This document shows, in pieces, positions 1 to 59,350 of a stretch of 59,350 nt of DNA. Under the pieces are notes generated by a model. It saw only the letters and a list, made by a program, of their open reading frames with translations. It did not search any database and was not told where the DNA came from. Source of the stretch: Alphaproteobacteria bacterium (GTDB lineage: Bacteria > Pseudomonadota > Alphaproteobacteria > Acetobacterales > Acetobacteraceae); contig JAPLOI010000012.1 of the NCBI GenBank assembly GCA_026400815.1, positions 1 to 59,350 of the forward strand. Direction: 5' to 3'. Each line of letters starts with the position of its first letter. Positions within the stretch are counted from its first letter, which is position 1. The position numbers were made by a program, and so were the translations under genes.

Positions 1-2
1 CC

Positions 3-119
3 TGGATCGGACGCAACCGCCGCTTCGCCCGCGATGTCGAACGCTTGGTCGCGTCCGTCGAGGCATTCATCTACGCCGCCGCAAGCGTCATACTGCTACG
101 CCGACTGGCGCGTTGCTGA
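3..119 (+). mobile_element. IS5-family transposase, C-terminal end (cut by window edge)
   Basis: The frame open from the window edge reads WIGRNRRFARDVERLV, then an Ala-rich helix and LLRRLAR before TGA. This is the usual C-terminus of IS5/IS1031-type DDE transposases, where the segment follows the last catalytic Glu. Only about 38 residues are inside the window, so integrity cannot be judged. The following bases, GAGGCGATTCGAAATGGCCTCTA (about 119-141), may be the element's terminal inverted repeat, but the other end is not visible. Confidence 0.75.
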
Positions 120-149
120 GGCGATTCGAAATGGCCTCTAAACAAGAAT

Positions 150-267
150 GTTCTTTTTTGAAAAAAGAACCAAAAAACTTTTATACACTTGCACGCGCGC
201 CAGACGCCTAGCACGCGCACAAACGAATAAAGTCTTTTTTGCTTCTTTTTTCTTCAGAAAAAAGAAG
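150..267 (-). repeat. Three-hairpin T/A-rich intergenic repeat, copy 1
   Basis: Reading left to right there is a hairpin with arms GTTCTTTTTT/AAAAAAGAAC (150-170), a middle part whose ends CAAAAAACTTTTAT and AATAAAGTCTTTTTTG can pair around a GC-rich loop, and a hairpin CTTCTTTTTT/AAAAAAGAAG (242-267). The same order, inverted, is found at 17485-17595 and 23989-24095, so this copy is in minus orientation. It ends 9 bases past the stop of the acyl-CoA synthetase gene and could work as its terminator. Confidence 0.8.
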
Positions 268-275
268 ATCCTTCC

Positions 276-1823
276 CTAACTTACTTGCTTCATCCGCCCC
301 GCCCAGAACACTTCCCGCAGCACCGTCTTCAGCACCTTCCCGGCGCCTGACAGCGGCAACGATTCTGCCCGGATTTCCACGCTCCGCGGCACCTTGTACC
401 CCGCGATCAGCGCCCGGCAATGCGCCACCACCGCCTCGGCGGAAAGCTCTCGCCCCGCGCGCGGCACCACCACGGCGTGCACCGCCTCGCCCCATTTCTC
501 ATCGGGAATGCCGATCACCGCCACCTCGGCCACCCCGTCCAGCGTTGAGATCGCGCTTTCCACCTCGGCGGAATAGATGTTCTCCCCGCCCGAGATGATC
601 ATGTCCTTGAAGCGGTCCACGATGTACACGTAGCCGTCCTCGTCCATCCAGCCGCCATCTCCGCTATGGTACCAGCCGCCGCGCAGGGCGGAAGCGGTCA
701 CATCGGGCAGGTTCCAGTAGCCGCGCATGATGTTCGGCCCGCGCACCTGCACCTCGCCCACCGTGCCACGCGGCACTTCGGTGTCGTCGGCGTCGGCGAT
801 CCGCACATCCATCAACAGGCACGGCCGCCCGCAGCTTTGCGCGCGCTGGCCCTCCGGCTCCGCCTGGTGCCGGTCCATGGAGGTGACGATCGGCGCCGCT
901 TCCGTCATCCCGTACACATGCAGCCACCGCACATGCGGCATTGCCCGCTTGGCCCGCTGCAGCACCGCATCCGGCATCGGCGAGGCGCCATAGGGGATCA
1001 CCCGCAGCGCCGAAAGATCGAACGAGCCGATCTCCGGATGGCTCGCGGTGGCATTGATCATGGTGGGCACCAACAGCGCGTTGGTCACACGGTGCTTGGC
1101 CATCTCCGCCAGCATGTCCCCGGCATCGAAGCGCGGGATGAACACGTGCGTGCCCCCCACCACCGTCACCGCGAAGGTCGATGCCGCATCGGCCAGGTGG
1201 AACATCGGCCCGGCATGGATATACACCGTGTCGTAGCGATAGCCGGCGGCCGGGATGATCTGCGCCGCGTTGCCCACCAGGTTGCGGTGCGTCAGCATCA
1301 CGCCCTTCGATCGCCCCGTGGTCCCGCCGGTATAGAAGATGCCGGCCACGTCGTTGTCCCCGGCCTCGCCGAACCCCGCCGGCCGCTCGGCCAACAGGCT
1401 CTCCCAGCCGATCATCCCGGGCGGCGTCGGCCCCTCGCCGATATGCACCACATGCGCAACATCCGGGATCTGCCCGGCCAGCTTGCCCGGCGTTTCCGCG
1501 AAGGTGTCGTCCACCAGCCACACCTTGGTGCCGCTGTCGGCGAGCATGAAGGCGATCTCCGGCGGCGCCAGCCGGGTGTTCAGCGGCACCATGATCGCGC
1601 CCAGGCCGGGGATCGCGTACATCGCCTCCCAGTAGCGGTCGCTGTTCATCGCCAGGATCGCCACGCGGTCCCCCGCGCCCACCCCCAGCTTCGCCAGCCC
1701 CCCGGCCAACCGCCCGATCCGCTCCGCCACCTCGCGCCAGGTCCAGCGCCGGTCGCGGAAGATGGTGGCCGTGCCGCCGCCATTGATCGTCACTGCCCGG
1801 TTCAGCCCCTGGATCAGCTGCAT
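276..1823 (-). CDS. Long-chain acyl-CoA synthetase (AMP-binding, FadD-like)
   Basis: A 515-residue ANL-superfamily adenylating enzyme, expected to activate a carboxylic acid with ATP to an acyl-AMP and transfer it to CoA. The phosphate-binding motif YTGGTTGRSKGVMLTH, the adenine-site motif VYGMTEAAP, the hinge-region motif YHSGDGGWMDEDGYVY with RFKDMIISGGENIY, and a C-terminal catalytic Lys in LPLSGAGKVLK are all present. Length is normal. The ATG at 1823 is preceded by GGGAGG at a good distance; longer readings of the frame have no such support. Substrate chain length cannot be read from the sequence. No partner beta-oxidation gene is adjacent. Confidence 0.9.
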   Translation of the reverse strand: MQLIQGLNRAVTINGGGTATIFRDRRWTWREVAERIGRLAGGLAKLGVGAGDRVAILAMNSDRYWEAMYAIPGLGAIMVPLNTRLAPPEIAFMLADSGTKVWLVDDTFAETPGKLAGQIPDVAHVVHIGEGPTPPGMIGWESLLAERPAGFGEAGDNDVAGIFYTGGTTGRSKGVMLTHRNLVGNAAQIIPAAGYRYDTVYIHAGPMFHLADAASTFAVTVVGGTHVFIPRFDAGDMLAEMAKHRVTNALLVPTMINATASHPEIGSFDLSALRVIPYGASPMPDAVLQRAKRAMPHVRWLHVYGMTEAAPIVTSMDRHQAEPEGQRAQSCGRPCLLMDVRIADADDTEVPRGTVGEVQVRGPNIMRGYWNLPDVTASALRGGWYHSGDGGWMDEDGYVYIVDRFKDMIISGGENIYSAEVESAISTLDGVAEVAVIGIPDEKWGEAVHAVVVPRAGRELSAEAVVAHCRALIAGYKVPRSVEIRAESLPLSGAGKVLKTVLREVFWAGRMKQVS

Positions 1824-1891
1824 GGCGTTGCCTCCCGTATTCCCTTGGGGGCCAAGGTTATCGTCCGCTCGCGGAACGCTCAATCGCCGTT

Positions 1892-2230
1892 TCAGTCCTC
1901 CACCGGCATCCACCCATTGCCGATGTAGCAGGCCCGCCGCTCCTGCCGGCGGGGCCTGTCGTGATCGTCCACCACCGTCATCACCGGCGGCTCCCACCAG
2001 CCACCATACCAATTACAGTTGCCCCGCGCGTCGCAGCGCCGCACCGGCGGCACGTACCGCGGCGGCATCATCATCTCCTGGCGCAGCATCGGCGGCCAGC
2101 GATCATTGGCATGGGCGGTGCACTGCGCCTCCATGGCGCGGAACTCCGCCTCCGTGGCACCCGGCTTCTGCCAGCGCTCGGCACAGCCCGCCAGGGCGAG
2201 CCCGGCCAGCAGCAACAGCCCCGCCCTCAT
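1892..2230 (-). CDS. Small lipoprotein, unknown function
   Basis: A 112-residue protein beginning MRAGLLLLAGLALAGC, a lipoprotein signal peptide with lipobox LAGC, so it should be lipid-anchored after signal peptidase II cleavage. The mature part is rich in Trp, Pro and Met and holds CDARGNC and CYIGNGW, giving three further cysteines. Its ATG overlaps the TGA of the upstream methyltransferase (ATGA), so the two are translationally coupled. I do not recognise a family and no function can be inferred. Confidence 0.7.
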   Translation of the reverse strand: MRAGLLLLAGLALAGCAERWQKPGATEAEFRAMEAQCTAHANDRWPPMLRQEMMMPPRYVPPVRRCDARGNCNWYGGWWEPPVMTVVDDHDRPRRQERRACYIGNGWMPVED

Positions 2231-2952
2231 GCCGCCTCCGCCAGCACCATCCGCCGCTTCGGCACCGCGCCGGACGGCACCGCCGCATACATGTCCTTCA
2301 CCGCCTCCGTGATCGTCACCCCCGCGAACCCCGGCAGCCACCGCCGCCCCGTCCGCTCCCACAGCCGCGCCCCGCGCTGCACCAGCCGCAGATTCGTCGG
2401 CGGCACGAACAGCGCCACATCCCGCCGCTCCACCCTGAACATCGCCCCCGCCATCAGCCGCCCCACCTGCCCCGGCGAATACGGCGTGCCATGCCCGAAC
2501 GGCGTGCTTTCCAGATGCGCCCACATGCCGCTGCGATTCGGCGCCACCACCAGCAGCCGCCCATCATCCTTCAGCACCCGCCACACCTCGCGCAGCAACC
2601 GCCGCGCATTCTCCGCCGCCTCCAGCCCATGCACCAGCAGCACCCGGTCGAAGCACAGGTCGGGAAACGGCAACGCATCCTCCTCCGCCGTGCACGAAAG
2701 ATTGGCGCTCCCCACCGGCCAGCGCGCCGCCCCCATCTGCGCCGGCGTCAACGCCACGCAGCGCGCCGCCTGCTCCCGCCACAACCGCAAATACGGCGCC
2801 GCATAGCCCAGCCCCAGCACCGCCTGGCCCGCCATCGATCCATTGGGCAATTGCGGCCAGAACAGCCCAAGCCGCTCCCGCACCAGATGCGCCGCCAGCG
2901 CACCCCGGCGCGTGGCATAGAACTGCGCGGCTTCATGGGCATCGGATACCAT
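2227..2952 (-). CDS. Class I SAM-dependent methyltransferase (type 11)
   Basis: A 241-residue protein. Motif I is VLGLGYAAPYL (about residue 45); later come CFDRVLLVHGLEAAENARRL and LLREVWRVLKDDGRLLVVAPN, which match the motif II and III region of Methyltransf_11 proteins. The start at 2952 is 75 bases from the divergent gloB start. A methyltransferase beside gloB is a frequent alphaproteobacterial arrangement, but the substrate is unknown. It is probably cotranscribed with the small lipoprotein through the ATGA overlap. Confidence 0.8.
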   Translation of the reverse strand: MVSDAHEAAQFYATRRGALAAHLVRERLGLFWPQLPNGSMAGQAVLGLGYAAPYLRLWREQAARCVALTPAQMGAARWPVGSANLSCTAEEDALPFPDLCFDRVLLVHGLEAAENARRLLREVWRVLKDDGRLLVVAPNRSGMWAHLESTPFGHGTPYSPGQVGRLMAGAMFRVERRDVALFVPPTNLRLVQRGARLWERTGRRWLPGFAGVTITEAVKDMYAAVPSGAVPKRRMVLAEAA

Positions 2953-3027
2953 GCCCGCGTTATAGCAGAGCCCGCCGTCATCGGTTCGTCGTTTGCCTCA
3001 ACCCCGCCCGGCGGCTAACTTCGCCCG

Positions 3028-3753
3028 ATGATCAAGGCAACCCGCGTTCCCATCCTGCAAGACAACTACGCCTGGCTCCTCCGCTGCGAGGAAACCGGCG
3101 CCACCGCCATCGTGGACCCCGCAGAGGTCGACCCCGTCGTCGCCGCCATCGAAGCCGCCGGCGGCCGGCTGGACATGATCCTGCTCACCCACCACCACGG
3201 CGACCACATCGCCGGCACCGATGCCATCCGCACCCGCTACGGCGCGAAAGTCGTCGGCGCCACCGCCGATGCCCACCGCCTGCCGAAGCTCGATGCGCAG
3301 GTCTCCGAAGGCTCCGAAGTCACCCTCGGCGCCAGCACCGCCCGCGTCATGGAAACCCCTGGCCACACGCGCGGCCACATCACCTACTACTTCCCCGATG
3401 GCGGCGTGCTCCTGTGCGGCGACACCCTGTTCAGCCTCGGCTGCGGCCGCCTGCTGGAAGGCAATGCCGAGGAGATGCACAAAAGCCTCTCCCGCTTCGC
3501 CACCCTGCCACCGGAAACCCTGGTCTGCTGCGGCCACGAATACACCGAAAGCAACGTCCGCTTCGCCGTCCACGCCGACCCGGCCAACACCGCCCTGCAA
3601 ACCTACGCCGCCGAAGTCACCAAGCTACGCGCCGCCAACCAACCCACCCTGCCCAGCCGCCTGGCCGACGAACTCGCCTGCAACCCCTTCCTCCGCGCGC
3701 CCGACACCGCCACCCTCGCCGACCTGCGCAGCCGCAAGGACAACTACCGCTAG
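3028..3753 (+). CDS. gloB: Hydroxyacylglutathione hydrolase (glyoxalase II)
   Basis: A 241-residue cytosolic metallo-beta-lactamase-fold enzyme that hydrolyses S-D-lactoylglutathione to D-lactate and glutathione, the second step of methylglyoxal detoxification. The binuclear metal motif THHHGDH is at residues 54-60; the further ligands are in TPGHTRGH and the bridging Asp in LLCGDTLFSLGCGR. The C-terminal glyoxalase II domain (GHEYTESNVRFA, then RLADELACNPFLRA) is present, which separates it from general hydrolases of the fold. Length fits the family. It ends just before a compound palindromic repeat. Confidence 0.95.
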   Translation: MIKATRVPILQDNYAWLLRCEETGATAIVDPAEVDPVVAAIEAAGGRLDMILLTHHHGDHIAGTDAIRTRYGAKVVGATADAHRLPKLDAQVSEGSEVTLGASTARVMETPGHTRGHITYYFPDGGVLLCGDTLFSLGCGRLLEGNAEEMHKSLSRFATLPPETLVCCGHEYTESNVRFAVHADPANTALQTYAAEVTKLRAANQPTLPSRLADELACNPFLRAPDTATLADLRSRKDNYR

Positions 3754-3760
3754 CCGAAGC

Positions 3761-3949
3761 AAGGCCAGGGCTCTGCCCTGGACCCGCTGGGGCCTTAGGC
3801 CCCAGACCCCTTTCGTTTATTGCCCAATGTCAGAGGGGGTGCGGTCGGATCATTGATCCGACCGCACCCCCTCTGACATTGGGCAAAATAATGTGGGTCC
3901 AGGGACCTCAGGTCCCTGGTGGGGTCCAGGGGCAAAGCCCCTGGCCTTA
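3761..3949. repeat. Compound palindromic element A: inverted GC-rich repeats around a 33-bp-arm palindrome
   Basis: Between convergent genes. The centre is a perfect inverted repeat with 33-base arms (3820-3852 and 3854-3886) and a single unpaired base. On each side, in opposite orientation, is a GC-rich double-hairpin module: AAGGCCAGGGCTCTGCCCTGG plus TGGGGCCTTAGGCCCCA on the left, and their counterparts (AGGGACCTCAGGTCCCT and CCAGGGGCAAAGCCCCTGG) on the right. The right end overlaps the stop codon of the kinase gene. A second element with the same plan is at 21931-22128. It may act as a two-way terminator. Confidence 0.85.
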
Positions 3950-4936
3950 CTTCAACTTGCGCAGTTCCTGCGACAGGTCGCGCTGCGGGCGGGCGCCGAA
4001 GTGGCTGATCACTTCGGCCGCGGCGATGCTGCCCAGCGTGCCGCACTGCTTCAGCGATTTGCCGGCGGCCAGCGCGGCCAGGAACCCGGCGGCGTAGGCA
4101 TCACCGGCCCCGGTGGTATCGATCACCTGGGTCGCCACGGCCTCCACCAGCGCGGTGTCACCGCCCTGGATCACCATGGAGCCATTCTCGCTCATGGTGA
4201 TGGCGGCCAGCGCCACATCGCGCCGCGCCCAGGCGGCGGCTTCGGCCAGGGTATTGGTTTCGTACAGCGCGGTGATCTCGGCCTCGTTGGCGAATAGGAT
4301 ATCCACATGCCCGGCCACCAACTCGCGGAACGCGGCGCGATGGCGATGCACGCAGAATGCGTCCGACAGCGAAAGCGCCACCTGGCGCCCGGCGGCATGC
4401 GCGGCGGCAGCGGCGCGGCGGAACGCCTCCTGCGCGGCCGGCGGGTCGAACAGATAGCCTTCCAGGTACGTCACGGCGGCATCGGCCACCAGCGCCGGGT
4501 CCACGTCCTCGGGCCCGAAGGTCACGCAGGCACCCAGGAAGGTGTTCATGGTGCGCTGCCCGTCGGGCGTCACCGCGATCAGGCAGCGCGCGGTGGGCGC
4601 GCCGTCGCCACCCGGCGGGGTGGGGTAGTGCACGCCCACGGAGCCGATATCGTGCCGGAACACGCCGCCAAGATAGTCGTCCGCCACCTTGCCGAGATAG
4701 GCCACCTTGGCCCCCAGCAGCGCAGCCACGGCACAGGTATTGGCGGCCGACCCACCGGAGCTTTGCGAACCTTCCGGCAGCTCGCCCGTCAGCCGCTCGG
4801 CGGTGGCGGCATCGATCAGCGCCATACCCCCCTTGTGCATGTCGTGCTTGGAGAGGAAGGCTTCCGGCACGGGTGCCACCACGTCCACGATGGCATTGCC
4901 GATGCCCAGCAGGTCAAATCGGGCGGGGTTGGCCAT
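3947..4936 (-). CDS. PfkB-family kinase, probable adenosine kinase
   Basis: A 329-residue ribokinase-fold enzyme, likely phosphorylating adenosine to AMP in purine salvage. It starts MANPARFDLLGIGNAIVDVV, has the substrate-site segment SGGSAANTCAVAALLGAKV and the C-terminal PfkB signature DTTGAGDAYAAGFLAAL with catalytic Asp. The alphaproteobacterial adenosine kinase group has this N-terminus and length, but a related sugar or nucleoside substrate cannot be excluded. GGAGAGACGAG precedes the ATG. The stop codon lies inside the repeat element at 3761-3949. Confidence 0.85.
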   Translation of the reverse strand: MANPARFDLLGIGNAIVDVVAPVPEAFLSKHDMHKGGMALIDAATAERLTGELPEGSQSSGGSAANTCAVAALLGAKVAYLGKVADDYLGGVFRHDIGSVGVHYPTPPGGDGAPTARCLIAVTPDGQRTMNTFLGACVTFGPEDVDPALVADAAVTYLEGYLFDPPAAQEAFRRAAAAAHAAGRQVALSLSDAFCVHRHRAAFRELVAGHVDILFANEAEITALYETNTLAEAAAWARRDVALAAITMSENGSMVIQGGDTALVEAVATQVIDTTGAGDAYAAGFLAALAAGKSLKQCGTLGSIAAAEVISHFGARPQRDLSQELRKLK

Positions 4937-4955
4937 CTCGTCTCTCCGTGCCTAG

Positions 4956-5000
4956 AGCAACAGACCATCGGACGGAATCGTCCGATGGGCTAAAGTTGCT
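4956..5000. repeat. Nested inverted repeat upstream of the kinase gene
   Basis: Perfect arms CCATCGGACG and CGTCCGATGG (4965-4974 and 4979-4988) around GAAT are enclosed by a second pair, AGCAAC and GTTGCT. It sits between divergently oriented genes, 20 bases upstream of the kinase start, so it could be an operator or simply a dispersed repeat. No promoter elements stand out beside it. Confidence 0.6.
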
Positions 5001-5102
5001 CGCCAAAAACAAAGACCGGGAGTGGTGGCCGACCGCCCATCAGGTCGGCTACCGCTCACGTATGACGCAGCGCGTAACATCCCCCCTTTCCGGCGGCAAC
5101 CT

Positions 5103-5843
5103 GTGACCCCTGCGAGACCCTTCCCGATGGCGCTGGCGATCGCCCAGCTGGACGACCCGGCCTTCCTGCGCGCCGTCCTGCAAAGCGTGGCCGCCGCGGT
5201 GGCCGCCGTGCTGGCGCTCGCCGGGCTGATGGCCCTGGGCGGCATGGAGCTGGCCTGGCTCTGGGCACCCCCCGCCGATCCCGCGCAGTCCGGCTGGCTC
5301 GCCTGGGCCGCCGGCGCGGCGGGCTTCCTCGGCGCGCTGGTGCTCGGCCTGTTCCTGTTCGTGCCGCTGGCCACCGCCGTGGCCACCCTGTTCGTCGACA
5401 GCATCGCCGGCGCGGTGGAGCGGCGGCACTACCCCGCCCTGCCCGCAGCCCAGCCAGCCAGCCTGGCCGCCCAGGCGTCGGACGGCGTGGCGCTGGGCGC
5501 CATGGTGCTGGCGATGCAGGTCCTGGCGCTGCTGGTCTCGCTGCTGATCCCCGGCCTCGCTGTCGGCTGGTTCGTCACCGCCTGGGCCATCGGGCGCGGC
5601 CTGTTCATGGCCGTCGCCCTGCGCCGCTGCCCGCGCCCCCAGGCGCTCGCGCTCTACCGCGCCCGGCGCGGCGCGGTGCTGCTGCAGGGCGCGCTGGTCG
5701 CCGCGGCGGCGCTGGTGCCCGGCCTGAACCTCGTTGCCCCCGTGCTGGGTCTTGCCGCCATGGTGCACGTTCTCGGCCCCCACGTATCCTTGCCGGGGCG
5801 GATCGGGCCACCGTTCGGGTTGTCCCGGGCGGGCGGGGCGTGA
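5103..5843 (+). CDS. EI24-domain integral membrane protein (CysZ-like)
   Basis: A 246-residue protein with about four long hydrophobic segments (near residues 20-45, 70-100, 140-175 and 195-225) and the EI24/CysZ-type C-terminal part in which a reentrant PGLNLVAPVLGLAAMVHV follows a basic loop RCPRPQALALYRARRG. CysZ proteins are sulfate channels, but most members of this wider family are uncharacterised. The start is uncertain: GTG 5103 is chosen because the family usually begins shortly before LDDPAFLRAV; ATG 5127 or GTG 5022 are alternatives. It is followed after 40 bases by the bactofilin gene. Confidence 0.7.
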   Translation: MTPARPFPMALAIAQLDDPAFLRAVLQSVAAAVAAVLALAGLMALGGMELAWLWAPPADPAQSGWLAWAAGAAGFLGALVLGLFLFVPLATAVATLFVDSIAGAVERRHYPALPAAQPASLAAQASDGVALGAMVLAMQVLALLVSLLIPGLAVGWFVTAWAIGRGLFMAVALRRCPRPQALALYRARRGAVLLQGALVAAAALVPGLNLVAPVLGLAAMVHVLGPHVSLPGRIGPPFGLSRAGGA

Positions 5844-5883
5844 TAGCCCAACCCTGTTACCACTGCCTGGATCGGACTGAGCC

Positions 5884-6540
5884 GTGTTCAAGCGCCGCAA
5901 ACCCGAAGAACCCGCGCCGGCGGAGGCCCCCAGGCCAGCCGTCGAACCCCCGCCCCCCGGTGCCCCCCGCCCCGCCGACTCCGGGCTTGGCGTCCCGCCC
6001 TTCCGTCCCGCGCCCCCGAAGGAGGCACCGCCGATGAGCCGACCCCCGTTCCCCACCGCCCCGCAGCCCGGCCCCGGCATGTCCCCCGGTGGCATGTCTC
6101 CCAGCACCCCGCCCGGCCAGCCCATCGGCGCCGCAGCCCAACAGCAGCGCCGCACCCCCGCCGAACGCCGCACCATGGTGATCGGCCGCGGCATCAGCGT
6201 GCACGGCACCATCCAGGATGCCGAGCGGCTGGAGGTCCAGGGCATCGTCGAAGCCAAGATGATCCACGCCACCGAGCTGTCCATCGCCCAGGGCGGCATG
6301 TTCCGCGGTGAGGTGGAAGTGGAGGAAGCCGAGATCGCCGGCACCATCGACGGCACGCTGACCGCCCGCAACGCGCTGATCGTGCGCGCCACCGGCCGCG
6401 TCCTCGGCACCGCCCGCTGCCGCCGGCTGCAGGTGGAGGATGGCGGCCAGATCACCGGCCAGATCGAGATGATCACCGACGCCCCCCGCGCCGCCACCCC
6501 CCCCACCGGGGAGCCCGCCAAGCCAGCCGACGCCAGCTGA
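5884..6540 (+). CDS. Bactofilin (polymer-forming cytoskeletal protein)
   Basis: A 218-residue protein from a GTG start. Residues 1-90 are a Pro-rich disordered arm. The core, from about 98, is the right-handed beta-helix typical of bactofilins (DUF583), with turns such as ISVHGTIQDAERLEVQGIV, GEVEVEEAEIAGTIDG and ATGRVLGTARCRRLQVEDGG. Bactofilins self-assemble without nucleotide and localise cell-shape or stalk factors at the membrane. The Pro-rich N-terminal arm is longer than in many homologues and may carry partner-binding peptides. One base separates it from the lipoprotein gene, so the two are probably cotranscribed. Confidence 0.9.
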   Translation: MFKRRKPEEPAPAEAPRPAVEPPPPGAPRPADSGLGVPPFRPAPPKEAPPMSRPPFPTAPQPGPGMSPGGMSPSTPPGQPIGAAAQQQRRTPAERRTMVIGRGISVHGTIQDAERLEVQGIVEAKMIHATELSIAQGGMFRGEVEVEEAEIAGTIDGTLTARNALIVRATGRVLGTARCRRLQVEDGGQITGQIEMITDAPRAATPPTGEPAKPADAS

Positions 6541-6541
6541 C

Positions 6542-7072
6542 ATGAGCCGGGCCACAACGCGCGCCGCCACGCTGGCGGCGCTGGCCTGGCTCGCCGCCTG
6601 CGCAGCCCCGCCCCAAGGCGGCACCACCGCCGGCACCACCGTCGGCACCGCGCCGCAGCCCGCCGCCACGCCAGAGACCCCACCGGCAGAAGCCACCCTG
6701 CCGGTGGACTCTCTGCTGCACGTGCGCACCGGCGAACTGCGCGCCCGCTTCGGCGACCCGCACGGCCAACGCCGCGACGGCGGCGCGATCGTCTGGAACT
6801 ACGAGGCCGACGGCGTCTGCCGCCTCAACCTGGTCCTGCAGGGCGTGCGCGGCGCCGCGGCGGAAGTGGTGCACGCCCAGGCCCGCATGGCCCCCGGCGG
6901 CACGGAAGAAGCCTGCTTCGACCGCCTGCGCCAGGAAGCCCGCATCTCCCCGCCACCCCCACCCGCCCGCGCCAGCACCCGCCCGGCCGCACGCCCCGCT
7001 GCCCAGCAGGCCCGCCCCGCCGCCGCCAGCCGCGCCGCCCAGCGCCCGGCCGCCTCCCGCCCGGGAACCTGA
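6542..7072 (+). CDS. Putative lipoprotein with low-complexity Ala/Pro tail
   Basis: A 176-residue protein. The N-terminus MSRATTRAATLAALAWLAACA looks like a lipoprotein signal (LAAC). The central part, LLHVRTGELRARFGDP then GGAIVWNYEADGVCRLNLVL, resembles small envelope proteins of alphaproteobacteria of the SmpA/OmlA-like type, in which a short helical hairpin precedes a Trp-x-Tyr strand. The last 45 residues are almost only Ala, Pro and Arg. Function is not known. Cotranscription with the bactofilin gene suggests an envelope role, but that is inference. Confidence 0.65.
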   Translation: MSRATTRAATLAALAWLAACAAPPQGGTTAGTTVGTAPQPAATPETPPAEATLPVDSLLHVRTGELRARFGDPHGQRRDGGAIVWNYEADGVCRLNLVLQGVRGAAAEVVHAQARMAPGGTEEACFDRLRQEARISPPPPPARASTRPAARPAAQQARPAAASRAAQRPAASRPGT

Positions 7073-7118
7073 AGCCCCCCGCCTTCCCCCATCCCTTCGC
7101 GCATGGCACGCTGGCGCC

Positions 7119-8078
7119 GTGCCTGAAGGAACCACCCGCGTGCCCCTGATCCTCGCCAGCCGCCCCAACGCCTATTCCGGCAGCCCGCTCGACCGCGCCG
7201 CCCATCTGCGCGACAACGAAGCCTGGATCGCCGCCGCGATGGATAGCCCAGACGCCCTCTTCGCCCCCGTCTGGCGCGCCCGCAACCTGATGCGCGGCAT
7301 GGCCGATGGCCGGCCCGAAGCCGTCTTCCTCTCCGGCGCCGCCGCTGCCGCCCTGCACCTGCAAGGCTGGCCCGATGGCGGCATCTGGGCCTTCCTCGGC
7401 ATGCAGGGCCCGCAACCCGTCTTCTGCGTCGATCTCTCCCCTGAAGACCGCCCCCTGCCAGACCTGCCCTCGGAACTCGGCGCCTTCACCGATCTCCGCT
7501 CCGTCGCCGGCATGCTGCCCAACGAGGAAGCCTCCATCCTCGCCCACGCCCGCGGCCTCATGCACTGGCGCACCAAGCACCGCTTCTGCGGCGTCTGCGG
7601 CGCCGCCTGCACGCCCAAAAGTGCCGGCCACTCCACCCAGTGCACCGGCTGCGGCGTCAGCCACTTCCCCCGCACCGACCCGGCCGTGATCATGCTGGTG
7701 CATGATGGCGAGCGCTGCCTGCTCGGCCATTCCAAGCGCTTCCCCAACTCCACCATGTATTCCACGCTGGCCGGCTTCGTGGAGCCCGGCGAAACCCTGG
7801 AGGAAGCCGTCGCCCGCGAGGTGTTCGAGGAAGCCGGCGTGCGCGTCACCAACGTGCAGTACCACTCCAGCCAGCCCTGGCCCTTCCCCGCCAGCATCAT
7901 GCTGGGCTTCTACGCCGAGGCCACCACCACCGAGATCACCATCGACCCCGAGGAAATCGCCGACGCCCGCTGGTTCACCCGCGACGACCTGCGCCGCCAC
8001 AAGGACCTCGGCTTCACCCTCCCCCGCGGCGACAGCATCGCCAGCCGCCTCATCGCGGATTGGATGGCAGCGGAGTAG
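7119..8078 (+). CDS. nudC: NAD(+) diphosphatase (NADH pyrophosphatase)
   Basis: A 319-residue Nudix hydrolase that cleaves NAD(H) to NMN(H) and AMP and, in other bacteria, removes NAD caps from RNA. It has the N-terminal NudC domain, a four-Cys zinc ribbon (FCGVCGAAC then CTGCGVSHFPRTDPAVI) and the Nudix box GFVEPGETLEEAVAREVFEE with the REVxEE metal ligands. The SQPWPFPASIML segment that marks the NADH-type subfamily follows. The start is GTG at 7119. Length is typical. Confidence 0.93.
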   Translation: MPEGTTRVPLILASRPNAYSGSPLDRAAHLRDNEAWIAAAMDSPDALFAPVWRARNLMRGMADGRPEAVFLSGAAAAALHLQGWPDGGIWAFLGMQGPQPVFCVDLSPEDRPLPDLPSELGAFTDLRSVAGMLPNEEASILAHARGLMHWRTKHRFCGVCGAACTPKSAGHSTQCTGCGVSHFPRTDPAVIMLVHDGERCLLGHSKRFPNSTMYSTLAGFVEPGETLEEAVAREVFEEAGVRVTNVQYHSSQPWPFPASIMLGFYAEATTTEITIDPEEIADARWFTRDDLRRHKDLGFTLPRGDSIASRLIADWMAAE

Positions 8079-8095
8079 GCAAGCAGAAGCGCCGA

Positions 8096-8196
8096 ACCGC
8101 AAAGGCGCCAAGACCGCCAAGGAAACGCCAAGGCACCCCTGCAGCCCCATCCTTCCTTAGCGCCCTCTTGGCGTCCTTGGCGCCTTGGCGGTTAAC
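8096..8196. repeat. Dispersed GCCAAGG-type inverted repeat
   Basis: The left arm AACCGCAAAGGCGCCAAGAC (with continuation to about 8133) is nearly the reverse complement of the right arm ending GCGCCTTGGCGGTTAA (about 8157-8196). The arms are about 37 bases long with a few mismatches and are built from short GCCAAGG units. It lies directly downstream of nudC and could form a terminator-like stem. Similar heptamer-based repeats are common in many bacterial genomes. Confidence 0.7.
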
Positions 8197-8298
8197 CCCT
8201 CCTCCCACCGCCCCGCGCCCGCGCAAACTTCACCATTCCGCAACCCGCCTTGCCACACACTGTGCCATGCTGCGCCCAGATGCGCGGGAGGCTTGGAC

Positions 8299-9729
8299 AT
8301 GACCATTCTGCTGGTGCTGCTGCTGGTGGCCGTGGCCCTCATCGCCGCCGTCTATGTCTACGACACGCGCCAAACCAGCCACACCATCCTGCGCAACTAC
8401 CCCGTCATCGGCCATTTCCGCTACTTCTCCGAAAGCTTCGGCGAATACATGCGGCAGTACCAATACCTGCCGGATTGGGTCGAACGCCCCTTCAACCGGC
8501 TCGAACGCGCCTGGATCTACCGAACCGCCAAGGGCATCTCCAACCTCGTCTCCTTCGGCAGCGAAACCTCCCCCGCCTTCGCCTTCCGCCCCGCCGCCTT
8601 CGGCGTGCTGGAGGAGGAAACCACCGAATGGACCCCGCGCCGCATCGGCATCGCCGACGGCCCCGGTTCCTGCATCGAACCCTACGATCCCCCCAGCTTC
8701 TTCAACATCTCCGGCATGAGCTACGGCGCCCTCAGCCACGCCGCCGTCACCGCCCTCTCCCGCGGCGCCAAGATGGGCGGCGTCTGGCTCGCCACCGGCG
8801 AAGGCGGGCTCGCCCCCTACCACCTCGAAGGCGGCGCCGACGTGGTGATGCAGATCGGCACCGCCAAATACGGCGTGCGCGATGCGCACGGCGCCCTCAG
8901 CGAATCCCGCCTGCGCGAAATCGCCGCCCACCCCCAGGTCCGCATGTTCGAGGTCAAGCTCGCCCAGGGCGCCAAGCCCGGCAAAGGCGGCATCCTGCCC
9001 GCCGCCAAGGTCACGGCGGAAATCGCCGCCATCCGCGGCATCCCCCAGGGCCAGGCCAGCATCAGCCCCAACCGCCACGCCGACATCGCCAACATCCAGC
9101 AGCTCGGCGCCTTCGTCGATCGCGTCCGCCGCATCACCGGCAAGCCCGTCGGCGTCAAATTCGTCATGGGCCAGGAATCCTTCCTGGATGAATGGTTCGC
9201 CGACTGCACCGCCAACCCCGCCCATTGCCCGGACTATATCCAGATCGATGGCGGCGAAGGCGGCACCGGCGCCGCCCCCGCCCCGCTCGCCGACTACGTC
9301 GGCCTGCCCATCACCCAGGCCCTGCCTTTGGTGGCGGAAGCGCGGGATCGCCACGGCCTGCGCAACCGCATCCGCATCCTCGCCTCCGGCAAGCTCGTCA
9401 CGCCCGACAAGGTCGCCTGGGCGCTGTGCATGGGGGCAGACTACGTCTCCTCCGCCCGCGGCTTCATGTTCGCCCTCGGCTGCATCCAGGCCATGAAATG
9501 CGGCAGCGGCCACTGCCCCACCGGCGTCACCAGCGCTGACCCCCGCCTGATCCGCGGGCTGGACCCCACCGACAAGTCGGTACGCGTCATGCACTACGCG
9601 AAGCGCCTGCGGGAGGAGGTGGAGATGATCGCCCATAGCTGCGGCGCCACCAATGCCGGCGGGCTGCGGCCGGAACACGTGACCGGCATCGAGCGCGGCG
9701 TGGGCGGCTTCCGCAACCTGGGCGGCTGA
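8299..9729 (+). CDS. FMN-binding glutamate synthase-family protein, membrane-anchored
   Basis: A 476-residue protein with an N-terminal transmembrane helix (ILLVLLLVAVALIAAVYVY), then the FMN-binding barrel of the glutamate synthase alpha-chain central domain: SYGALSHAAVTALSRGAKM, TGEGGLAPYHLEGGADVVMQ, QIDGGEGGTGAAPAPLADYV and a cysteine-rich segment ALGCIQAMKCGSGHCPTGV that in GltB binds the 3Fe-4S cluster. The glutaminase domain is absent, so it is not a complete glutamate synthase; stand-alone members of this family are of uncertain function. GGAGG precedes the ATG at 8299, which excludes the longer upstream reading. Confidence 0.85.
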   Translation: MTILLVLLLVAVALIAAVYVYDTRQTSHTILRNYPVIGHFRYFSESFGEYMRQYQYLPDWVERPFNRLERAWIYRTAKGISNLVSFGSETSPAFAFRPAAFGVLEEETTEWTPRRIGIADGPGSCIEPYDPPSFFNISGMSYGALSHAAVTALSRGAKMGGVWLATGEGGLAPYHLEGGADVVMQIGTAKYGVRDAHGALSESRLREIAAHPQVRMFEVKLAQGAKPGKGGILPAAKVTAEIAAIRGIPQGQASISPNRHADIANIQQLGAFVDRVRRITGKPVGVKFVMGQESFLDEWFADCTANPAHCPDYIQIDGGEGGTGAAPAPLADYVGLPITQALPLVAEARDRHGLRNRIRILASGKLVTPDKVAWALCMGADYVSSARGFMFALGCIQAMKCGSGHCPTGVTSADPRLIRGLDPTDKSVRVMHYAKRLREEVEMIAHSCGATNAGGLRPEHVTGIERGVGGFRNLGG

Positions 9730-9915
9730 CCGCGGACCAGGCGGCACCAGAGCCCCAAAATTGCAATATTTTGTTACATCAAGCTGTTAGAACTATTGAC
9801 ATGTTGATACCGAAATTTTCAAGCCCGCTGGCAATCGCTTGTTTCCAAAGACGATTGTAATTAGTATGGGATTTGCTAATACGAGGGCATTCGCCGTACG
9901 GAGTTCACCACAGCT
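9730..9915. other. AT-rich upstream region of the metalloprotease gene
   Basis: This 186-base gap is clearly more AT-rich than its neighbours. A TTGACA hexamer lies at 9796-9801, but no good -10 hexamer is at the right distance, so a standard promoter cannot be assigned. The AT-rich tract may point to late acquisition of the downstream gene. Confidence 0.4.
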
Positions 9916-11076
9916 ATGCATTCCGATAACCGCTCCAGCCGCCTGGCACGGCTCGGCCTGGCCGCCGCCATCGGTACCGCCGCTTTGGGCACCACCACCC
10001 TGCCCGCGCAAGCCGCGCCCACCTTCGTGCTGAGCTTCCTCAACACCACCTCGGCCCCCGAGCAGGCCGCCTTCACCCAGGCGGCGGCAGTCTGGTCCTC
10101 CGTGCTGGCCGACAACGTCACCGTCAACCTCACCGTTGGCACCGCCGCGCTGGGCACCCGCATCCTGGCCCAGGCCGGCAGCACGCAGGTGGACTACAGC
10201 TACAGCAACACGCGCGCCGCCCTGGTGGCCGATGCCACCAGCAGCAACGACGCCATCGCCATCGCCAACCTCCAGGCCGGGCCGAACCTGCGCCTGCTCA
10301 TCAACGGCACGTCGAACAACCCCAACGGCGCCGGCAGCTTCACCCCCTACCTCGACACCACCGGCGCCAACACCAACCAGGTCAACATGACCCGCGCCAA
10401 CGCCAAGGCGCTGGGCCTCGGCAGCAGCGGCCTCCTGGGCACCTCGCTGGCCGATGGCTGCAACACCCAGGCGTGCGACGGCTACATCGCCTTCAACTCC
10501 ACCAACTTCAGCTGGGACCTCGACCCCAGCAACGGTATCACCGCCGGGCTGTACGATTTCGTCGGCATCGCGGTGCATGAAATCGGCCACGCGCTCGGCT
10601 TCATCAGCGGCGTCGATGTCCTGGACACCAACAGCACCGGCATCCGCATCTTCGCAGACAACGAGTTCACCTTCGTCGCCCCGCTGGATTTCTACCGCTG
10701 CAGCGCAGCCAGCGCCGCCCAGTCGGCACTGGACTGGACGGCCGGCACCGACACCGGCACACGCCTGTTCTCGCTGAACGGCTGCGGCTCCTCGCTGGCC
10801 AGCTTCGCCATCGGCCAGGTCCGTGGCGACGGCCGCCAGGCCAGCCACTGGAAGGACAACCTGAGCCTCGGCATCATGGATCCAACCAGCGCGCCCGGCG
10901 AACAGCTCAGCATCACCCCGCTGGACCTCACCGCGTTCGACGTGATCGGCTGGAACCTCACATCCACCCCCACCGTCTCCGCCCCCACCGTCGCCACCCC
11001 GGCCCCGGCCTCCGCCCTGGTCTTCGCCTTCGGCCTCGCCGGCCTGGGCTTCACGCGTCGACGCACCCTGGCCTAA
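9916..11076 (+). CDS. Secreted HEXXH metalloprotease with PEP-CTERM-like C-terminus
   Basis: A 386-residue protein with a Sec signal peptide (hydrophobic stretch, then LPAQAAPT cleavage region). The zincin motif is VAVHEIGHALGFI near residues 219-231; downstream, LGIMDPTSAPGEQLSITPLDLTAFDVIGW resembles the Met-turn and following helix of metalloproteases of the NF038122 type. The C-terminus is TPAPASALVFAFGLAGLGF followed by TRRRTLA: a PxPAS box, one hydrophobic helix and a basic tail, which is the plan of PEP-CTERM sorting signals. An anchored or exported extracellular protease is likely; the substrate is unknown. Confidence 0.8.
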   Translation: MHSDNRSSRLARLGLAAAIGTAALGTTTLPAQAAPTFVLSFLNTTSAPEQAAFTQAAAVWSSVLADNVTVNLTVGTAALGTRILAQAGSTQVDYSYSNTRAALVADATSSNDAIAIANLQAGPNLRLLINGTSNNPNGAGSFTPYLDTTGANTNQVNMTRANAKALGLGSSGLLGTSLADGCNTQACDGYIAFNSTNFSWDLDPSNGITAGLYDFVGIAVHEIGHALGFISGVDVLDTNSTGIRIFADNEFTFVAPLDFYRCSAASAAQSALDWTAGTDTGTRLFSLNGCGSSLASFAIGQVRGDGRQASHWKDNLSLGIMDPTSAPGEQLSITPLDLTAFDVIGWNLTSTPTVSAPTVATPAPASALVFAFGLAGLGFTRRRTLA

Positions 11077-11127
11077 CGCGCCCACCCATGGCCTGATGGC
11101 GGCTCCCGCCCAACCGGAGCCGCCACC

Positions 11128-11523
11128 ATGATCTCGCCCAGCTTCCCCGCCTCGCCCGACATCACCCGGGTGCCCAACCGCACCCTGCCCAGCAAATCCG
11201 GCGTCGCCGTCTACCGCCTCCCCGGCGGCGGCGGCTTCATGTGGGCCGTGGCCACCAGCCCCGACCGCATCCAGGACATCAAGGCACAAACCGTCGGCTG
11301 CCTGCGCGCCCTAGAAAAACACCTGGTCGCCCACGGCCTGGACCTCACCCGCATCGTCCGCGCCGAAGTGGTGGTCACGGACCACGACAACAAACCCGCC
11401 TTCGACGAAGCCTGGGCCAGCGTGATGCCGGATGGCCAAGGCCCCGTCCGCAGCTTCGTCGAATCCCGCATGCCCGAAGGCGACCTGATCGAAATCATCA
11501 TCACCGCCGTCTTCCCGGCCTGA
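11128..11523 (+). CDS. RidA-family (YjgF/YER057c/UK114) protein
   Basis: A 131-residue protein with the RidA fold features: an N-terminal strand that includes GVAVYRLPGGGGFMWAV, the helix DIKAQTVGCLRALEKHLVAHG, DLTRIVRAEVVVTD and the C-terminal strand LIEIIITAVFPA. RidA hydrolyses reactive 2-aminoacrylate enamines, using an Arg in the motif RxxVxxxxLP. Here the corresponding position reads RSFVESRMPEGDLIEI, so the Arg is present but the segment is divergent. It probably belongs to a Rid subfamily rather than archetypal RidA. Confidence 0.75.
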   Translation: MISPSFPASPDITRVPNRTLPSKSGVAVYRLPGGGGFMWAVATSPDRIQDIKAQTVGCLRALEKHLVAHGLDLTRIVRAEVVVTDHDNKPAFDEAWASVMPDGQGPVRSFVESRMPEGDLIEIIITAVFPA

Positions 11524-11545
11524 TCGCCACAAAAGAAAGCAAGAT

Positions 11546-11580
11546 CTTCTTTTTCTGAAGAAAAAGAAGCAAAAAGACTT
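11546..11580 (+). repeat. Three-hairpin T/A-rich repeat, partial copy 2 (first hairpin only)
   Basis: CTTCTTTTT and AAAAAGAAG arms around CTGAAG-type loop sequence, followed by CAAAAAGACTT, match the left third of the full copy at 17485-17595. The middle stem and the GTTCTTTTTT hairpin are missing. It begins 23 bases after the RidA stop codon. Confidence 0.75.
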
Positions 11581-11654
11581 CCAAACAACGCACCCCACCA
11601 CTCGGAGTAGGGCGGAACGCGAAGCGGTTCCGCCATCTTCTTCCTCCTCCCTTG

Positions 11655-11690
11655 CCTTGCTCCTCTGTGTCTCTGTGCCTCTGTGGCCAC
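11655..11690. repeat. CTCTGTG heptamer-type dispersed repeat
   Basis: GCTCCTCTGTGTCTCTGTGC followed by CTCTGTGGCCAC is a string of imperfect CTCTGTG units. Short repeats of this wording occur between genes in many bacteria. No partner arm was found close by. Confidence 0.55.
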
Positions 11691-11811
11691 TTTCTTCCTG
11701 GCTTCCTGACTTACTTCTCTCACCTCGGCGAGGCTGGAGGGTGGCTCTCGGGATCTCCCCCACCCCCGCCGCTCAAAAATTTTTCCTACCCACCCCCTTG
11801 CAGCGTCACAG

Positions 11812-11835
11812 ATGGTTAGTTATATATCTAACCAT
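11812..11835. promoter_or_regulatory. Palindrome reaching into the start codon of the next gene
   Basis: Perfect arms ATGGTTAG (11812-11819) and CTAACCAT (11828-11835) surround the AT-only spacer TTATATAT. The right arm runs into the ATG at 11834. The AT-rich spacer could serve as a -10 element, so this may be an operator, or a hairpin hiding the start codon. Confidence 0.5.
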
Positions 11836-12514
11836 GATCCAGCTCTCCCTCTTCCTCACCGGCCTGATCCAGGGCCTGCGCCGCGTCATCGCGCGCGCAG
11901 CCCCTGTCGTCAGCGCGCCCGCACGCCCGATCTGGGCCGGGCCCGAGCTCCGCTGGATCATCGCCCCCCACGGCGACCTCCCCCTCCTCCCCGGCCCCAT
12001 CTGGACCCTGCTCTGGTTCCGCCTGGAACGAACCGCCAACCGCCTCACCCGCCTCTACGAGCGCTGGCAAACCAACACCCTCCCCAAACCACGCCCAAAA
12101 GCCGCACGCACGAACTCCGTCCGTAAGCCGGCGCCGCAAATCCCCGAACTCCCCGCCCCCGGCATGCCCCTGGTCGAAGCACCCCCGCGCCTCCCCCACG
12201 GCCGCGGCTGGATCACCCGCCGCATCCCGGAAGCAGGCCCCAGCGCCGGCCAACTCCACGACCTCCTGCAAACCGCCACCATCCAGGATTTCGTCCAGGC
12301 CGCCCCGCAAGCCGCCCGTCTCCTGCGCCCGCTCTGCCACGCCCTCGGCGTCGACCAACCGGCGTGGCTCCAACGCCCCCCGCGCCCGCGCCCCACCCGC
12401 AAGCCGCGCGCCAAGCGCCCGCGCCGCCCGTCCCTCAACGACCCCAATGTGCGCTTCCGCCCCTGGGAACGCCCTGCCATCCGCAGCTTCCACAAAAAAT
12501 ACGGCCGCGACTGA
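11834..12514 (+). CDS. Hypothetical protein, Pro/Arg-rich, one N-terminal hydrophobic segment
   Basis: A 226-residue protein of no family I can name. It begins MIQLSLFLTGLIQGLRRVIA, possibly an N-terminal helix, then has a Trp-rich part (WAGPELRWII, PGPIWTLLWFRLERTANRL) and a long Pro-rich linker. A helical part follows, with the segment AAPQAARLLRPLCHALGVDQPAWL, and the very basic C-terminus is rich in Arg, Pro and Lys. The LRPLCHALGV segment resembles uncharacterised proteins I associate with Acetobacteraceae, but this cannot be checked here. The start is set by the palindrome and by loss of coding character upstream. Confidence 0.6.
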   Translation: MIQLSLFLTGLIQGLRRVIARAAPVVSAPARPIWAGPELRWIIAPHGDLPLLPGPIWTLLWFRLERTANRLTRLYERWQTNTLPKPRPKAARTNSVRKPAPQIPELPAPGMPLVEAPPRLPHGRGWITRRIPEAGPSAGQLHDLLQTATIQDFVQAAPQAARLLRPLCHALGVDQPAWLQRPPRPRPTRKPRAKRPRRPSLNDPNVRFRPWERPAIRSFHKKYGRD

Positions 12515-12572
12515 CCAGGCCGACGCACGGCCTTATTATAACGATATCAAATCGTTTCATCCAGAAACAACA

Positions 12573-12594
12573 AGGGGGCGGTCTCCCGCCCCCT
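12573..12594. terminator. Bidirectional terminator-like hairpin
   Basis: A perfect 9-base stem AGGGGGCGG/CCGCCCCCT with loop TCTC lies between two convergent genes. There is no T-run on either side, so rho-independent action is uncertain. A weaker AACGAT/ATCGTT hairpin precedes it. Confidence 0.55.
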
Positions 12595-12619
12595 CGCCGC
12601 AGTCAAGACCCATCCAGCC

Positions 12620-13534
12620 TCAGGCCGGAATACGCCCCATCGCCACCAGCCGCTCCCGCAGCCGGCGGGAAGACATGCCGTGCTCGATCGACTTCGTCAG
12701 ATCCATGATCTCCGAAATCCGGTCGCCCACCATGTCCAGCGTCACCGGCTCCGCCGGGTCGAAATAAACGCCTTCGCTCTCGATATACTTCACGCGCCGG
12801 AAGTGCCCGGCATTCGCCCCCAGGATCTCGCCCGAGAACTCGCACTGCTCAGAGCACATATAGGCCACGATCGGGGAGACCAGCTCCGGCTTCATCCACT
12901 CCGCCACTTCCGGCGGAATCAGGTTTTCCGTCATGCGGGTGCGGGCCGAAGGCGAAATCGCATTCAGCTTGATGTTGTAGTTCTGCCCCTCGTGCCGCAG
13001 CACGTTGATGAACCCGTTCACCGCCATCTTCGCCGCGCCATAATTGGCCTGACCAAAATTGCCGACAGTGCCGGAGCCAGACGTGGTCACAACAATGCGC
13101 CCGTAGCGCTGGCTGCGCATGATCTGCCACGCCGCCTTGGTGCAGTACACGGTGCCCATCAGGTGCACCTGCATCACAACTTCGAAGTCTTCCATATCCA
13201 TGTTGTTGAAAGACTTGTCGCGCAGGATGCCGGCGTTGTTCACCAGGATGTCCAGCTTGCCCCAGGTGTCCATCGCCGTCTTCACGATGTTCTGCGCGCC
13301 GGCCCAGGTCGCCACGGAATCATAATTGGCCACGGCCTCGCCGCCTGCCGCCTTGATCTCGCTCACCACCCGGTCAGCCGGCGAAGCGGCCGTGCCGCGC
13401 CCGTCCACGGCCCCACCGGGATCGTTCACCACAACCTTGGCACCGCGGCTTGCCAGCAGCTTGGCATGCTGCTCGCCCAAACCCGCGCCGGCACCGGTCA
13501 CGATCGCCACGCGGTCATCGAATCGAATGGCCAT
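12620..13534 (-). CDS. Short-chain dehydrogenase, (3R)-hydroxyacyl-CoA dehydrogenase type
   Basis: A 304-residue NAD(P)-dependent oxidoreductase. The cofactor loop is TGAGAGLGEQHAKLLASRGA, followed by VVVNDPGG, NNAG (in LVNNAGILRDKSF) and the catalytic Ser-Tyr-Lys seen in TTSGSGTVGNFGQANYGAAK. The VNDPGG and ILRDKSFNNM segments are typical of the dehydrogenase part of peroxisomal multifunctional enzyme 2 and its bacterial stand-alone homologues, acting on 3-hydroxyacyl-CoA. The extended C-terminus (to about residue 304) also fits that group. AGGAGGAGG precedes the ATG at 13534. Confidence 0.85.
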   Translation of the reverse strand: MAIRFDDRVAIVTGAGAGLGEQHAKLLASRGAKVVVNDPGGAVDGRGTAASPADRVVSEIKAAGGEAVANYDSVATWAGAQNIVKTAMDTWGKLDILVNNAGILRDKSFNNMDMEDFEVVMQVHLMGTVYCTKAAWQIMRSQRYGRIVVTTSGSGTVGNFGQANYGAAKMAVNGFINVLRHEGQNYNIKLNAISPSARTRMTENLIPPEVAEWMKPELVSPIVAYMCSEQCEFSGEILGANAGHFRRVKYIESEGVYFDPAEPVTLDMVGDRISEIMDLTKSIEHGMSSRRLRERLVAMGRIPA

Positions 13535-13713
13535 TGGCCGTTCCTCCTCCTGTTGGTGGCACGATGCTACCCCGGCCCCCAGCCCTCGCAAAGCCACCCC
13601 CCAGCACCCGCGGCCCCCGTCTCAATTTACGTCACCGCGCTAGCAATCCGTTAATAAAATAGCGGGATTGTAGGGCACGCCGTCTCCGCGGCCTTCCGTC
13701 AGCAGGTGTCCCG

Positions 13714-13905
13714 ATGCCGCCCTCCGTCGCCCGTACCGAACCCGCCACCGACCGGCTCATCGCCCCGGGCTTCGGCCGCCGCGCCGACCACGGGCAGGAT
13801 CGCTGGCCCGTCCCGGTGGCAGCCGCATTCATCATCGGGCTCTCGGCCGCCGGCTGGATCCTGCTCTACCAAGCCGCCCGCTTCGCCACGGGCTTCCTGG
13901 GCTAG
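13714..13905 (+). CDS. Small single-pass membrane protein, hypothetical
   Basis: A 63-residue frame with a polar N-terminal half and one hydrophobic helix near the C-terminus (VPVAAAFIIGLSAAGWILLY). Its stop codon overlaps the stop of the converging spermidine synthase fusion gene. The codon pattern and a membrane helix ending in a short loop favour a real gene, but there is no recognised homologue and no clear Shine-Dalgarno site. Confidence 0.45.
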   Translation: MPPSVARTEPATDRLIAPGFGRRADHGQDRWPVPVAAAFIIGLSAAGWILLYQAARFATGFLG

Positions 13906-16133
13906 TTCAGGTAGAACTCGTCGCGCGGGAACAAATCGGTCAACGGCGCCACCCCGCGCGGCATGCCGGGCGTCCAGCGGCGCTCCGGCTCGAACAGCAT
14001 CGACTTCCAGTCGCAGCACCCCGCCCGCCCGCGCGCCAGATGCGCCGCCACCTCCGGGCTGGCCAGCCGCGCCAGCAGCGCCTCCCGGTCATACGGAATC
14101 GGATCGTTCGACCCGATCAGGATCGAGATCGGCCGCAGCAGCACCACATGCGGGAACACCGAGGCAAAGGTCTCGACCACCCGCGGCGACGGCGCCCACT
14201 GCACATATATCCCCCCCGGCGCCAGCCGCGCCCGCAGCGCCTGCATGAACTCCGCCGAATACAGCACGCCGGATTGTGATGCCTCGGGCAGGATCGCATC
14301 CGCCTCGATCACGTCGTACGTCCGATGGTCATGCGTCACCACACGCCGCCCATCGCCATACTCGATCTTCCAGCGCGGATCGTTGAACAGCGTGTGCATC
14401 GGGCTGTCCGGATAGCGCTTGCCCACCTCCTCCAGCACCGTCAGCACCGGCGCCACCAGCTCCACCGCCCGGATCTCCCGGCTCACCGGATTCACCCCCG
14501 CCGCCCACGGCGTGCCACCGGAGCCGACACCAATCGCCAACACCTCGTGCGGCGCCGGGTGCACCAGCGGCCCCACCGCCCCCAGCAGCAGATGCACCGG
14601 CAGGAACGGAATCGTCCCCTGCGAGAACCCCTGGATGAAAAACGGCGACGTATCGCGGTGCCACCCCTCGGTCCGCTCCCGCCCGGCCACGCCACGATCC
14701 TCGCGGAAGAAGGCAACCCCCGAACGATCCTCCGCCCACGCCACCACCTGGCCCGGCTTCTCCACATGCATCCGCCGCCACCAGGCATCGTTGCCCGGCA
14801 TCGCCGCCATGCCCGCCAGCACCAATGCCAGCACCGCCCAGCCCGCACGGCTCCCCCGCCCGCTCTGCAGCAGCCACAGCAGCAGCAACCCCGCCGTCAC
14901 CGCCGCCAGCAGCAGCAGCGTGCCCGCCGTGCCCAGCAGGTGCAGCGCCACCAGCCCGGTGCCGAGCGAGCCCGCCGCATTGCCGAGAATATTCGCCAGC
15001 TGCACCCAGCCCACCCGCGCGCCGACCATGGCCAGATCGCGCTGCACCGCCCGCTGGATGAACGGGAAGGTCAGCCCGATCAGGAACGATGGCGGCGCCA
15101 CCAGCACCACCGTCACCACGATCCCGGTCCAGAAATCCCCCCCCCGCAGCCGCGACACATCCACCCACGTCGGCAGCACGCCCGAGGGCAAGAACGGCAC
15201 CCCCCACCACAACGCCAGCAGCAACCCCAGCGCCAGCACGAACCCCGCCCCCTGCGCCAGGAAGAAGCCCGGCCGAGGGTCCCGCGCCCGTTCCACCAGC
15301 CGCCCGCCCACCGCCATGCCGAGCCCATCAGCCAGCAGGAACACGCCGAGCAGGGTGGAGAACATGTAGGCGTGATACTGGCCGAACTGCCCGATCACCC
15401 GCACCCACACAATCTCCAGCGCCACGATCACGAAGCCGGAGGCGAAGGCCAGCAGGCACCACAGCGGCACGGTGCCGATGCCCGCCGGCACCACTGCCTG
15501 CCGCGCCTCCGCCGGCGCATCCGCCGGATCCGGCATGCGCCGCATCGTGGGCACCAGCGAAAGCGCCAGCATCGCCGCCAGCACCTCCAACAGCGCCGCC
15601 ACATACAGCGCCCGCTCGAACCCCAGCGTGCCCAGGATCACCCAGCCACCCAGCAACGCGCCCAACCCGGCGCCGACGGTGTTGAGCCCGTACAGCAGCG
15701 CAATGCGTGCCGCGAGCCCATCGACAGAGATGGCCACCGCGCGGGACAGCAGCGGCAAGGAGGCGCCCATCAGCGTGGTGGGCAGCACCAAACCCATGAA
15801 GCACAGCGCGAAGATACCCAGCATGCCGTCGATCCGCCCGGCCATCTCCAGCGCCAGCCAGTCGTACAGGAACAGCTTGGAGACCAGCGCGAACACCGCG
15901 ACCCCGGCCTCGCAGAGCGCGAAGGCGATGATCGCCTGCGCCCGGCTCAACCGGTCCGCCACCCGGGCTGCCAGGATCGTCCCGATCCCCAACCCGGTCA
16001 GGAACGCCCCCACCACCAGCGCCGCCGAGACGGTGTCGGAGCCCGCGAACAGCCCCAGCATGCGCTGCCACACCACCTGGCACAGCAGGGCCGCAAAGCC
16101 CGAGGCGAAGAAGGCCAGGCTGAGCTGCGGCAT
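13902..16133 (-). CDS. MFS-type membrane domain fused to a spermidine synthase-like domain
   Basis: A 743-residue protein. Residues 1 to about 450 hold some 12 hydrophobic segments arranged as in fused MFS/spermidine synthases (for example FFASGFAALLCQVVWQRMLG, FMGLVLPTTLMGASLPLLSR, LYGLNTVGAGLGALLGGWV). The rest is a Rossmann methyltransferase-like spermidine synthase domain, with EVLAIGVGSGGTPWAAGV as the nucleotide loop, IRAVELVAPVLTVL, and VVTHDHRTYDVIEADAI. Members of this family are not proven to make spermidine. ATG 16133 is preceded by GAGGGA; a GTG at 16154 would add seven residues. Confidence 0.85.
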   Translation of the reverse strand: MPQLSLAFFASGFAALLCQVVWQRMLGLFAGSDTVSAALVVGAFLTGLGIGTILAARVADRLSRAQAIIAFALCEAGVAVFALVSKLFLYDWLALEMAGRIDGMLGIFALCFMGLVLPTTLMGASLPLLSRAVAISVDGLAARIALLYGLNTVGAGLGALLGGWVILGTLGFERALYVAALLEVLAAMLALSLVPTMRRMPDPADAPAEARQAVVPAGIGTVPLWCLLAFASGFVIVALEIVWVRVIGQFGQYHAYMFSTLLGVFLLADGLGMAVGGRLVERARDPRPGFFLAQGAGFVLALGLLLALWWGVPFLPSGVLPTWVDVSRLRGGDFWTGIVVTVVLVAPPSFLIGLTFPFIQRAVQRDLAMVGARVGWVQLANILGNAAGSLGTGLVALHLLGTAGTLLLLAAVTAGLLLLWLLQSGRGSRAGWAVLALVLAGMAAMPGNDAWWRRMHVEKPGQVVAWAEDRSGVAFFREDRGVAGRERTEGWHRDTSPFFIQGFSQGTIPFLPVHLLLGAVGPLVHPAPHEVLAIGVGSGGTPWAAGVNPVSREIRAVELVAPVLTVLEEVGKRYPDSPMHTLFNDPRWKIEYGDGRRVVTHDHRTYDVIEADAILPEASQSGVLYSAEFMQALRARLAPGGIYVQWAPSPRVVETFASVFPHVVLLRPISILIGSNDPIPYDREALLARLASPEVAAHLARGRAGCCDWKSMLFEPERRWTPGMPRGVAPLTDLFPRDEFYLN

Positions 16134-16316
16134 GCGGCACGTTCCCTCGCGCACGCGATGGCGTGCACCGAACCCGACGCCTAACAGAGCCCGTAACCAT
16201 CTGGCAATACATCGTATCGGGCCACGCCAGGCAGTCCGTTACCAGGAAGCATCGGTATCGCAGGGTATGGCATTGGCTCGCCACCGCGCCAAGTAAGGGG
16301 CAACCAGGAGCTGGCG

Positions 16317-16817
16317 ATGACAAAATGCGCGTGGAGGGGCAAGGCCATGAAGGCCCTCGCCCTCACCCTGGTACTCCTGGCCAGCCTGCCCGCCTCAGCC
16401 CAACAGGCAACCACCGGCCGGGCCACAATGAAGGATGCCGATACCATCATCATCAACGGCCGGCAGTTCCGGCTTTGGGGCATCGACGCACCCGAAGGCG
16501 ACCAGACCTGCCGGCGCGACCGCCGCACCTGGGAGTGCGGCGCGCAGGCCACCCAGGCGCTGGAACGGCTCATCGGCCGGAGCACCGTCACGTGCCGGAC
16601 GCTGGAGCTTGATCGGTACCGCCGCGAGGTCGCCCTCTGCTATCTCGGCGGGGAGGAGATCAACCGCTGGATGGTCACCCAGGGCTGGGCCGTCGCCTAC
16701 CGGCAATTCTCGGAGGCCTATGTGCCGGAGGAAGACCAGGCCCGCGCAGCCCGGCGCGGGCTCTGGGCCGGCACATTCGTGATGCCGTCAGACTGGCGCA
16801 AAGGGCATCGCCGCTGA
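16317..16817 (+). CDS. Secreted thermonuclease-family (SNase-like) protein
   Basis: A staphylococcal nuclease-fold protein of 166 residues. After a signal peptide (MKALALTLVLLASLPASAQQ) come DADTIIINGRQFRLWGIDAPE, RTWECGAQATQALERLI, RYRREVALCYLGGEEINRWMV and ARAARRGLWAG. The DADT and RLWGIDAPE motifs with the later Arg and Glu residues match active family members. Two starts have good ribosome sites: ATG 16317 (AGGAG, 6 bases) and ATG 16347 (GGAGGGG, 8 bases); the shorter one gives a cleaner signal peptide of 156 residues in total. Confidence 0.85.
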   Translation: MTKCAWRGKAMKALALTLVLLASLPASAQQATTGRATMKDADTIIINGRQFRLWGIDAPEGDQTCRRDRRTWECGAQATQALERLIGRSTVTCRTLELDRYRREVALCYLGGEEINRWMVTQGWAVAYRQFSEAYVPEEDQARAARRGLWAGTFVMPSDWRKGHRR

Positions 16818-16820
16818 TGC

Positions 16821-17426
16821 CTACCCGCGCGCCAGCCGCCGCTGCACGAAATCCAGCCGGTCCTGGCCCCAGAAGATCTCATCGCCGATCACGTAGCTCG
16901 GCGCACCGAACACGCCGCGGGCGAGCGCCGCCTGGGTATCCGCCGCCTTGCGTTCCGTCCAGCGCGGCTCGGCGCCCAGCGCCATCACCTGCGCGGCATC
17001 CAGCCCGCATTCGCCGTTCAGCTTCGCAAGCACCGCCTCGTCGGCCGGGTTCAGCTCCTCCTCCCAGATCGCCTTCAGCACGCGGTGGGCGAGGCGGATC
17101 GCCGGGGCATCGCCCACCGTCTCCCGCAGGGCGATGCAGCAGGCCGAGGACAGCGCCTCCGAGGTGGGGAAGTGCTTGGGCTGGAGATTGATCGGGATGC
17201 CAAGGAAGTCGCGCCAACGGGGCAGTTCCTGCATGCGATAGGCCTGGCGCTGCGGCGAACGCTTGGGCAAGGGCAGGCCACCGGAGTTGGCGAAGATGGT
17301 GCCGAAATCAACCGGCCAGATGCGCAGGGAGGCGCCATGCTGCGCGCACATCGCCTCGATCCGCGCCGCCCCCAGGTGGGTCCAGGGCGAGTTCAGCGAG
17401 GCGTAGTAGTCCACATGCAGCGCCAT
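16821..17426 (-). CDS. DsbA-family protein, 2-hydroxychromene-2-carboxylate isomerase type
   Basis: A 201-residue thioredoxin-fold protein of the DSBA/kappa-GST group. The segment DYYASLNSPWTHLGAARIEAM replaces the CXXC of DsbA with a Ser (SPWTHLG), as in the glutathione-dependent 2-hydroxychromene-2-carboxylate isomerases of aromatic catabolism. LPKRSPQRQAYRMQELPRW and the C-terminal GVFGAPSYVIGDEIFWGQDR fit the family. There is no aromatic catabolism gene nearby, so the substrate is not known. GGGAGG precedes the ATG. Confidence 0.85.
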   Translation of the reverse strand: MALHVDYYASLNSPWTHLGAARIEAMCAQHGASLRIWPVDFGTIFANSGGLPLPKRSPQRQAYRMQELPRWRDFLGIPINLQPKHFPTSEALSSACCIALRETVGDAPAIRLAHRVLKAIWEEELNPADEAVLAKLNGECGLDAAQVMALGAEPRWTERKAADTQAALARGVFGAPSYVIGDEIFWGQDRLDFVQRRLARG

Positions 17427-17484
17427 GGTGGCCCTCCCGTTCGTTTCGGATATCGTGGGGGCGGAGAGGGAAGGAAGCAAGGGC

Positions 17485-17595
17485 CTTCTTTTTCTGAAGA
17501 AAAAGAAGCAAAAAGACTTTTCTCACTTGCGCCCAATCAAGGGAGCCGGGCGCAAGAGAATAAAAGTTTTTTGGTTCTTTTTTTCAAAAAAGAAC
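17485..17595 (+). repeat. Three-hairpin T/A-rich intergenic repeat, full copy 3
   Basis: Hairpin 1 has CTTCTTTTT/AAAAAGAAG arms. The middle stem pairs AAAAAGACTTTTCTC and CTTGCGCCC with GGGCGCAAG and ATAAAAGTTTTTT. Hairpin 3 is GTTCTTTTTTT/AAAAAAGAAC. It ends six bases before the stop codon of ccmI and lies upstream of the DsbA-family gene. Confidence 0.85.
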
Positions 17596-17600
17596 AACGC

Positions 17601-18911
17601 TTACCTTCGCTTCACCGCCTCAATCGCCGCCCGCACCAGCTTTGCATCCTCGGCATCGCCCGGCAGCACCGCCAGCAGCCGTTCCCACAAGGCGACAGCC
17701 TCCTCCATCGCGCCACGCTTGGCGGCTTCCACGCCAAGGTGCCAAAGCGCGGCGGGCTGGCGGGGCTCGGCGGCGTTGACGCGCTTGAGCAGTTCGAGCG
17801 CGCGCGGCGGGAAGGGTGCGGTGGGGGCCAGGCCTTCCAGCAGGGCCTGGGCCTCGGCCAGGGCGATGGACGCGTCGTCCGGGCGCAGGGCGCCGGCGCG
17901 GGCGTAGGCGGCGATGGATTTCTCGCGCTCCCCCAGCACGCCCCAGGCGCGGCCGAGGCGTTGCCAGCCATCGGCGTCGTTCGGCTCTGCCTCCAGCTTT
18001 GCTGCCAGGCGCTCGACCATGCCGCGGATCATCTCCTGCCGGGCCTGCGCATCCGGCGGCTCGGCGGGGGGCGGCAGGGTGGGGGTGGCGATGCCGGCGG
18101 CACGGGCGGCGATGGCCACGCGGCGGGCGATCTCGTCGCGGATCGTCAGCCCCGCCGGCAGGTCGGCGGCCAGGGCGAGCCAGGCGGTGATGGCTTCCTG
18201 CTGGCGGCCGTCCTGGGCGGCGGCGGCGGCGAGGTAGAAGCGGGCAATGGGGTTGTCCGGCTCCTCGGCCAGCACCTTCGTGAAGCCTTCGGTGGCGGCG
18301 GGGGAGATGGCGCCGTCGGCGGCGAGCACGCTGGCTTCCAGTGCGGCGGCGCGCAGGTCGGGCGTGATGGGCACCAGGGTGAGGGCGCGGCGCCAGGCCT
18401 CGTCGGCGGCGCGCCACTGGGACAGGGCGCCGCGGGTGCGGGCGAGCAGCAACCAGGCCTCGCCATCCCCGGGTGCGTCCTGCACGCGGCGTTCGAGCTG
18501 GGCGAGGCCCTGGCGCAGCGCTTGCTCCTCCGGGTCCGGGGTGCGCTGGGCGAAGGGCTGGGCGGGCAGGCCCGGGGTGCCGGTGCTGAGGTAGATCAGG
18601 CCGGCGCCGCTGGCGGCGAGCAGGGCGAGGACGAGGGCCAGGGCGGGGTTGCGGCCGGCGCGGGCCTCGGCGGGGCCGCCTTCGGCGCGCAGCAGGCGGC
18701 GCTGGATTTCCAGCCTTGCGGCATCGGCTTCCCCAGGCGCGATGAGGCCGCGGGCCTGATCACGCTCCAGCTCGGCGATCTGGTCGCGATAGACGGCGCG
18801 GTCGAAGAGTTCGCGGGAGGGAGCACTGGCGCCGCCGCGCAGCAGGGGCAGCATCACGGCGACAAGAACCAGCAGCGCAAGCAGGGTGGCGGCGATGGCG
18901 AAGGTGATCAT
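17601..18911 (-). CDS. ccmI: Cytochrome c biogenesis protein CcmI
   Basis: A 436-residue membrane protein that holds apocytochrome c for haem ligation. The N-terminal CcmI domain has two hydrophobic segments (residues 1-25 and about 93-115) around a cytoplasmic loop with RDQIAELERDQARGLI, and the periplasmic part is a tetratricopeptide array (for example EAWLLLARTRGALSQWRAAD, WQRLGRAWGVLGEREKSI, ALWHLGVEAAKRGAMEEAV). Its ATG overlaps the ccmH stop (ATGA). It is the last gene of ccmFGHI. Confidence 0.92.
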   Translation of the reverse strand: MITFAIAATLLALLVLVAVMLPLLRGGASAPSRELFDRAVYRDQIAELERDQARGLIAPGEADAARLEIQRRLLRAEGGPAEARAGRNPALALVLALLAASGAGLIYLSTGTPGLPAQPFAQRTPDPEEQALRQGLAQLERRVQDAPGDGEAWLLLARTRGALSQWRAADEAWRRALTLVPITPDLRAAALEASVLAADGAISPAATEGFTKVLAEEPDNPIARFYLAAAAAQDGRQQEAITAWLALAADLPAGLTIRDEIARRVAIAARAAGIATPTLPPPAEPPDAQARQEMIRGMVERLAAKLEAEPNDADGWQRLGRAWGVLGEREKSIAAYARAGALRPDDASIALAEAQALLEGLAPTAPFPPRALELLKRVNAAEPRQPAALWHLGVEAAKRGAMEEAVALWERLLAVLPGDAEDAKLVRAAIEAVKRR

Positions 18912-19357
18912 TTCGGCTCCTCGCGCAGCAGGGCGGCGAGCCTGGCCTGTTCCTCGGGCGTGAGCGGCGCGGGCGCGGCCGGCTTGCGGCGGCGTTGCGC
19001 GGCGAATGCCACGGCCCCGCCGAGGGCCAGCAGGGCGAAGGGGCCGAACCAGAGCAGGTAGGTGTCGGCGCGCACCGGCGGGCGCAGCAGCACGAAATCG
19101 CCATAGCGGGCGACGAGGTAGGCCTTCGCCTGCCCATCGCTATCACCGGCGGCGAGGCGTTCGCGCAGCACGATGCGGATGTCCCGCGCCAGGGTGGCGT
19201 TGCTGTCGTCGATCGATTCATTGTGGCAGACGACGCAGCGCAGCTCCTTCGACAAAGCGCGGGCGCGGGCTTCCAGCGCCGGGTCGGCGAGGCGTTCGTC
19301 CGGCAGCACCGCCCAGGCCGGCGCGGCGAACAGGAACAGGGCGAGCAGGAACCTCAC
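18908..19357 (-). CDS. ccmH: Cytochrome c maturation protein CcmH
   Basis: A 149-residue protein with a signal peptide (VRFLLALFLFAAPAWA), the redox motif RCVVCHNESIDDSNA (CVVC at 41-44), the conserved DIRIVLRERL and ARYGDFVLLRPP segments, and a C-terminal membrane helix (LLWFGPFALLALGGAVAFA). CcmH reduces or presents the apocytochrome CXXCH thiols. The GTG start overlaps the ccmG stop (GTGA), and its own stop overlaps ccmI, so translation of the three genes is coupled. Confidence 0.93.
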   Translation of the reverse strand: MRFLLALFLFAAPAWAVLPDERLADPALEARARALSKELRCVVCHNESIDDSNATLARDIRIVLRERLAAGDSDGQAKAYLVARYGDFVLLRPPVRADTYLLWFGPFALLALGGAVAFAAQRRRKPAAPAPLTPEEQARLAALLREEPK

Positions 19358-19887
19358 GAGCGTTCCAGTGCGCGCAGCAGCGGCAGCAGCTCGCGGTCCA
19401 GCAGGGCGGGGGTGACGGGGCCGACGATGCGCTTGCGGATGCGGCCCTGCTTGTCGATCACGTAGGTCTCGGGCACGCCATAAAGGCCGAAATCGATACC
19501 GGTGCGGCCATCGCGGTCGATGCCGGTGGTGAGGAAGGGATCGCCGAGTTCGGCGAGGAAGCGGCGCGAATCCTCCGGGCGGTCCTTGTAGGCGATGCCG
19601 ATGACGCGGATTTTCTCCTGCCGGGCCATGCGCAGCAGGATGGGGTGTTCCACGCGGCAGGGCGCGCACCAGGAGGCAAAGAAGTTCACCACCGTGACCT
19701 GGCCGCGCAGGGACTGCGACGATAGGCGGCCTTCCGCAAGGCTGGGCAGGTCGAAATCGGGGGCCGGCTTGTCGATCAGCGCGGAGGGCAGCTCGCGCGG
19801 GTCCCGCCCAGAGAACAAGGCGGCGGCGAACCAGCCGGCGAGGCCGAGGAACAGGGCGAGCGGAACGAGGAAGACCAAGCGGCGCAT
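19354..19887 (-). CDS. ccmG: Thiol:disulfide interchange protein CcmG (DsbE)
   Basis: A 177-residue membrane-anchored periplasmic thioredoxin that reduces apocytochrome c or CcmH. One N-terminal helix (LVFLVPLALFLGLAGWFAAA) precedes the thioredoxin domain with the active site FFASWCAPCRVEHP (CAPC at 74-77) and the family-specific GIAYKDRPEDSRRFL and GVPETYVIDKQGRI. It starts three bases after the ccmF stop. Confidence 0.95.
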   Translation of the reverse strand: MRRLVFLVPLALFLGLAGWFAAALFSGRDPRELPSALIDKPAPDFDLPSLAEGRLSSQSLRGQVTVVNFFASWCAPCRVEHPILLRMARQEKIRVIGIAYKDRPEDSRRFLAELGDPFLTTGIDRDGRTGIDFGLYGVPETYVIDKQGRIRKRIVGPVTPALLDRELLPLLRALERS

Positions 19888-19890
19888 CGG

Positions 19891-21876
19891 CTATTCCGCG
19901 GCCGCCGACTGGATGCTGGTGGGGGCGGCGGGCTTGCGGGCCGCCACGCCAACGCGCCAGCGCCGGTCCGTGAGGCTGACCACGCCGCCCAAAGCCATCA
20001 CCAGCGCGCCGAGCCAGATCCAGGAGACGATCGGCTTGTGCCAGGCGCGCACGACCCAGCCGGCCTGGGCGTCGCCTTCGCCCAGCGCCAAATAGAGATC
20101 GGCGGAGAGCCCGGTGCGGATGGCGGTCAGTGCCGTGGTCTGGCGCTGCACGGTGAAGGTGCGGCGCTGGGGGTGCATCTCGTCGATCACGGCGCCGCCG
20201 CGCTTCACCTCGATCACGGCCTCGTCGGCCACGTAGTTCGGGCCGGGAACGCGGCGGACCTCGCGCAGGGTGAGGGTGTAGCCGGCGATGTCGATGTGGT
20301 CGCCGGGGCGCAGGGACTCGATGCGCTCCTGCTCGAAGGCGGAGGCGGAGACGCCGGCGACCAGCACGGCCATGCCGAAATGGGCCAGCGACATGCCGTA
20401 GGCGGCGCGCGGCAGGCCGGCGGCGCGGCGCCAGGAATCGTGCAGCGGCAGCCGGAACAGGCGGATGCGCTCGCCCCATTCGGCCAGCACGCCGGCGGCG
20501 ATCCAGGCGGACAGCCCGAGGCCCAGGATGGCGAGCACGGCGTGGAAGCCGGAGAGATACAGGCCCACCAGCACCACGAGCAGCGCGAAGCCGAAGGCCA
20601 TCCAAAGGCGTTGCAGGGCGGCGGTGAGATCCCCGCGCTTCCAGGCCAGCAGCGGGCCAACGGCCATGGCGACCAGCAGCGGGGTCATCAACGGGAGGAA
20701 GGTGCGGTTGTAGAAGGGCGGGCCGACGGAGATCTTCAGCCCGAACGCGTCCATGAACAGCGGATACAGCGTGCCGAGCAGCACCGTGCCGGTGGCGGTG
20801 GCGAGCAGCAGGTTGTTCAGCACCAGCGCGCCCTCGCGCGAGATCGGCGCGAACAACCCGCCACCCTGCATCGCTGGTGCGCGCCAGGCGTAGAGGGTGA
20901 AGGAGCCGCCAATGGCGATGATGAGCAGGACGAGAATGAACACGCCGCGCGCGGGATCGACGGCGAAGGCGTGCACGGAGCTGAGCACGCCGGAGCGGAC
21001 CAGGAAGGTGCCGACCAAGGCGAGGCCAAAGGTGAGCAGGGCGAGCAGGATGGTCCAGCTCTTCATCGTGTCCCGCCGTTCCACCACGATCGCCGAATGG
21101 ATCAGCGCGGTGCCAGACAGCCAAGGCAGCAGGGAAGCGTTCTCCACCGGGTCCCAGAACCACCAGCCGCCCCAGCCGAGCGTGTAGTACGCCCACCAGG
21201 AGCCAAGCGCGATGCCGACCGTCAGCGCGCACCAGGAGACCAGCGCCCAGGGGCGCACCCAGCGCGCCCAGGCGGCATCCACGCGCCCTTCGATCAGCGC
21301 GGCCACCGCGAAGGCAAACGCCACCGAGGAGCCGACATAGCCGAGGTAGAGAAACGGCGGATGGAAGGCCAGGCCGGGGTCCTGCAGCACCGGGTTGAGC
21401 CCGTGCCCGTCCGCCGGCGCGGGAATGACGCGGGTGAAGGGGTTCGATGTCGCCAGGATGAACAGCAGGAAGCCAGAGGCCACCATGCCCTGCACCGCCA
21501 GCACGCGGGCCCGCAACTCCCGCGGCAGGTTGGACCCGAACACCGCCACCGAAGCACCGCAGAGCGACAGGATGAGGACCCAGAGCAGCATCGAGCCCTC
21601 ATGGTTCCCCCACACGCCGCTGATCTTGTAGAGCATGGGCTTCGCGGAGTGGCTGTTCTCCACCACGTTGCTCACGCTGAAATCGCTGGTGACATAAGCG
21701 TGAGTCAGCGCGGCGAAGGACAGCGCCACCATGGCGAACTGGCCCAACGCCGCGCTGCGCCCCACCGCCATCCAGCCGGACAAGCGGCGAGCCGCGCCGG
21801 CCAGCGGCACGATGGATTGGACGAGCGCCAGGCAAAGCGCCAACGCCAACGCGAAATGACCAAGCTCGATGAACAT
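19891..21876 (-). CDS. ccmF: Haem lyase CcmF
   Basis: A 661-residue integral membrane protein, the haem ligation component of cytochrome c System I. It has the WWD-type signature GWGGWWFWDPVENASLLPWL, flanking conserved His segments (HNHEGS-like GNHEGSMLLWVLIL and PPFLYLGYVG), and a C-terminal periplasmic domain (RPGDHIDIAGYTLTLREV). ATG 21876 begins MFIELGHFALALAL as usual; longer readings of the frame run through the palindromic repeat and part of the PII gene and are not real. ccmABCDE are not in the window. Confidence 0.95.
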   Translation of the reverse strand: MFIELGHFALALALCLALVQSIVPLAGAARRLSGWMAVGRSAALGQFAMVALSFAALTHAYVTSDFSVSNVVENSHSAKPMLYKISGVWGNHEGSMLLWVLILSLCGASVAVFGSNLPRELRARVLAVQGMVASGFLLFILATSNPFTRVIPAPADGHGLNPVLQDPGLAFHPPFLYLGYVGSSVAFAFAVAALIEGRVDAAWARWVRPWALVSWCALTVGIALGSWWAYYTLGWGGWWFWDPVENASLLPWLSGTALIHSAIVVERRDTMKSWTILLALLTFGLALVGTFLVRSGVLSSVHAFAVDPARGVFILVLLIIAIGGSFTLYAWRAPAMQGGGLFAPISREGALVLNNLLLATATGTVLLGTLYPLFMDAFGLKISVGPPFYNRTFLPLMTPLLVAMAVGPLLAWKRGDLTAALQRLWMAFGFALLVVLVGLYLSGFHAVLAILGLGLSAWIAAGVLAEWGERIRLFRLPLHDSWRRAAGLPRAAYGMSLAHFGMAVLVAGVSASAFEQERIESLRPGDHIDIAGYTLTLREVRRVPGPNYVADEAVIEVKRGGAVIDEMHPQRRTFTVQRQTTALTAIRTGLSADLYLALGEGDAQAGWVVRAWHKPIVSWIWLGALVMALGGVVSLTDRRWRVGVAARKPAAPTSIQSAAAE

Positions 21877-21930
21877 CCGTGCACCCGCGAACCCGCGACG
21901 ATCTAGCGGAACGTGGTGCGGAGGGGAAGG

Positions 21931-22128
21931 AAGGCCAGGGGCTCTGCCCCTGGACCCCGCCAGGGACCAGGCGGTCCCTGGACCCTGCATCTGTTGTTCC
22001 GCCTTCGGCGGGGAGGGGCCATCGAGGCCAATCGAACCTGCGAGACGGCCCCTCCCCGCCGAAGGCGGAAAAGGTCCGGGGGTCTGGGGCCTCAGGCCCC
22101 AGCGGGTCCAGGGCAGAGCCCTGGCCTT
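21931..22128. repeat. Compound palindromic element B: same plan as 3761-3949
   Basis: A perfect inverted repeat with 24-base arms (21997-22020 and 22047-22070) and a 26-base loop is flanked by GC-rich double-hairpin modules in inverted orientation. These are AAGGCCAGGGGCTCTGCCCC with CCAGGGACCAGGCGGTCCCTGG on the left, and TGGGGCCTCAGGCCCCA with CCAGGGCAGAGCCCTGG on the right. The flanking modules match those at 3761-3949, while the central palindromes differ. It separates the glnK-like gene from ccmF on the same strand, so it would act as a terminator or insulator between them. Confidence 0.85.
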
Positions 22129-22136
22129 GCTCCCCT

Positions 22137-22475
22137 CTACAGCGCGTCCGTCTGGGTTTCGCCGGTTCGGATGCGGATGGCGCGGCCGAGGTCGGTGACG
22201 AAGATTTTGCCGTCGCCGATACGGCCGGTATGGGCGCCGCGTTGGATGGCTTCCACCACCTGGTCCACCTGGGTGTCGTCCACCATGATTTCGAGCTTGG
22301 TCTTGGGCAGCAGGTTGGTGGTGTATTCGGCGCCGCGGTAGATTTCGGCCTGGCCTTTCTGGCGGCCATAGCCGCGGGCTTCCGTCACGGTCATGCCGGA
22401 GAGGCCGAGCGGGGCGAGGGCGTCGCGGACATCTTCCAGCTTGTGCGGCTTGATGACGGCGATGACCAGCTTCAC
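22137..22475 (-). CDS. glnK: Nitrogen regulatory protein P-II
   Basis: A 112-residue trimeric signalling protein that binds ATP/ADP and 2-oxoglutarate and is uridylylated on Tyr51 of the T-loop. The T-loop segment YGRQKGQAEIYRGAEYTT holds this Tyr, and the B- and C-loop motifs (HTGRIGDGKIFV) are intact. GTG is the start, with GGAGG upstream. No amtB or glnA follows; the neighbour is a palindromic element and ccmF. The sigma-54-like promoter favours glnK over glnB, but the name is a judgement. Confidence 0.9.
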   Translation of the reverse strand: MKLVIAVIKPHKLEDVRDALAPLGLSGMTVTEARGYGRQKGQAEIYRGAEYTTNLLPKTKLEIMVDDTQVDQVVEAIQRGAHTGRIGDGKIFVTDLGRAIRIRTGETQTDAL

Positions 22476-22502
22476 CTGCGGTGCCTCCGTGGCGTTGTGC
22501 GG

Positions 22503-22518
22503 TGCGGCATTTGTGCCA
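22503..22518 (-). promoter_or_regulatory. Sigma-54-like (-24/-12) promoter of the PII gene
   Basis: On the minus strand the sequence TGGCACAAATGCCGCA has the invariant GG and GC ten bases apart and matches TGGCAC-N5-TTGCA except for TT to CC. Its -12 end is 28 bases upstream of the GTG start. NtrC-dependent sigma-54 control of glnK is well established elsewhere; here it is inferred from the site alone. Confidence 0.6.
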
Positions 22519-22623
22519 CTGCGCGCGGTGGCGCGTCAGCCGGAAAGTGCGATCGCGCGATTTTTTCCGCCCGGTGCCCTGGACGGATCGGCGGATGTGA
22601 CCGATGGTTGACACCGCGTGGAG

Positions 22624-22678
22624 CGCCGATCGGCGTGGCGCGCAGCCGGCCTGGGGTACCACGACCGATCGCGGTCGT
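22624..22678. promoter_or_regulatory. Two palindromes upstream of the liv operon
   Basis: A perfect 12-base palindrome CGCCGATCGGCG (22624-22635) and a second inverted repeat ACGACCG-ATCG-CGGTCGT (22661-22678) share the CGATCG core with spacing of about 40 bases. They lie about 100-150 bases before the binding-protein start. They could be operators, but no regulator is known. Confidence 0.4.
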
Positions 22679-22775
22679 CCTGCGGCCGTGTCGCGAGACC
22701 GGGCGCCGTGGAGAAGTGCGGCCCCTTTCGCACCATGGACCGTGTTGCAACGACCAGCACCCTGGAGGCTGACCC

Positions 22776-23984
22776 ATGTCTGTTTCACGCCGCACCCTGT
22801 TGGCGGCTGGCGCCGCGACCTTGGCCGCGCCGGCGATTGTTCGCGCGCAATCCACCAGCGCCCCGATCCGCATCGGGGAGATCAATTCCTACACCGCCAT
22901 TCCCGCCTTCACCCTGCCCTACCGCATGGGCTGGCAGTTGGCGGTGGAGCAGGTGAACGCCGCTGGCGGCGTGCTGGGCCGCAAGCTGGAGGTGATCAGC
23001 CACGACGATGCCGGCAAGCCGCAGGACGCGGTGCGGCTGGCGGGCGCGTTGCTGGATGAGACGAAGGTGGACGTGCTGGCCGGCGGCTTCCTCTCCAACG
23101 TTGGCCTGGCGATGAGCGACGTGGCCAAGCAGCGCAAGCGCCTGTTCGTGGCCAGCGAACCGCTGACCGATGCCTTGGTGTGGGAGCAGGGCCATCGCTA
23201 CTGCTACCGGCTGCGGCCGAGCACCTACATGCAGGTGGCGATGATGGTGGACGATGCCGTGAAGCTCGGCGCCAAGCGCTGGGTGACCGTTTCGCCGAAC
23301 TACGAATACGGCCAGTCCTTGGTGAAGTGGTTCAAGCTGCTGATGGCGCAGCGCCAGCCGGGGATCGAGTTCGTCGCCGAGCAGTGGCCGGCGCTGGGGC
23401 GGATCGACGCCGGCGCGACGGTGGCCGCACTCGCGCAGGCGCGGCCGGATGCGATCTTCAACGGCACGTTCGGGCCGGACCTGACCAATTTCGTCCGCCA
23501 GGGCAACACCCGCGGCCTGTTCGAGAAGCGCGGCGTGGTGAGCGTGCTGACCGGCGAGCCGGAATACCTGGAGCCGCTGGGCGACGAAACGCCCGAAGGC
23601 TGGATCGTCACCGGCTGGCCGGTGGAGAGCGTGACCGACGCTTCCAATGCCGGGTTCATCGCGGCGTATCGCGCGAAGTTCGGCGAGATGCCGAAGATGG
23701 GCAGCGTGGTGGGGCACGCCACGATCACCGCGATCGCGGCGGGCATCGCCAAGAGCGGGTCGGTGGAGACGGAGGCGATGGCGGACGGGTTCAAGGGGGC
23801 GAAGTTCGCTACACCGTTCGGCGAAGCCTATTGGCGGGCGCAGGACAACCAGGGAACGCTTGGCACCTATGTCGGGCGGACGGCGATGAAGGGCGGCAAG
23901 GGCTTGATGGTGGATTGGCGCTATGTGGATGGGGCCAAGGCGATGCCCACGGACGAGGACGTGAAGAAGATGAGGCCAGCGTAA
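22776..23984 (+). CDS. ABC transporter substrate-binding protein, branched-chain amino acid/amide type
   Basis: A 402-residue periplasmic binding protein (Peripla_BP_6). The N-terminus MSVSRRTLLAAGAATLAAP has a twin-arginine motif SRRTLL and ends in AQS, so Tat export is likely. The type I fold is seen in IRIGEINSYTAIPAFTLPYR, NAAGGVLGRKLEVISHDDAG, and VSPNYEYGQSLVKWFKLL. GGAGG precedes the ATG. It heads an operon with livHM-, livG- and livF-like genes after a T/A-rich repeat. The ligand could be an amino acid, amide, urea or an aromatic acid; the sequence does not decide. Confidence 0.88.
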   Translation: MSVSRRTLLAAGAATLAAPAIVRAQSTSAPIRIGEINSYTAIPAFTLPYRMGWQLAVEQVNAAGGVLGRKLEVISHDDAGKPQDAVRLAGALLDETKVDVLAGGFLSNVGLAMSDVAKQRKRLFVASEPLTDALVWEQGHRYCYRLRPSTYMQVAMMVDDAVKLGAKRWVTVSPNYEYGQSLVKWFKLLMAQRQPGIEFVAEQWPALGRIDAGATVAALAQARPDAIFNGTFGPDLTNFVRQGNTRGLFEKRGVVSVLTGEPEYLEPLGDETPEGWIVTGWPVESVTDASNAGFIAAYRAKFGEMPKMGSVVGHATITAIAAGIAKSGSVETEAMADGFKGAKFATPFGEAYWRAQDNQGTLGTYVGRTAMKGGKGLMVDWRYVDGAKAMPTDEDVKKMRPA

Positions 23985-23988
23985 GAGT

Positions 23989-24095
23989 CTTCTTTTTGTG
24001 AACAAAAAGAAGCAAAAAAACTTCATCCGTTTGCGCCCGTTTTTCCCGGCGCAAACGGATAAAAGTTTTTCGGTTCTTTTTTCCAAAAAAGAACC
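23989..24095 (+). repeat. Three-hairpin T/A-rich intergenic repeat, full copy 4
   Basis: Hairpin 1 is CTTCTTTTTG/CAAAAAGAAG. The middle stem pairs ATCCGTTTGCGCC with GGCGCAAACGGAT and is extended by AAAAAAACTT/AAAAGTTTTT. Hairpin 3 is GGTTCTTTTTT/AAAAAAGAACC. It starts five bases after the binding-protein stop and ends six bases before the presumed TTG start of the permease, so it forms nearly the whole spacer inside the operon. Confidence 0.85.
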
Positions 24096-24101
24096 GCTTT
24101 C

Positions 24102-25946
24102 TTGGACCTGATTTTCCTTCAGCTGCTCACGGGCCTGGCCGGCGCCTCCACGCTTTTTCTCGTGGCCGCCGGCCTCACGGTGATTTTCGGCGTCACGCGC
24201 GTGGTGAATTTCTCCCACGGCAGCCTTTACATGCTGGGCGCCTTCATCGCCTGGAGCCTCCTCTCGCGCCTGCCGAGGGAGCCCGAATACTTCGTGCTCG
24301 GCGTGCTCGGCGCGGCGGTGGCAACGGCGGCGATCGGGGCGGTGCTGGAGGTGGTTTTGCTCCGGCGCATCTACCGGGCGCCGGAGTTGCTGCAGTTGCT
24401 GGCGACGTTCGGCGTGGTGCTGGTGGTGCAGGATGTGGCGCTGTGGATCTGGGGGGCGGTGGATTTGTCGCTGTCTCGGCCCAGGTGGTTGCGTGGCGCG
24501 GTGGAGATCGCGGGGCTCAGGTTTCCGTTCTACGATCTGGTGCTGATCGTGGTGGGGCCGGCGGTGCTGGGCGGGTTGCTGCTGCTGTTCCATCGTACGC
24601 GCTGGGGCCTGCTGGTGCGGGCGGCGACGCAGGACCGGGACATGGTGGCGGCGTTGGGGGTGGACCAGCGGGTGCTGTTCACCAGCGTGTTCGCGCTGGG
24701 GGCGGGGCTGGCTGGGCTGGGGGGCGCGCTGGCGCTGCCGCAGGGCTCGGCCAATTTGAACATGGATTTGTCGGTGATTGCCGAGGCCTTCGTGGTGGTC
24801 GTGGTGGGCGGCATGGGGAGCCTGGGCGGGGCGTTCCTGGCGGCGCTGCTGATCGGGGTGTTGCAGGCCTTCGGGATCGCGCTGGTGCCGAAGATCACGC
24901 TGGTGCTGGTGTTCCTGGTGATGGCCGCGGTGCTGGTGGTGCGGCCGCACGGGCTGCTGGGCAAGCCACAGGCGATGGCGCGCGGCGAGGTGGAGGCGCT
25001 GGCGCCGATCCGCCAGGCGGGGCCAGCATTGCAACTGCTGGGAGCGGTGGCGCTGGTGCTGGCGATCCTGGCGCCGTTCGTGGCGGGGCCGTACCTGCTG
25101 AGCGTGCTGACGGAGGCGGCGGTGGCGGTGCTGTTCGCGGCCAGCCTGCACGTGATGATGGGGCCAGGCGGGATGGCGAGCTTCGGGCACGCGGCCTGGT
25201 TTGGTGTCGGCGCCTATGCGGCGGCGTTCGCGGCGAAGGGGCTGGGCGCGGAGATGGCGGTGGGGTTGCTGCTGGCGCCGTTCGCGGCGGGGGGGCTGGC
25301 GCTGCTGGTGGGCGCCTTCGTGGTGCGGATGAGCGGCGTCTATCTCGCCATGCTTACGCTGGCCTTCGCCCAGATCGCCTGGGCGGTGGCATTCCAGTGG
25401 GTGGAGGTGACGGGCGGGGATAATGGCGTGCTCGGCGTCTGGCCCGATTCCTGGGCTGCGGACAAACCGACGATGTACTGGCTGGCGCTGTTGCTGTGCG
25501 TCGGCGGCGCGCTGGTGCTGCGCCGGGCGCTGTTCGCGCCGTTCGGGTTTGCGCTGCGGGCGACACGGGATTCCGCGCTGCGGGCGGAGGCGATCGGGCT
25601 CGATGCGCACCGGCTGCGGCTGGCGGCCTTCGTGCTCGCGGGCGCAGGGGCCGGGCTATCCGGCGCGGTGTTCGCCTATGCCAAGGGCAGCGTGTTCCCC
25701 ACCTACATGGCGATCCCGCATTCGGTGGATGCGCTGGTGATGGTGCTGCTGGGCGGGGTGCAGACCATGGCCGGGCCGGTGGTGGGGGCGGTGACCTTCA
25801 CCGTGCTGCAATCCTGGCTGCTGATGGGCGATTTCTGGCGCATCAAGCTCGGCCTGCTGATCATCGCCCTGGTGCTGGCTTTCCCCACGGGGATCGCGGG
25901 TGCGGCCGCCGCCGCATGGGACCGCTGGCGGGGGCGCGCGGCGTGA
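24102..25946 (+). CDS. Fused branched-chain amino acid type ABC permease (LivH-LivM)
   Basis: A 614-residue protein joining the two permeases of the HAAT family. Residues 1 to about 295 match LivH (LTVIFGVTRVVNFSHGSLYMLG, VVVVGGMGSLGGAFLAALLIG). Residues about 310-600 match LivM (ASFGHAAWFGVGAYAAAFAA, SGVYLAMLTLAFAQIAWAV, and the EAA-like ALRATRDSALRAEAIGLDAHRLR). The frame opens with TTG at 24102, directly after the repeat and without a clear ribosome site, so the start is doubtful, although MDLIFLQLLTGLAGASTLFLVA is a normal LivH beginning. It overlaps livG by GTGA. Confidence 0.9.
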   Translation: MDLIFLQLLTGLAGASTLFLVAAGLTVIFGVTRVVNFSHGSLYMLGAFIAWSLLSRLPREPEYFVLGVLGAAVATAAIGAVLEVVLLRRIYRAPELLQLLATFGVVLVVQDVALWIWGAVDLSLSRPRWLRGAVEIAGLRFPFYDLVLIVVGPAVLGGLLLLFHRTRWGLLVRAATQDRDMVAALGVDQRVLFTSVFALGAGLAGLGGALALPQGSANLNMDLSVIAEAFVVVVVGGMGSLGGAFLAALLIGVLQAFGIALVPKITLVLVFLVMAAVLVVRPHGLLGKPQAMARGEVEALAPIRQAGPALQLLGAVALVLAILAPFVAGPYLLSVLTEAAVAVLFAASLHVMMGPGGMASFGHAAWFGVGAYAAAFAAKGLGAEMAVGLLLAPFAAGGLALLVGAFVVRMSGVYLAMLTLAFAQIAWAVAFQWVEVTGGDNGVLGVWPDSWAADKPTMYWLALLLCVGGALVLRRALFAPFGFALRATRDSALRAEAIGLDAHRLRLAAFVLAGAGAGLSGAVFAYAKGSVFPTYMAIPHSVDALVMVLLGGVQTMAGPVVGAVTFTVLQSWLLMGDFWRIKLGLLIIALVLAFPTGIAGAAAAAWDRWRGRAA

Positions 25947-26686
25947 TCGTTCTGGTGGCGGAAGGGTTGCGCAAGCGCTTCGGGGCGAACGAGGCAGTGG
26001 CCGGCGTGTCGCTGGCCGTAGAGCCCGGAGAGATGCTGGCGCTGATCGGGCCGAACGGGGCCGGCAAGTCCACCTGCTTCAACATGCTCGGCGGGCAGCT
26101 GCGGCCGGATGCCGGCGAGGTGCGGCTGGCCGATCGGGTGGTGACCGGGCTGGCACCACGGCACCTCGCGCATCTCGGCGTGGGCCGCACCTTCCAGATC
26201 ACCGCCAGCTTCGCCTCCATGACCGTGCGGGAGAACGTGCAGACCGCGTTGCTGGCGCAGAAGCGGCAGGCCTGGCGGTTCTGGCAGGCGGCGGATGCGC
26301 AGCATGTGGGTCTGGCGGAGGGATTGCTGGCGCGGGTGGGCATGGCAAGCCAGGCGGAACGGCCCGCCGGCGTGCTGGCCTATGGCGACCTCAAGCGGCT
26401 GGAACTCGCCATGGCCCTGGCCGGCGATCCCGTGCTGCTGCTGATGGACGAGCCCACGGCCGGCATGGCGCCTGCGGAGCGGGCGGCGCTGATGGCGCTG
26501 GTGCGCGGCATCGCGCGGGAGCGCGGCGTGGCGGTGCTGTTCACAGAGCACGACATGGACGTGGTGTTCGGCCAGGCGGACCGCGTGCTGGTGCTGGATC
26601 GCGGCCGGCTGATCGCACAAGGAACGCCAGAGGCGGTGCGGGCGGACCCCAGGGTCCGCGCGGTATATCTGGGAACCGCCGCCTGA
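25943..26686 (+). CDS. livG: ABC transporter ATP-binding protein, LivG type
   Basis: A 247-residue ATPase. Walker A is GPNGAGKST, followed by the LivG-specific FNMLGGQL and GVGRTFQI; the signature region is degenerate, reading LAYGDLKRLELAMAL instead of LSxGxxR; Walker B is VLLLMDEPTAGM and the switch His is in VLFTEHDMDVVFGQADRV. The GTG start overlaps the permease stop. It pairs with livF to energise the fused permease. Confidence 0.92.
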   Translation: MIVLVAEGLRKRFGANEAVAGVSLAVEPGEMLALIGPNGAGKSTCFNMLGGQLRPDAGEVRLADRVVTGLAPRHLAHLGVGRTFQITASFASMTVRENVQTALLAQKRQAWRFWQAADAQHVGLAEGLLARVGMASQAERPAGVLAYGDLKRLELAMALAGDPVLLLMDEPTAGMAPAERAALMALVRGIARERGVAVLFTEHDMDVVFGQADRVLVLDRGRLIAQGTPEAVRADPRVRAVYLGTAA

Positions 26687-27399
26687 TGGGGGGCATGATG
26701 CTCCAGGTGGAGAACCTGCACGCGGGCTATGGCGGGGCGAAGATCCTGCGCGGCGTGTCGTTCGATCTCGCGGCCGGCGAGGTGCTGGTGCTGCTGGGCC
26801 GCAACGGTGCGGGCAAGAGCACCACGATCAAGGCGTTGATGGGCCTGCTGCGGCCCACGGCGGGGCGGGTGCGGCTGGACGGCGCCGATATCGCGGGGTG
26901 GGAGCCGCACCGTATCGCGCGGGCGGGGCTGGGCTGGGTGCCGGAGGAGCGGCGGGTGTTCCCGGAGCTGACGGTGGCGGAAAACCTGGAAGTCGGCCGC
27001 CGGGCGCCGGCGGATGGGCGCGCGCCCTGGACCCCGGAGCGCCTCTTCGCGCTGTTCCCCAACCTCGCAGACCTGCGGCAGCGGCCAGGGGCGCGGATCA
27101 GCGGCGGCGAGCAGCAGATGGTGGCGATCGCGCGCACGCTGATGGGCAATCCGCGCGTGCTGCTGCTCGATGAACCCGGCGAGGGCCTGGCGCCGGTGAT
27201 CGTGGATTTGATGGCCGAGGCGATCCTGGCGCTGAAACGCGAGGGCGCCACGGTGCTGCTGGCCGAGCAGAGCCTGGCCTTCGCGTCGCGCGTGGCCGAT
27301 CGCGCGGTGATCCTGGAGACCGGGCGCATCGTGTGGGACGGCGCGATCGACGCGTTGCTGGCCGATACCGGGGCGCGGGCGAAACATCTTCAGGTGTAG
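26686..27399 (+). CDS. livF: ABC transporter ATP-binding protein, LivF type
   Basis: A 237-residue ATPase with Walker A GRNGAGKST, the LivF-typical GWVPEERRVFPELTVAENL, signature ISGGEQQMVAIARTLM, Walker B VLLLDEPGEGLAP and switch region VLLAEQSLAFA, in which Gln replaces the usual His as in many LivF proteins. The ATG at 26686 overlaps the livG stop by one base (TGATG); ATG 26695 and 26698 after GGGGGG are alternatives. It is the last gene of the liv operon. Confidence 0.92.
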   Translation: MGGMMLQVENLHAGYGGAKILRGVSFDLAAGEVLVLLGRNGAGKSTTIKALMGLLRPTAGRVRLDGADIAGWEPHRIARAGLGWVPEERRVFPELTVAENLEVGRRAPADGRAPWTPERLFALFPNLADLRQRPGARISGGEQQMVAIARTLMGNPRVLLLDEPGEGLAPVIVDLMAEAILALKREGATVLLAEQSLAFASRVADRAVILETGRIVWDGAIDALLADTGARAKHLQV

Positions 27400-27401
27400 T
27401 T

Positions 27402-27416
27402 CGATTGATGCATCGG
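27402..27416. promoter_or_regulatory. Candidate PadR operator upstream of padR
   Basis: CGATTGATGCATCGG contains the palindrome GATGCATC and shares TTGATG and ATGCATC with the longer inverted repeat before the flavoprotein gene (27877-27899). It ends 22 bases before the padR start. A shared motif at both genes suggests autoregulation. Confidence 0.45.
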
Positions 27417-27438
27417 GGGGCAAGGGGTAGGATGGCGC

Positions 27439-27843
27439 ATGTCCCCGCTCCGCACCGTCCCTGCACCCCGTATCGACTATGGCTCCCGCGCCTATTGGGC
27501 GGGAACCATCAAGATGGGGCTGTCGAAATTCTTCATCCTGCGCGTGCTGCACGATGGCCCGATGCACGGCTACGACATCGCGCGCACCGTGGCGCGGGTG
27601 ACGGGCGGGTGCTGCTCGCCGACCGAAGGCACGATCTATCCGGTGCTGCGCGAGTTCGACGCCGGCGGGTTCGTGACGGTAGAGGAGGTGGTGGTGCAGG
27701 GCCGCCAGCGCCGCGTCTATGCACTGACCGAACAGGGCCGGGCCGCCTTCCGGGTGGCGCTGGAAGCCTGGATGGAGGCGACCGCCGCGCTGCAGGACAC
27801 CGGGCGGGCCTTCGCCACACCCGATGCAAGCGGGGCGTGCTGA
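27439..27843 (+). CDS. PadR-family transcriptional regulator with vicinal Cys pair
   Basis: A 134-residue repressor-type protein. The winged-helix domain is FFILRVLHDGPMHGYDIART, the recognition region PTEGTIYPVLREFDAGGFV and the wing RQRRVYALTEQGRAAF. Cys58 and Cys59 lie at the start of the recognition helix (GGCCSPTEG), where most PadR proteins have no cysteine, and a third Cys ends the chain (SGAC). Vicinal thiols at that place suggest a thiophilic metalloid such as As(III) or Sb(III) as effector; this is inference supported by the neighbouring Cys-tailed flavoprotein and ars genes. Confidence 0.85.
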   Translation: MSPLRTVPAPRIDYGSRAYWAGTIKMGLSKFFILRVLHDGPMHGYDIARTVARVTGGCCSPTEGTIYPVLREFDAGGFVTVEEVVVQGRQRRVYALTEQGRAAFRVALEAWMEATAALQDTGRAFATPDASGAC

Positions 27844-27849
27844 GACTGC

Positions 27850-27899
27850 TTGCGCCGGATACGTCACGGCTTTATACCTTGATGGTCAATGCATCAAGG
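27850..27899 (+). promoter_or_regulatory. Promoter and operator of the flavoprotein gene
   Basis: TTGCGC (27850-27855) and TATACC (27873-27878) are 17 bases apart. Overlapping the -10 end is a perfect inverted repeat CCTTGATG-GTCAATG-CATCAAGG (27877-27899), whose right arm runs into the AAGGAG ribosome site. A repressor bound here would block both promoter escape and the leader. The wording resembles the site before padR. Confidence 0.55.
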
Positions 27900-27907
27900 A
27901 GCGTGCC

Positions 27908-29284
27908 ATGGCCGAGGGCTCTCTTCCCGTCGTGATCGTGGGAGCCGGCCCGGTGGGCCTGGCGGGGGCTTCGCATCTGCTGGCGCGCGGGCTTTCGCCG
28001 CTGGTGCTGGAGGCGGGACCGGAGGTGGGGCACGCCGTGCACGCCTGGGGCCATGTGCGGATGTTCTCGCCCTGGCGCTACAACACCGATGCGGCATCCC
28101 GCGCGCTGCTGGAGGCCGAGGGCTGGGCGGCGCCAGACCCGGAGGCCTATCCGACAGGGGCCGAGCTGGTGCGGGACTATCTCGCGCCGCTGGCGGCAAC
28201 ACCGGCACTGCGCGGACGGATCCGTACTGGGGCGAAGGTGGTGGGCATCGCCCGGCGCGACCATGGAAGGCTGCATGACGGCGCCAGCCGGGACGCGGCG
28301 CCCTTCGTGGTGCATGTGGAGGAAGGCGGCGCAATGGAGGCGCTGGAGGCGGCGGCGGTGATCGACTGCTCCGGCACCTGGGGCGCGCCCAACCCGGCCG
28401 GGGCGCATGGCATGATGGCACCGGGCGAGGCAGCGCAGGGCGCGCGCATCGCCTATGGCATTCCCGATGTGCTGGGCACGGCATGCGCCACCTATGCCGG
28501 CGCCACCACGATGGTGGTGGGCGCCGGGCACTCCGCGATGAACGCGGTGCTCGATCTGGCAACGCTGGCGGAGCAGGCGCCAGGCACGCGCATCCTGTGG
28601 GCGTTCCGGCGGCCGCTGGACGCGGTGAATTTCGGTGGTGGGGCGCGTGACGGGCTGGCCCAGCGCGGCGAGCTCGGCAGCCGGGCGCAGGCGCTGGTGG
28701 AAAGCGGGGCGGTGACGGCGCTGGCGCCGTTCCTGATCGACCGCATCGCGCAGGACGGCGCGGCGCTGGTGGTGGCGGGCCGGCAGGAGGATCGCACGGC
28801 CGAGGTGCGGGTGGACCGGGTGATCGTGGCGGCCGGGTTCCGGCCGGATCTTTCGTTCCTGCGCGAGATCAGGCTGTCGCTCGATCCCGCGGTGGAGGCC
28901 ACGCCGGCGCTGGCGCCGCTGATCGACCCGAACCTGCATTCCTGCGGCACCGTGCGCCCGCATGGCGAGGCGGAGCTGCGCCACCCGGAGGCCGGCTTCT
29001 GGATCGCCGGCTTGAAGAGCTATGGTCGTGCGCCGACCTTCCTGATGGCCACCGGCTACGAACAGGTGCGCAGCATCGCCGCCGCCCTGGCAGGGGACTG
29101 GGTCGCGGCGCGGGAAGTGCATCTGGAACTGCCGGAAACCGGTGTGTGCTCCACGGAGCAGGTGGCGGAGGCCACTGGCAGCTGCTGCGGCCCGGCGAAG
29201 CAGCCGGTGCTGGTGGAAGTGGCCGCCACGGCAGGGTGCTGTGCGCCGGCGCCGAAGCCGCAGGCCAAGGGCTGCTGCGGCTAA
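27908..29284 (+). CDS. FAD/NAD(P)-dependent flavoprotein with C-terminal Cys-pair tail
   Basis: A 458-residue flavin-monooxygenase-like protein. The FAD loop is VVIVGAGPVGLAGASHLL (residues 8-25); the NAD(P) loop is MVVGAGHSAMNAVLDL (202-217); IVAAGFRPDLSFL (306-318) is an ATG-like motif. After residue 405 the chain is a flexible tail with C414, C426-C427, C444-C445 and C456-C457 (GSCCGPA, GCCAPAP, GCCG at the end). Related flavoproteins such as ArsO occur in ars operons, but none is proven to act on arsenic in this form. The tail looks like a metalloid binding or delivery site. AAGGAG precedes the ATG. Confidence 0.8.
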   Translation: MAEGSLPVVIVGAGPVGLAGASHLLARGLSPLVLEAGPEVGHAVHAWGHVRMFSPWRYNTDAASRALLEAEGWAAPDPEAYPTGAELVRDYLAPLAATPALRGRIRTGAKVVGIARRDHGRLHDGASRDAAPFVVHVEEGGAMEALEAAAVIDCSGTWGAPNPAGAHGMMAPGEAAQGARIAYGIPDVLGTACATYAGATTMVVGAGHSAMNAVLDLATLAEQAPGTRILWAFRRPLDAVNFGGGARDGLAQRGELGSRAQALVESGAVTALAPFLIDRIAQDGAALVVAGRQEDRTAEVRVDRVIVAAGFRPDLSFLREIRLSLDPAVEATPALAPLIDPNLHSCGTVRPHGEAELRHPEAGFWIAGLKSYGRAPTFLMATGYEQVRSIAAALAGDWVAAREVHLELPETGVCSTEQVAEATGSCCGPAKQPVLVEVAATAGCCAPAPKPQAKGCCG

Positions 29285-29287
29285 GGG

Positions 29288-30484
29288 TCAGGCCGCCCGG
29301 CCAAGGCGGCGCAGCAGCCAGAGCCCGAAGAGCAGGAACGGGGCGACGTGGCCGAAGGCCAGCGCCCAGCCCCACACTGTCTCGCGGCCGAACAGGTCCA
29401 GCGCCCAGCCGGCGGCCAGCGGGCCCATGAAGCCGCCGGCATAGCCGCACATGGAATGCAGCCCCATCGTGGCGCCGCGGCGCCCGGGCTCGGCGGCCTG
29501 CACGGTGCCGGCGGTGAGTGCCGAACTGTCCAGGAAGATCGCGGCGTACCAGGCGAGCACGGCGAGTGCCGCGAGCGGTGCGGAGAAGGCGATCGAGGCG
29601 CCGACGCCGAGTGACAGCAACGCGCCGGCGGCGGTGGCCAGGCTGACCACGCGCATCCGGCCGAGGCGGACCGACAGCTCGTTGCCGGTGAGCGAGACGG
29701 CGATGCCGAGCAGGCCGGCGAGTGCGATCAGCACGCTGGGCGCCGGCAGCCAGGCGGGGGCGCCGTGCACCGCCACCGCCACGGTGAGGAACGTCACACC
29801 CCAGGCGCGAACCGCCGCCATCTCCCAGGTGTGGAAGGTGTAGCCGGTGATCCAGGCCATGGCGGCGCGGTTGCGCAGCACTGGGCGGAAATCGAGCAGG
29901 CCGGCGGGGGCCGGGCCTTCGCGCGGCGGAACGCTGCGGGGCATCACGGCGAAACCGATGGCGAAGGCGCCGCACGCCGCGGCGAAGCAGAACAGGAAGG
30001 CGGCATTCGGCCCGGCCAGCGCATCGAGCCCGCCCGCCACGAGGAAGGAGGCAGCGCCGGAGACGCCGACGCCGGCGGCATGCCAGCCCACGGCGCGGGC
30101 CTGGGCACCGCCGCTGAGGCGATCCGCCAGCACCTTCAGCCCCGGCATGTAGCAGCCGGCCCAGCCGATGCCGGCCAGAGCACGCAAGGCGAGGCCGGTC
30201 CAGAACCCGTCCGCCACCAGCATGAAGCCGAGATGCGACAGCGCGGTGCAGGCGGTGCCGAACAGATACACGCGGCGGGCGGGAATGCGGTCCGTCAATG
30301 CCACCAGCACGGGCACGGCGGCGACGTAGCCGGCGAAGAAGATGCCCAGCATCCAGCCGGCCTGGGCGGAGGAGAGTTCCCAGCGTTCGATGAAGCCGGG
30401 CAGCAGTGCGGCCAGGGCAAAGGCGCCGATCTGCGCCAGCACCTGGGCCGCCACCACGGCCAGGGCGAAGCCTTTCTGGGTCAT
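29288..30484 (-). CDS. MFS transporter, candidate metalloid exporter
   Basis: A 398-residue major facilitator with about 12 helices; the loop 2-3 motif is ALTDRIPARRVYLFG, and helix 4-5 includes GIGWAGCYMPGLKVLADRL. It converges with the flavoprotein gene (three bases between stops) and diverges from the arsR-arsC gene, so a shared control region is possible. No acr3 or arsB is present, which makes this gene a candidate for export of the As(III) made by the ArsC domain, comparable in role to ArsK. Sequence alone does not show the substrate. Few cysteines are present in the helices. Confidence 0.75.
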   Translation of the reverse strand: MTQKGFALAVVAAQVLAQIGAFALAALLPGFIERWELSSAQAGWMLGIFFAGYVAAVPVLVALTDRIPARRVYLFGTACTALSHLGFMLVADGFWTGLALRALAGIGWAGCYMPGLKVLADRLSGGAQARAVGWHAAGVGVSGAASFLVAGGLDALAGPNAAFLFCFAAACGAFAIGFAVMPRSVPPREGPAPAGLLDFRPVLRNRAAMAWITGYTFHTWEMAAVRAWGVTFLTVAVAVHGAPAWLPAPSVLIALAGLLGIAVSLTGNELSVRLGRMRVVSLATAAGALLSLGVGASIAFSAPLAALAVLAWYAAIFLDSSALTAGTVQAAEPGRRGATMGLHSMCGYAGGFMGPLAAGWALDLFGRETVWGWALAFGHVAPFLLFGLWLLRRLGRAA

Positions 30485-30575
30485 GCCGGCGCCATGTTGT
30501 TGCGCCGGCAGCCTAGCCGGGCCGGCCGCGGCGGCAAGGGCCTGTCATGGAACTGTCGCTTGGCAGGCCCCATGA

Positions 30576-30591
30576 TTCGATTATCGTCGAA
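30576..30591. promoter_or_regulatory. ArsR-type operator overlapping the gene start
   Basis: Inverted repeat TTCGA-TTATCG-TCGAA three bases before the ATG at 30594. Its wording resembles known arsR operators with TCGA half-sites. TTGGCA at 30560-30565 and TTATCG at 30581-30586 are weak promoter candidates; if used, transcription would start at or next to the ATG, giving a leaderless mRNA, which would explain the missing Shine-Dalgarno site. Confidence 0.55.
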
Positions 30592-30593
30592 AC

Positions 30594-31451
30594 ATGGAAT
30601 TGGATGATGCCGCACTGGCCTACGCTGCCCTGGGGCAGCCAACCCGGCTGGAGCTGCTGCGGCTGCTGCTGCGGGCCGGACCCAACGGGATGGCGGCGGG
30701 CGGGATCGCGGCAGGGATGGGGGTGCCGCCCTCCTCGCTGTCGTTCCACCTTCGCGCGCTGGAGCAGGCCGGGCTGATCCGGCCCACGCGGCAGGGGCGC
30801 AGCCTGATCTACGCCGCCCAGCTGCTGCGGCTGCAGGCGGTGCTGTTGTACCTGGCAGAGATCGCGCGGGATGGGTTTTCCGGCGGGCACGGCGACCTTG
30901 CTGCCACGCTCGACACCCTATCGGGAGATGCCGCCATGTCCTCACCCTCGGCCTTTCATGTGTTGTTCCTGTGCACCCGCAACTCGGCCCGCTCGATCCT
31001 GGCCGAAGCAATCCTGGCGCGGCTGGCGCCCGGGCGCTTCGTGGCGCATTCGGCGGGCTCCATGCCCTCCCCCGAGGGGCCGATGCCGGAGGTGCTGGCG
31101 CAGCTGAAGGCGCTGGGGCACGACGTGTCGGCGCTGCGCTCCAAATCCTGGGACGAGTTCCAGGGGCCGGGGGCGCCGCGGATGGATTTCGTGATCACGC
31201 TTTGCGACATCGTGGCCGGGCAGGTGTGCCCGGATTTCGGCACCACCACCGTGACCGCCGCCTGGCCGCTGCCGGACCCGGCGAAGTTCAACGGCAGCGC
31301 CGCCGAGCGCGCCACGCTGCTGAACGAGCTGTATGCAGGACTGCGGCGGCGGCTGGAGGCGTTCATGGCGCTGCCGCTGGCAACGCTGGACCGGATGTCT
31401 CTGCAGGCGCGGATCGACGAGCTGGCCGATCCCAATGTGAGGATGAAGTGA
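30594..31451 (+). CDS. ArsR-family regulator fused to arsenate reductase (ArsC, LMW-PTP type)
   Basis: A 285-residue fusion. Residues 1-105 are an ArsR winged helix ([45 protein letters not shown]). Residues 118-285 are a low-molecular-weight phosphatase-type arsenate reductase: [10 protein letters not shown] (Cys127, Arg133 of CX5R), then [18 protein letters not shown] with Cys204 and Cys212 for thiol relay. The ArsR part has no cysteine, so the classical ELCVCDL site is absent. ATG 30936 (Met115), with GGGAG eight bases before it, could start a free ArsC. It is followed after two bases by the GAPDH gene. Confidence 0.88.
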
Positions 31452-31453
31452 CA

Positions 31454-32494
31454 ATGCGCGTCGGCATCAACGGGATGGGGCGGATCGGGCGTCTGGCGCT
31501 GCGGGCGGCGATGGGTGCTGCGTGGCGCGGGGAGGATGACCCGCGCGCCGGCAACCGGCTGGAGGTGGTGCATCTGAACGAGATCAAGGGCGGCGTGGCG
31601 GCGACCGCGCATCTGCTGGAATTCGACAGCGTGCAGGGGCGCTGGCGGACGGGGTTCGAGGCCGAGCCGGGTGCGATCCATATCGGCGGGCGGCGGCTGG
31701 GGTTCAGCGAGCATGCGCGGCCCGGCGAGATTCCGTGGGGCGATCTCGGCGTGGATGTGGTGCTGGAATGCACCGGCAAGTTTCTCACGCCCGAGGTGCT
31801 GCAGGGGCATCTCGACCGTGGCGCCAAGCGCGTGATCGTGGCCGCGCCGGTGAAGCATGACAGCGTGCTGAACGTGGTGGTGGGGGTGAACCATCATCTG
31901 TACGACCGCAGCCGGCACCCGATTGTGACCGCCGCCTCCTGCACCACGAACTGCCTGGCACCCGTGGTGAAGGTGGTGCACGAGGCGATCGGCATCCGGC
32001 ACGGGCAGATCACCACGATCCATGACCCCACCAACACCAATGTGGTGCAGGATGCGCCGCACAAGGATCTGCGCCGGGCGCGCAGCGCGCTGCTGAGCCT
32101 GCAGCCGACCACCACGGGCAGCGCCACGGCGATCGCGCTGATCTACCCGGAGCTGAAGGGCAAGCTGAACGGCCATGCCGTGCGCGCCCCGGTGCTGAAT
32201 GCCAGCCTGACCGATTGCGTGTTCGAACTGCGGCGCGAAACCACGGCCGAGGAGGTGAACGCGCTGTTCCGCGCAGCCGCCGCCGGGCCCTTGGCCGGGA
32301 TCCTGGGCTTTGAGACGCGGCCGCTGGTGAGTGCCGATTACGCGCGCGATACGCGCAGCGCCATCGTGGACGCGCCGAGCACGTTGGTGACGGACGGGAC
32401 GCTGCTGAAGGTCTATGCCTGGTACGACAACGAGATGGGCTATGCCTGCCGCATGGTCGACCTCGCCTGCCTGATCGGCGAGGCCGGGCTGTGA
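31454..32494 (+). CDS. ArsJ-associated glyceraldehyde-3-phosphate dehydrogenase
   Basis: A 346-residue GAPDH. The NAD site begins [18 protein letters not shown], the catalytic Cys163 is in [12 protein letters not shown], and the C-terminal [15 protein letters not shown] is intact. In ars operons this enzyme uses arsenate instead of phosphate to give 1-arseno-3-phosphoglycerate, which ArsJ exports. The insertion [20 protein letters not shown] near residue 25-45 is typical of the ars-linked subgroup. It starts two bases after arsR-arsC and overlaps arsJ by GTGA. Confidence 0.92.
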
Positions 32495-33720
32495 ACGCCG
32501 GGCTGCGCAACTACGCCATCGTCACGTCGGCCTATTGGGGCTTCACGCTGACCGACGGCGCGCTGCGGATGCTGGTGCTGCTGCATTTCTTCAAGCTGGG
32601 CTTCTCGCCCTTCACGCTCGCCTTCCTGTTCCTGCTGTACGAGGCGGCGGGGATCGGGGCGAACCTGATCGGCGGATGGCTGGCCACGCGCTTCGGCATC
32701 GCGCGCATGCTGGCGGTGGGGCTTGCGACCCAGATCGCGGGGTTCCTGCTGCTGTCGGCAGTCTCGCCCGACTGGGGCATGGCGCTGTCGGTGGCCTGGG
32801 TGGTGGCGGCACAGGGCGTGTGCGGCATTGCCAAGGACCTGACCAAGACGGCGAGCAAATCCGCGATCAAGGTGACGGCCGGGGACGCCTCCGGGCAGTT
32901 GTTCCGCTGGGTGGCGCTGTTCACCGGCAGCAAGAACGCGATGAAGGGGGCCGGGTTCTTCCTGGGCGGGCTTCTCCTCGAAGCATTGGGCTTCCGTGGC
33001 GCGCTCTGGGCGATGGCCGGTGCGCTCGGGCTGGTGCTGGCCGGGGTGGTGCTTTCGCTGCCGGCGATGATGGGAAAGGCCAAGGCGTCGAAATCCGCGC
33101 GCGAGCTGTTCGCCAAGAATGCCGGCGTGAACCTGCTGGCCGCCGCGCGGGTGTTCCTGTTCGGGGCGCGGGATGTGTGGTTCGTGGTCGGGCTGCCGGT
33201 GTTCCTCACCGCCGCGGGATGGACCTTCACGCTGGTGGGGGGGTTCCTGGCGGTGTGGACGATCTTCTACGGGCTGATCCAGGCCAGCGCGCCCGCGCTG
33301 GTGCGGCGCAGCGCCGATGGGCTTTCCGCCGAAGTGCCCGCGGCGCGCGCCTGGTCCCTGGCGCTGGCGCTGGTGCCGGCGGGGTTGGCAGCGATGATGC
33401 TGGGCGGCGTGCCGCGGCCGGAGTTCTTCGTGCCGGTGGGGCTGTGCGTGTTCGGCGTGCTGTTCGCGGTGAACTCCTCCGTCCATTCCTACCTGATCCT
33501 GGCCTATGCCGGCAGCGAGAAGGCGGCGGAAGACGTGGGGTTCTACTACGCCGCCAACGCTGCCGGGCGGTTCCTGGGCATCCTGCTGTCGGGGTTGCTC
33601 TATGGGATCGGGGGGATGGTGGCGTGCCTGGTGGGGGCGGCGGTGATGCTGGGGGTGTGCTGGGGGGTGACGCTGGCGTTGCCCGTGGGACAGAAAGAAA
33701 GGAAGGCCTTCTTTTTCTGA
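32491..33720 (+). CDS. arsJ: Organoarsenical efflux MFS permease ArsJ
   Basis: A 409-residue major facilitator. ArsJ-typical segments include [20 protein letters not shown] near the start, [17 protein letters not shown] (about 112-128) and [19 protein letters not shown]. It is thought to export 1-arseno-3-phosphoglycerate, which then breaks down outside to arsenate. The GTG start overlaps the GAPDH stop. The last residues (KERKAFFF) and the stop codon are encoded by the T/A-rich repeat that follows, so the original C-terminus may have been altered when the repeat arrived. Confidence 0.93.
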
Positions 33721-33745
33721 AGAAAAAGAAGCAAAAAGACTTTCC
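33708..33745 (+). repeat. Three-hairpin T/A-rich repeat copy 5, left part
   Basis: CTTCTTTTT/AAAAAGAAG hairpin followed by CAAAAAGACTTT, identical in plan to the left third of the full copies. It begins inside the arsJ reading frame. The matching right part is at 34446-34480. Confidence 0.75.
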
Positions 33746-33845
33746 GACTTGGCGCCTCGTTTCAAGAACCAAATTGGGCACGAGTCTTCGCCGCGGGGCG
33801 CGGGGTTTTCGGGACGGATTCGGGGTGAGTTCGAGCGTGCGGCGG

Positions 33846-34211
33846 TTAGGGCGGCGCGCGCGCGATGCGCATCGGGCGCAGTTCGGGTGCCAGCACGCCA
33901 GCCACCGCCATGCCCCTGTTGCGGGTGCCGCGCAAAAGCCAGCCGAGTTCGGCACGCGCACGGCGGCGGCGGCGCAGTTCGTTCCAATCGAGGACGGACT
34001 CTGAGTCTTCGTTGGTGTTGGTGTGTGCGGAGATGAACCAGTCCTGGCGCGGAAGGCGCAGCATGCGGCGCGGGGCTTCCGCCATCGAGAGGGCGGAAAG
34101 CAGGGCCAGCAGCAGGAGCTTGAGGGAGGCCGGAATCCGGGCGTGCAGGAACGCCCGCGCCCAGGGGCGCGGTGCATCGGCTTCGCTCGGTGCGGCGGGT
34201 TGGTTTGGCAT
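33846..34211 (-). CDS. Hypothetical basic protein
   Basis: A 121-residue frame beginning MPNQPAAPSEADAPRPW, with a hydrophobic stretch (SLKLLLLALLSALSMAEA, about 32-49) and a basic C-terminal half (WNELRRRRRARAELGWLL, then RGTRNRGMAVAGVLAPEL). I recognise no family. It sits between the two parts of a split T/A-rich repeat and may have arrived with the interrupting DNA. Start at ATG 34211; two GTG codons lie directly upstream. Real gene status is probable but not certain. Confidence 0.5.
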   Translation of the reverse strand: MPNQPAAPSEADAPRPWARAFLHARIPASLKLLLLALLSALSMAEAPRRMLRLPRQDWFISAHTNTNEDSESVLDWNELRRRRRARAELGWLLRGTRNRGMAVAGVLAPELRPMRIARAPP

Positions 34212-34295
34212 CACCACTAACTATGACGGATGCAACGCCGGTGGACAAGAGAAAAGTTAGCGTCGGCGGATTTTTGTTAGATTTTCCGACTTCGC

Positions 34296-34430
34296 TCTCG
34301 CCCAGGGCAGCGGTGGCGGGCCTGCGCCCGCCCTACGAGGGCGAGACATTCATGGTGGGAGGCGGCGGTTTCGACGGTTGGGGTCGAATAATCCATGTAG
34401 TGGGATGGATTGCTTCGCTTCGCTCGCAAT
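34296..34430. repeat. Two dispersed hairpin repeats upstream of the hypothetical gene
   Basis: The first (34296-34346) pairs TCTCGCCC with GGGCGAGA and, inside, GGCGGGC with GCCCGCC. The second (34409-34430) is ATTGCTTCGCTTCGCTCGCAAT with ATTGC/GCAAT ends. Both wordings are familiar as dispersed intergenic repeats in many bacteria. The surrounding bases 34212-34445 show no gene. Confidence 0.6.
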
Positions 34431-34445
34431 GACGAGACCGAGTTA

Positions 34446-34480
34446 TAAAAGTTTTTTGGTTCTTTTTTTCAAAAAAGAAC
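34446..34480 (+). repeat. Three-hairpin T/A-rich repeat copy 5, right part
   Basis: TAAAAGTTTTTTGG followed by the hairpin GTTCTTTTTTT/AAAAAAGAAC, the right third of the full copies. It ends eight bases beyond the dut stop codon. With 33708-33745 it would make one copy interrupted by about 700 bases. Confidence 0.7.
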
Positions 34481-34487
34481 GGCTTTC

Positions 34488-34949
34488 TTACCTTGTCCCT
34501 GTGCTTCCAAACCCACCGGCACCGCGCTGGGTCTCATCCAGTTCGGCCACCTCCTGCCAGGCGGCGCGGACCACCGGCGCCAGCACGGCCTGGGCGATGC
34601 GCATGCCGCGTTCGATGGTGAAGGGCTCGGTGCCCGCGTTCATCACGATCACCTGGAGTTCGCCGCGGTAGTCTTCATCGATCGTGCCGGGGCTGTTGGG
34701 CAGGATGATGCCGTTCTTGAGGGCGAGGCCGGAGCGGGGGCGGATTTGGAGTTCGAAGCCTGGGGGCAGCGCGATGGCGAGGCCGGTGGGGACCAGGGTT
34801 CGGGCGCCGGGCGCGAGCACCAGCGGGGCCTGGACGGCGGCGAGGAGGTCCATGCCTGCGGCCCCGGCCGTGGCGTAGCTTGGCAGGGCGAGGCCTTCGC
34901 TGTGCGGGAGGCGCTTTACCTGGACCGGAATGGGGACGGGGATGGTCAT
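34488..34949 (-). CDS. dut: dUTP diphosphatase
   Basis: A 153-residue trimeric dUTPase that converts dUTP to dUMP and keeps uracil out of DNA. All five motifs are seen: [39 protein letters not shown] and the C-terminal Phe-containing arm [10 protein letters not shown]. It overlaps coaBC by ATGA (34946-34949); the dut-coaBC pairing is common in proteobacteria. Confidence 0.96.
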
Positions 34950-36142
34950 GCGAGGGCCTTGGCGATGCGGTCGGCGAGGCGGGCGGCGACTTCATCCTTG
35001 CCCAGGCGGGGCCAGGGTTCGATGCCGGTTTCGCTGACGAGGTGAATTTCGTTTTCGGTGCCGCCCATGATGCCGGTGGCCGGCGAGACGTCGTTGGCGA
35101 CGATCCAGTCGGCGTTCTTGCGGCGGCGCTTGTCTTGAGCGTGGACGAGCATGTCGTGGGTTTCAGCCGCGAAGCCGACCACGAGGCGCGGGCGGGCGGG
35201 GCCGGCGGCGGCGATGGTGGCGAGGATGTCGGGGTTGGGGGTGAGGGCGAGGGCGGGCGGGGCGCCGCCGGGGGTTTTCTTGAGCTTCTGGTCGGTTTCG
35301 ATTTGCACGCGCCAATCGGCCACGGCGGCGCAGAACACGGCGGCATCGGCGGGCAGCGCGGCCTGGCAGGCTTCCAGCATCTGCCGGGCGGTTTCGATCT
35401 TGCGGATGGTCACGCCGGCGGGGTCGGGCACCGAGACGGGGCCGCTGACCAGGGTGACGCGGGCGCCGAGGGCGGCGAGGGCTTCGGCGATGGCGTGGCC
35501 CTGGCGGCCGGAGGAGCGGTTGGCGATGTAGCGGACGGGGTCGATCGGCTCGTGGGTGGGGCCGCTGGTGACGAGGATGTGGCGGCCCTTGAGCGGTTGC
35601 GGACGGGAAAGCAGCGCCTGGATGGCGGCGAGGATGGCGGGCGGTTCGGCGAGGCGGCCGGGGCCTAATTCGCCGCAGGCCATGGTGCCTTCGTCTGGCC
35701 CGATGACGGCCACGCCGCGGGCGCGCAGCGTGGCCATGTTGGCCTGGGTGGCCGGGTGGTCCCACATGCGCACGTTCATCGCGGGGGCCACCAGCACGCG
35801 CTTGTCGGTGGCGAGCAGCACGGTGGAGGCGAGGTCGTTGGCCAGGCCGTGGGCCATCTTGGCCAGCAGGTCGGCGGTGGCGGGGGCGACCACGACGAGG
35901 TCGGCGGCGCGGGAGAGCTGAATGTGGCCCATCTCGTTCTCGTCGGAAAGTGAGAAGATGTCCTGGAACACCTTGTTCTCGCTGATCGCCTGGAGCGTGA
36001 GGGGGGTGACGAATTCGGCGCCGGCCTTGGTGAGCACGCAGGTGACTTCGCCGCCGGCCTTGCGGATGAGGCGGAGGAGCTCGATCGCCTTGTAGGCGGC
36101 GATCCCGCCGGCGACGACCAGGAGAACCTTCTTGCCGATCAT
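34946..36142 (-). CDS. coaBC: Phosphopantothenoylcysteine decarboxylase/phosphopantothenate-cysteine ligase
   Basis: A 398-residue bifunctional enzyme for two steps of coenzyme A synthesis. The FMN-dependent CoaC half has [20 protein letters not shown], the conserved [13 protein letters not shown] and catalytic Cys in [11 protein letters not shown]. The CoaB half starts near residue 187 with [28 protein letters not shown] and the ADWR motif (AVADWRV), then a Lys-containing segment KLKKTPGG. It sits between ubiE and dut with four-base overlaps on both sides, so the three form one operon. Confidence 0.96.
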
Positions 36143-36888
36143 AGGCGCCAGCCGCTGTGGATGGCCGCGATGCCGCCCGCGAGGTTCTGCACCTTCACCT
36201 GTTCGAACCCGGCCGTTCGCATCATGCCCGCCAGCGTGTCCTGGTCTGGGTGCATGCGGATGCTCTCGGCGAGGTATTGGTAGCTGTCGGCATCACCGGC
36301 CACGGCCTGGCCGAGGCGGGGGAGGACCTGGAAGGACCAGGCATCGTACATTGGCGCGAGGGCTGCAACCTGGACCTTGGAGAATTCCAGGCAGAGGAAG
36401 CGGCCGCCGGGCTTCAGCACGCGGCGGGCTTCGGCCAGCACGGCATCCTTGTCGGTGCAGTTGCGCAGGCCGAAGGCCATGCTGACGGTATCGACGGTGC
36501 GATCCGGCAGGGGCAGCGCCTCGGCATCGGTGACCAGGAAGGAGAGGCCGGCGGCGTGGCCCTTCCCCAGCAGGCGGTCGCGCCCGACGGTGAGCATGCT
36601 CTCGTTGATGTCGGACAGGATGGCCGGGCCGCCGCCTGCTTCCAGCCAGCGCAGCGTGATGTCGCCGGTGCCGCCGGCGAGATCGAGCAGGGTGCGGTGC
36701 GGGCGCGGATCCAGCCGCGTGGTGAGGATGGATTTCCAGGCGCGGTGGACGCCGAGCGACATGAGGTCGTTCATCACGTCGTATTTCTGCGCCACGCTGT
36801 CGAAGACGGCGCGCACCATGGGCTTCTTCTCGGCGACGGGGATGTCGCGGAAGCCGAAATGGGTGGTGGGCTCGGGATTGCCGGTCAT
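36139..36888 (-). CDS. ubiE: Ubiquinone/menaquinone biosynthesis C-methyltransferase
   Basis: A 249-residue SAM-dependent enzyme that methylates 2-polyprenyl-6-methoxy-1,4-benzoquinol in ubiquinone synthesis. Typical segments are [25 protein letters not shown], written here in parts, motif [36 protein letters not shown] and [17 protein letters not shown]. The start at 36888 is 27 bases from the divergent mutM. The mutM/ubiE divergent arrangement is frequent in alphaproteobacteria. Confidence 0.96.
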
Positions 36889-36915
36889 GGGGGGGAGTGT
36901 ATAGCGTCCCGCCCT

Positions 36916-37770
36916 ATGCCGGAACTACCCGAGGTTGAGACCGTGATGCGCGGGCTGCGCGCCCAGCTGGAGGGGCGGCGGATCAGCCGTGCCCTGGTGC
37001 ACCGGGCGGATATGCGCTTCCCGTTCCCCGCCGGGCTGGCGGAGGTGATGACCGGGGCGGTGGTGGCCTCGTTCCGGCGGCGGGCGAAATACATCCTGAT
37101 GCGGCTGGATCGGGGGCCCAAGGAGGCGAAGCACTCCGTGCTGATCCATCTCGGCATGTCTGGCCGGATGCTGATCGAGCGCGTGGGGCGCAACGCGGTG
37201 CCGGCGCACGAGCATGTGACGATCGAGACCGAGGACGGGGTGCTGGTGGGCTTTGTCGATCCGCGCCGGTTCGGCTCGGTGGACCTGGTGGCGACGGCGG
37301 CGGAAGACGCGCACCGGCTGCTGGCCGGGCTGGGGCCGGAGCCGCTGGACGAGGCGTTCAACGCCACGGTGCTGGGGGCGGCGCTGGAAGGACGGCGCAC
37401 GCCGATCAAGGCCGCGCTGCTGGACCAGCGCAACGTGGCCGGGCTGGGTAACATCTATGTGTGTGAGGCGCTGTTCCGCGCCGGGCTGGCGCCCACGCGG
37501 CTGGCGGGCAGCATCACGAAGCCGCAGGTGAAGCGGCTGGTGGCGGAGATCAAGGCGACGCTATCGGAGGCGGTGGCGGCCGGCGGCTCCAGCTTGCGGG
37601 ACTACGTGCAGCCGGATGGGGAGCTGGGCTATTTCCAGCATGCCTGGAAGGTCTATGGCCGGGAGGGCGAGCCCTGCCCCGCCTGCCCGGGCCTGCCGGG
37701 GTGCGCGGGGGTGGAGCGCATCGTGCAATCCGGCCGCAGCACCTTCCATTGCCCAAGGCGCCAGCGTTAG
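36916..37770 (+). CDS. mutM: Formamidopyrimidine-DNA glycosylase
   Basis: A 284-residue bifunctional glycosylase/AP lyase that removes 8-oxoguanine and Fapy lesions. Catalytic Pro2 and Glu3 ([14 protein letters not shown]), the Lys-containing RRAKYILM loop and the H2TH region ([20 protein letters not shown]) are present. The C-terminal zinc finger is odd: [10 protein letters not shown], then [17 protein letters not shown], so the usual final CPxC has Arg in place of the last Cys, while an extra Cys sits earlier. Zinc binding would need that alternative ligand. Confidence 0.94.
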
Positions 37771-37801
37771 CTAGGACCAACCCAGAACGAGGGAGGCACG
37801 C

Positions 37802-38575
37802 ATGCCTGAGATGATCGAGGTTGAGACCCACGGGCCCGTCGGGCTGATCCGGCTCAACCGGCCCAAGGCGCTGAACGCGCTGTGCGACCAGTTGATGGAA
37901 GAGATGGGCGCGCAGCTGCGGGCGTTCGATGCCGATCCGGCGATTGGCGCCATCGTGCTGACCGGCAGCGAGCGGGCCTTTGCCGCCGGGGCCGACATCA
38001 AGGAGATGCGCGACCGCAGCTACCCCGCCGTGTACGGCGACGACTTCATCGGCAAGCGCTGGGAGACGGTGCTGGAGATCAAGAAGCCCGTGATCGCCGC
38101 CGTGGCCGGCTTCGCGCTGGGTGGCGGGTGCGAGCTGGCGATGATGTGCGATATCATCCTGGCCGCCGACACCGCCAAGTTCGGCCAGCCGGAGATCAAT
38201 TTGGGCGTGATCCCCGGCGCCGGCGGCACCCAGCGGCTGACGCGCGCGGTGGGCAAGAGCAAGGCGATGGAGATGGTGCTGACCGCCCGCATGATGGACG
38301 CGGCCGAGGCGGAGCGGGCCAACCTGGTCAGCCGCGTGGTGCCGGCCGCGGAGCTGATGGCGGAGGCGCTGAAGCTGGGTGAGAAGCTCGCCAGCCTTTC
38401 CCCGGTGGCCGTGGCCATGGCCAAGGAATCGGTGAACCGCGCCTTCGAGGTGACGCTGAACGAGGGCGTGCGCTTCGAGCGGCGGCTGTTCCTTTCGCTG
38501 TTCGGCACGCCGGACCAGAAGGAAGGGATGGCGGCCTTCGCCGAAAAGCGCACCCCGAACTTCAGCCGGGGGTAG
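37802..38575 (+). CDS. Enoyl-CoA hydratase
   Basis: A 257-residue crotonase-fold enzyme hydrating trans-2-enoyl-CoA to 3-hydroxyacyl-CoA. Both oxyanion-hole segments are visible ([13 protein letters not shown] and [18 protein letters not shown]), and the two catalytic Glu residues are in [18 protein letters not shown]-type context (GGGCELAM and QPEINLG). Length and C-terminus ([13 protein letters not shown]) are those of short-chain hydratases of the PaaF/EchA8 group. It starts 31 bases after mutM and may be read from the same transcript, with GAGGGAGG before the ATG. Confidence 0.94.
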
Positions 38576-38594
38576 CGGGGGCTCACACGCTTCC

Positions 38595-38623
38595 TTGACT
38601 CCAACGGGGCGCGGCCATAGAAC
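38595..38623 (+). promoter_or_regulatory. Promoter of rpsT
   Basis: TTGACT (38595-38600) and TAGAAC (38618-38623) are separated by 17 bases, a good housekeeping promoter. A perfect inverted repeat GGGGCGCG/CGCGCCCC (38606-38613, 38623-38630) overlaps the spacer and -10, which may be the terminator of the enoyl-CoA hydratase gene or a control site. Confidence 0.6.
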
Positions 38624-38713
38624 GCGCCCCTTGCCGCCGAGGCCGATATGCCGCCAAGCTGTCGTCTCCGGCCCTTCTTCATGCCTGCCCCATAGCCGAG
38701 ATCCGATCAGCCC

Positions 38714-38989
38714 ATGGCCAACACCGCCTCCGCACGCAAGCGCATCCGCCAGATCGAGCGCCGCACCGAGCGCAACAAGTCCCGCATGTCTCGCATGCGT
38801 ACCTTCATCAAGAAGGTCGAGATGGCTGTGGCCAGCGGCGACAAGGACGCCGCAACCGTCGCGCTGCGCGAGGCGCAGCCGGAGATGCAGCGCGCCGCCG
38901 GCAAGGGCGTGGTGCATAAGAACACCATCTCCCGCAAGATCTCCCGCCTGTCCGCCCGCGTGAAGTCGCTCGGCGCCGCCGCAGGCTGA
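38714..38989 (+). CDS. rpsT: Small ribosomal subunit protein bS20
   Basis: A 91-residue 30S subunit protein. [20 protein letters not shown], then [16 protein letters not shown] and [18 protein letters not shown] are standard for bS20. It lies upstream of dnaA, as in many alphaproteobacteria. The stop is followed by a region with inverted repeats that may include its terminator. Confidence 0.97.
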
Positions 38990-39364
38990 ATTCCGACCGG
39001 ATGGCCGGTGGCGCGGCATCGGCAGGGGCCTGCCCGTGCCCCGGCGCGTTTGCGCCATAGCCCATAAATAGCTTGGCGCGGAGCCCTGAAGCGACATAGC
39101 ATCGCTTCAATAAAACTCCCCACAAATACTTGCCGTAACTTATACGGCATCGCAAATCGACTTCTCGCTGCCACTTTGGCGTTGCCTTGGAACTGGTTTC
39201 GGCCTAGTCATTTCTCTGCCAGCGGGCCCCGGACGATCCGGTCCTGCTTCGGCCGGGAAGAGGCTTTCGCCCGTGTGCCTGCCGTTTTCGGCGGCCCTGG
39301 CGGCACCCGTTCCGGTCACCGACGCAAGCCGGTCGCGCGACAATGCGGCCTGCCGGGAGGGGCG
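38990..39364. other. 375-base rpsT-dnaA intergenic region with inverted repeats
   Basis: An AT-richer stretch (about 39055-39165) contains two perfect inverted repeats: TGAAGCGA-CATAGCA-TCGCTTCA (39087-39109), followed by AATAAAA and possibly the rpsT terminator, and TGCCGTA-ACTTA-TACGGCA (39131-39149), possibly a dnaA operator. I found no consensus DnaA box (TTATCCACA) or cluster of near matches, so an origin here is not supported. The dnaA promoter cannot be fixed. Confidence 0.5.
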
Positions 39365-40867
39365 ATGGAGCGGATGGTGTTTAACGGCGACGTCGAGGGG
39401 GAGCATTCCGCAGCAATGGATTACCTACCCTCCGAGCAGCTTGCCACCCTCTGGGCCCGCGTCCGCGGCCGCCTGCAGCAGGAAGTCGGCGAGGTCGAAT
39501 ATCGCACCTGGCTGCGCCAGATGACGCTGGTGGGCCTGGATGGCGACGAGATCACCGTGCACCTTCCCACCCGCTTCCTGCGTGATTGGGTGCGCGCCCA
39601 GTTCGGTGACCGGCTGACCATGCTGTGGCAGGAACAGCTGCCTGCCGTCCGGCGCGTGGAAGTAGGCGTGGGCAATGGCGGCGGCACCGGCCTGGCCGAG
39701 AGCGTCAGCCCGCCGCCGCGTAGCCCCACCGGGCCGCTGCGCCCGCTGGAGGCGAGGTTGCTGATCCAGGGCGATGCCAAGACGGCCGACACCAAGAGCC
39801 CCGAGACCAAGGGGGGCGAAGACCGCGCCGAAGCCAGCGCGCCGCTGGACCAGCGCTTCACCTTCGACAGTTTCGTGGTGGGCAAGCCCAACGAATTCGC
39901 CCATGCCTGCGCCCGCCGCGTGGCGGAGAAGCCGGCGAGCCAGGGCTTCAACCCGCTGTTCCTGTATGGCGGCGTCGGCCTGGGCAAGACCCACCTGATG
40001 CATGCCATCGCCTGGGAGCTGACCGCCCAGGACCGGCCGGACGGGCCGGTGACGGTGGCCTACATGTCGGCCGAGAAGTTCATGTATCGCTTCATCTCGG
40101 CGATCCGCAGCCAGGCCACGATCCAGTTCAAGGAGCAGCTGCGCAGCGTCGACGTGCTGATGATCGACGACCTGCAGTTCCTGATCAACAAGGACGCCAC
40201 GCAGGAAGAATTCTTCCACACCTTCAACGCCCTGGTGGAGAGCGGCAAGCAGATCGTCGTCTCCGCCGACAAATCCCCCTCCGACCTCTCGGGGCTGGAG
40301 GAGCGGGTGCGGACGCGCCTGGGCAGCGGCATGGTGGCCGACCTGCATGCCACCACTTTCGAGCTGCGCGTATCGATCCTGGAGGCCAAGGTGGCCCGCG
40401 CCGGCGTTTCGGTGCCCGCCAAGGTGCTGGAATTCCTGTCGCACAAGATCACGTCGAACATCCGCGAGCTGGAAGGCGCGCTCAATCGCCTGATCGCCCA
40501 TGCCAATTTGTTCGGCCGCGCCATCACGCTGGAGACGACGCAGGAGGTCCTGCACGACATCCTCAAGGCGCACGACCGGCGCGTGACGATCGAGGAGATC
40601 CAGAAGCGGGTGGCCGAGCACTGGAACATCCGCCTGACGGATATGTCCTCCGCCCGCCGCGCCCGTGCCGTGGCCCGCCCGCGGCAGGTGGCGATGTATC
40701 TGGCCAAGCAGCTGACCAGCCGCTCCCTGCCCGAAATCGGCCGACGCTTCGGCAACCGCGACCACACCACGGTGATGCACGCCGTCTCCCGCGTGACCGA
40801 GCTGATCGAGCGCGATGCGTCCTTCGCCGAGGATGTGGAGCTGCTGCGGCGGATGCTGGAAAGCTGA
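39365..40867 (+). CDS. dnaA: Chromosomal replication initiator protein DnaA
   Basis: A 500-residue AAA+ initiator. Domain I starts with LPSEQLATLWARVRGRLQQE and has YRTWLRQMTLVGLDG; a variable linker follows (about 110-170). Domain III has Walker A GGVGLGKTHLMHAIAWE, Walker B VLMIDDLQFLINK and sensor regions. Domain IV has the DnaA signature RDHTTVMHAVSRVTELI for box binding. ATG 39365 follows GGGAGGGG; ATG 39416 (MDYLPSEQ) is a shorter option. It heads dnaA-dnaN-recF-gyrB. Confidence 0.96.
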   Translation: MERMVFNGDVEGEHSAAMDYLPSEQLATLWARVRGRLQQEVGEVEYRTWLRQMTLVGLDGDEITVHLPTRFLRDWVRAQFGDRLTMLWQEQLPAVRRVEVGVGNGGGTGLAESVSPPPRSPTGPLRPLEARLLIQGDAKTADTKSPETKGGEDRAEASAPLDQRFTFDSFVVGKPNEFAHACARRVAEKPASQGFNPLFLYGGVGLGKTHLMHAIAWELTAQDRPDGPVTVAYMSAEKFMYRFISAIRSQATIQFKEQLRSVDVLMIDDLQFLINKDATQEEFFHTFNALVESGKQIVVSADKSPSDLSGLEERVRTRLGSGMVADLHATTFELRVSILEAKVARAGVSVPAKVLEFLSHKITSNIRELEGALNRLIAHANLFGRAITLETTQEVLHDILKAHDRRVTIEEIQKRVAEHWNIRLTDMSSARRARAVARPRQVAMYLAKQLTSRSLPEIGRRFGNRDHTTVMHAVSRVTELIERDASFAEDVELLRRMLES

Positions 40868-40991
40868 ATCACCACTCCGGAATGCGCGAGGCGAGGCGAA
40901 AACGGGCATCGTGTTTCACGGTGCGCAAAAGCACGGTAAACTGGATGACCGGTTTGCCTGCGAATCGGCCGCCGCCTCAGAGGATCATGCG

Positions 40992-42116
40992 ATGAAGTTC
41001 AAGGTCGACCGTGCGACCCTGCTCAAGGCCCTTGCGCACGTGCAGAGCGTGGTCGAGCGGCGCAACACGATCCCCATCCTGGCCAACGTCATGATCGCGG
41101 TGCGCGACGGCAAGCTGACGCTGACCGCGACCGACATGGAGATCGCCATCGTCGAGGACGTGGCGGCCGACAGCGTGCGCAACGGCGCCTGCACCGCGCC
41201 GGCCTCCACGCTGTATGAGATCGTGCGCAAGCTGCCCGATGGCGCGGTGGTGGAGCTGGATTGCCCCGGCGGCGACGCCCAGCTGGCGCTGCGTGCCGGG
41301 CGCTACGCCACCAGCCTGGTGGTGCTGCCGACCGAGGATTTCCCGGCGATGACCGCCGGCACCCTGCCGCATAAATTCGCCCTGCCGGCGCAGACCCTGC
41401 GCGGGCTGATCGACCGCACGCGCTTCGCCATCTCCACCGAGGAGACGCGCTACTACCTGAACGGCATCTACATCCACCAGACCGAGGCCGACGGCGCCAA
41501 GGTGCTGCGCGCCGTGGCCACCGATGGGCATCGCCTGGCGCGGGTGGAGGAGCCGCTGCCGGAGGGGGCCGGCTCCATGCCCGGCGTGATCGTGCCGCGC
41601 AAGACGGTGGGCGAGCTGCGCAAGCTGCTGGACGAGACCACCGGCGAGGTGGAAGTGGCGCTGTCCGACACGCGCATCCAGTTCCGCGTCGGCACCGTGA
41701 CGCTGACCAGCAAGCTGATCGACGGCACTTTCCCGGAATACGAACGCGTGATCCCGCGCGACAACGACAAGGTGATGCGGGTGAACAAGGGCGACTTCGC
41801 CGAGGCCGTGGCCCGCGTGGCCGCCATCTCGTCGGAGCGTTCGCGCCCGGTGAAGCTCTCCTTGGCCCGCGACCTGCTGGTGCTCTCCGCCTCCAGCCCG
41901 GAGCAGGGCACCGCCAGCGAGGAGCTGGACGGGGACAAGGTGAAATACGAGGCTGGCCCGCTGGAGATCGGCTTCCAGGCGCGCTACCTCAACGACATCA
42001 CCGACCAGATCAGCAATGTGGTGGAGTTCCGCTTCTCCGACGGTGCGGCACCGACCGTGGTGCTGGATAGTGCCGACGCCAGCGCGCTCTACGTGCTGAT
42101 GCCGATGCGGGTCTGA
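40992..42116 (+). CDS. dnaN: DNA polymerase III beta subunit (sliding clamp)
   Basis: A 374-residue ring clamp. MKFKVDRATLLKALAHVQSV is a standard beginning, followed by the three clamp folds with RRNTIPILANVMI, FAISTEETRYYLNGIYI, FPEYERVIPRDND and the C-terminal LYVLMPMRV that lines the peptide-binding pocket. It lies 124 bases after dnaA. The gap carries no clear promoter, and readthrough from dnaA is likely. Confidence 0.97.
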   Translation: MKFKVDRATLLKALAHVQSVVERRNTIPILANVMIAVRDGKLTLTATDMEIAIVEDVAADSVRNGACTAPASTLYEIVRKLPDGAVVELDCPGGDAQLALRAGRYATSLVVLPTEDFPAMTAGTLPHKFALPAQTLRGLIDRTRFAISTEETRYYLNGIYIHQTEADGAKVLRAVATDGHRLARVEEPLPEGAGSMPGVIVPRKTVGELRKLLDETTGEVEVALSDTRIQFRVGTVTLTSKLIDGTFPEYERVIPRDNDKVMRVNKGDFAEAVARVAAISSERSRPVKLSLARDLLVLSASSPEQGTASEELDGDKVKYEAGPLEIGFQARYLNDITDQISNVVEFRFSDGAAPTVVLDSADASALYVLMPMRV

Positions 42117-42146
42117 TCCCGCCCTCATGACACCGCGAGGCTGGTG

Positions 42147-43292
42147 ATGGCCGGGCCGCAGCTGCGGCTGTCCCGCCTGTCGCTGACCGATTTCCGCAGC
42201 TATCGGGCGCTCACCTGGCACCCGCAGGGCCGCATCAGCGTGCTGGCGGGGCCGAATGGCAGCGGCAAGACCAATCTGCTGGAGGCGATCTCCCTGCTGG
42301 TGCCCGGGCGCGGTTTGCGCGGGGCGCGGGTGGCGGAGTTGCAGCGGCTCGGCGCGGCCTCATGGGCCGTGGCGGCGCGGTTGGAGACACCGCATGCGGC
42401 GGTGGATATCGGCACCGGCTCGGCGCCTGATGGCCGCAGCGAGCGGCGGGTGTTCCGCCTGAACGGCCTGCCGCCGCGCAACCAGGCCGAGGTGGCATCG
42501 CTGGTTGCTGCCGTTTGGCTCACGCCGCAGATGGACCGGCTGTTTCAGGAAGCCGCCGGTGGCCGCCGCCGCTTCCTCGATCGGCTTGTGTACGCGCTGG
42601 AACCCGCCCATGCGCGGGAGGTGGCCGCGCATGACACCGCCATGGCCGGGCGCAACCGCCTGTTGTCTGAAGGGCGGCGCGATCCCGCCTGGCTCGGCGG
42701 GCTGGAGGATTCGATGGCACGCCACGCCGTGGCCGCCACGGTGGCGCGCATGGCGCTGGTGGCGCGGCTGAACGCGGTGCCGCCGCCCGGCGCCTTTCCG
42801 GCGGCGCGGATGACCCTGCTGTGCCCGATCGCCGACCGGCTGGCCACCGAGCCGGCGCTGGCGGTGGAGGACTGGCTGCGCGAGGCGCTGGCCGCCGCGC
42901 GCGGCACCGATGCCGCCGCCGGCAGCGCCTCGCTGGGCGCGCACCGGGCCGATATGGGGCTGGAGGATGCCGCCACCGCCCTTCCCGCCGCGCTGGCCAG
43001 CACCGGCCAGCAGAAGGCGCTGCTGATCGGCGTGGTGCTCGCCCATGCAGCCCTGCTGGCCGGCGCCCGCGGCTTCGCGCCGCTGCTGCTGCTCGATGAG
43101 CCGGCTGTTCATCTCGATCCCGCCCGGCGCGCCGCGTTGTTCGCCGCCCTGCTGGATCTACCGGCGCAGGTGTTCCTGACCGGCACGGACGAGGCCACCT
43201 TCGGCGAATTGCAGGGCGCGGCGGAACTGCTGCAGACCACCGGCGGCGGGCTGGCGCAGGTGCCGGATTTCACCCCACCCATGCCCCCCTGA
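42147..43292 (+). CDS. recF: DNA replication and repair protein RecF
   Basis: A 381-residue SMC-like ATPase that helps load RecA at gaps. Walker A is AGPNGSGKTNLLEAISLL, the conserved FRSYRALTW near the start, GRRRFLDRLVYAL, the signature STGQQKALLIGVVLAHA and Walker B LLLLDEPAVHLD with D-loop. GTG 42144 or ATG 42147 are both possible starts. It begins 30 bases after dnaN. Confidence 0.95.
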   Translation: MAGPQLRLSRLSLTDFRSYRALTWHPQGRISVLAGPNGSGKTNLLEAISLLVPGRGLRGARVAELQRLGAASWAVAARLETPHAAVDIGTGSAPDGRSERRVFRLNGLPPRNQAEVASLVAAVWLTPQMDRLFQEAAGGRRRFLDRLVYALEPAHAREVAAHDTAMAGRNRLLSEGRRDPAWLGGLEDSMARHAVAATVARMALVARLNAVPPPGAFPAARMTLLCPIADRLATEPALAVEDWLREALAAARGTDAAAGSASLGAHRADMGLEDAATALPAALASTGQQKALLIGVVLAHAALLAGARGFAPLLLLDEPAVHLDPARRAALFAALLDLPAQVFLTGTDEATFGELQGAAELLQTTGGGLAQVPDFTPPMPP

Positions 43293-45848
<2,556 letters not shown>

Positions 45849-45864
45849 GCGGAAGGTGCCGGGC

Positions 45865-46359
45865 ATGATCACTTTTCGGCTGCTCGCCCTTCTCGCCCTG
45901 GCCTTTCCCGCCGCCGCGCAACCGCGCGCCGCTGCGGAGCCGCAGCGCTTCGATGGCACGCTGGCCGCCCACAACCAGGCGCGGCAGGCCGTTGGCGTGG
46001 CGCCGTTGCAGTGGTCCGCCGAGTTGGCCGTGACCGCCCAGCGCTGGGCGGACAAGCTGCGTGAGTCGCGCTGCGCGATGCGCCATAGCGGCGCCGCCGG
46101 GCTGGGCGAAAACCTTGCATGGGCCAGCGGGCAATCCTTGTCACCATCCCAGGTGGTGGGGATGTGGGTGGGGGAACGCCGGGACTACGACGCCGCGCGC
46201 AATAGCTGCGCGCCCGGCAAGGTGTGCGGCCACTACACCCAGGTGGTTTGGCGCAGCACCACCCATGTTGGATGCGGGATGGCCAGTTGCGGGAATTCCG
46301 AAGTCTGGGTTTGCAACTACGCCCCGCCGGGCAATTTCGTGGGCCAGCGGCCGCATTGA
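45865..46359 (+). CDS. Secreted CAP-domain (SCP/PR-1) protein
   Basis: A 164-residue protein with a signal peptide (MITFRLLALLALAFPAAAQ). The CAP domain has AAHNQARQAVGVAPLQWSAE, GENLAWASG, CGHYTQVVWRSTTHVGCGM and VCNYAPPGNFVGQ. The cavity His and Glu residues (HNQAR, GENLA, GHYTQVV) and four or more disulfide-forming cysteines are present. The role of CAP proteins in bacteria is not settled. A GTG at 45856 would add three residues. It starts 16 bases after the gyrB stop. Confidence 0.9.
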   Translation: MITFRLLALLALAFPAAAQPRAAAEPQRFDGTLAAHNQARQAVGVAPLQWSAELAVTAQRWADKLRESRCAMRHSGAAGLGENLAWASGQSLSPSQVVGMWVGERRDYDAARNSCAPGKVCGHYTQVVWRSTTHVGCGMASCGNSEVWVCNYAPPGNFVGQRPH

Positions 46360-46527
46360 TACCCATGGCGAACGGCAGAGCTGGGCTCTGCCCAGACCCG
46401 CCACGGGCCGAGCCCCTGGCCCCTCCTTTTCCGAACTGTGCATCAAACCAGGAACAGCCGTGAGCGTGGTGGCTTCCTCCGGGGTTTTGGTGAAGCGTCC
46501 GGCGGCCTGAAAAAGGTTGGTGTTTCC
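46360..46527. repeat. Degenerate GC-rich hairpin repeat
   Basis: GAGCTGGGCTCTGCCCAG (about 46378-46395) and CGGGCCGAGCCCCTGGCCCC (about 46405-46424) look like a decayed copy of the double-hairpin modules at 3761-3949 and 21931-22128. No central palindrome is present. This and the next entries fill the gap of about 480 bases between the CAP gene and the exoprotein gene. Confidence 0.45.
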
Positions 46528-46758
46528 GTGGGCAACGGCGCGGCAATCGGTGCGGGGGCGGTGGTCAGCAAGGATGTCCCGCCCTTTGCCATCCTGGCCG
46601 GCGTGCCCGGCCGCGTGCAGCACCACCGCTTCGCGCCGGAGATCATCGCAGCCCTGGAGCGCATCGCCCGATGGAACTGGCCGCATGAGCGCGGACGCAG
46701 TCTGCCGGAGATACGACCCGGCCTGACCACCGCCGCTCGGCGTTTCATCGAACATGCA
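46528..46758 (+). pseudogene. Remnant of a CatB-type hexapeptide acyltransferase
   Basis: The frame reads VGNGAAIGAGAVVSKDVPPF, AILAGVPGRVQHHRFAPEII and ERIARWNWPHERGRSLPEI. This is the last left-handed beta-helix coil and C-terminal helix of xenobiotic acetyltransferases (CatB group). The preceding 150 or so residues of the family are missing, and the upstream frame carries no related sequence, so it is a truncated relic. The open frame runs on to 46845 without further similarity. Confidence 0.7.
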
Positions 46759-46831
46759 AATGGCGGCCGCACGGTGTGCGGCCGCCATTCTTGCTCGTTC
46801 CGATGGCCGGGGCATCGCGCGGATGCCCCGG
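46759..46831 (-). terminator. Two tandem hairpins downstream of the exoprotein gene
   Basis: The first stem met after the exoprotein stop is CCGGGGCATC/GATGCCCCGG (46807-46831), with a GC loop. The second is AATGGCGGCCGCA/TGCGGCCGCCATT (46759-46789), a perfect 13-base stem. Neither has a strong T-run, but such a pair between convergent units is a likely transcription end. Confidence 0.6.
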
Positions 46832-46841
46832 CTGGTTCGTG

Positions 46842-49800
46842 CTAGAGCAGGAACCACTGCGCCGACGGGGTACCCGAGCTCGGCACTGTGATCAGGAAGT
46901 CCGACGCCATATCGCCGTTCGTGTCGCCCTTGATCAGCACGCTGCCGCCCGAGGGAACCGCCTGGAGTTCGCCCGCCGTGCCGGAGAAGCCGTTCGCCCC
47001 GATGAAGGTGAAGGCGTCGTTGGCCGGGCTGCCGGCAATCGCGTCGATCAGGCGCAGGTCGATGCGCTCGCCCAGCGCCGGGTCGAAGTCCGGCAGGCCG
47101 GTGAGGTTGGTGCCGGCATCGGCGCCCACCGCGGCGGTGAACACGAAGCGGTCCACCCCGCCCAGCCCGGAGACGGTGTGCTCCCCGGCTCCGATCAGGA
47201 AGACGTTCGCGGCCGAGGTGCCGGAGACGGGGGTGGAGCCCAGGACCACGATCGTGTCGTCGTCGATGATCACGCCGGTGGCCGTGGCGCGGCCGATGGT
47301 GGCCCCGGCCGATGGGTTGGAGATGCCGACGGTGAAGCTCTCGTTGAACTCGCGCTGCGCATCGGCGGCGATCAGCAGCATGATCGTCGCCGTATGCTGG
47401 CCCGGCGCGAAAGTGACCGTGCCGGACGGCAGCACGCCGCCGGCGAAGTCGGCCGCGTTCGCCGGCATGGTGCCCGCCGCGCTGCCCGGGCTCACCGCCC
47501 AATCCAGAGTCTCGGTGCCGGTGGAGGTGCCTGCCCGGAAGACGGTGAAGGACATGGTGGAACTGCCACCAGTGCCCTCCAGGGCCACCCGGCGGTCCGG
47601 GCCGACCGAGTAGCGCGAGCCGTCGTCGTTGAGGATCACGCCATGGGCCGCGTTGCCGGTGAAGGCCGCGCCGGTGGGGAGGTTGCCCAGCGACACCGCG
47701 AAGCGCTCGTTCGATTCGCCAACCGTATCACCGGCCACCGGCACGGTGATGGTGCGGCTGGTCTGGCCGGCCGCGAAGCTGACCGTGCCGGAGGGCAGCG
47801 TGCCGCCGGCAAAATCCTGCGCTCCGGCTGGCACCGTGCCGGTTCCGGCCACGCCGGCCACGTTCCAGCCGATCTCCGCCGCCGCCGCGGTGTTGCCGCT
47901 GCGGGTGACGGTGAAGGTGAAGGCCGTGGTGCCGGCATTGCCTTCGGGGAGGTGCGCCGCCAGCGCGGCCACCGTGAACATCTGCTGCGCGCCGAGCAGG
48001 ACGGCATCGTCGCGCAGGTTGAGGTTCTCGATGCGCAGGTCCTGGTTGGCCGGCGTATCGGCCTGGTTGAACGCCGTTTCCGGCGTGCCGTGCTCGGCCT
48101 GCAGGTAGTCTTCCAGGGCCTTCTGCTCGCCCAGCGCATTGGCAGGCACGTTGGGCGCAGCGGTGAAGTCCAGCGCCTCGCTCACCGGCGCCGAGAGCGT
48201 GCCGTCGTTGAGCACGAAGCGGAAGTTCTCGCCGTTGGCCTTCACCGGGTAGCCGTCGCCGCCATTGGCGGTGAAGTTCAGGATCACGACCGGGATGCTG
48301 GCGGGGGCCACCACCTGGCCGTTGGCGACGATCTGGGCGACGAAGGTGCCGTCGAGATCATAGAGCGCCACGCTGCGCACCTTCTGGCCGGCAGCCAGGT
48401 CAGGGTCGTAGGAGAAGCGCAGGCCGCCGAGCTGCGGAAAGCCGCCATTGCCGGGGGCGAGGCCGGCTGCGTAGTTCAGGATGTTCAGCAGCCCCTGCGG
48501 CGTGGTGTCGAACACCATCAGCTTGTTGTCGAAGCGCAGCGCGTTTTCCACGTCCAGCTGCGACACGTTGCCGGCCGCGCCGGGCACGATGGCGTTCGGG
48601 ATCTTGGAACCGTCAGGGGCGATGGAGCCGAGGGAGGCGCGCAGGCCGCCGCCGTTCTTCATGGAGACGACCACCGGCGTGCCGGAGGGCAGGGCGCCCA
48701 GCGCGGCGGCGGCGTTGGCATCGGCGGTGAGGTTGCCGAGGTTCACTTCCTGGGCGCGGCCGAACACCCGGTCGCCTTCCAGGTAGACATTGCTGAAGCC
48801 GAACTTGTTGCCGTCCTTGGCCACCACGACGGCATCAACCGCGCTGGTGATCGCCTGCACCGCCTTGCCGGTAGTGCTGCTGTCGATGATCTGCTGCGCC
48901 GTGTCGGTGCTGCCATACACCGCCTGCAGCGTGCTCTCATTCGAGGCATAGGCACCGTTGGTGGCCGGGTTGAGCGAGGCGAGGTCGATCTCGCCATCCT
49001 CGGTGAAGGCGACCACGAGGCGGCCGAGATAGCTGTATTCGGTGTCGGTGGTCACGATCAGCGTCGGCGCGCCATCGGCGCCCTTGGTCACGATCGGGTA
49101 GCTGTCGGTGGCGATGAAGTCCGGGCTGTGGCCGTTGAAGGCGCCCGGCACGTCGGTGGCGTCGCCCAGGCGCTCATGCCCGCCGCCGGCCACCATCACG
49201 TCCACCCCGGTGAGCAGCGGGGCGAGGGCCTTGTTGCGGTCCAGCGTGTCCAACTGGTCCACCATCACGATCTTGTCGATGCCGGTGGCCTTCAGCGCAT
49301 CGATGCCGGTCTGCAGATAGGCCGCCACTTCCTGGATGTCGCTGGTGGCATCATTGCCGTCGTCCAGCGGGCGGGTGCCATTGGGCGAGGTCTTGATGAG
49401 CAGATCGTAGGTGGTGGAGCCGACGATGCCGATCCGCTCGCCATTGATCGTGACCACCGCGTAGGGGGCGATCTTGCCGCCGATGGTGGAGGCTTCCTTG
49501 CCGGCGAAGGCGTTGGTGCCGGTGCCGCCGAGGGTGGCATCGGCCAGGCCGCGCAGCGAGCTGTCCTTGGAGAAATCAAGGTTCGAGGTGATGAACGGGA
49601 ACTTCGCCCCGCCCCAGGCGCCGGAGGCCGCGATGGCACCAGAGACCACCGGCGAGCCCAGGTCGAACTCGTGGTTGCCCAACGCCGAAGCGTTGACGCC
49701 CAGCGCGTTCATGATCGCCACGTCCGGCCGGGCCAGGGCGGTGGCGCCGATGCCCGCCACCTTGCTCAACGACGGATCGGCACCGGCCACCAGCCACGGG

Positions 49801-52235
49801 CCGGGGATCCAGTTGTCGCCTTCCGCCAAGGTGAGGGTGTTCGGCACCGCGGTGCGGAACTTGTCCATCATGGCGCCCATCACGGGGGCGGTCTGCGCGC
49901 CCAGCGTGCCGGTCTCGCCATAGAAGTGCAGGATCTGCAGGGTGAAGCCCGGGGCGCGGCCGCCGGGCGAGCCGATCTCGCTGGCGCTGTTCACCGCGGT
50001 GAACGCCTTGTTCTCGCCGACCTTGCTCATGGTGGTGATCGTCACCGCCGTGCCGTTGAGCCCGGCGCTGTTGTCGAAGGTGGTGTAGGGGCCCTCGGGC
50101 GAGGCGCCGAACGAGACCGCCGCCTGCAGCGTGTTGCCGCTGTCGTAGATGTGCACGCCGTCGCCACCGCTGCCCAGGCCCACGCCACTGCCGGTGTAGG
50201 TGCCGATCTGCAGGCCGGCCGGCACGCCCAGGCCGAACCAGTTGGACAGGAACGCCTTGCTGGCGGCGGCGGGGTTCGCGGACTCCATGAAGATCACGCT
50301 CTCACCCGGGGCGATGGAGGAGACGCCGTTCAGCAACACGGCCGCCGCAGGCGAGCCGGAGCTGTCATCCATCTTCCAGCCGGTCAGGTCGATCGAGAAC
50401 GCGGTGCTGTTGGTCAGCTCGAACCAATCGGCCTGCACCGGGCTGCTGCCGCTGGACCACGGCGCGATCTCGGAGATGAAGAGGCGGCCGACGCTGCCGG
50501 GCGAGCCGATCTCGTCGGCCCCGCTGGCGGCCTTGAACGCGCCGTTGACGCCGGGCTCGCTCATGGTGGTGACCGCCACGCCGTTGAGGGCCGCGGCGTT
50601 GTTGAAGGTGGCGAAGGGCGCGGAGGCCGGCGAGGCGCCGAAGGTGACGCCGGTCTGCAACTCGCCAGCGGCGTTGTAGAGGTTCACCGCATCACCGCCG
50701 GTGCTCAGCCCGATGCCCGTGCTGGAGTAGACGCCGATCTGCAGCCCGGCCGGCAGCGTGCCGCCGAACCAGGTGGAGGCGAAGGCATCAGACGCGGCCT
50801 TGGCGTCCGCACCCTCGATGAAGATGACCGATTCGCCCGGGGAGATCTTGGTCACGCCGGAGAGCGGCGCACCCTGGCCGAACACGGCGGAGCTGTCGTC
50901 CACCCGCCAGCCGGTGATGTCCAGCGCGGCGGCGCTGCCGTTGGTCACTTCGAACCAGTCGGCGCCGACCTTGCTGTTGCCGCTCGACCACGGCGCGATC
51001 TCGGAGACATAGACGCTGCCGGCCTTCGAACCCTCGTTCTTCACGTCGGTCACGGTCAGGGTGTAGGTCGTCGAGGCATCCGGCGTGGCGCCCACGGAGG
51101 CGTCGTCGGCCACCACGGTGACGGTGTAGGAAGGCTGGGTCTCGAAATCCAGCTTGGTGCCGGCCTTGAGGTAGAGGATGCCGTTATCCACCTCGAAGGC
51201 GGCCGCGTCGGCGCCGGTGACGGTCAGCGCCGTGTCGCCCAGCCCGTCATCTACCAGCACGACATCGCCCAGGGCGATGCGCGCGGAGGTGTCGCTGTTT
51301 TCCTCAATCTCGGTCAGCTCGTTCTGCACCACGACCTGGGTGGGCGCGCTGTTGGGCGCGGTGGCCGGCGCATAGACCCAAAGCTGCGGATGGTCGAAGT
51401 CGCCGCCGCCATTCTCGCTGACCACGTAGAGGTTGCCGGCGTCGTCCATCGCCAGGCCCTCATGCTGCTGGTCAGCGACGGAGAGCGGGTTGCCGAGGTC
51501 GGTGCGGATGGTGAGCGTGCTCACGATCTCGCCGCTGCGCGTGACCTCGACGATGCGGCCATCTTCCTGGCTGAGCACCAGCAGGTTGCCGCTGGAGGCG
51601 GTGCCGTCGAGCAGTGCCACATTCGAGAGCGAGTAGACGTCGGCGATATCGCCCAGGCCCATCAGCGCGGGATCGAACAGGTTGGTGGAGTTCACGGTGC
51701 TGGCAGAACCGTTGCTGGCGGTGCCGGCCTTGAAGTCGATCGTGGTCTGGAAGAGGCCCTGGGGGCTGATCTCCTTGACGAAAATGAAGCCGCCGGTCTG
51801 CGGATCGTAGCTCATGCCTTCCAGGCCGACATTGCCGATATCGGTGCCCAGCACCACGGTGCTGGCATCGCCGCGGCCCAGCGTGGTGCCGGCCTTGTAG
51901 TTGAACTGGACCGCCTGGCGGTCGCGCTCCTCCACCATCACGAAGGTGCCGCCACCGACATAGCCGATGCCCTCGAGGTCGTAGAACTCGGTGCCCTGCG
52001 GGCTGCTGCCCTTGGCCAGGGTCATGGTGTCGATCAGCGCGCCCTTGGTCGAGATCTGAGTGACGTAGCTGCCGCCATCGCCGACGATGAACAGCGTGCC
52101 CGTGTCCTGGTTGTAGGTGATGCCCGACACCTCCTGGCCCAGCAGGTTCCCCTCAGGAGCCTTGGTACGGGTCGGCTCAGGCAGGTCGTAGCGGCCGATG
52201 CGGACGTAGTTTGCCAGATTCAATGATGTCGCCAT
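46842..52235 (-). CDS. Giant secreted multidomain protein: SdiA-regulated propeller, LTD x2, 5'-nucleotidase-like, Calx-beta x2
   Basis: A 1797-residue protein without a signal peptide. Residues about 30-290 match the SdiA-regulated beta-propeller (QEVSGITYNQDTGTLFIVGD, FYDLEGIGYV); 300-400 a cadherin-like fold; 405-530 and 585-715 two lamin-tail repeats (VSEIAPWSSGNSKVGADWFE and a close copy); 763-1360 a 5'-nucleotidase/UshA-like part (LAEGDNWIPGP, ALGNHEFDLG, VMVAGGGHERLGD, then NGGGLRASLGS, FDNKLMVFD, NFTANGGDGYPV); 1420-1540 and 1545-1660 Calx-beta domains; the end (SGLGGVDRFVFTAAVGAD) is of serralysin/RTX type. Type I secretion is likely. The metal motif DxH of the phosphatase is replaced by LHFYGETG. 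ATG 52235 is preferred. Confidence 0.85.
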   Translation of the reverse strand: MATSLNLANYVRIGRYDLPEPTRTKAPEGNLLGQEVSGITYNQDTGTLFIVGDGGSYVTQISTKGALIDTMTLAKGSSPQGTEFYDLEGIGYVGGGTFVMVEERDRQAVQFNYKAGTTLGRGDASTVVLGTDIGNVGLEGMSYDPQTGGFIFVKEISPQGLFQTTIDFKAGTASNGSASTVNSTNLFDPALMGLGDIADVYSLSNVALLDGTASSGNLLVLSQEDGRIVEVTRSGEIVSTLTIRTDLGNPLSVADQQHEGLAMDDAGNLYVVSENGGGDFDHPQLWVYAPATAPNSAPTQVVVQNELTEIEENSDTSARIALGDVVLVDDGLGDTALTVTGADAAAFEVDNGILYLKAGTKLDFETQPSYTVTVVADDASVGATPDASTTYTLTVTDVKNEGSKAGSVYVSEIAPWSSGNSKVGADWFEVTNGSAAALDITGWRVDDSSAVFGQGAPLSGVTKISPGESVIFIEGADAKAASDAFASTWFGGTLPAGLQIGVYSSTGIGLSTGGDAVNLYNAAGELQTGVTFGASPASAPFATFNNAAALNGVAVTTMSEPGVNGAFKAASGADEIGSPGSVGRLFISEIAPWSSGSSPVQADWFELTNSTAFSIDLTGWKMDDSSGSPAAAVLLNGVSSIAPGESVIFMESANPAAASKAFLSNWFGLGVPAGLQIGTYTGSGVGLGSGGDGVHIYDSGNTLQAAVSFGASPEGPYTTFDNSAGLNGTAVTITTMSKVGENKAFTAVNSASEIGSPGGRAPGFTLQILHFYGETGTLGAQTAPVMGAMMDKFRTAVPNTLTLAEGDNWIPGPWLVAGADPSLSKVAGIGATALARPDVAIMNALGVNASALGNHEFDLGSPVVSGAIAASGAWGGAKFPFITSNLDFSKDSSLRGLADATLGGTGTNAFAGKEASTIGGKIAPYAVVTINGERIGIVGSTTYDLLIKTSPNGTRPLDDGNDATSDIQEVAAYLQTGIDALKATGIDKIVMVDQLDTLDRNKALAPLLTGVDVMVAGGGHERLGDATDVPGAFNGHSPDFIATDSYPIVTKGADGAPTLIVTTDTEYSYLGRLVVAFTEDGEIDLASLNPATNGAYASNESTLQAVYGSTDTAQQIIDSSTTGKAVQAITSAVDAVVVAKDGNKFGFSNVYLEGDRVFGRAQEVNLGNLTADANAAAALGALPSGTPVVVSMKNGGGLRASLGSIAPDGSKIPNAIVPGAAGNVSQLDVENALRFDNKLMVFDTTPQGLLNILNYAAGLAPGNGGFPQLGGLRFSYDPDLAAGQKVRSVALYDLDGTFVAQIVANGQVVAPASIPVVILNFTANGGDGYPVKANGENFRFVLNDGTLSAPVSEALDFTAAPNVPANALGEQKALEDYLQAEHGTPETAFNQADTPANQDLRIENLNLRDDAVLLGAQQMFTVAALAAHLPEGNAGTTAFTFTVTRSGNTAAAAEIGWNVAGVAGTGTVPAGAQDFAGGTLPSGTVSFAAGQTSRTITVPVAGDTVGESNERFAVSLGNLPTGAAFTGNAAHGVILNDDGSRYSVGPDRRVALEGTGGSSTMSFTVFRAGTSTGTETLDWAVSPGSAAGTMPANAADFAGGVLPSGTVTFAPGQHTATIMLLIAADAQREFNESFTVGISNPSAGATIGRATATGVIIDDDTIVVLGSTPVSGTSAANVFLIGAGEHTVSGLGGVDRFVFTAAVGADAGTNLTGLPDFDPALGERIDLRLIDAIAGSPANDAFTFIGANGFSGTAGELQAVPSGGSVLIKGDTNGDMASDFLITVPSSGTPSAQWFLL

Positions 52236-52290
52236 GGCCTGCGGTTCCCCGTTCCCTGCTTGACGGGGGTGAGGATCTACCAAGATCAGC

Positions 52291-52308
52291 ATGACACACT
52301 GATGTCAG
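52291..52308 (-). promoter_or_regulatory. Pho-box-like direct repeat upstream of the exoprotein gene
   Basis: On the minus strand CTGACAT-CAGT-GTGTCAT gives two 7-base units spaced by four bases, close to the PhoB consensus CTGTCAT-N4-CTGTCAT and oriented with the gene. A GTAGAT (-10-like) follows about ten bases later. The distance to ATG 52235 is 55 bases. The same bases also form the palindrome CACTGA-TG-TCAGTG (52297-52310), so another regulator is possible. Confidence 0.5.
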
Positions 52309-52603
52309 TGCTGGGTCGTGCAGATGAAGATCACGGCCGGGAGAGTGGGGTGGATAAGTGTATGCCAATCAAAGCCCTACATATTATCCAATCCAATATT
52401 TTCGATAATGGAATGTGATGTCAAATATAGTCGAAAAAAATGATCCTAAGGATAATGCCTGGATTGTTTCATGTGGCATCTGTGATTTGCGCGATGGGAG
52501 CCGCGTTGCGGCGGTATTTCACGAGGCAATGACCCGCGTGCCGATGCCGTGATCGGTCGCGGCGCCCGCGACCGAGGTCCGGCGTAGCATCCGCCAGGCG
52601 TTG
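52309..52603. other. AT-rich spacer between exoprotein and fabF-like genes
   Basis: Nearly 300 bases, with a markedly AT-rich part at about 52370-52480. An inverted repeat ATTATC...GATAAT lies around 52383-52410, and TCCTAAGGA is a short palindrome near 52443. No gene was seen. The base composition is unlike the flanks and may indicate an acquired segment, or the control region of the exoprotein gene. Confidence 0.5.
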
Positions 52604-53815
52604 TCAGATCGCGCGCAGCACAAGGCTCGCATTGGTGCCGCCGAAGCCGAAGCTGTTCGACATCGCCATATGGATCTTCCGTTCCTGCGCCGTTCGGGCC
52701 ACGCGGTCGATCACGCTGTCGCGGCTGGGCACATCCAGGTTCAGCGTGGGCGGCACCACGCCGTCGCGGATCGCCATGGCCGAGAATATCGCCTCGACAG
52801 CACCGGCGGCGCCGAGCAAATGGCCGATGGAGGACTTGGTGGAAGACATGGCCAGCCCCTGTGCCGCTGCCCCGAACAGGCGCTCCACGGCGGCCAGCTC
52901 GATGTCGTCGCCGGCGGGCGTGGAAGTGCCGTGGGCGTTGACATAGCCGATATCGCTCGGCGCGACCCCGGCGCTGCGCAGCGCGTTGCGCATGGCACGG
53001 AAGGCGCCGTCACCGGATTCGTTGGGCGAGGTGATATGCCAGGCATCGCCAGACATGCCGTAGCCAGCCAGCTCGGCATGGATCCGGGCGCCGCGGGCGC
53101 GCGCATGCTCCAGCGATTCGAGCACCACCATCCCCGCCCCCTCGCCCATCACAAACCCGTCGCGGTCGCGGTCCCATGGGCGGGAGGCACGGTGCGGCGT
53201 GTCGTTGAAGCCAGTGGAAAGGGCACGGGCGGCGGCGAAGCCGGCCATGCCAAGTTCCGTCACGGCCGCCTCGGTGCCGCCCGCCAGCATCACATCGGCA
53301 TCGCCGAGCGCGATCGAGCGCGCCGCGTCACCGATGGCATGTGTGCCAGAGGAGCAGGCCGTGGAAACCGCGCGGCGTGGGCCATGAAAGCCGAAATGCC
53401 GGGCCAGGTCGGTGGCGATGTTATGGATCATGCCGCGCAGCATGAAGCTGCTGTCGACACCGCCGGCCAGCCGGGCCCCCTCGCTCAGGGCCTCCAGCGC
53501 GCCGCAGCCGGAGCCGATGGTAATGCCAGCCATGGCATGCGCCTCGGCCGTGGCGGGATGCCAGCCGGAATCCCGCACCGCCTCTGCCGCGGCGATCTGC
53601 GCCAGGCGCCCGGCGCGGTCTGCCCGGCTGGGCTCGGGCCGGGTGGCCCAGGCAGAAGCCCGCACCTGCCCGGCGACGCGGCTGGGAAGCTCGGTATTGA
53701 AGTTGGTGATGGTCCGAATGCCCGACCGGCCATTCACCAGGCGGCGCCACACCGTCTCAAGCCCGTGGCCGAGCGGACAGATGATGCCCATTCCCGTGAT
53801 GACGACGCGGCGCAT
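52604..53815 (-). CDS. Beta-ketoacyl-ACP synthase II-type protein (FabF paralogue)
   Basis: A 403-residue condensing enzyme. The active Cys is in VSTACSSGTHAIG, the two His in NAHGTSTPAGDDIEL and SSIGHLLGAAGAVE, and the Gly-rich C-terminus is NSFGFGGTNASLVL. These are the FabF catalytic triad and signature. There is no acpP, fabG or fabB next to it, so it is not the main fatty acid synthesis locus and may have a special lipid or secondary-metabolite role. AGGAG lies nine bases before the ATG. Confidence 0.9.
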   Translation of the reverse strand: MRRVVITGMGIICPLGHGLETVWRRLVNGRSGIRTITNFNTELPSRVAGQVRASAWATRPEPSRADRAGRLAQIAAAEAVRDSGWHPATAEAHAMAGITIGSGCGALEALSEGARLAGGVDSSFMLRGMIHNIATDLARHFGFHGPRRAVSTACSSGTHAIGDAARSIALGDADVMLAGGTEAAVTELGMAGFAAARALSTGFNDTPHRASRPWDRDRDGFVMGEGAGMVVLESLEHARARGARIHAELAGYGMSGDAWHITSPNESGDGAFRAMRNALRSAGVAPSDIGYVNAHGTSTPAGDDIELAAVERLFGAAAQGLAMSSTKSSIGHLLGAAGAVEAIFSAMAIRDGVVPPTLNLDVPSRDSVIDRVARTAQERKIHMAMSNSFGFGGTNASLVLRAI

Positions 53816-53910
53816 GTCGATTCGCTCCTGAGCGGCACATTACAAGAAAGCGTCGGAACGAAGCGTGGTGGGATGAAGATTGCGTGACATCCTATGCCTT
53901 TGCAAGGCAT

Positions 53911-55515
53911 TCAGCCCCAGTTGCGCGCACGAAAGTCCATCGCGAAGCTGGCCGCGGCCTTCCATTTGTAGTCGCGCCGCAGCGCCGTGAAGGTCGCGTT
54001 CTGGTGCAGCACGCCGTAGCAGGGGTCTTCGCGCTCCACGATCTGGAGCCACCGCCGGAATGCCGCCTTGCGCTTGCCCTGGTCGAGCTCGCTCTGCATG
54101 AACGCCAGGATTCCGGCCGCCTCCGGGTTCTGCCACTGCCCGGCCTCCCAGGTCTGCCCACCGGGCGCATAGGCGGCCATGGCCGCCACGGGGTCGGCGA
54201 ACCAGGCGGAGTTCGAATTGTCGATCACGCCGCGATGCGGCCCCTTCGGCAGCACCTGGCTCCAGTTCTCCTTCATGGAGAGCACCACGTTCAGGCCGAT
54301 GTTGCGCCAGCCCTCCAGCAGCACCTGCGCGGTGGGCGTCTGGTTGGTGTAGTAGTTGTTGAGCGTGGGATACGGAATCTCCTCGCCCTTGTAGCCCGCC
54401 TGCTTCAGCAGATCGCGCGCCAGCGCAGGGTCGTAGGCCGGGGCCGCCCAGTCCTCCACCATCATCTCGCCGTAGAACGGCCATTGCAGGCCCTTCGGCA
54501 CCACGGTCCGCCCGGCCCAAAGCCCGTCGATGATCGCCTGGCGGTCCATCCCATGCGTCATGGCGCGGCGCACCAGCGGGTTCGCCAGCGCGGGGTGGGT
54601 CTTGTCGAACACGTTCAGCCGGATATTGGCGATCAGCCCACCCAGAACCTGGTGGCGCGACGAGCGTTCCACGATCGGAATCTGATCCGGCGCCAGGTCG
54701 CAAGCAAAGTCGAAGTCGCCGGCCAGCAGGCCGTTCACCCGGCTGATCATCTCCGGCACTTCAACAAGGCGGATCGTCTTCAGCGGCGGCCGCCCGCCCC
54801 AGTATTCGTCATGCGCCTCCAGCAGCAGCATGGTATCCGGCTTGAAGGCGGCCACCCGGTATGGGCCGGTGGCAACCGGCTGGCGCGCGAAATCCTGCCA
54901 GCTCGCGGCCTCCTCATAGGCACGGCGGGAGATCACCGCGGCGGTGTTGCGCGTCAGGCGCTGGGCCAGCACCGGCTCCGGCGTGCGGTTATGGAAGCGC
55001 ACGGTGCGGGCATCGACGATTTCCACCCGGTCGAAGCCGGGCAGCGTAGCGCGCGCCGCCACCGGCACCTCCGGCGGCGGCAGCTTGCCTGCGCCCGTCG
55101 TGTTGGAAGCGAACAGCCCGGCGCGGTCCGCCGATTGCCCGCTCCACATCCGCGTCGGGCCGAAGCTGAACGCCACATCCTCGGCAGTCAGCGTGTCGCC
55201 GTTGTGCAGCTTCACCCCCTGGCGCAGGGTCACCTCCAGGGTCTTGCCGTCGACCTGGCGCCACGCCTCGGCCACCCGCGGCACCGTGCCCAGCCCGAAG
55301 GTCCAGTCCACCTCCATCAGCGATTCCGTGAACAGCGACATGGTCCGCTGCCCCACATTCGAAACCTCGCGCAAGGACTCCAGCGTGTTGGAGATCGAGA
55401 TCTTCTGCACCGCGATGGTGATGCCTGGGCGCTGGTCGGCCTGGGCGATGGCGAAGCGCGGCATGGCCGCGCCGGCCGCCACCGCGGCAAGGCCCCGGCG
55501 AGTGATGCGGCGCAT
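53911..55515 (-). CDS. ABC transporter substrate-binding protein, family 5 (peptide/nickel type)
   Basis: A 534-residue periplasmic protein (SBP_bac_5). A Tat-like signal peptide (RRITRRGLAAVAAGAAMP, cleavage near AIAQA) is followed by VPRVAEAWRQVDGKTLEVTL, RQGVKLHNGDTLTAEDVAFS, TGPYRVAAFKPD, and VRRAMTHGMDRQAIIDGL, all typical of the family. No permease or ATPase genes accompany it, so it is an orphan component or shares a transporter. GGAG is six bases before ATG 55515. The ligand may be a dipeptide, oligopeptide or opine. Confidence 0.88.
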   Translation of the reverse strand: MRRITRRGLAAVAAGAAMPRFAIAQADQRPGITIAVQKISISNTLESLREVSNVGQRTMSLFTESLMEVDWTFGLGTVPRVAEAWRQVDGKTLEVTLRQGVKLHNGDTLTAEDVAFSFGPTRMWSGQSADRAGLFASNTTGAGKLPPPEVPVAARATLPGFDRVEIVDARTVRFHNRTPEPVLAQRLTRNTAAVISRRAYEEAASWQDFARQPVATGPYRVAAFKPDTMLLLEAHDEYWGGRPPLKTIRLVEVPEMISRVNGLLAGDFDFACDLAPDQIPIVERSSRHQVLGGLIANIRLNVFDKTHPALANPLVRRAMTHGMDRQAIIDGLWAGRTVVPKGLQWPFYGEMMVEDWAAPAYDPALARDLLKQAGYKGEEIPYPTLNNYYTNQTPTAQVLLEGWRNIGLNVVLSMKENWSQVLPKGPHRGVIDNSNSAWFADPVAAMAAYAPGGQTWEAGQWQNPEAAGILAFMQSELDQGKRKAAFRRWLQIVEREDPCYGVLHQNATFTALRRDYKWKAAASFAMDFRARNWG

Positions 55516-55615
55516 GGCAGTCTCCATCAAAGCAACCCTGCCATTCTATGGGCGTATCATTGCAGGCGCTTGGCGCGCGTGTTGCGGTTTTGCGAAACCC
55601 CAGCGCTCCCGCGCC

Positions 55616-56224
55616 TCATCCCACGTGGCGATAGTGCCACACGCTCGCCGGCGGGAAGTTCAGCGGCGTCCACGCCAGGCGCCGCGCCTCCAGCCCCAGC
55701 CGCCGCGGCGAGATCGGCGAGGTGGCGCAGTAGCTGTAGTGCAGGAAGCCGCACTCCGGCGCCACCGCACGGAACGCCGCGACGAAGCGTTGCTGCTCCG
55801 CAAACGGCAGCAGCACCAGCGGCACGCCGCAGATCACGGCTCCCACCTTCGCCCCGTTGCCCTCCAGAAGATCCGGCAGGGCGCGCGCATCACCGGTGAT
55901 CACCTGCACGCCCGGCAACGCGTCGCGCAGGTGATCCGACATCTCCGGCACGATCTCCACCAGCACCAGCTGCCGCGGCGCCAACCCATGCTCCAGAAGC
56001 GCGCGGGAGATCACGCCCGTGCCAGCCCCCAGCTCCACCACGATCTCGTCCGGCGCACACTGCGCATGCTTCGCCACGCGACGGCACAGCGCCTGGGAGG
56101 ACGGCACCACAGACCCCATCTGCAAGGGGTTGCTGAGCCAGCGGCGGAAGAACAGGCCGGCATTCGCAATCGCACGCGCGGTCCCGGCCGGTGCGTTCTT
56201 CCCGACATGCAGCTGTTGAGACAA
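55616..56224 (-). CDS. Phospholipid N-methyltransferase-like protein (PmtA family)
   Basis: A 202-residue SAM-dependent protein. FFRRWLSNPLQMGSVVPSSQ near the N-terminus, motif I VVELGAGTGVISRALLEHGL, VLVEIVPEMSDHL and VICGVPLVLLPFAEQQRF agree with the PmtA group that methylates phosphatidylethanolamine toward phosphatidylcholine, but other lipids are possible. TTG 56224 is chosen as start because GGAG lies eight bases upstream. It lies 15 bases after the glycosyltransferase gene and belongs to the plcP-glycosyltransferase operon. Confidence 0.8.
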   Translation of the reverse strand: MSQQLHVGKNAPAGTARAIANAGLFFRRWLSNPLQMGSVVPSSQALCRRVAKHAQCAPDEIVVELGAGTGVISRALLEHGLAPRQLVLVEIVPEMSDHLRDALPGVQVITGDARALPDLLEGNGAKVGAVICGVPLVLLPFAEQQRFVAAFRAVAPECGFLHYSYCATSPISPRRLGLEARRLAWTPLNFPPASVWHYRHVG

Positions 56225-56238
56225 TGGAGAACTCCGTT

Positions 56239-57284
56239 TCAAGGACCGTGCCCGCCGAGGGGCACGAGGTGGGAAAGAAAGGCCTCGGCGCAGGCGCGCC
56301 AGCTGAAGCGCTCGGCATGCGCCCGGCAGGCGCTCCGGTCGGCCTGCAGCGCCGCCAGTGCCGCAGCCCGCAGGTCCGGCCCCACGCAGCCCACGTTCCC
56401 GTCCGCATCGGCCAGCACGTCGCGCGGCCCGGTCACGTCGAACGCGGCCACCGGCGTGCCGCACGCCAGCGCCTCCAGCAGCACCAGGCCGAACGTGTCG
56501 GTCAGGCTGGGGAACACGAACACGTCACTGCCGGCATAAGCGGCCGCCAGCTCGGCGCCGAGCCGCGCTTCAGCGCCGCCAGCTGCGGCCCCCCGCCCAC
56601 CACCAACTTCGATCCCGGCAGGTCCAGGTCAAGGAAGGCCCGGATGTTCTTCTCCACCGCCACCCGGCCGACATAGGCGAACACGGGGCGCGGCAGGTCC
56701 CACGCGATTGCAGGTGCGGGAGTGAACAGATCGAGATCAACGCCGCGGGACCATTCCCGGACGTTGCGGAAGCCGCGCCCGGTCAGCTCGGCACGCAGGC
56801 TGGCGGTGGCCACCATCATGCCCTGGCCGGAATTGTGGAAACCCCGCAGCCAGGCATAGAGCCACCCAACCGGTACGCCCACGCGCGCATTGACGTATTC
56901 CGGAAAACGCGTGTGGAACGCGGTGGTGAAGGCGCAGCCGCGCTTGCGGGCCCAGGTACGGGCGCACAGCCCCAACGGCCCCTCCGTCGCGATATGCAAC
57001 GCATCCGGCTGGAAGGTCTCGATGATCCGATTCAGCCGCCGCCCCGGCAACACGGACAGGCGGATGTCCGGATAGGTCGGGCATGGCAGCGTGGGGAACC
57101 TGTCCGGCCCCACCACCTCCACTGTATGCCCCATGTCGCGCAGCTCGCCCGCGATCGTCTGAAGCGTGCGCACCACACCGTTCACTTGCGGCAGCCAGGC
57201 ATCCGAAACAATCAGGATGCGGGCCGGTAGCGGTCCTACCTGGAGCAGTCGCGTCCAGTAGCTTGAGGAGTCGTCCGTCCCCAC
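56239..57284 (-). pseudogene. GT4 glycosyltransferase (Agt/SqdX-like) split by a frameshift
   Basis: The first frame (57284 to about 56568) has the N-terminal fold of diacylglycerol glycosyltransferases: ILIVSDAWLPQVNGVVRTLQ, HIATEGPLGLCARTWAR, FHTRFPEYVNARVGVPVGW, and KLVVGGGPQLAALK. It then turns to RGSAPSWRPL and ends at 56502. The missing C-terminal half, GSDVFVFPSLTDTFGLVLLE and ACGTPVAAFDVTGPRDVLAD, continues in another frame down to 56239. One added base at AAGCG (about 56567) would restore ALKARLGAELAAAYAGSDVF. Either the gene is inactive or this is a sequencing error. The start is GTG 57284. Confidence 0.85.
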
Positions 57285-57300
57285 GCCCGCCGCCCGCGCC

Positions 57301-58125
57301 TCAGACAGGTTGCGCCACCTGCGCCCCGGTCGGCGCGGCGAAGGAGAAGCGGTTCAGCGCCGCCCAATCCAGAAGTTCCAGGCGGCCATCATGGTGCTCC
57401 ACCAGCGCGGTGCAGCTTTCCACCCAGTCGCCATCGTTCATGTAGAGCACGCCATCCACCATGCGCATCTCGGCATGATGGATGTGCCCGCACACCACGC
57501 CATCCAGCCCGCGCCGCCGCGCCTCCCCGGCCAGCGCCCCCTCGAAGCGGTCAATCGCCTTCACCGCCTCCTTCACCTGCCGCTTCAGCCAGGCGGACAG
57601 CGACCAGTAGGGATAGCCCAGCCGCCGCCGCACGGTGTTGAACCAGCGGTTGACCACCAGCGTCGCCGTGTAAGCCCAGTCCCCCAGCAGGGCGAGGAAC
57701 TTGGCATAGCGCACCACGCTGTCGAACTCGTCGCCATGAATGATCAGCAGCCGGCGCTGATCGGCCGTCACGTGCACCGCCTCGCTGCGCAGCCGGATGC
57801 CGCAAACCTCCAGCCCCATCGGCAGCCACGTCCGGAACATCTCATCGTGGTTGCCCGGGATGTAGGTCACCTCGGTGCCGTTGCGCGCCTTGCGCAGGAT
57901 CAGCTTCAGCACCTCGTCATGCGCGGCATCCCAGTACCAGGATTTGCGCAGGCGCCAGCCATCGATGATGTCCCCCACCAAATAGAGCTTCTCGCTGCTG
58001 GTCCGGCGCAGGAAATCTGCCAGGAAATCGCTCCGGCAGCCCCGCGTGCCCAGGTGCAGGTCGGAAATGAAGATCGCCCGGTAGCGGTGCGAGCCTTGGG
58101 TCAGGTCTGGCGGGGCGGCATTCAT
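57301..58125 (-). CDS. plcP: Phospholipase C-type metallophosphoesterase, PlcP-like
   Basis: A 274-residue calcineurin-like phosphoesterase. Metal motifs are FISDLHLGTRGC, YLVGDIIDGWRL, YIPGNHDEMF, LLIIHGDEFD and VVCGHIHHAEM. Automatic tools often call such proteins UDP-2,3-diacylglucosamine hydrolase, but SDLHLGTRGC, WRLRKSWYWDAAHDEVLKLI and YMNDGDWVESCTALVEHHDG follow PlcP of Sinorhizobium, which under phosphate limitation cleaves phosphatidylcholine and related lipids to diacylglycerol. The glycosyltransferase next to it and the Pho-like sites upstream support that reading. Confidence 0.82.
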   Translation of the reverse strand: MNAAPPDLTQGSHRYRAIFISDLHLGTRGCRSDFLADFLRRTSSEKLYLVGDIIDGWRLRKSWYWDAAHDEVLKLILRKARNGTEVTYIPGNHDEMFRTWLPMGLEVCGIRLRSEAVHVTADQRRLLIIHGDEFDSVVRYAKFLALLGDWAYTATLVVNRWFNTVRRRLGYPYWSLSAWLKRQVKEAVKAIDRFEGALAGEARRRGLDGVVCGHIHHAEMRMVDGVLYMNDGDWVESCTALVEHHDGRLELLDWAALNRFSFAAPTGAQVAQPV

Positions 58126-58183
58126 GCGCTGTGGTGTCCCACGTGGTAGGCGCACCAAAAACGTCCGATTGCGCGTCGCGCAC

Positions 58184-58266
58184 GTGAAGTTTCGATGACC
58201 CGCACCCATCGCGGCCTCGTTCCTGAATTTCACCGCAATGCCGATGAAGCGTCATCGAGGTGTCAT
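58184..58266. promoter_or_regulatory. Pho-box-like repeats between plcP and the kinase gene
   Basis: On the plus strand GCGTCAT-CGAG-GTGTCAT (58249-58266) has two 7-base units with a four-base spacer, oriented toward the kinase gene and 68 bases from it. On the minus strand GGGTCAT-CGAA-ACTTCAC (58201-58184) is a weaker pair facing plcP. Both fit the PhoB spacing rule. They are visual matches without a scoring matrix. Confidence 0.45.
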
Positions 58267-58333
58267 CGGCGGCATGGCATTTGGTTGGCTTCGCCTTTCC
58301 GTGCCGAATCCATCCTGGCGGTGAACGGGCCTC

Positions 58334-59215
58334 ATGATCGTCATCTACAACCCTACCGCCGGCCGACGCCGGATCCGCATGCTCTGGCGGGTGCTGGATG
58401 TGCTGCTGCTGGCCGGCAAGCGTGTGGAACTGGTTGAAACACGCTGGGCCGGCCATGCCACCGAGCTTGCGGAACAGGCGGCGGCCAAGGGCCATCGGCT
58501 CGTGGTGGCGGCCGGCGGGGATGGCACGATTGCCGAAGTGGCAGGCGGGATCGCCGGCACCGGAGCCCAGCTGGGGATCATCCCCCTGGGCACCGCGAAT
58601 GTGCTGGCGCATGAGCTGGGCCTGCCATTCCAGCCGGCCGAGATCGCCGCCATGCTTGGCCGGGCCCGCACGCGGGAGATCTGGCCCGGCCTCGCCCGCT
58701 CCGCCGACGGGTCGCCATTCCCGCGCAAGGGGGTGTTCGTGCAGATGCTGGGTGTCGGGTTCGATGCCCAGGTGGTGCACCACATCTCGCTGCCACTGAA
58801 GCGGCGCCTGGGGGCGGCGGCCTATGCGCTGCAGGCCGGCCGTGAGCTGGGCCGCTACGGCTTCCCCACGGTGCGTGTTCGTATCGACAACACCAGCTTC
58901 GAGGCGGCGAGCGTGATCGTCACCAAGGGGCGGCTGTATGGCGGCAGGCATCTGCTGGCGCCCGACATGGCTCCGACCCGGCCCGGATTTACCGTAGCGC
59001 TGTTCCAGCGTGGCGGACCGCTCGCCACGATCCGCTACGGCCTTGCGCTCACCCTCGGCCTGCTGCCCGGCATGGCCGGCGTGCGCCTTTTGCCGGCGCG
59101 CTCGGTGATCATCGAAGCCTGCGCCGCGCCCGTGCAGACCGACGGCGATGCCGGTGGTACCGCGCCGGTGGAGGTCCGGGATGCCGCGGGTCCGATCCAC
59201 GTCGTGGTGGCCTAG
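58334..59215 (+). CDS. Diacylglycerol kinase-family protein
   Basis: A 293-residue lipid kinase of the DgkB/YegS fold. The beginning MIVIYNPTAGRRRIRMLWRV, the catalytic-loop motif VVAAGGDGTIAEVAGGIAGT and LGIIPLGTANVLAHELGLP are standard; GVGFDAQVVHHISLPLKRRLG follows. It should phosphorylate diacylglycerol (or a related lipid or sphingoid base) to phosphatidate, recycling the diacylglycerol made by PlcP. It is divergent from plcP. The stop codon TAG is also the presumed TA insertion site of the IS630 element. Confidence 0.87.
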   Translation: MIVIYNPTAGRRRIRMLWRVLDVLLLAGKRVELVETRWAGHATELAEQAAAKGHRLVVAAGGDGTIAEVAGGIAGTGAQLGIIPLGTANVLAHELGLPFQPAEIAAMLGRARTREIWPGLARSADGSPFPRKGVFVQMLGVGFDAQVVHHISLPLKRRLGAAAYALQAGRELGRYGFPTVRVRIDNTSFEAASVIVTKGRLYGGRHLLAPDMAPTRPGFTVALFQRGGPLATIRYGLALTLGLLPGMAGVRLLPARSVIIEACAAPVQTDGDAGGTAPVEVRDAAGPIHVVVA

Positions 59216-59227
59216 AGCAGAATCCTA

Positions 59228-59350
59228 TCAATCTGGCTCATAGCCTGTCGCCGTGAAATAGTTGGCGCATTCCTGTGGCGTGAAGGCGTCCAAGGCATCG
59301 CGGATCGCGTCCCATAGCTCGCTGATGCTGCGTGCGGCGGCCTTTCGGAG
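59228..59350 (-). mobile_element. IS630-family transposase, C-terminal end (cut by window edge)
   Basis: The minus frame entering from the right edge reads LRKAAARSISELWDAIRDAL and DAFTPQECANYFTATGYEPD before its stop. This is the C-terminus of IS630-type DDE transposases. The element end lies between here and the stop codon of the kinase gene. The rest of the element is outside the window. Confidence 0.8.

Follow-up and report, generated by a model that had tools for sequence, protein, structure and literature searches.

The window that we analyzed, which is the whole 59,350-bp stretch of JAPLOI010000012.1 and one contig of a 5.1-Mb genome, carries in tandem a gene for a small PadR-family regulator and a gene for a flavoprotein that we regard as a candidate ArsV, with 64 bp between the two (Table 1). 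The flavoprotein gene is met by a convergent MFS transporter gene, an orientation that recurred in 10 of the 80 PadR loci described below; the ArsK-like gene that usually follows ArsV is absent from the window, as it is from loci L042, L044, and L045. Farther downstream is a gene whose product fuses an ArsR-type regulator to an ArsC-like domain (low-molecular-weight phosphatase), and which lies ahead of the genes for the ArsJ-associated GAPDH and ArsJ. When scanned with the matrix for the PadR operator defined below, the region near this fusion gene contained no strong site (best, 4.1 bits at position 30575).

Table 1. Features of the padR–flavoprotein locus and its surroundings in the window (a dot marks features given without strand).
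Feature	Position	Strand	Description
Operator-like dyad before padR, ATGCATCGGGGGGCAAGGGGT	27408..27428	.	11.6 bits, third-best 21-mer of the window; matrix derived from PadR–ArsV gaps only
padR	27439..27843	+	134-aa winged-helix regulator of the PadR family; invariant vicinal Cys pair
Cys58–Cys59 codons	27610..27615	+	Turn of the helix-turn-helix, directly ahead of the recognition helix
Cys134 codon (C-terminal)	27838..27840	+	C-terminal part contains one or more Cys in 76/80 relatives, none in 4/80
Main operator (predicted), ATACCTTGATGGTCAATGCAT	27874..27894	.	21-bp dyad between padR and the flavoprotein gene; 30.4 bits, best of the window
Perfect 8-bp inverted repeat of the original prediction, CCTTGATG-N7-CATCAAGG	27877..27899	.	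Overlaps the operator and the ribosome site
Candidate arsV	27908..29284	+	FAD/NAD(P)H flavoprotein, 458 aa
Cys-rich flavoprotein tail	29147..29281	+	C414, CC426–427, CC444–445, CC456–457
MFS gene	29288–30484	−	Convergent to the flavoprotein gene; not ArsK by model
ArsR–phosphatase fusion gene	30594–31451		Downstream of the padR–flavoprotein pair
ArsJ-associated GAPDH gene	downstream		NF033735, 538.6 bits
arsJ	downstream		NF033734, 516.4 bits

The regulator matched PF03551 with E = 2.6e-19 and a score of 69.4 bits, well above the gathering score of 27, which places it in the PadR family; at E ≤ 0.001, no other gene of the genome matched PF03551. Its matches included no ArsR-type model (HTH_5 or HTH_20) from Pfam or NCBIfam, and with the Rv3488 model it scored 40.2 bits against a cut-off of 140. 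An AlphaFold model (mean pLDDT 87.1) predicted helices at residues 44–54 and 63–76, the latter being the recognition helix, followed by strands at 79–86 and 89–96 and a helix at 98–125, thereby giving a winged helix with a C-terminal helix; the top Foldseek matches of this model included LmrR and Rv3488. The cysteines of the translated sequence are C58, C59, and C134, the last of which is the final residue of the protein, just as the original prediction had it. The vicinal pair had been placed at the recognition helix itself, and although the pair is present, the model puts it in the turn just before that helix, where a bound metalloid could plausibly shift the recognition helix. Methylarsenite needs two thiolates and arsenite needs three, which makes a two-cysteine core attractive for methylarsenite and makes the C-terminal cysteines possible third ligands.

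Relatives of the regulator were collected by scanning a genome collection, and among the best 80 of the 228 found, C58–C59 was kept in all 80, a count that is partly selected because one of the two scan patterns required CC. In 77 of these 80, the flavoprotein gene was the next marker gene after padR, the three exceptions being L069 (ArsK-like), L112 (ArsK-like MFS), and L092. Thus, both the neighborhood and the cysteine pair, on whose conservation in homologs the original prediction had staked itself, are conserved. An ArsK-like transporter gene directly followed the flavoprotein gene in 55 of the 80 loci, and another classical ars marker fell within the DNA examined in 38 of them. The closest named relatives in this set were Acetobacteraceae/Rhodospirillales metagenome genomes and Roseomonas-type bacteria.

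A search of 200 genomes of the window's family, which was not selected for CC, returned 28 strong matches, scoring at least 180 bits and spread over 25 genomes, along with 15 weak matches of no more than 54.3 bits. We examined 25 of the 28 strong loci, including that of the window, and found the cysteine pair in 25/25 and a flavoprotein gene on the same strand in 23/25; of the two loci lacking the flavoprotein gene, L025 has an ArsK-like gene and L032 has neither. Across the class, matches occurred in 12 of 385 genomes. The 11 strong places, in 10 genomes, all encoded the pair, and eight had the flavoprotein gene next, with the others having an ArsK-like gene (L133), a GST-like gene (L142), or an unresolved stretch (L143), whereas both of the weak places lacked CC. 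These counts imply that the cysteine pair is more constant than the target. At the level of the phylum, 3 of 398 genomes had a match at E ≤ 1e-25, all in the window's class and including the window's own genome, and the one PadR with a cysteine pair (CC-PadR) found outside the class was in Cupriavidus. The search of plasmids also returned, from Sphaerotilus, a PadR relative (38%) whose annotated neighbors include no ars genes.

An unsupervised motif search of the gaps between padR and the flavoprotein gene identified a 21-bp dyad, ATRCATCGA-N3-TCGATGYAT, before the flavoprotein gene in 55 of 57 non-redundant gaps, with a log-likelihood of 763, as compared with 65–73 in shuffled sets. (The set started from 77 gaps, of which eight were left out as too short and the remaining 69 were thinned to 57; the window was excluded from training, and the gaps without a site, L073 and L114, are both counted in the 57.) A symmetric matrix applied at a threshold of 12 bits recovered a site in 54 of the 57 gaps, and on unseen DNA it placed a site scoring 12 bits or higher upstream of padR in 78 of the 80 relatives, compared with 0.19% of shuffled regions. 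Outside of the gaps and the regions upstream of padR, just three sites of at least 14 bits occurred in 1.0 Mb. Both operator sites were weak in L138/L185 (13.5 and 10.4 bits). Similar palindromes also precede the genes of PadR relatives without CC (15.5–20.9 bits in L139 and L140, 18.1 bits in L166, and 12.7 bits in L167), which suggests that this type of operator is probably older than the cysteine pair.

When all 59,350 bp of the window were scanned with the operator matrix, the three best 21-mers all fell in or at the edge of the two gaps that precede padR and the flavoprotein gene, and 60 simulated windows contained on average 0.45 sites when the lowest of these three scores was taken as the threshold and none at 30 bits. 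The predicted main operator is the only zero-mismatch match to the consensus pattern in the 5.1-Mb genome, and because its 21-mer is shared by two of the training relatives (L043 and L048), only the padR-side site counts as an independent prediction. The padR-side dyad has an intact left arm and a degenerate right arm, with two mismatches to the consensus, as at ~40 other places in the genome, and its worn right arm suggests that autoregulation may be weak in the window's lineage.

These sites bear out the observation, made in the original prediction, that a similar motif precedes both genes (TTGATGCATC at 27405 before padR). The perfect inverted repeat reported before the flavoprotein gene is likewise present, but its register was perfect in 0 of 54 relatives, in which a mean of 2.9 of 8 positions paired in that register versus 5.6 of 8 at the conserved center; we therefore rejected this repeat as the operator, the conserved dyad being centered 4 bp away. 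The further claim that the repeat sits on a −10 element did not hold up: TATACC and TTGCGC are possible in this one sequence, yet neither element was conserved in the 54 relatives, and the sigma-70 −10/−35 reading was set aside for want of conservation. What the 54 relatives do share is a T-rich tract, together with a G located 6 bp ahead of the dyad site.

The flavoprotein matched PF13738 (E = 3.4e-13) and has motifs for binding FAD and NAD(P)H (GAGPVG, residue 12; GAGHSA, residue 205), both largely conserved in the alignment. Its cysteines, at residues 154, 193, 346, 414, 426, 427, 444, 445, 456, and 457, are distributed unevenly, with seven in the last 45 residues versus three in the first 413, and the ending of three CC pairs plus one more cysteine that had been described for it is exact by this list. 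C346, C414, and C427 were invariant in an alignment of 14 diverse members. At least one CC pair was found in the tails of 69 of 72 PadR-linked flavoproteins (after 5 of 77 were left out because their tails were unreadable), and the same was true of 8/8 relatives at plasmid loci without PadR, which rules out the CC tail as a hallmark of the PadR unit.

With regard to its name, the flavoprotein is 52% identical to one encoded between arsR and arsK in Ensifer adhaerens E-60. The gene order arsR–flavoprotein–arsK is found at locus L008, and relatives elsewhere come after arsR and before an ArsK or MFS gene in ars islands. ArsV was reportedly found in Ensifer adhaerens ST2. Passages in papers that describe or cite it present ArsV as a flavin monooxygenase that oxidizes methylarsenite and antimonite (PMC10080717, PMC11719878, PMC9144182). 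Because of the ArsR–flavoprotein–MFS setting and these descriptions (PMC10080717, PMC11719878), ArsV is the best name, and on the strength of gene context and what the citing papers say, we treat the flavoprotein as a candidate ArsV and thus a putative methylarsenite/antimonite oxidase. We also tried ArsO as a name and rejected it, in that the NF040505 model gave only 47.5 bits against a cut-off of 425, and the identity to ArsO of Streptomyces FR-008 was 27%. The FR-008 plasmid that carries ArsO also carries a relative of the window's flavoprotein.

The cysteine pair and the flavoprotein gene went together in a control that started from PF03551 (30 of 59 places examined, from 60 genomes of the family, at loci of ~3.2 kb): CC-PadRs lay beside the flavoprotein gene in 6/6 cases and PadRs without CC did so in 0/24 (Fisher p = 1.7e-6). 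A class-wide search that started from the flavoprotein yielded 21 places in 20 genomes, one of which (L194, a contig-end fragment without the start of the gene) was left out. The PadR-type loci had an operator in 6/6 cases (13.5 to 32.8 bits), whereas the 14 loci without PadR had no operator site above 9.6 bits, and in 11 of these 14 an ArsR-type gene lay directly upstream of the flavoprotein gene. At the eight plasmid loci without PadR, no operator was found near arsV (best in the upstream gap, 7.9 bits among the top sites listed); two of these loci, L006 and L008, did have stray sites, of 18.1 and 14.0 bits, away from arsV.

In a quick tree of the flavoproteins (106 rows thinned to 81), the label 'PadR or other', in which 'other' is not always ArsR, changed six times, compared with a shuffled mean of 19.5. 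At least three of these changes were forced by starred branches, with gains and losses being indistinguishable. In a tree of the PadR proteins (123 rows thinned to 41, with a warning from the program of long branches), the CC-PadRs made up one side of a branch with support of 99/98 (18 versus 23 rows). Our strongest argument that CC-PadR does the job of ArsR is that regulators are exchanged at a single enzyme gene and that the operator appears and disappears together with PadR; the sequence comparisons as a whole make it close to certain that CC-PadR regulates the flavoprotein gene.

Other genes also appear to be targets of CC-PadRs. An ArsK-like transporter gene comes directly after PadR at L025, L069, L112, L133, and L141, and the ArsK-like genes of L002 and L141 scored 242.5 and 238 with the ArsK model, below its cut-off of 400. 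On plasmid pRK1-4 of Cupriavidus basilensis, an ArsP_1 permease gene (PF03773, E = 9.9e-56) comes after the CC-PadR gene, and each of the two has an operator site ahead of it (25.0 bits for PadR, 27.0 bits for the permease); with a Cu/Zn exporter model the permease also reached 106.6 bits, short of the cut-off of 300. Behind these two genes (L003:10327-10596) is a gene for an 89-amino-acid protein without a family match, which consists of three repeats of CC and then RIEEV or RIEKV and is possibly a small metalloid-binding protein. At L142:2593-6881, a CC-PadR with the variant GCCTPREG and with operator sites precedes a GST-like protein ending in CC, and further downstream are an aminotransferase and an SDR protein, both named from reading the sequence, as well as an ArsO-like flavoprotein. 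As judged by these features, L142 is a different target set for the same predicted switch.

Together, these results lead us to favor, with good though not full confidence, a model in which padR and arsV constitute a self-contained, autoregulated detoxification module and a cysteine-switched PadR repressor senses a trivalent metalloid, doing the job of ArsR. The notion of a self-contained regulator–enzyme unit beside arsenic genes, already put forward in the original prediction, is well supported by the two predicted operators and by the ars setting across relatives. According to this model, a PadR dimer would bind the 21-bp dyad before its own gene and the stronger one before the flavoprotein gene, and as the conserved sites suggest, the bound protein would keep expression of both genes low. 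Trivalent arsenicals or antimonite would likely be sensed through C58–C59, with the pair binding a trivalent, thiol-loving metalloid (most likely methylarsenite, antimonite, or arsenite) and the C-terminal cysteines often helping to bind it. Binding would distort the helix-turn-helix such that the operator is released, and the induced candidate ArsV would then use NAD(P)H, FAD, and oxygen to oxidize the trivalent compound to a less toxic pentavalent form, with its CC tail possibly serving to capture the substrate.

Vicinal thiols bind many soft metals, and the PadR protein Rv3488, a structural match of our PadR model, is said to be linked to cadmium, both of which would fit a thiol sensor of broad range, responsive to other soft metals or to electrophiles (Hg, Cd, Zn, copper, quinones, or oxidants), for which the ars neighbors would be incidental to a broader stress response. 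Also favoring such a sensor are the presence of chrA nearby in 2 of the 80 loci, the PadR and operator preceding the CC-ending GST-like protein at L142, and the score of the Cupriavidus ArsP_1 target with the Cu/Zn exporter model (106.6 bits, cut-off 300). However, ArsV is next in 77 of the 80 loci and an ArsR-type gene lies upstream at 11 of the 14 PadR-less ArsV genes, both of which point to arsenicals, and we consider the broader specificity unlikely, though not negligible.

Lower still in our estimation is the possibility that the ligand of the regulator is a small organic molecule bound in the pocket typical of PadRs and that the cysteine pair is structural or forms a redox disulfide, as adjacent cysteines rarely do. 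The PadR model does match LmrR, and LmrR-like PadRs bind aromatic drugs according to the titles of the structural matches, but the pair separates ArsV-linked PadRs from others (6/6 versus 0/24) and is invariant in the partly selected set of relatives (80/80), such that we find an organic ligand improbable. Some copies of padR and the flavoprotein gene reside on plasmids among transposases, and the two might merely hitch-hike together in mobile ars islands with no regulatory link. Nonetheless, most units have two conserved operators, none was found in the gap at PadR-less ArsV genes, and the operators are kept by CC-PadRs that are 56–94% identical to the window protein, all of which makes mere hitch-hiking barely credible.

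A broader proposal, which goes beyond the padR–arsV module and for which we see the case as evenly poised, is that PadR repressors independently evolved a dedicated sensor for trivalent arsenicals or antimony, with an operator of its own and with a two-thiol site in the turn of the helix-turn-helix that best suits methylarsenite-type ligands, for which two sulfurs suffice, and that this sensor has repeatedly traded places with ArsR-type regulation at arsV and governs arsK-like and arsP-like genes besides. If so, PadR repressors would have solved the ArsR problem a second time, with a one-component winged-helix protein unrelated to ArsR, and a type of sensor that we did not find described would control arsenic and antimony resistance genes in part of the Alphaproteobacteria, with a scope of 25 of the 200 genomes searched in the window's family and 10 of the 385 searched in its class. 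Annotation of PadR genes in ars islands could then rely on just two marks, the motif GCCSPxEG and the 21-bp dyad; biosensor design would gain a compact sensor with two thiols; and padR–arsV would exemplify in nature how one family of regulators takes over from another at a single enzyme gene.

Our searches of the open-licence literature for PadR together with arsenite, ars operon, organoarsenical, metalloid, or arsenic showed no PadR arsenic sensor among the papers listed, and a search joining PadR-family with vicinal cysteine found nothing. In passages of papers that these searches returned, PadR appeared in an integron chrA–padR and in a predicted protein interaction with a PadR-like protein.

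With respect to known systems, the window's flavoprotein resembles ArsO as a related flavoprotein with two dinucleotide-binding regions and weak similarity. It resembles ArsV, as judged by context and by published descriptions of that enzyme, in that ArsV is a flavoprotein found beside an ArsR-type gene and an ArsK or MFS exporter in ars islands, but the regulator here is a PadR. This regulator shares its fold (by Foldseek) and its family (PF03551) with the PadRs Rv3488 and LmrR, and unlike the other PadRs that we examined in the bacterial family, in which the cysteine pair was absent in 24/24, it has the pair. Like members of the ArsR/SmtB family, it is a small winged-helix regulator beside the same enzyme gene. 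ArsR has conserved cysteines near its DNA-binding helices, whereas the window protein belongs to the PadR family (PF03551) and has its cysteine pair in the turn before the recognition helix, and the 21-bp dyad, which is missing from the ArsR-type ArsV gaps, is present in the PadR-type gaps.
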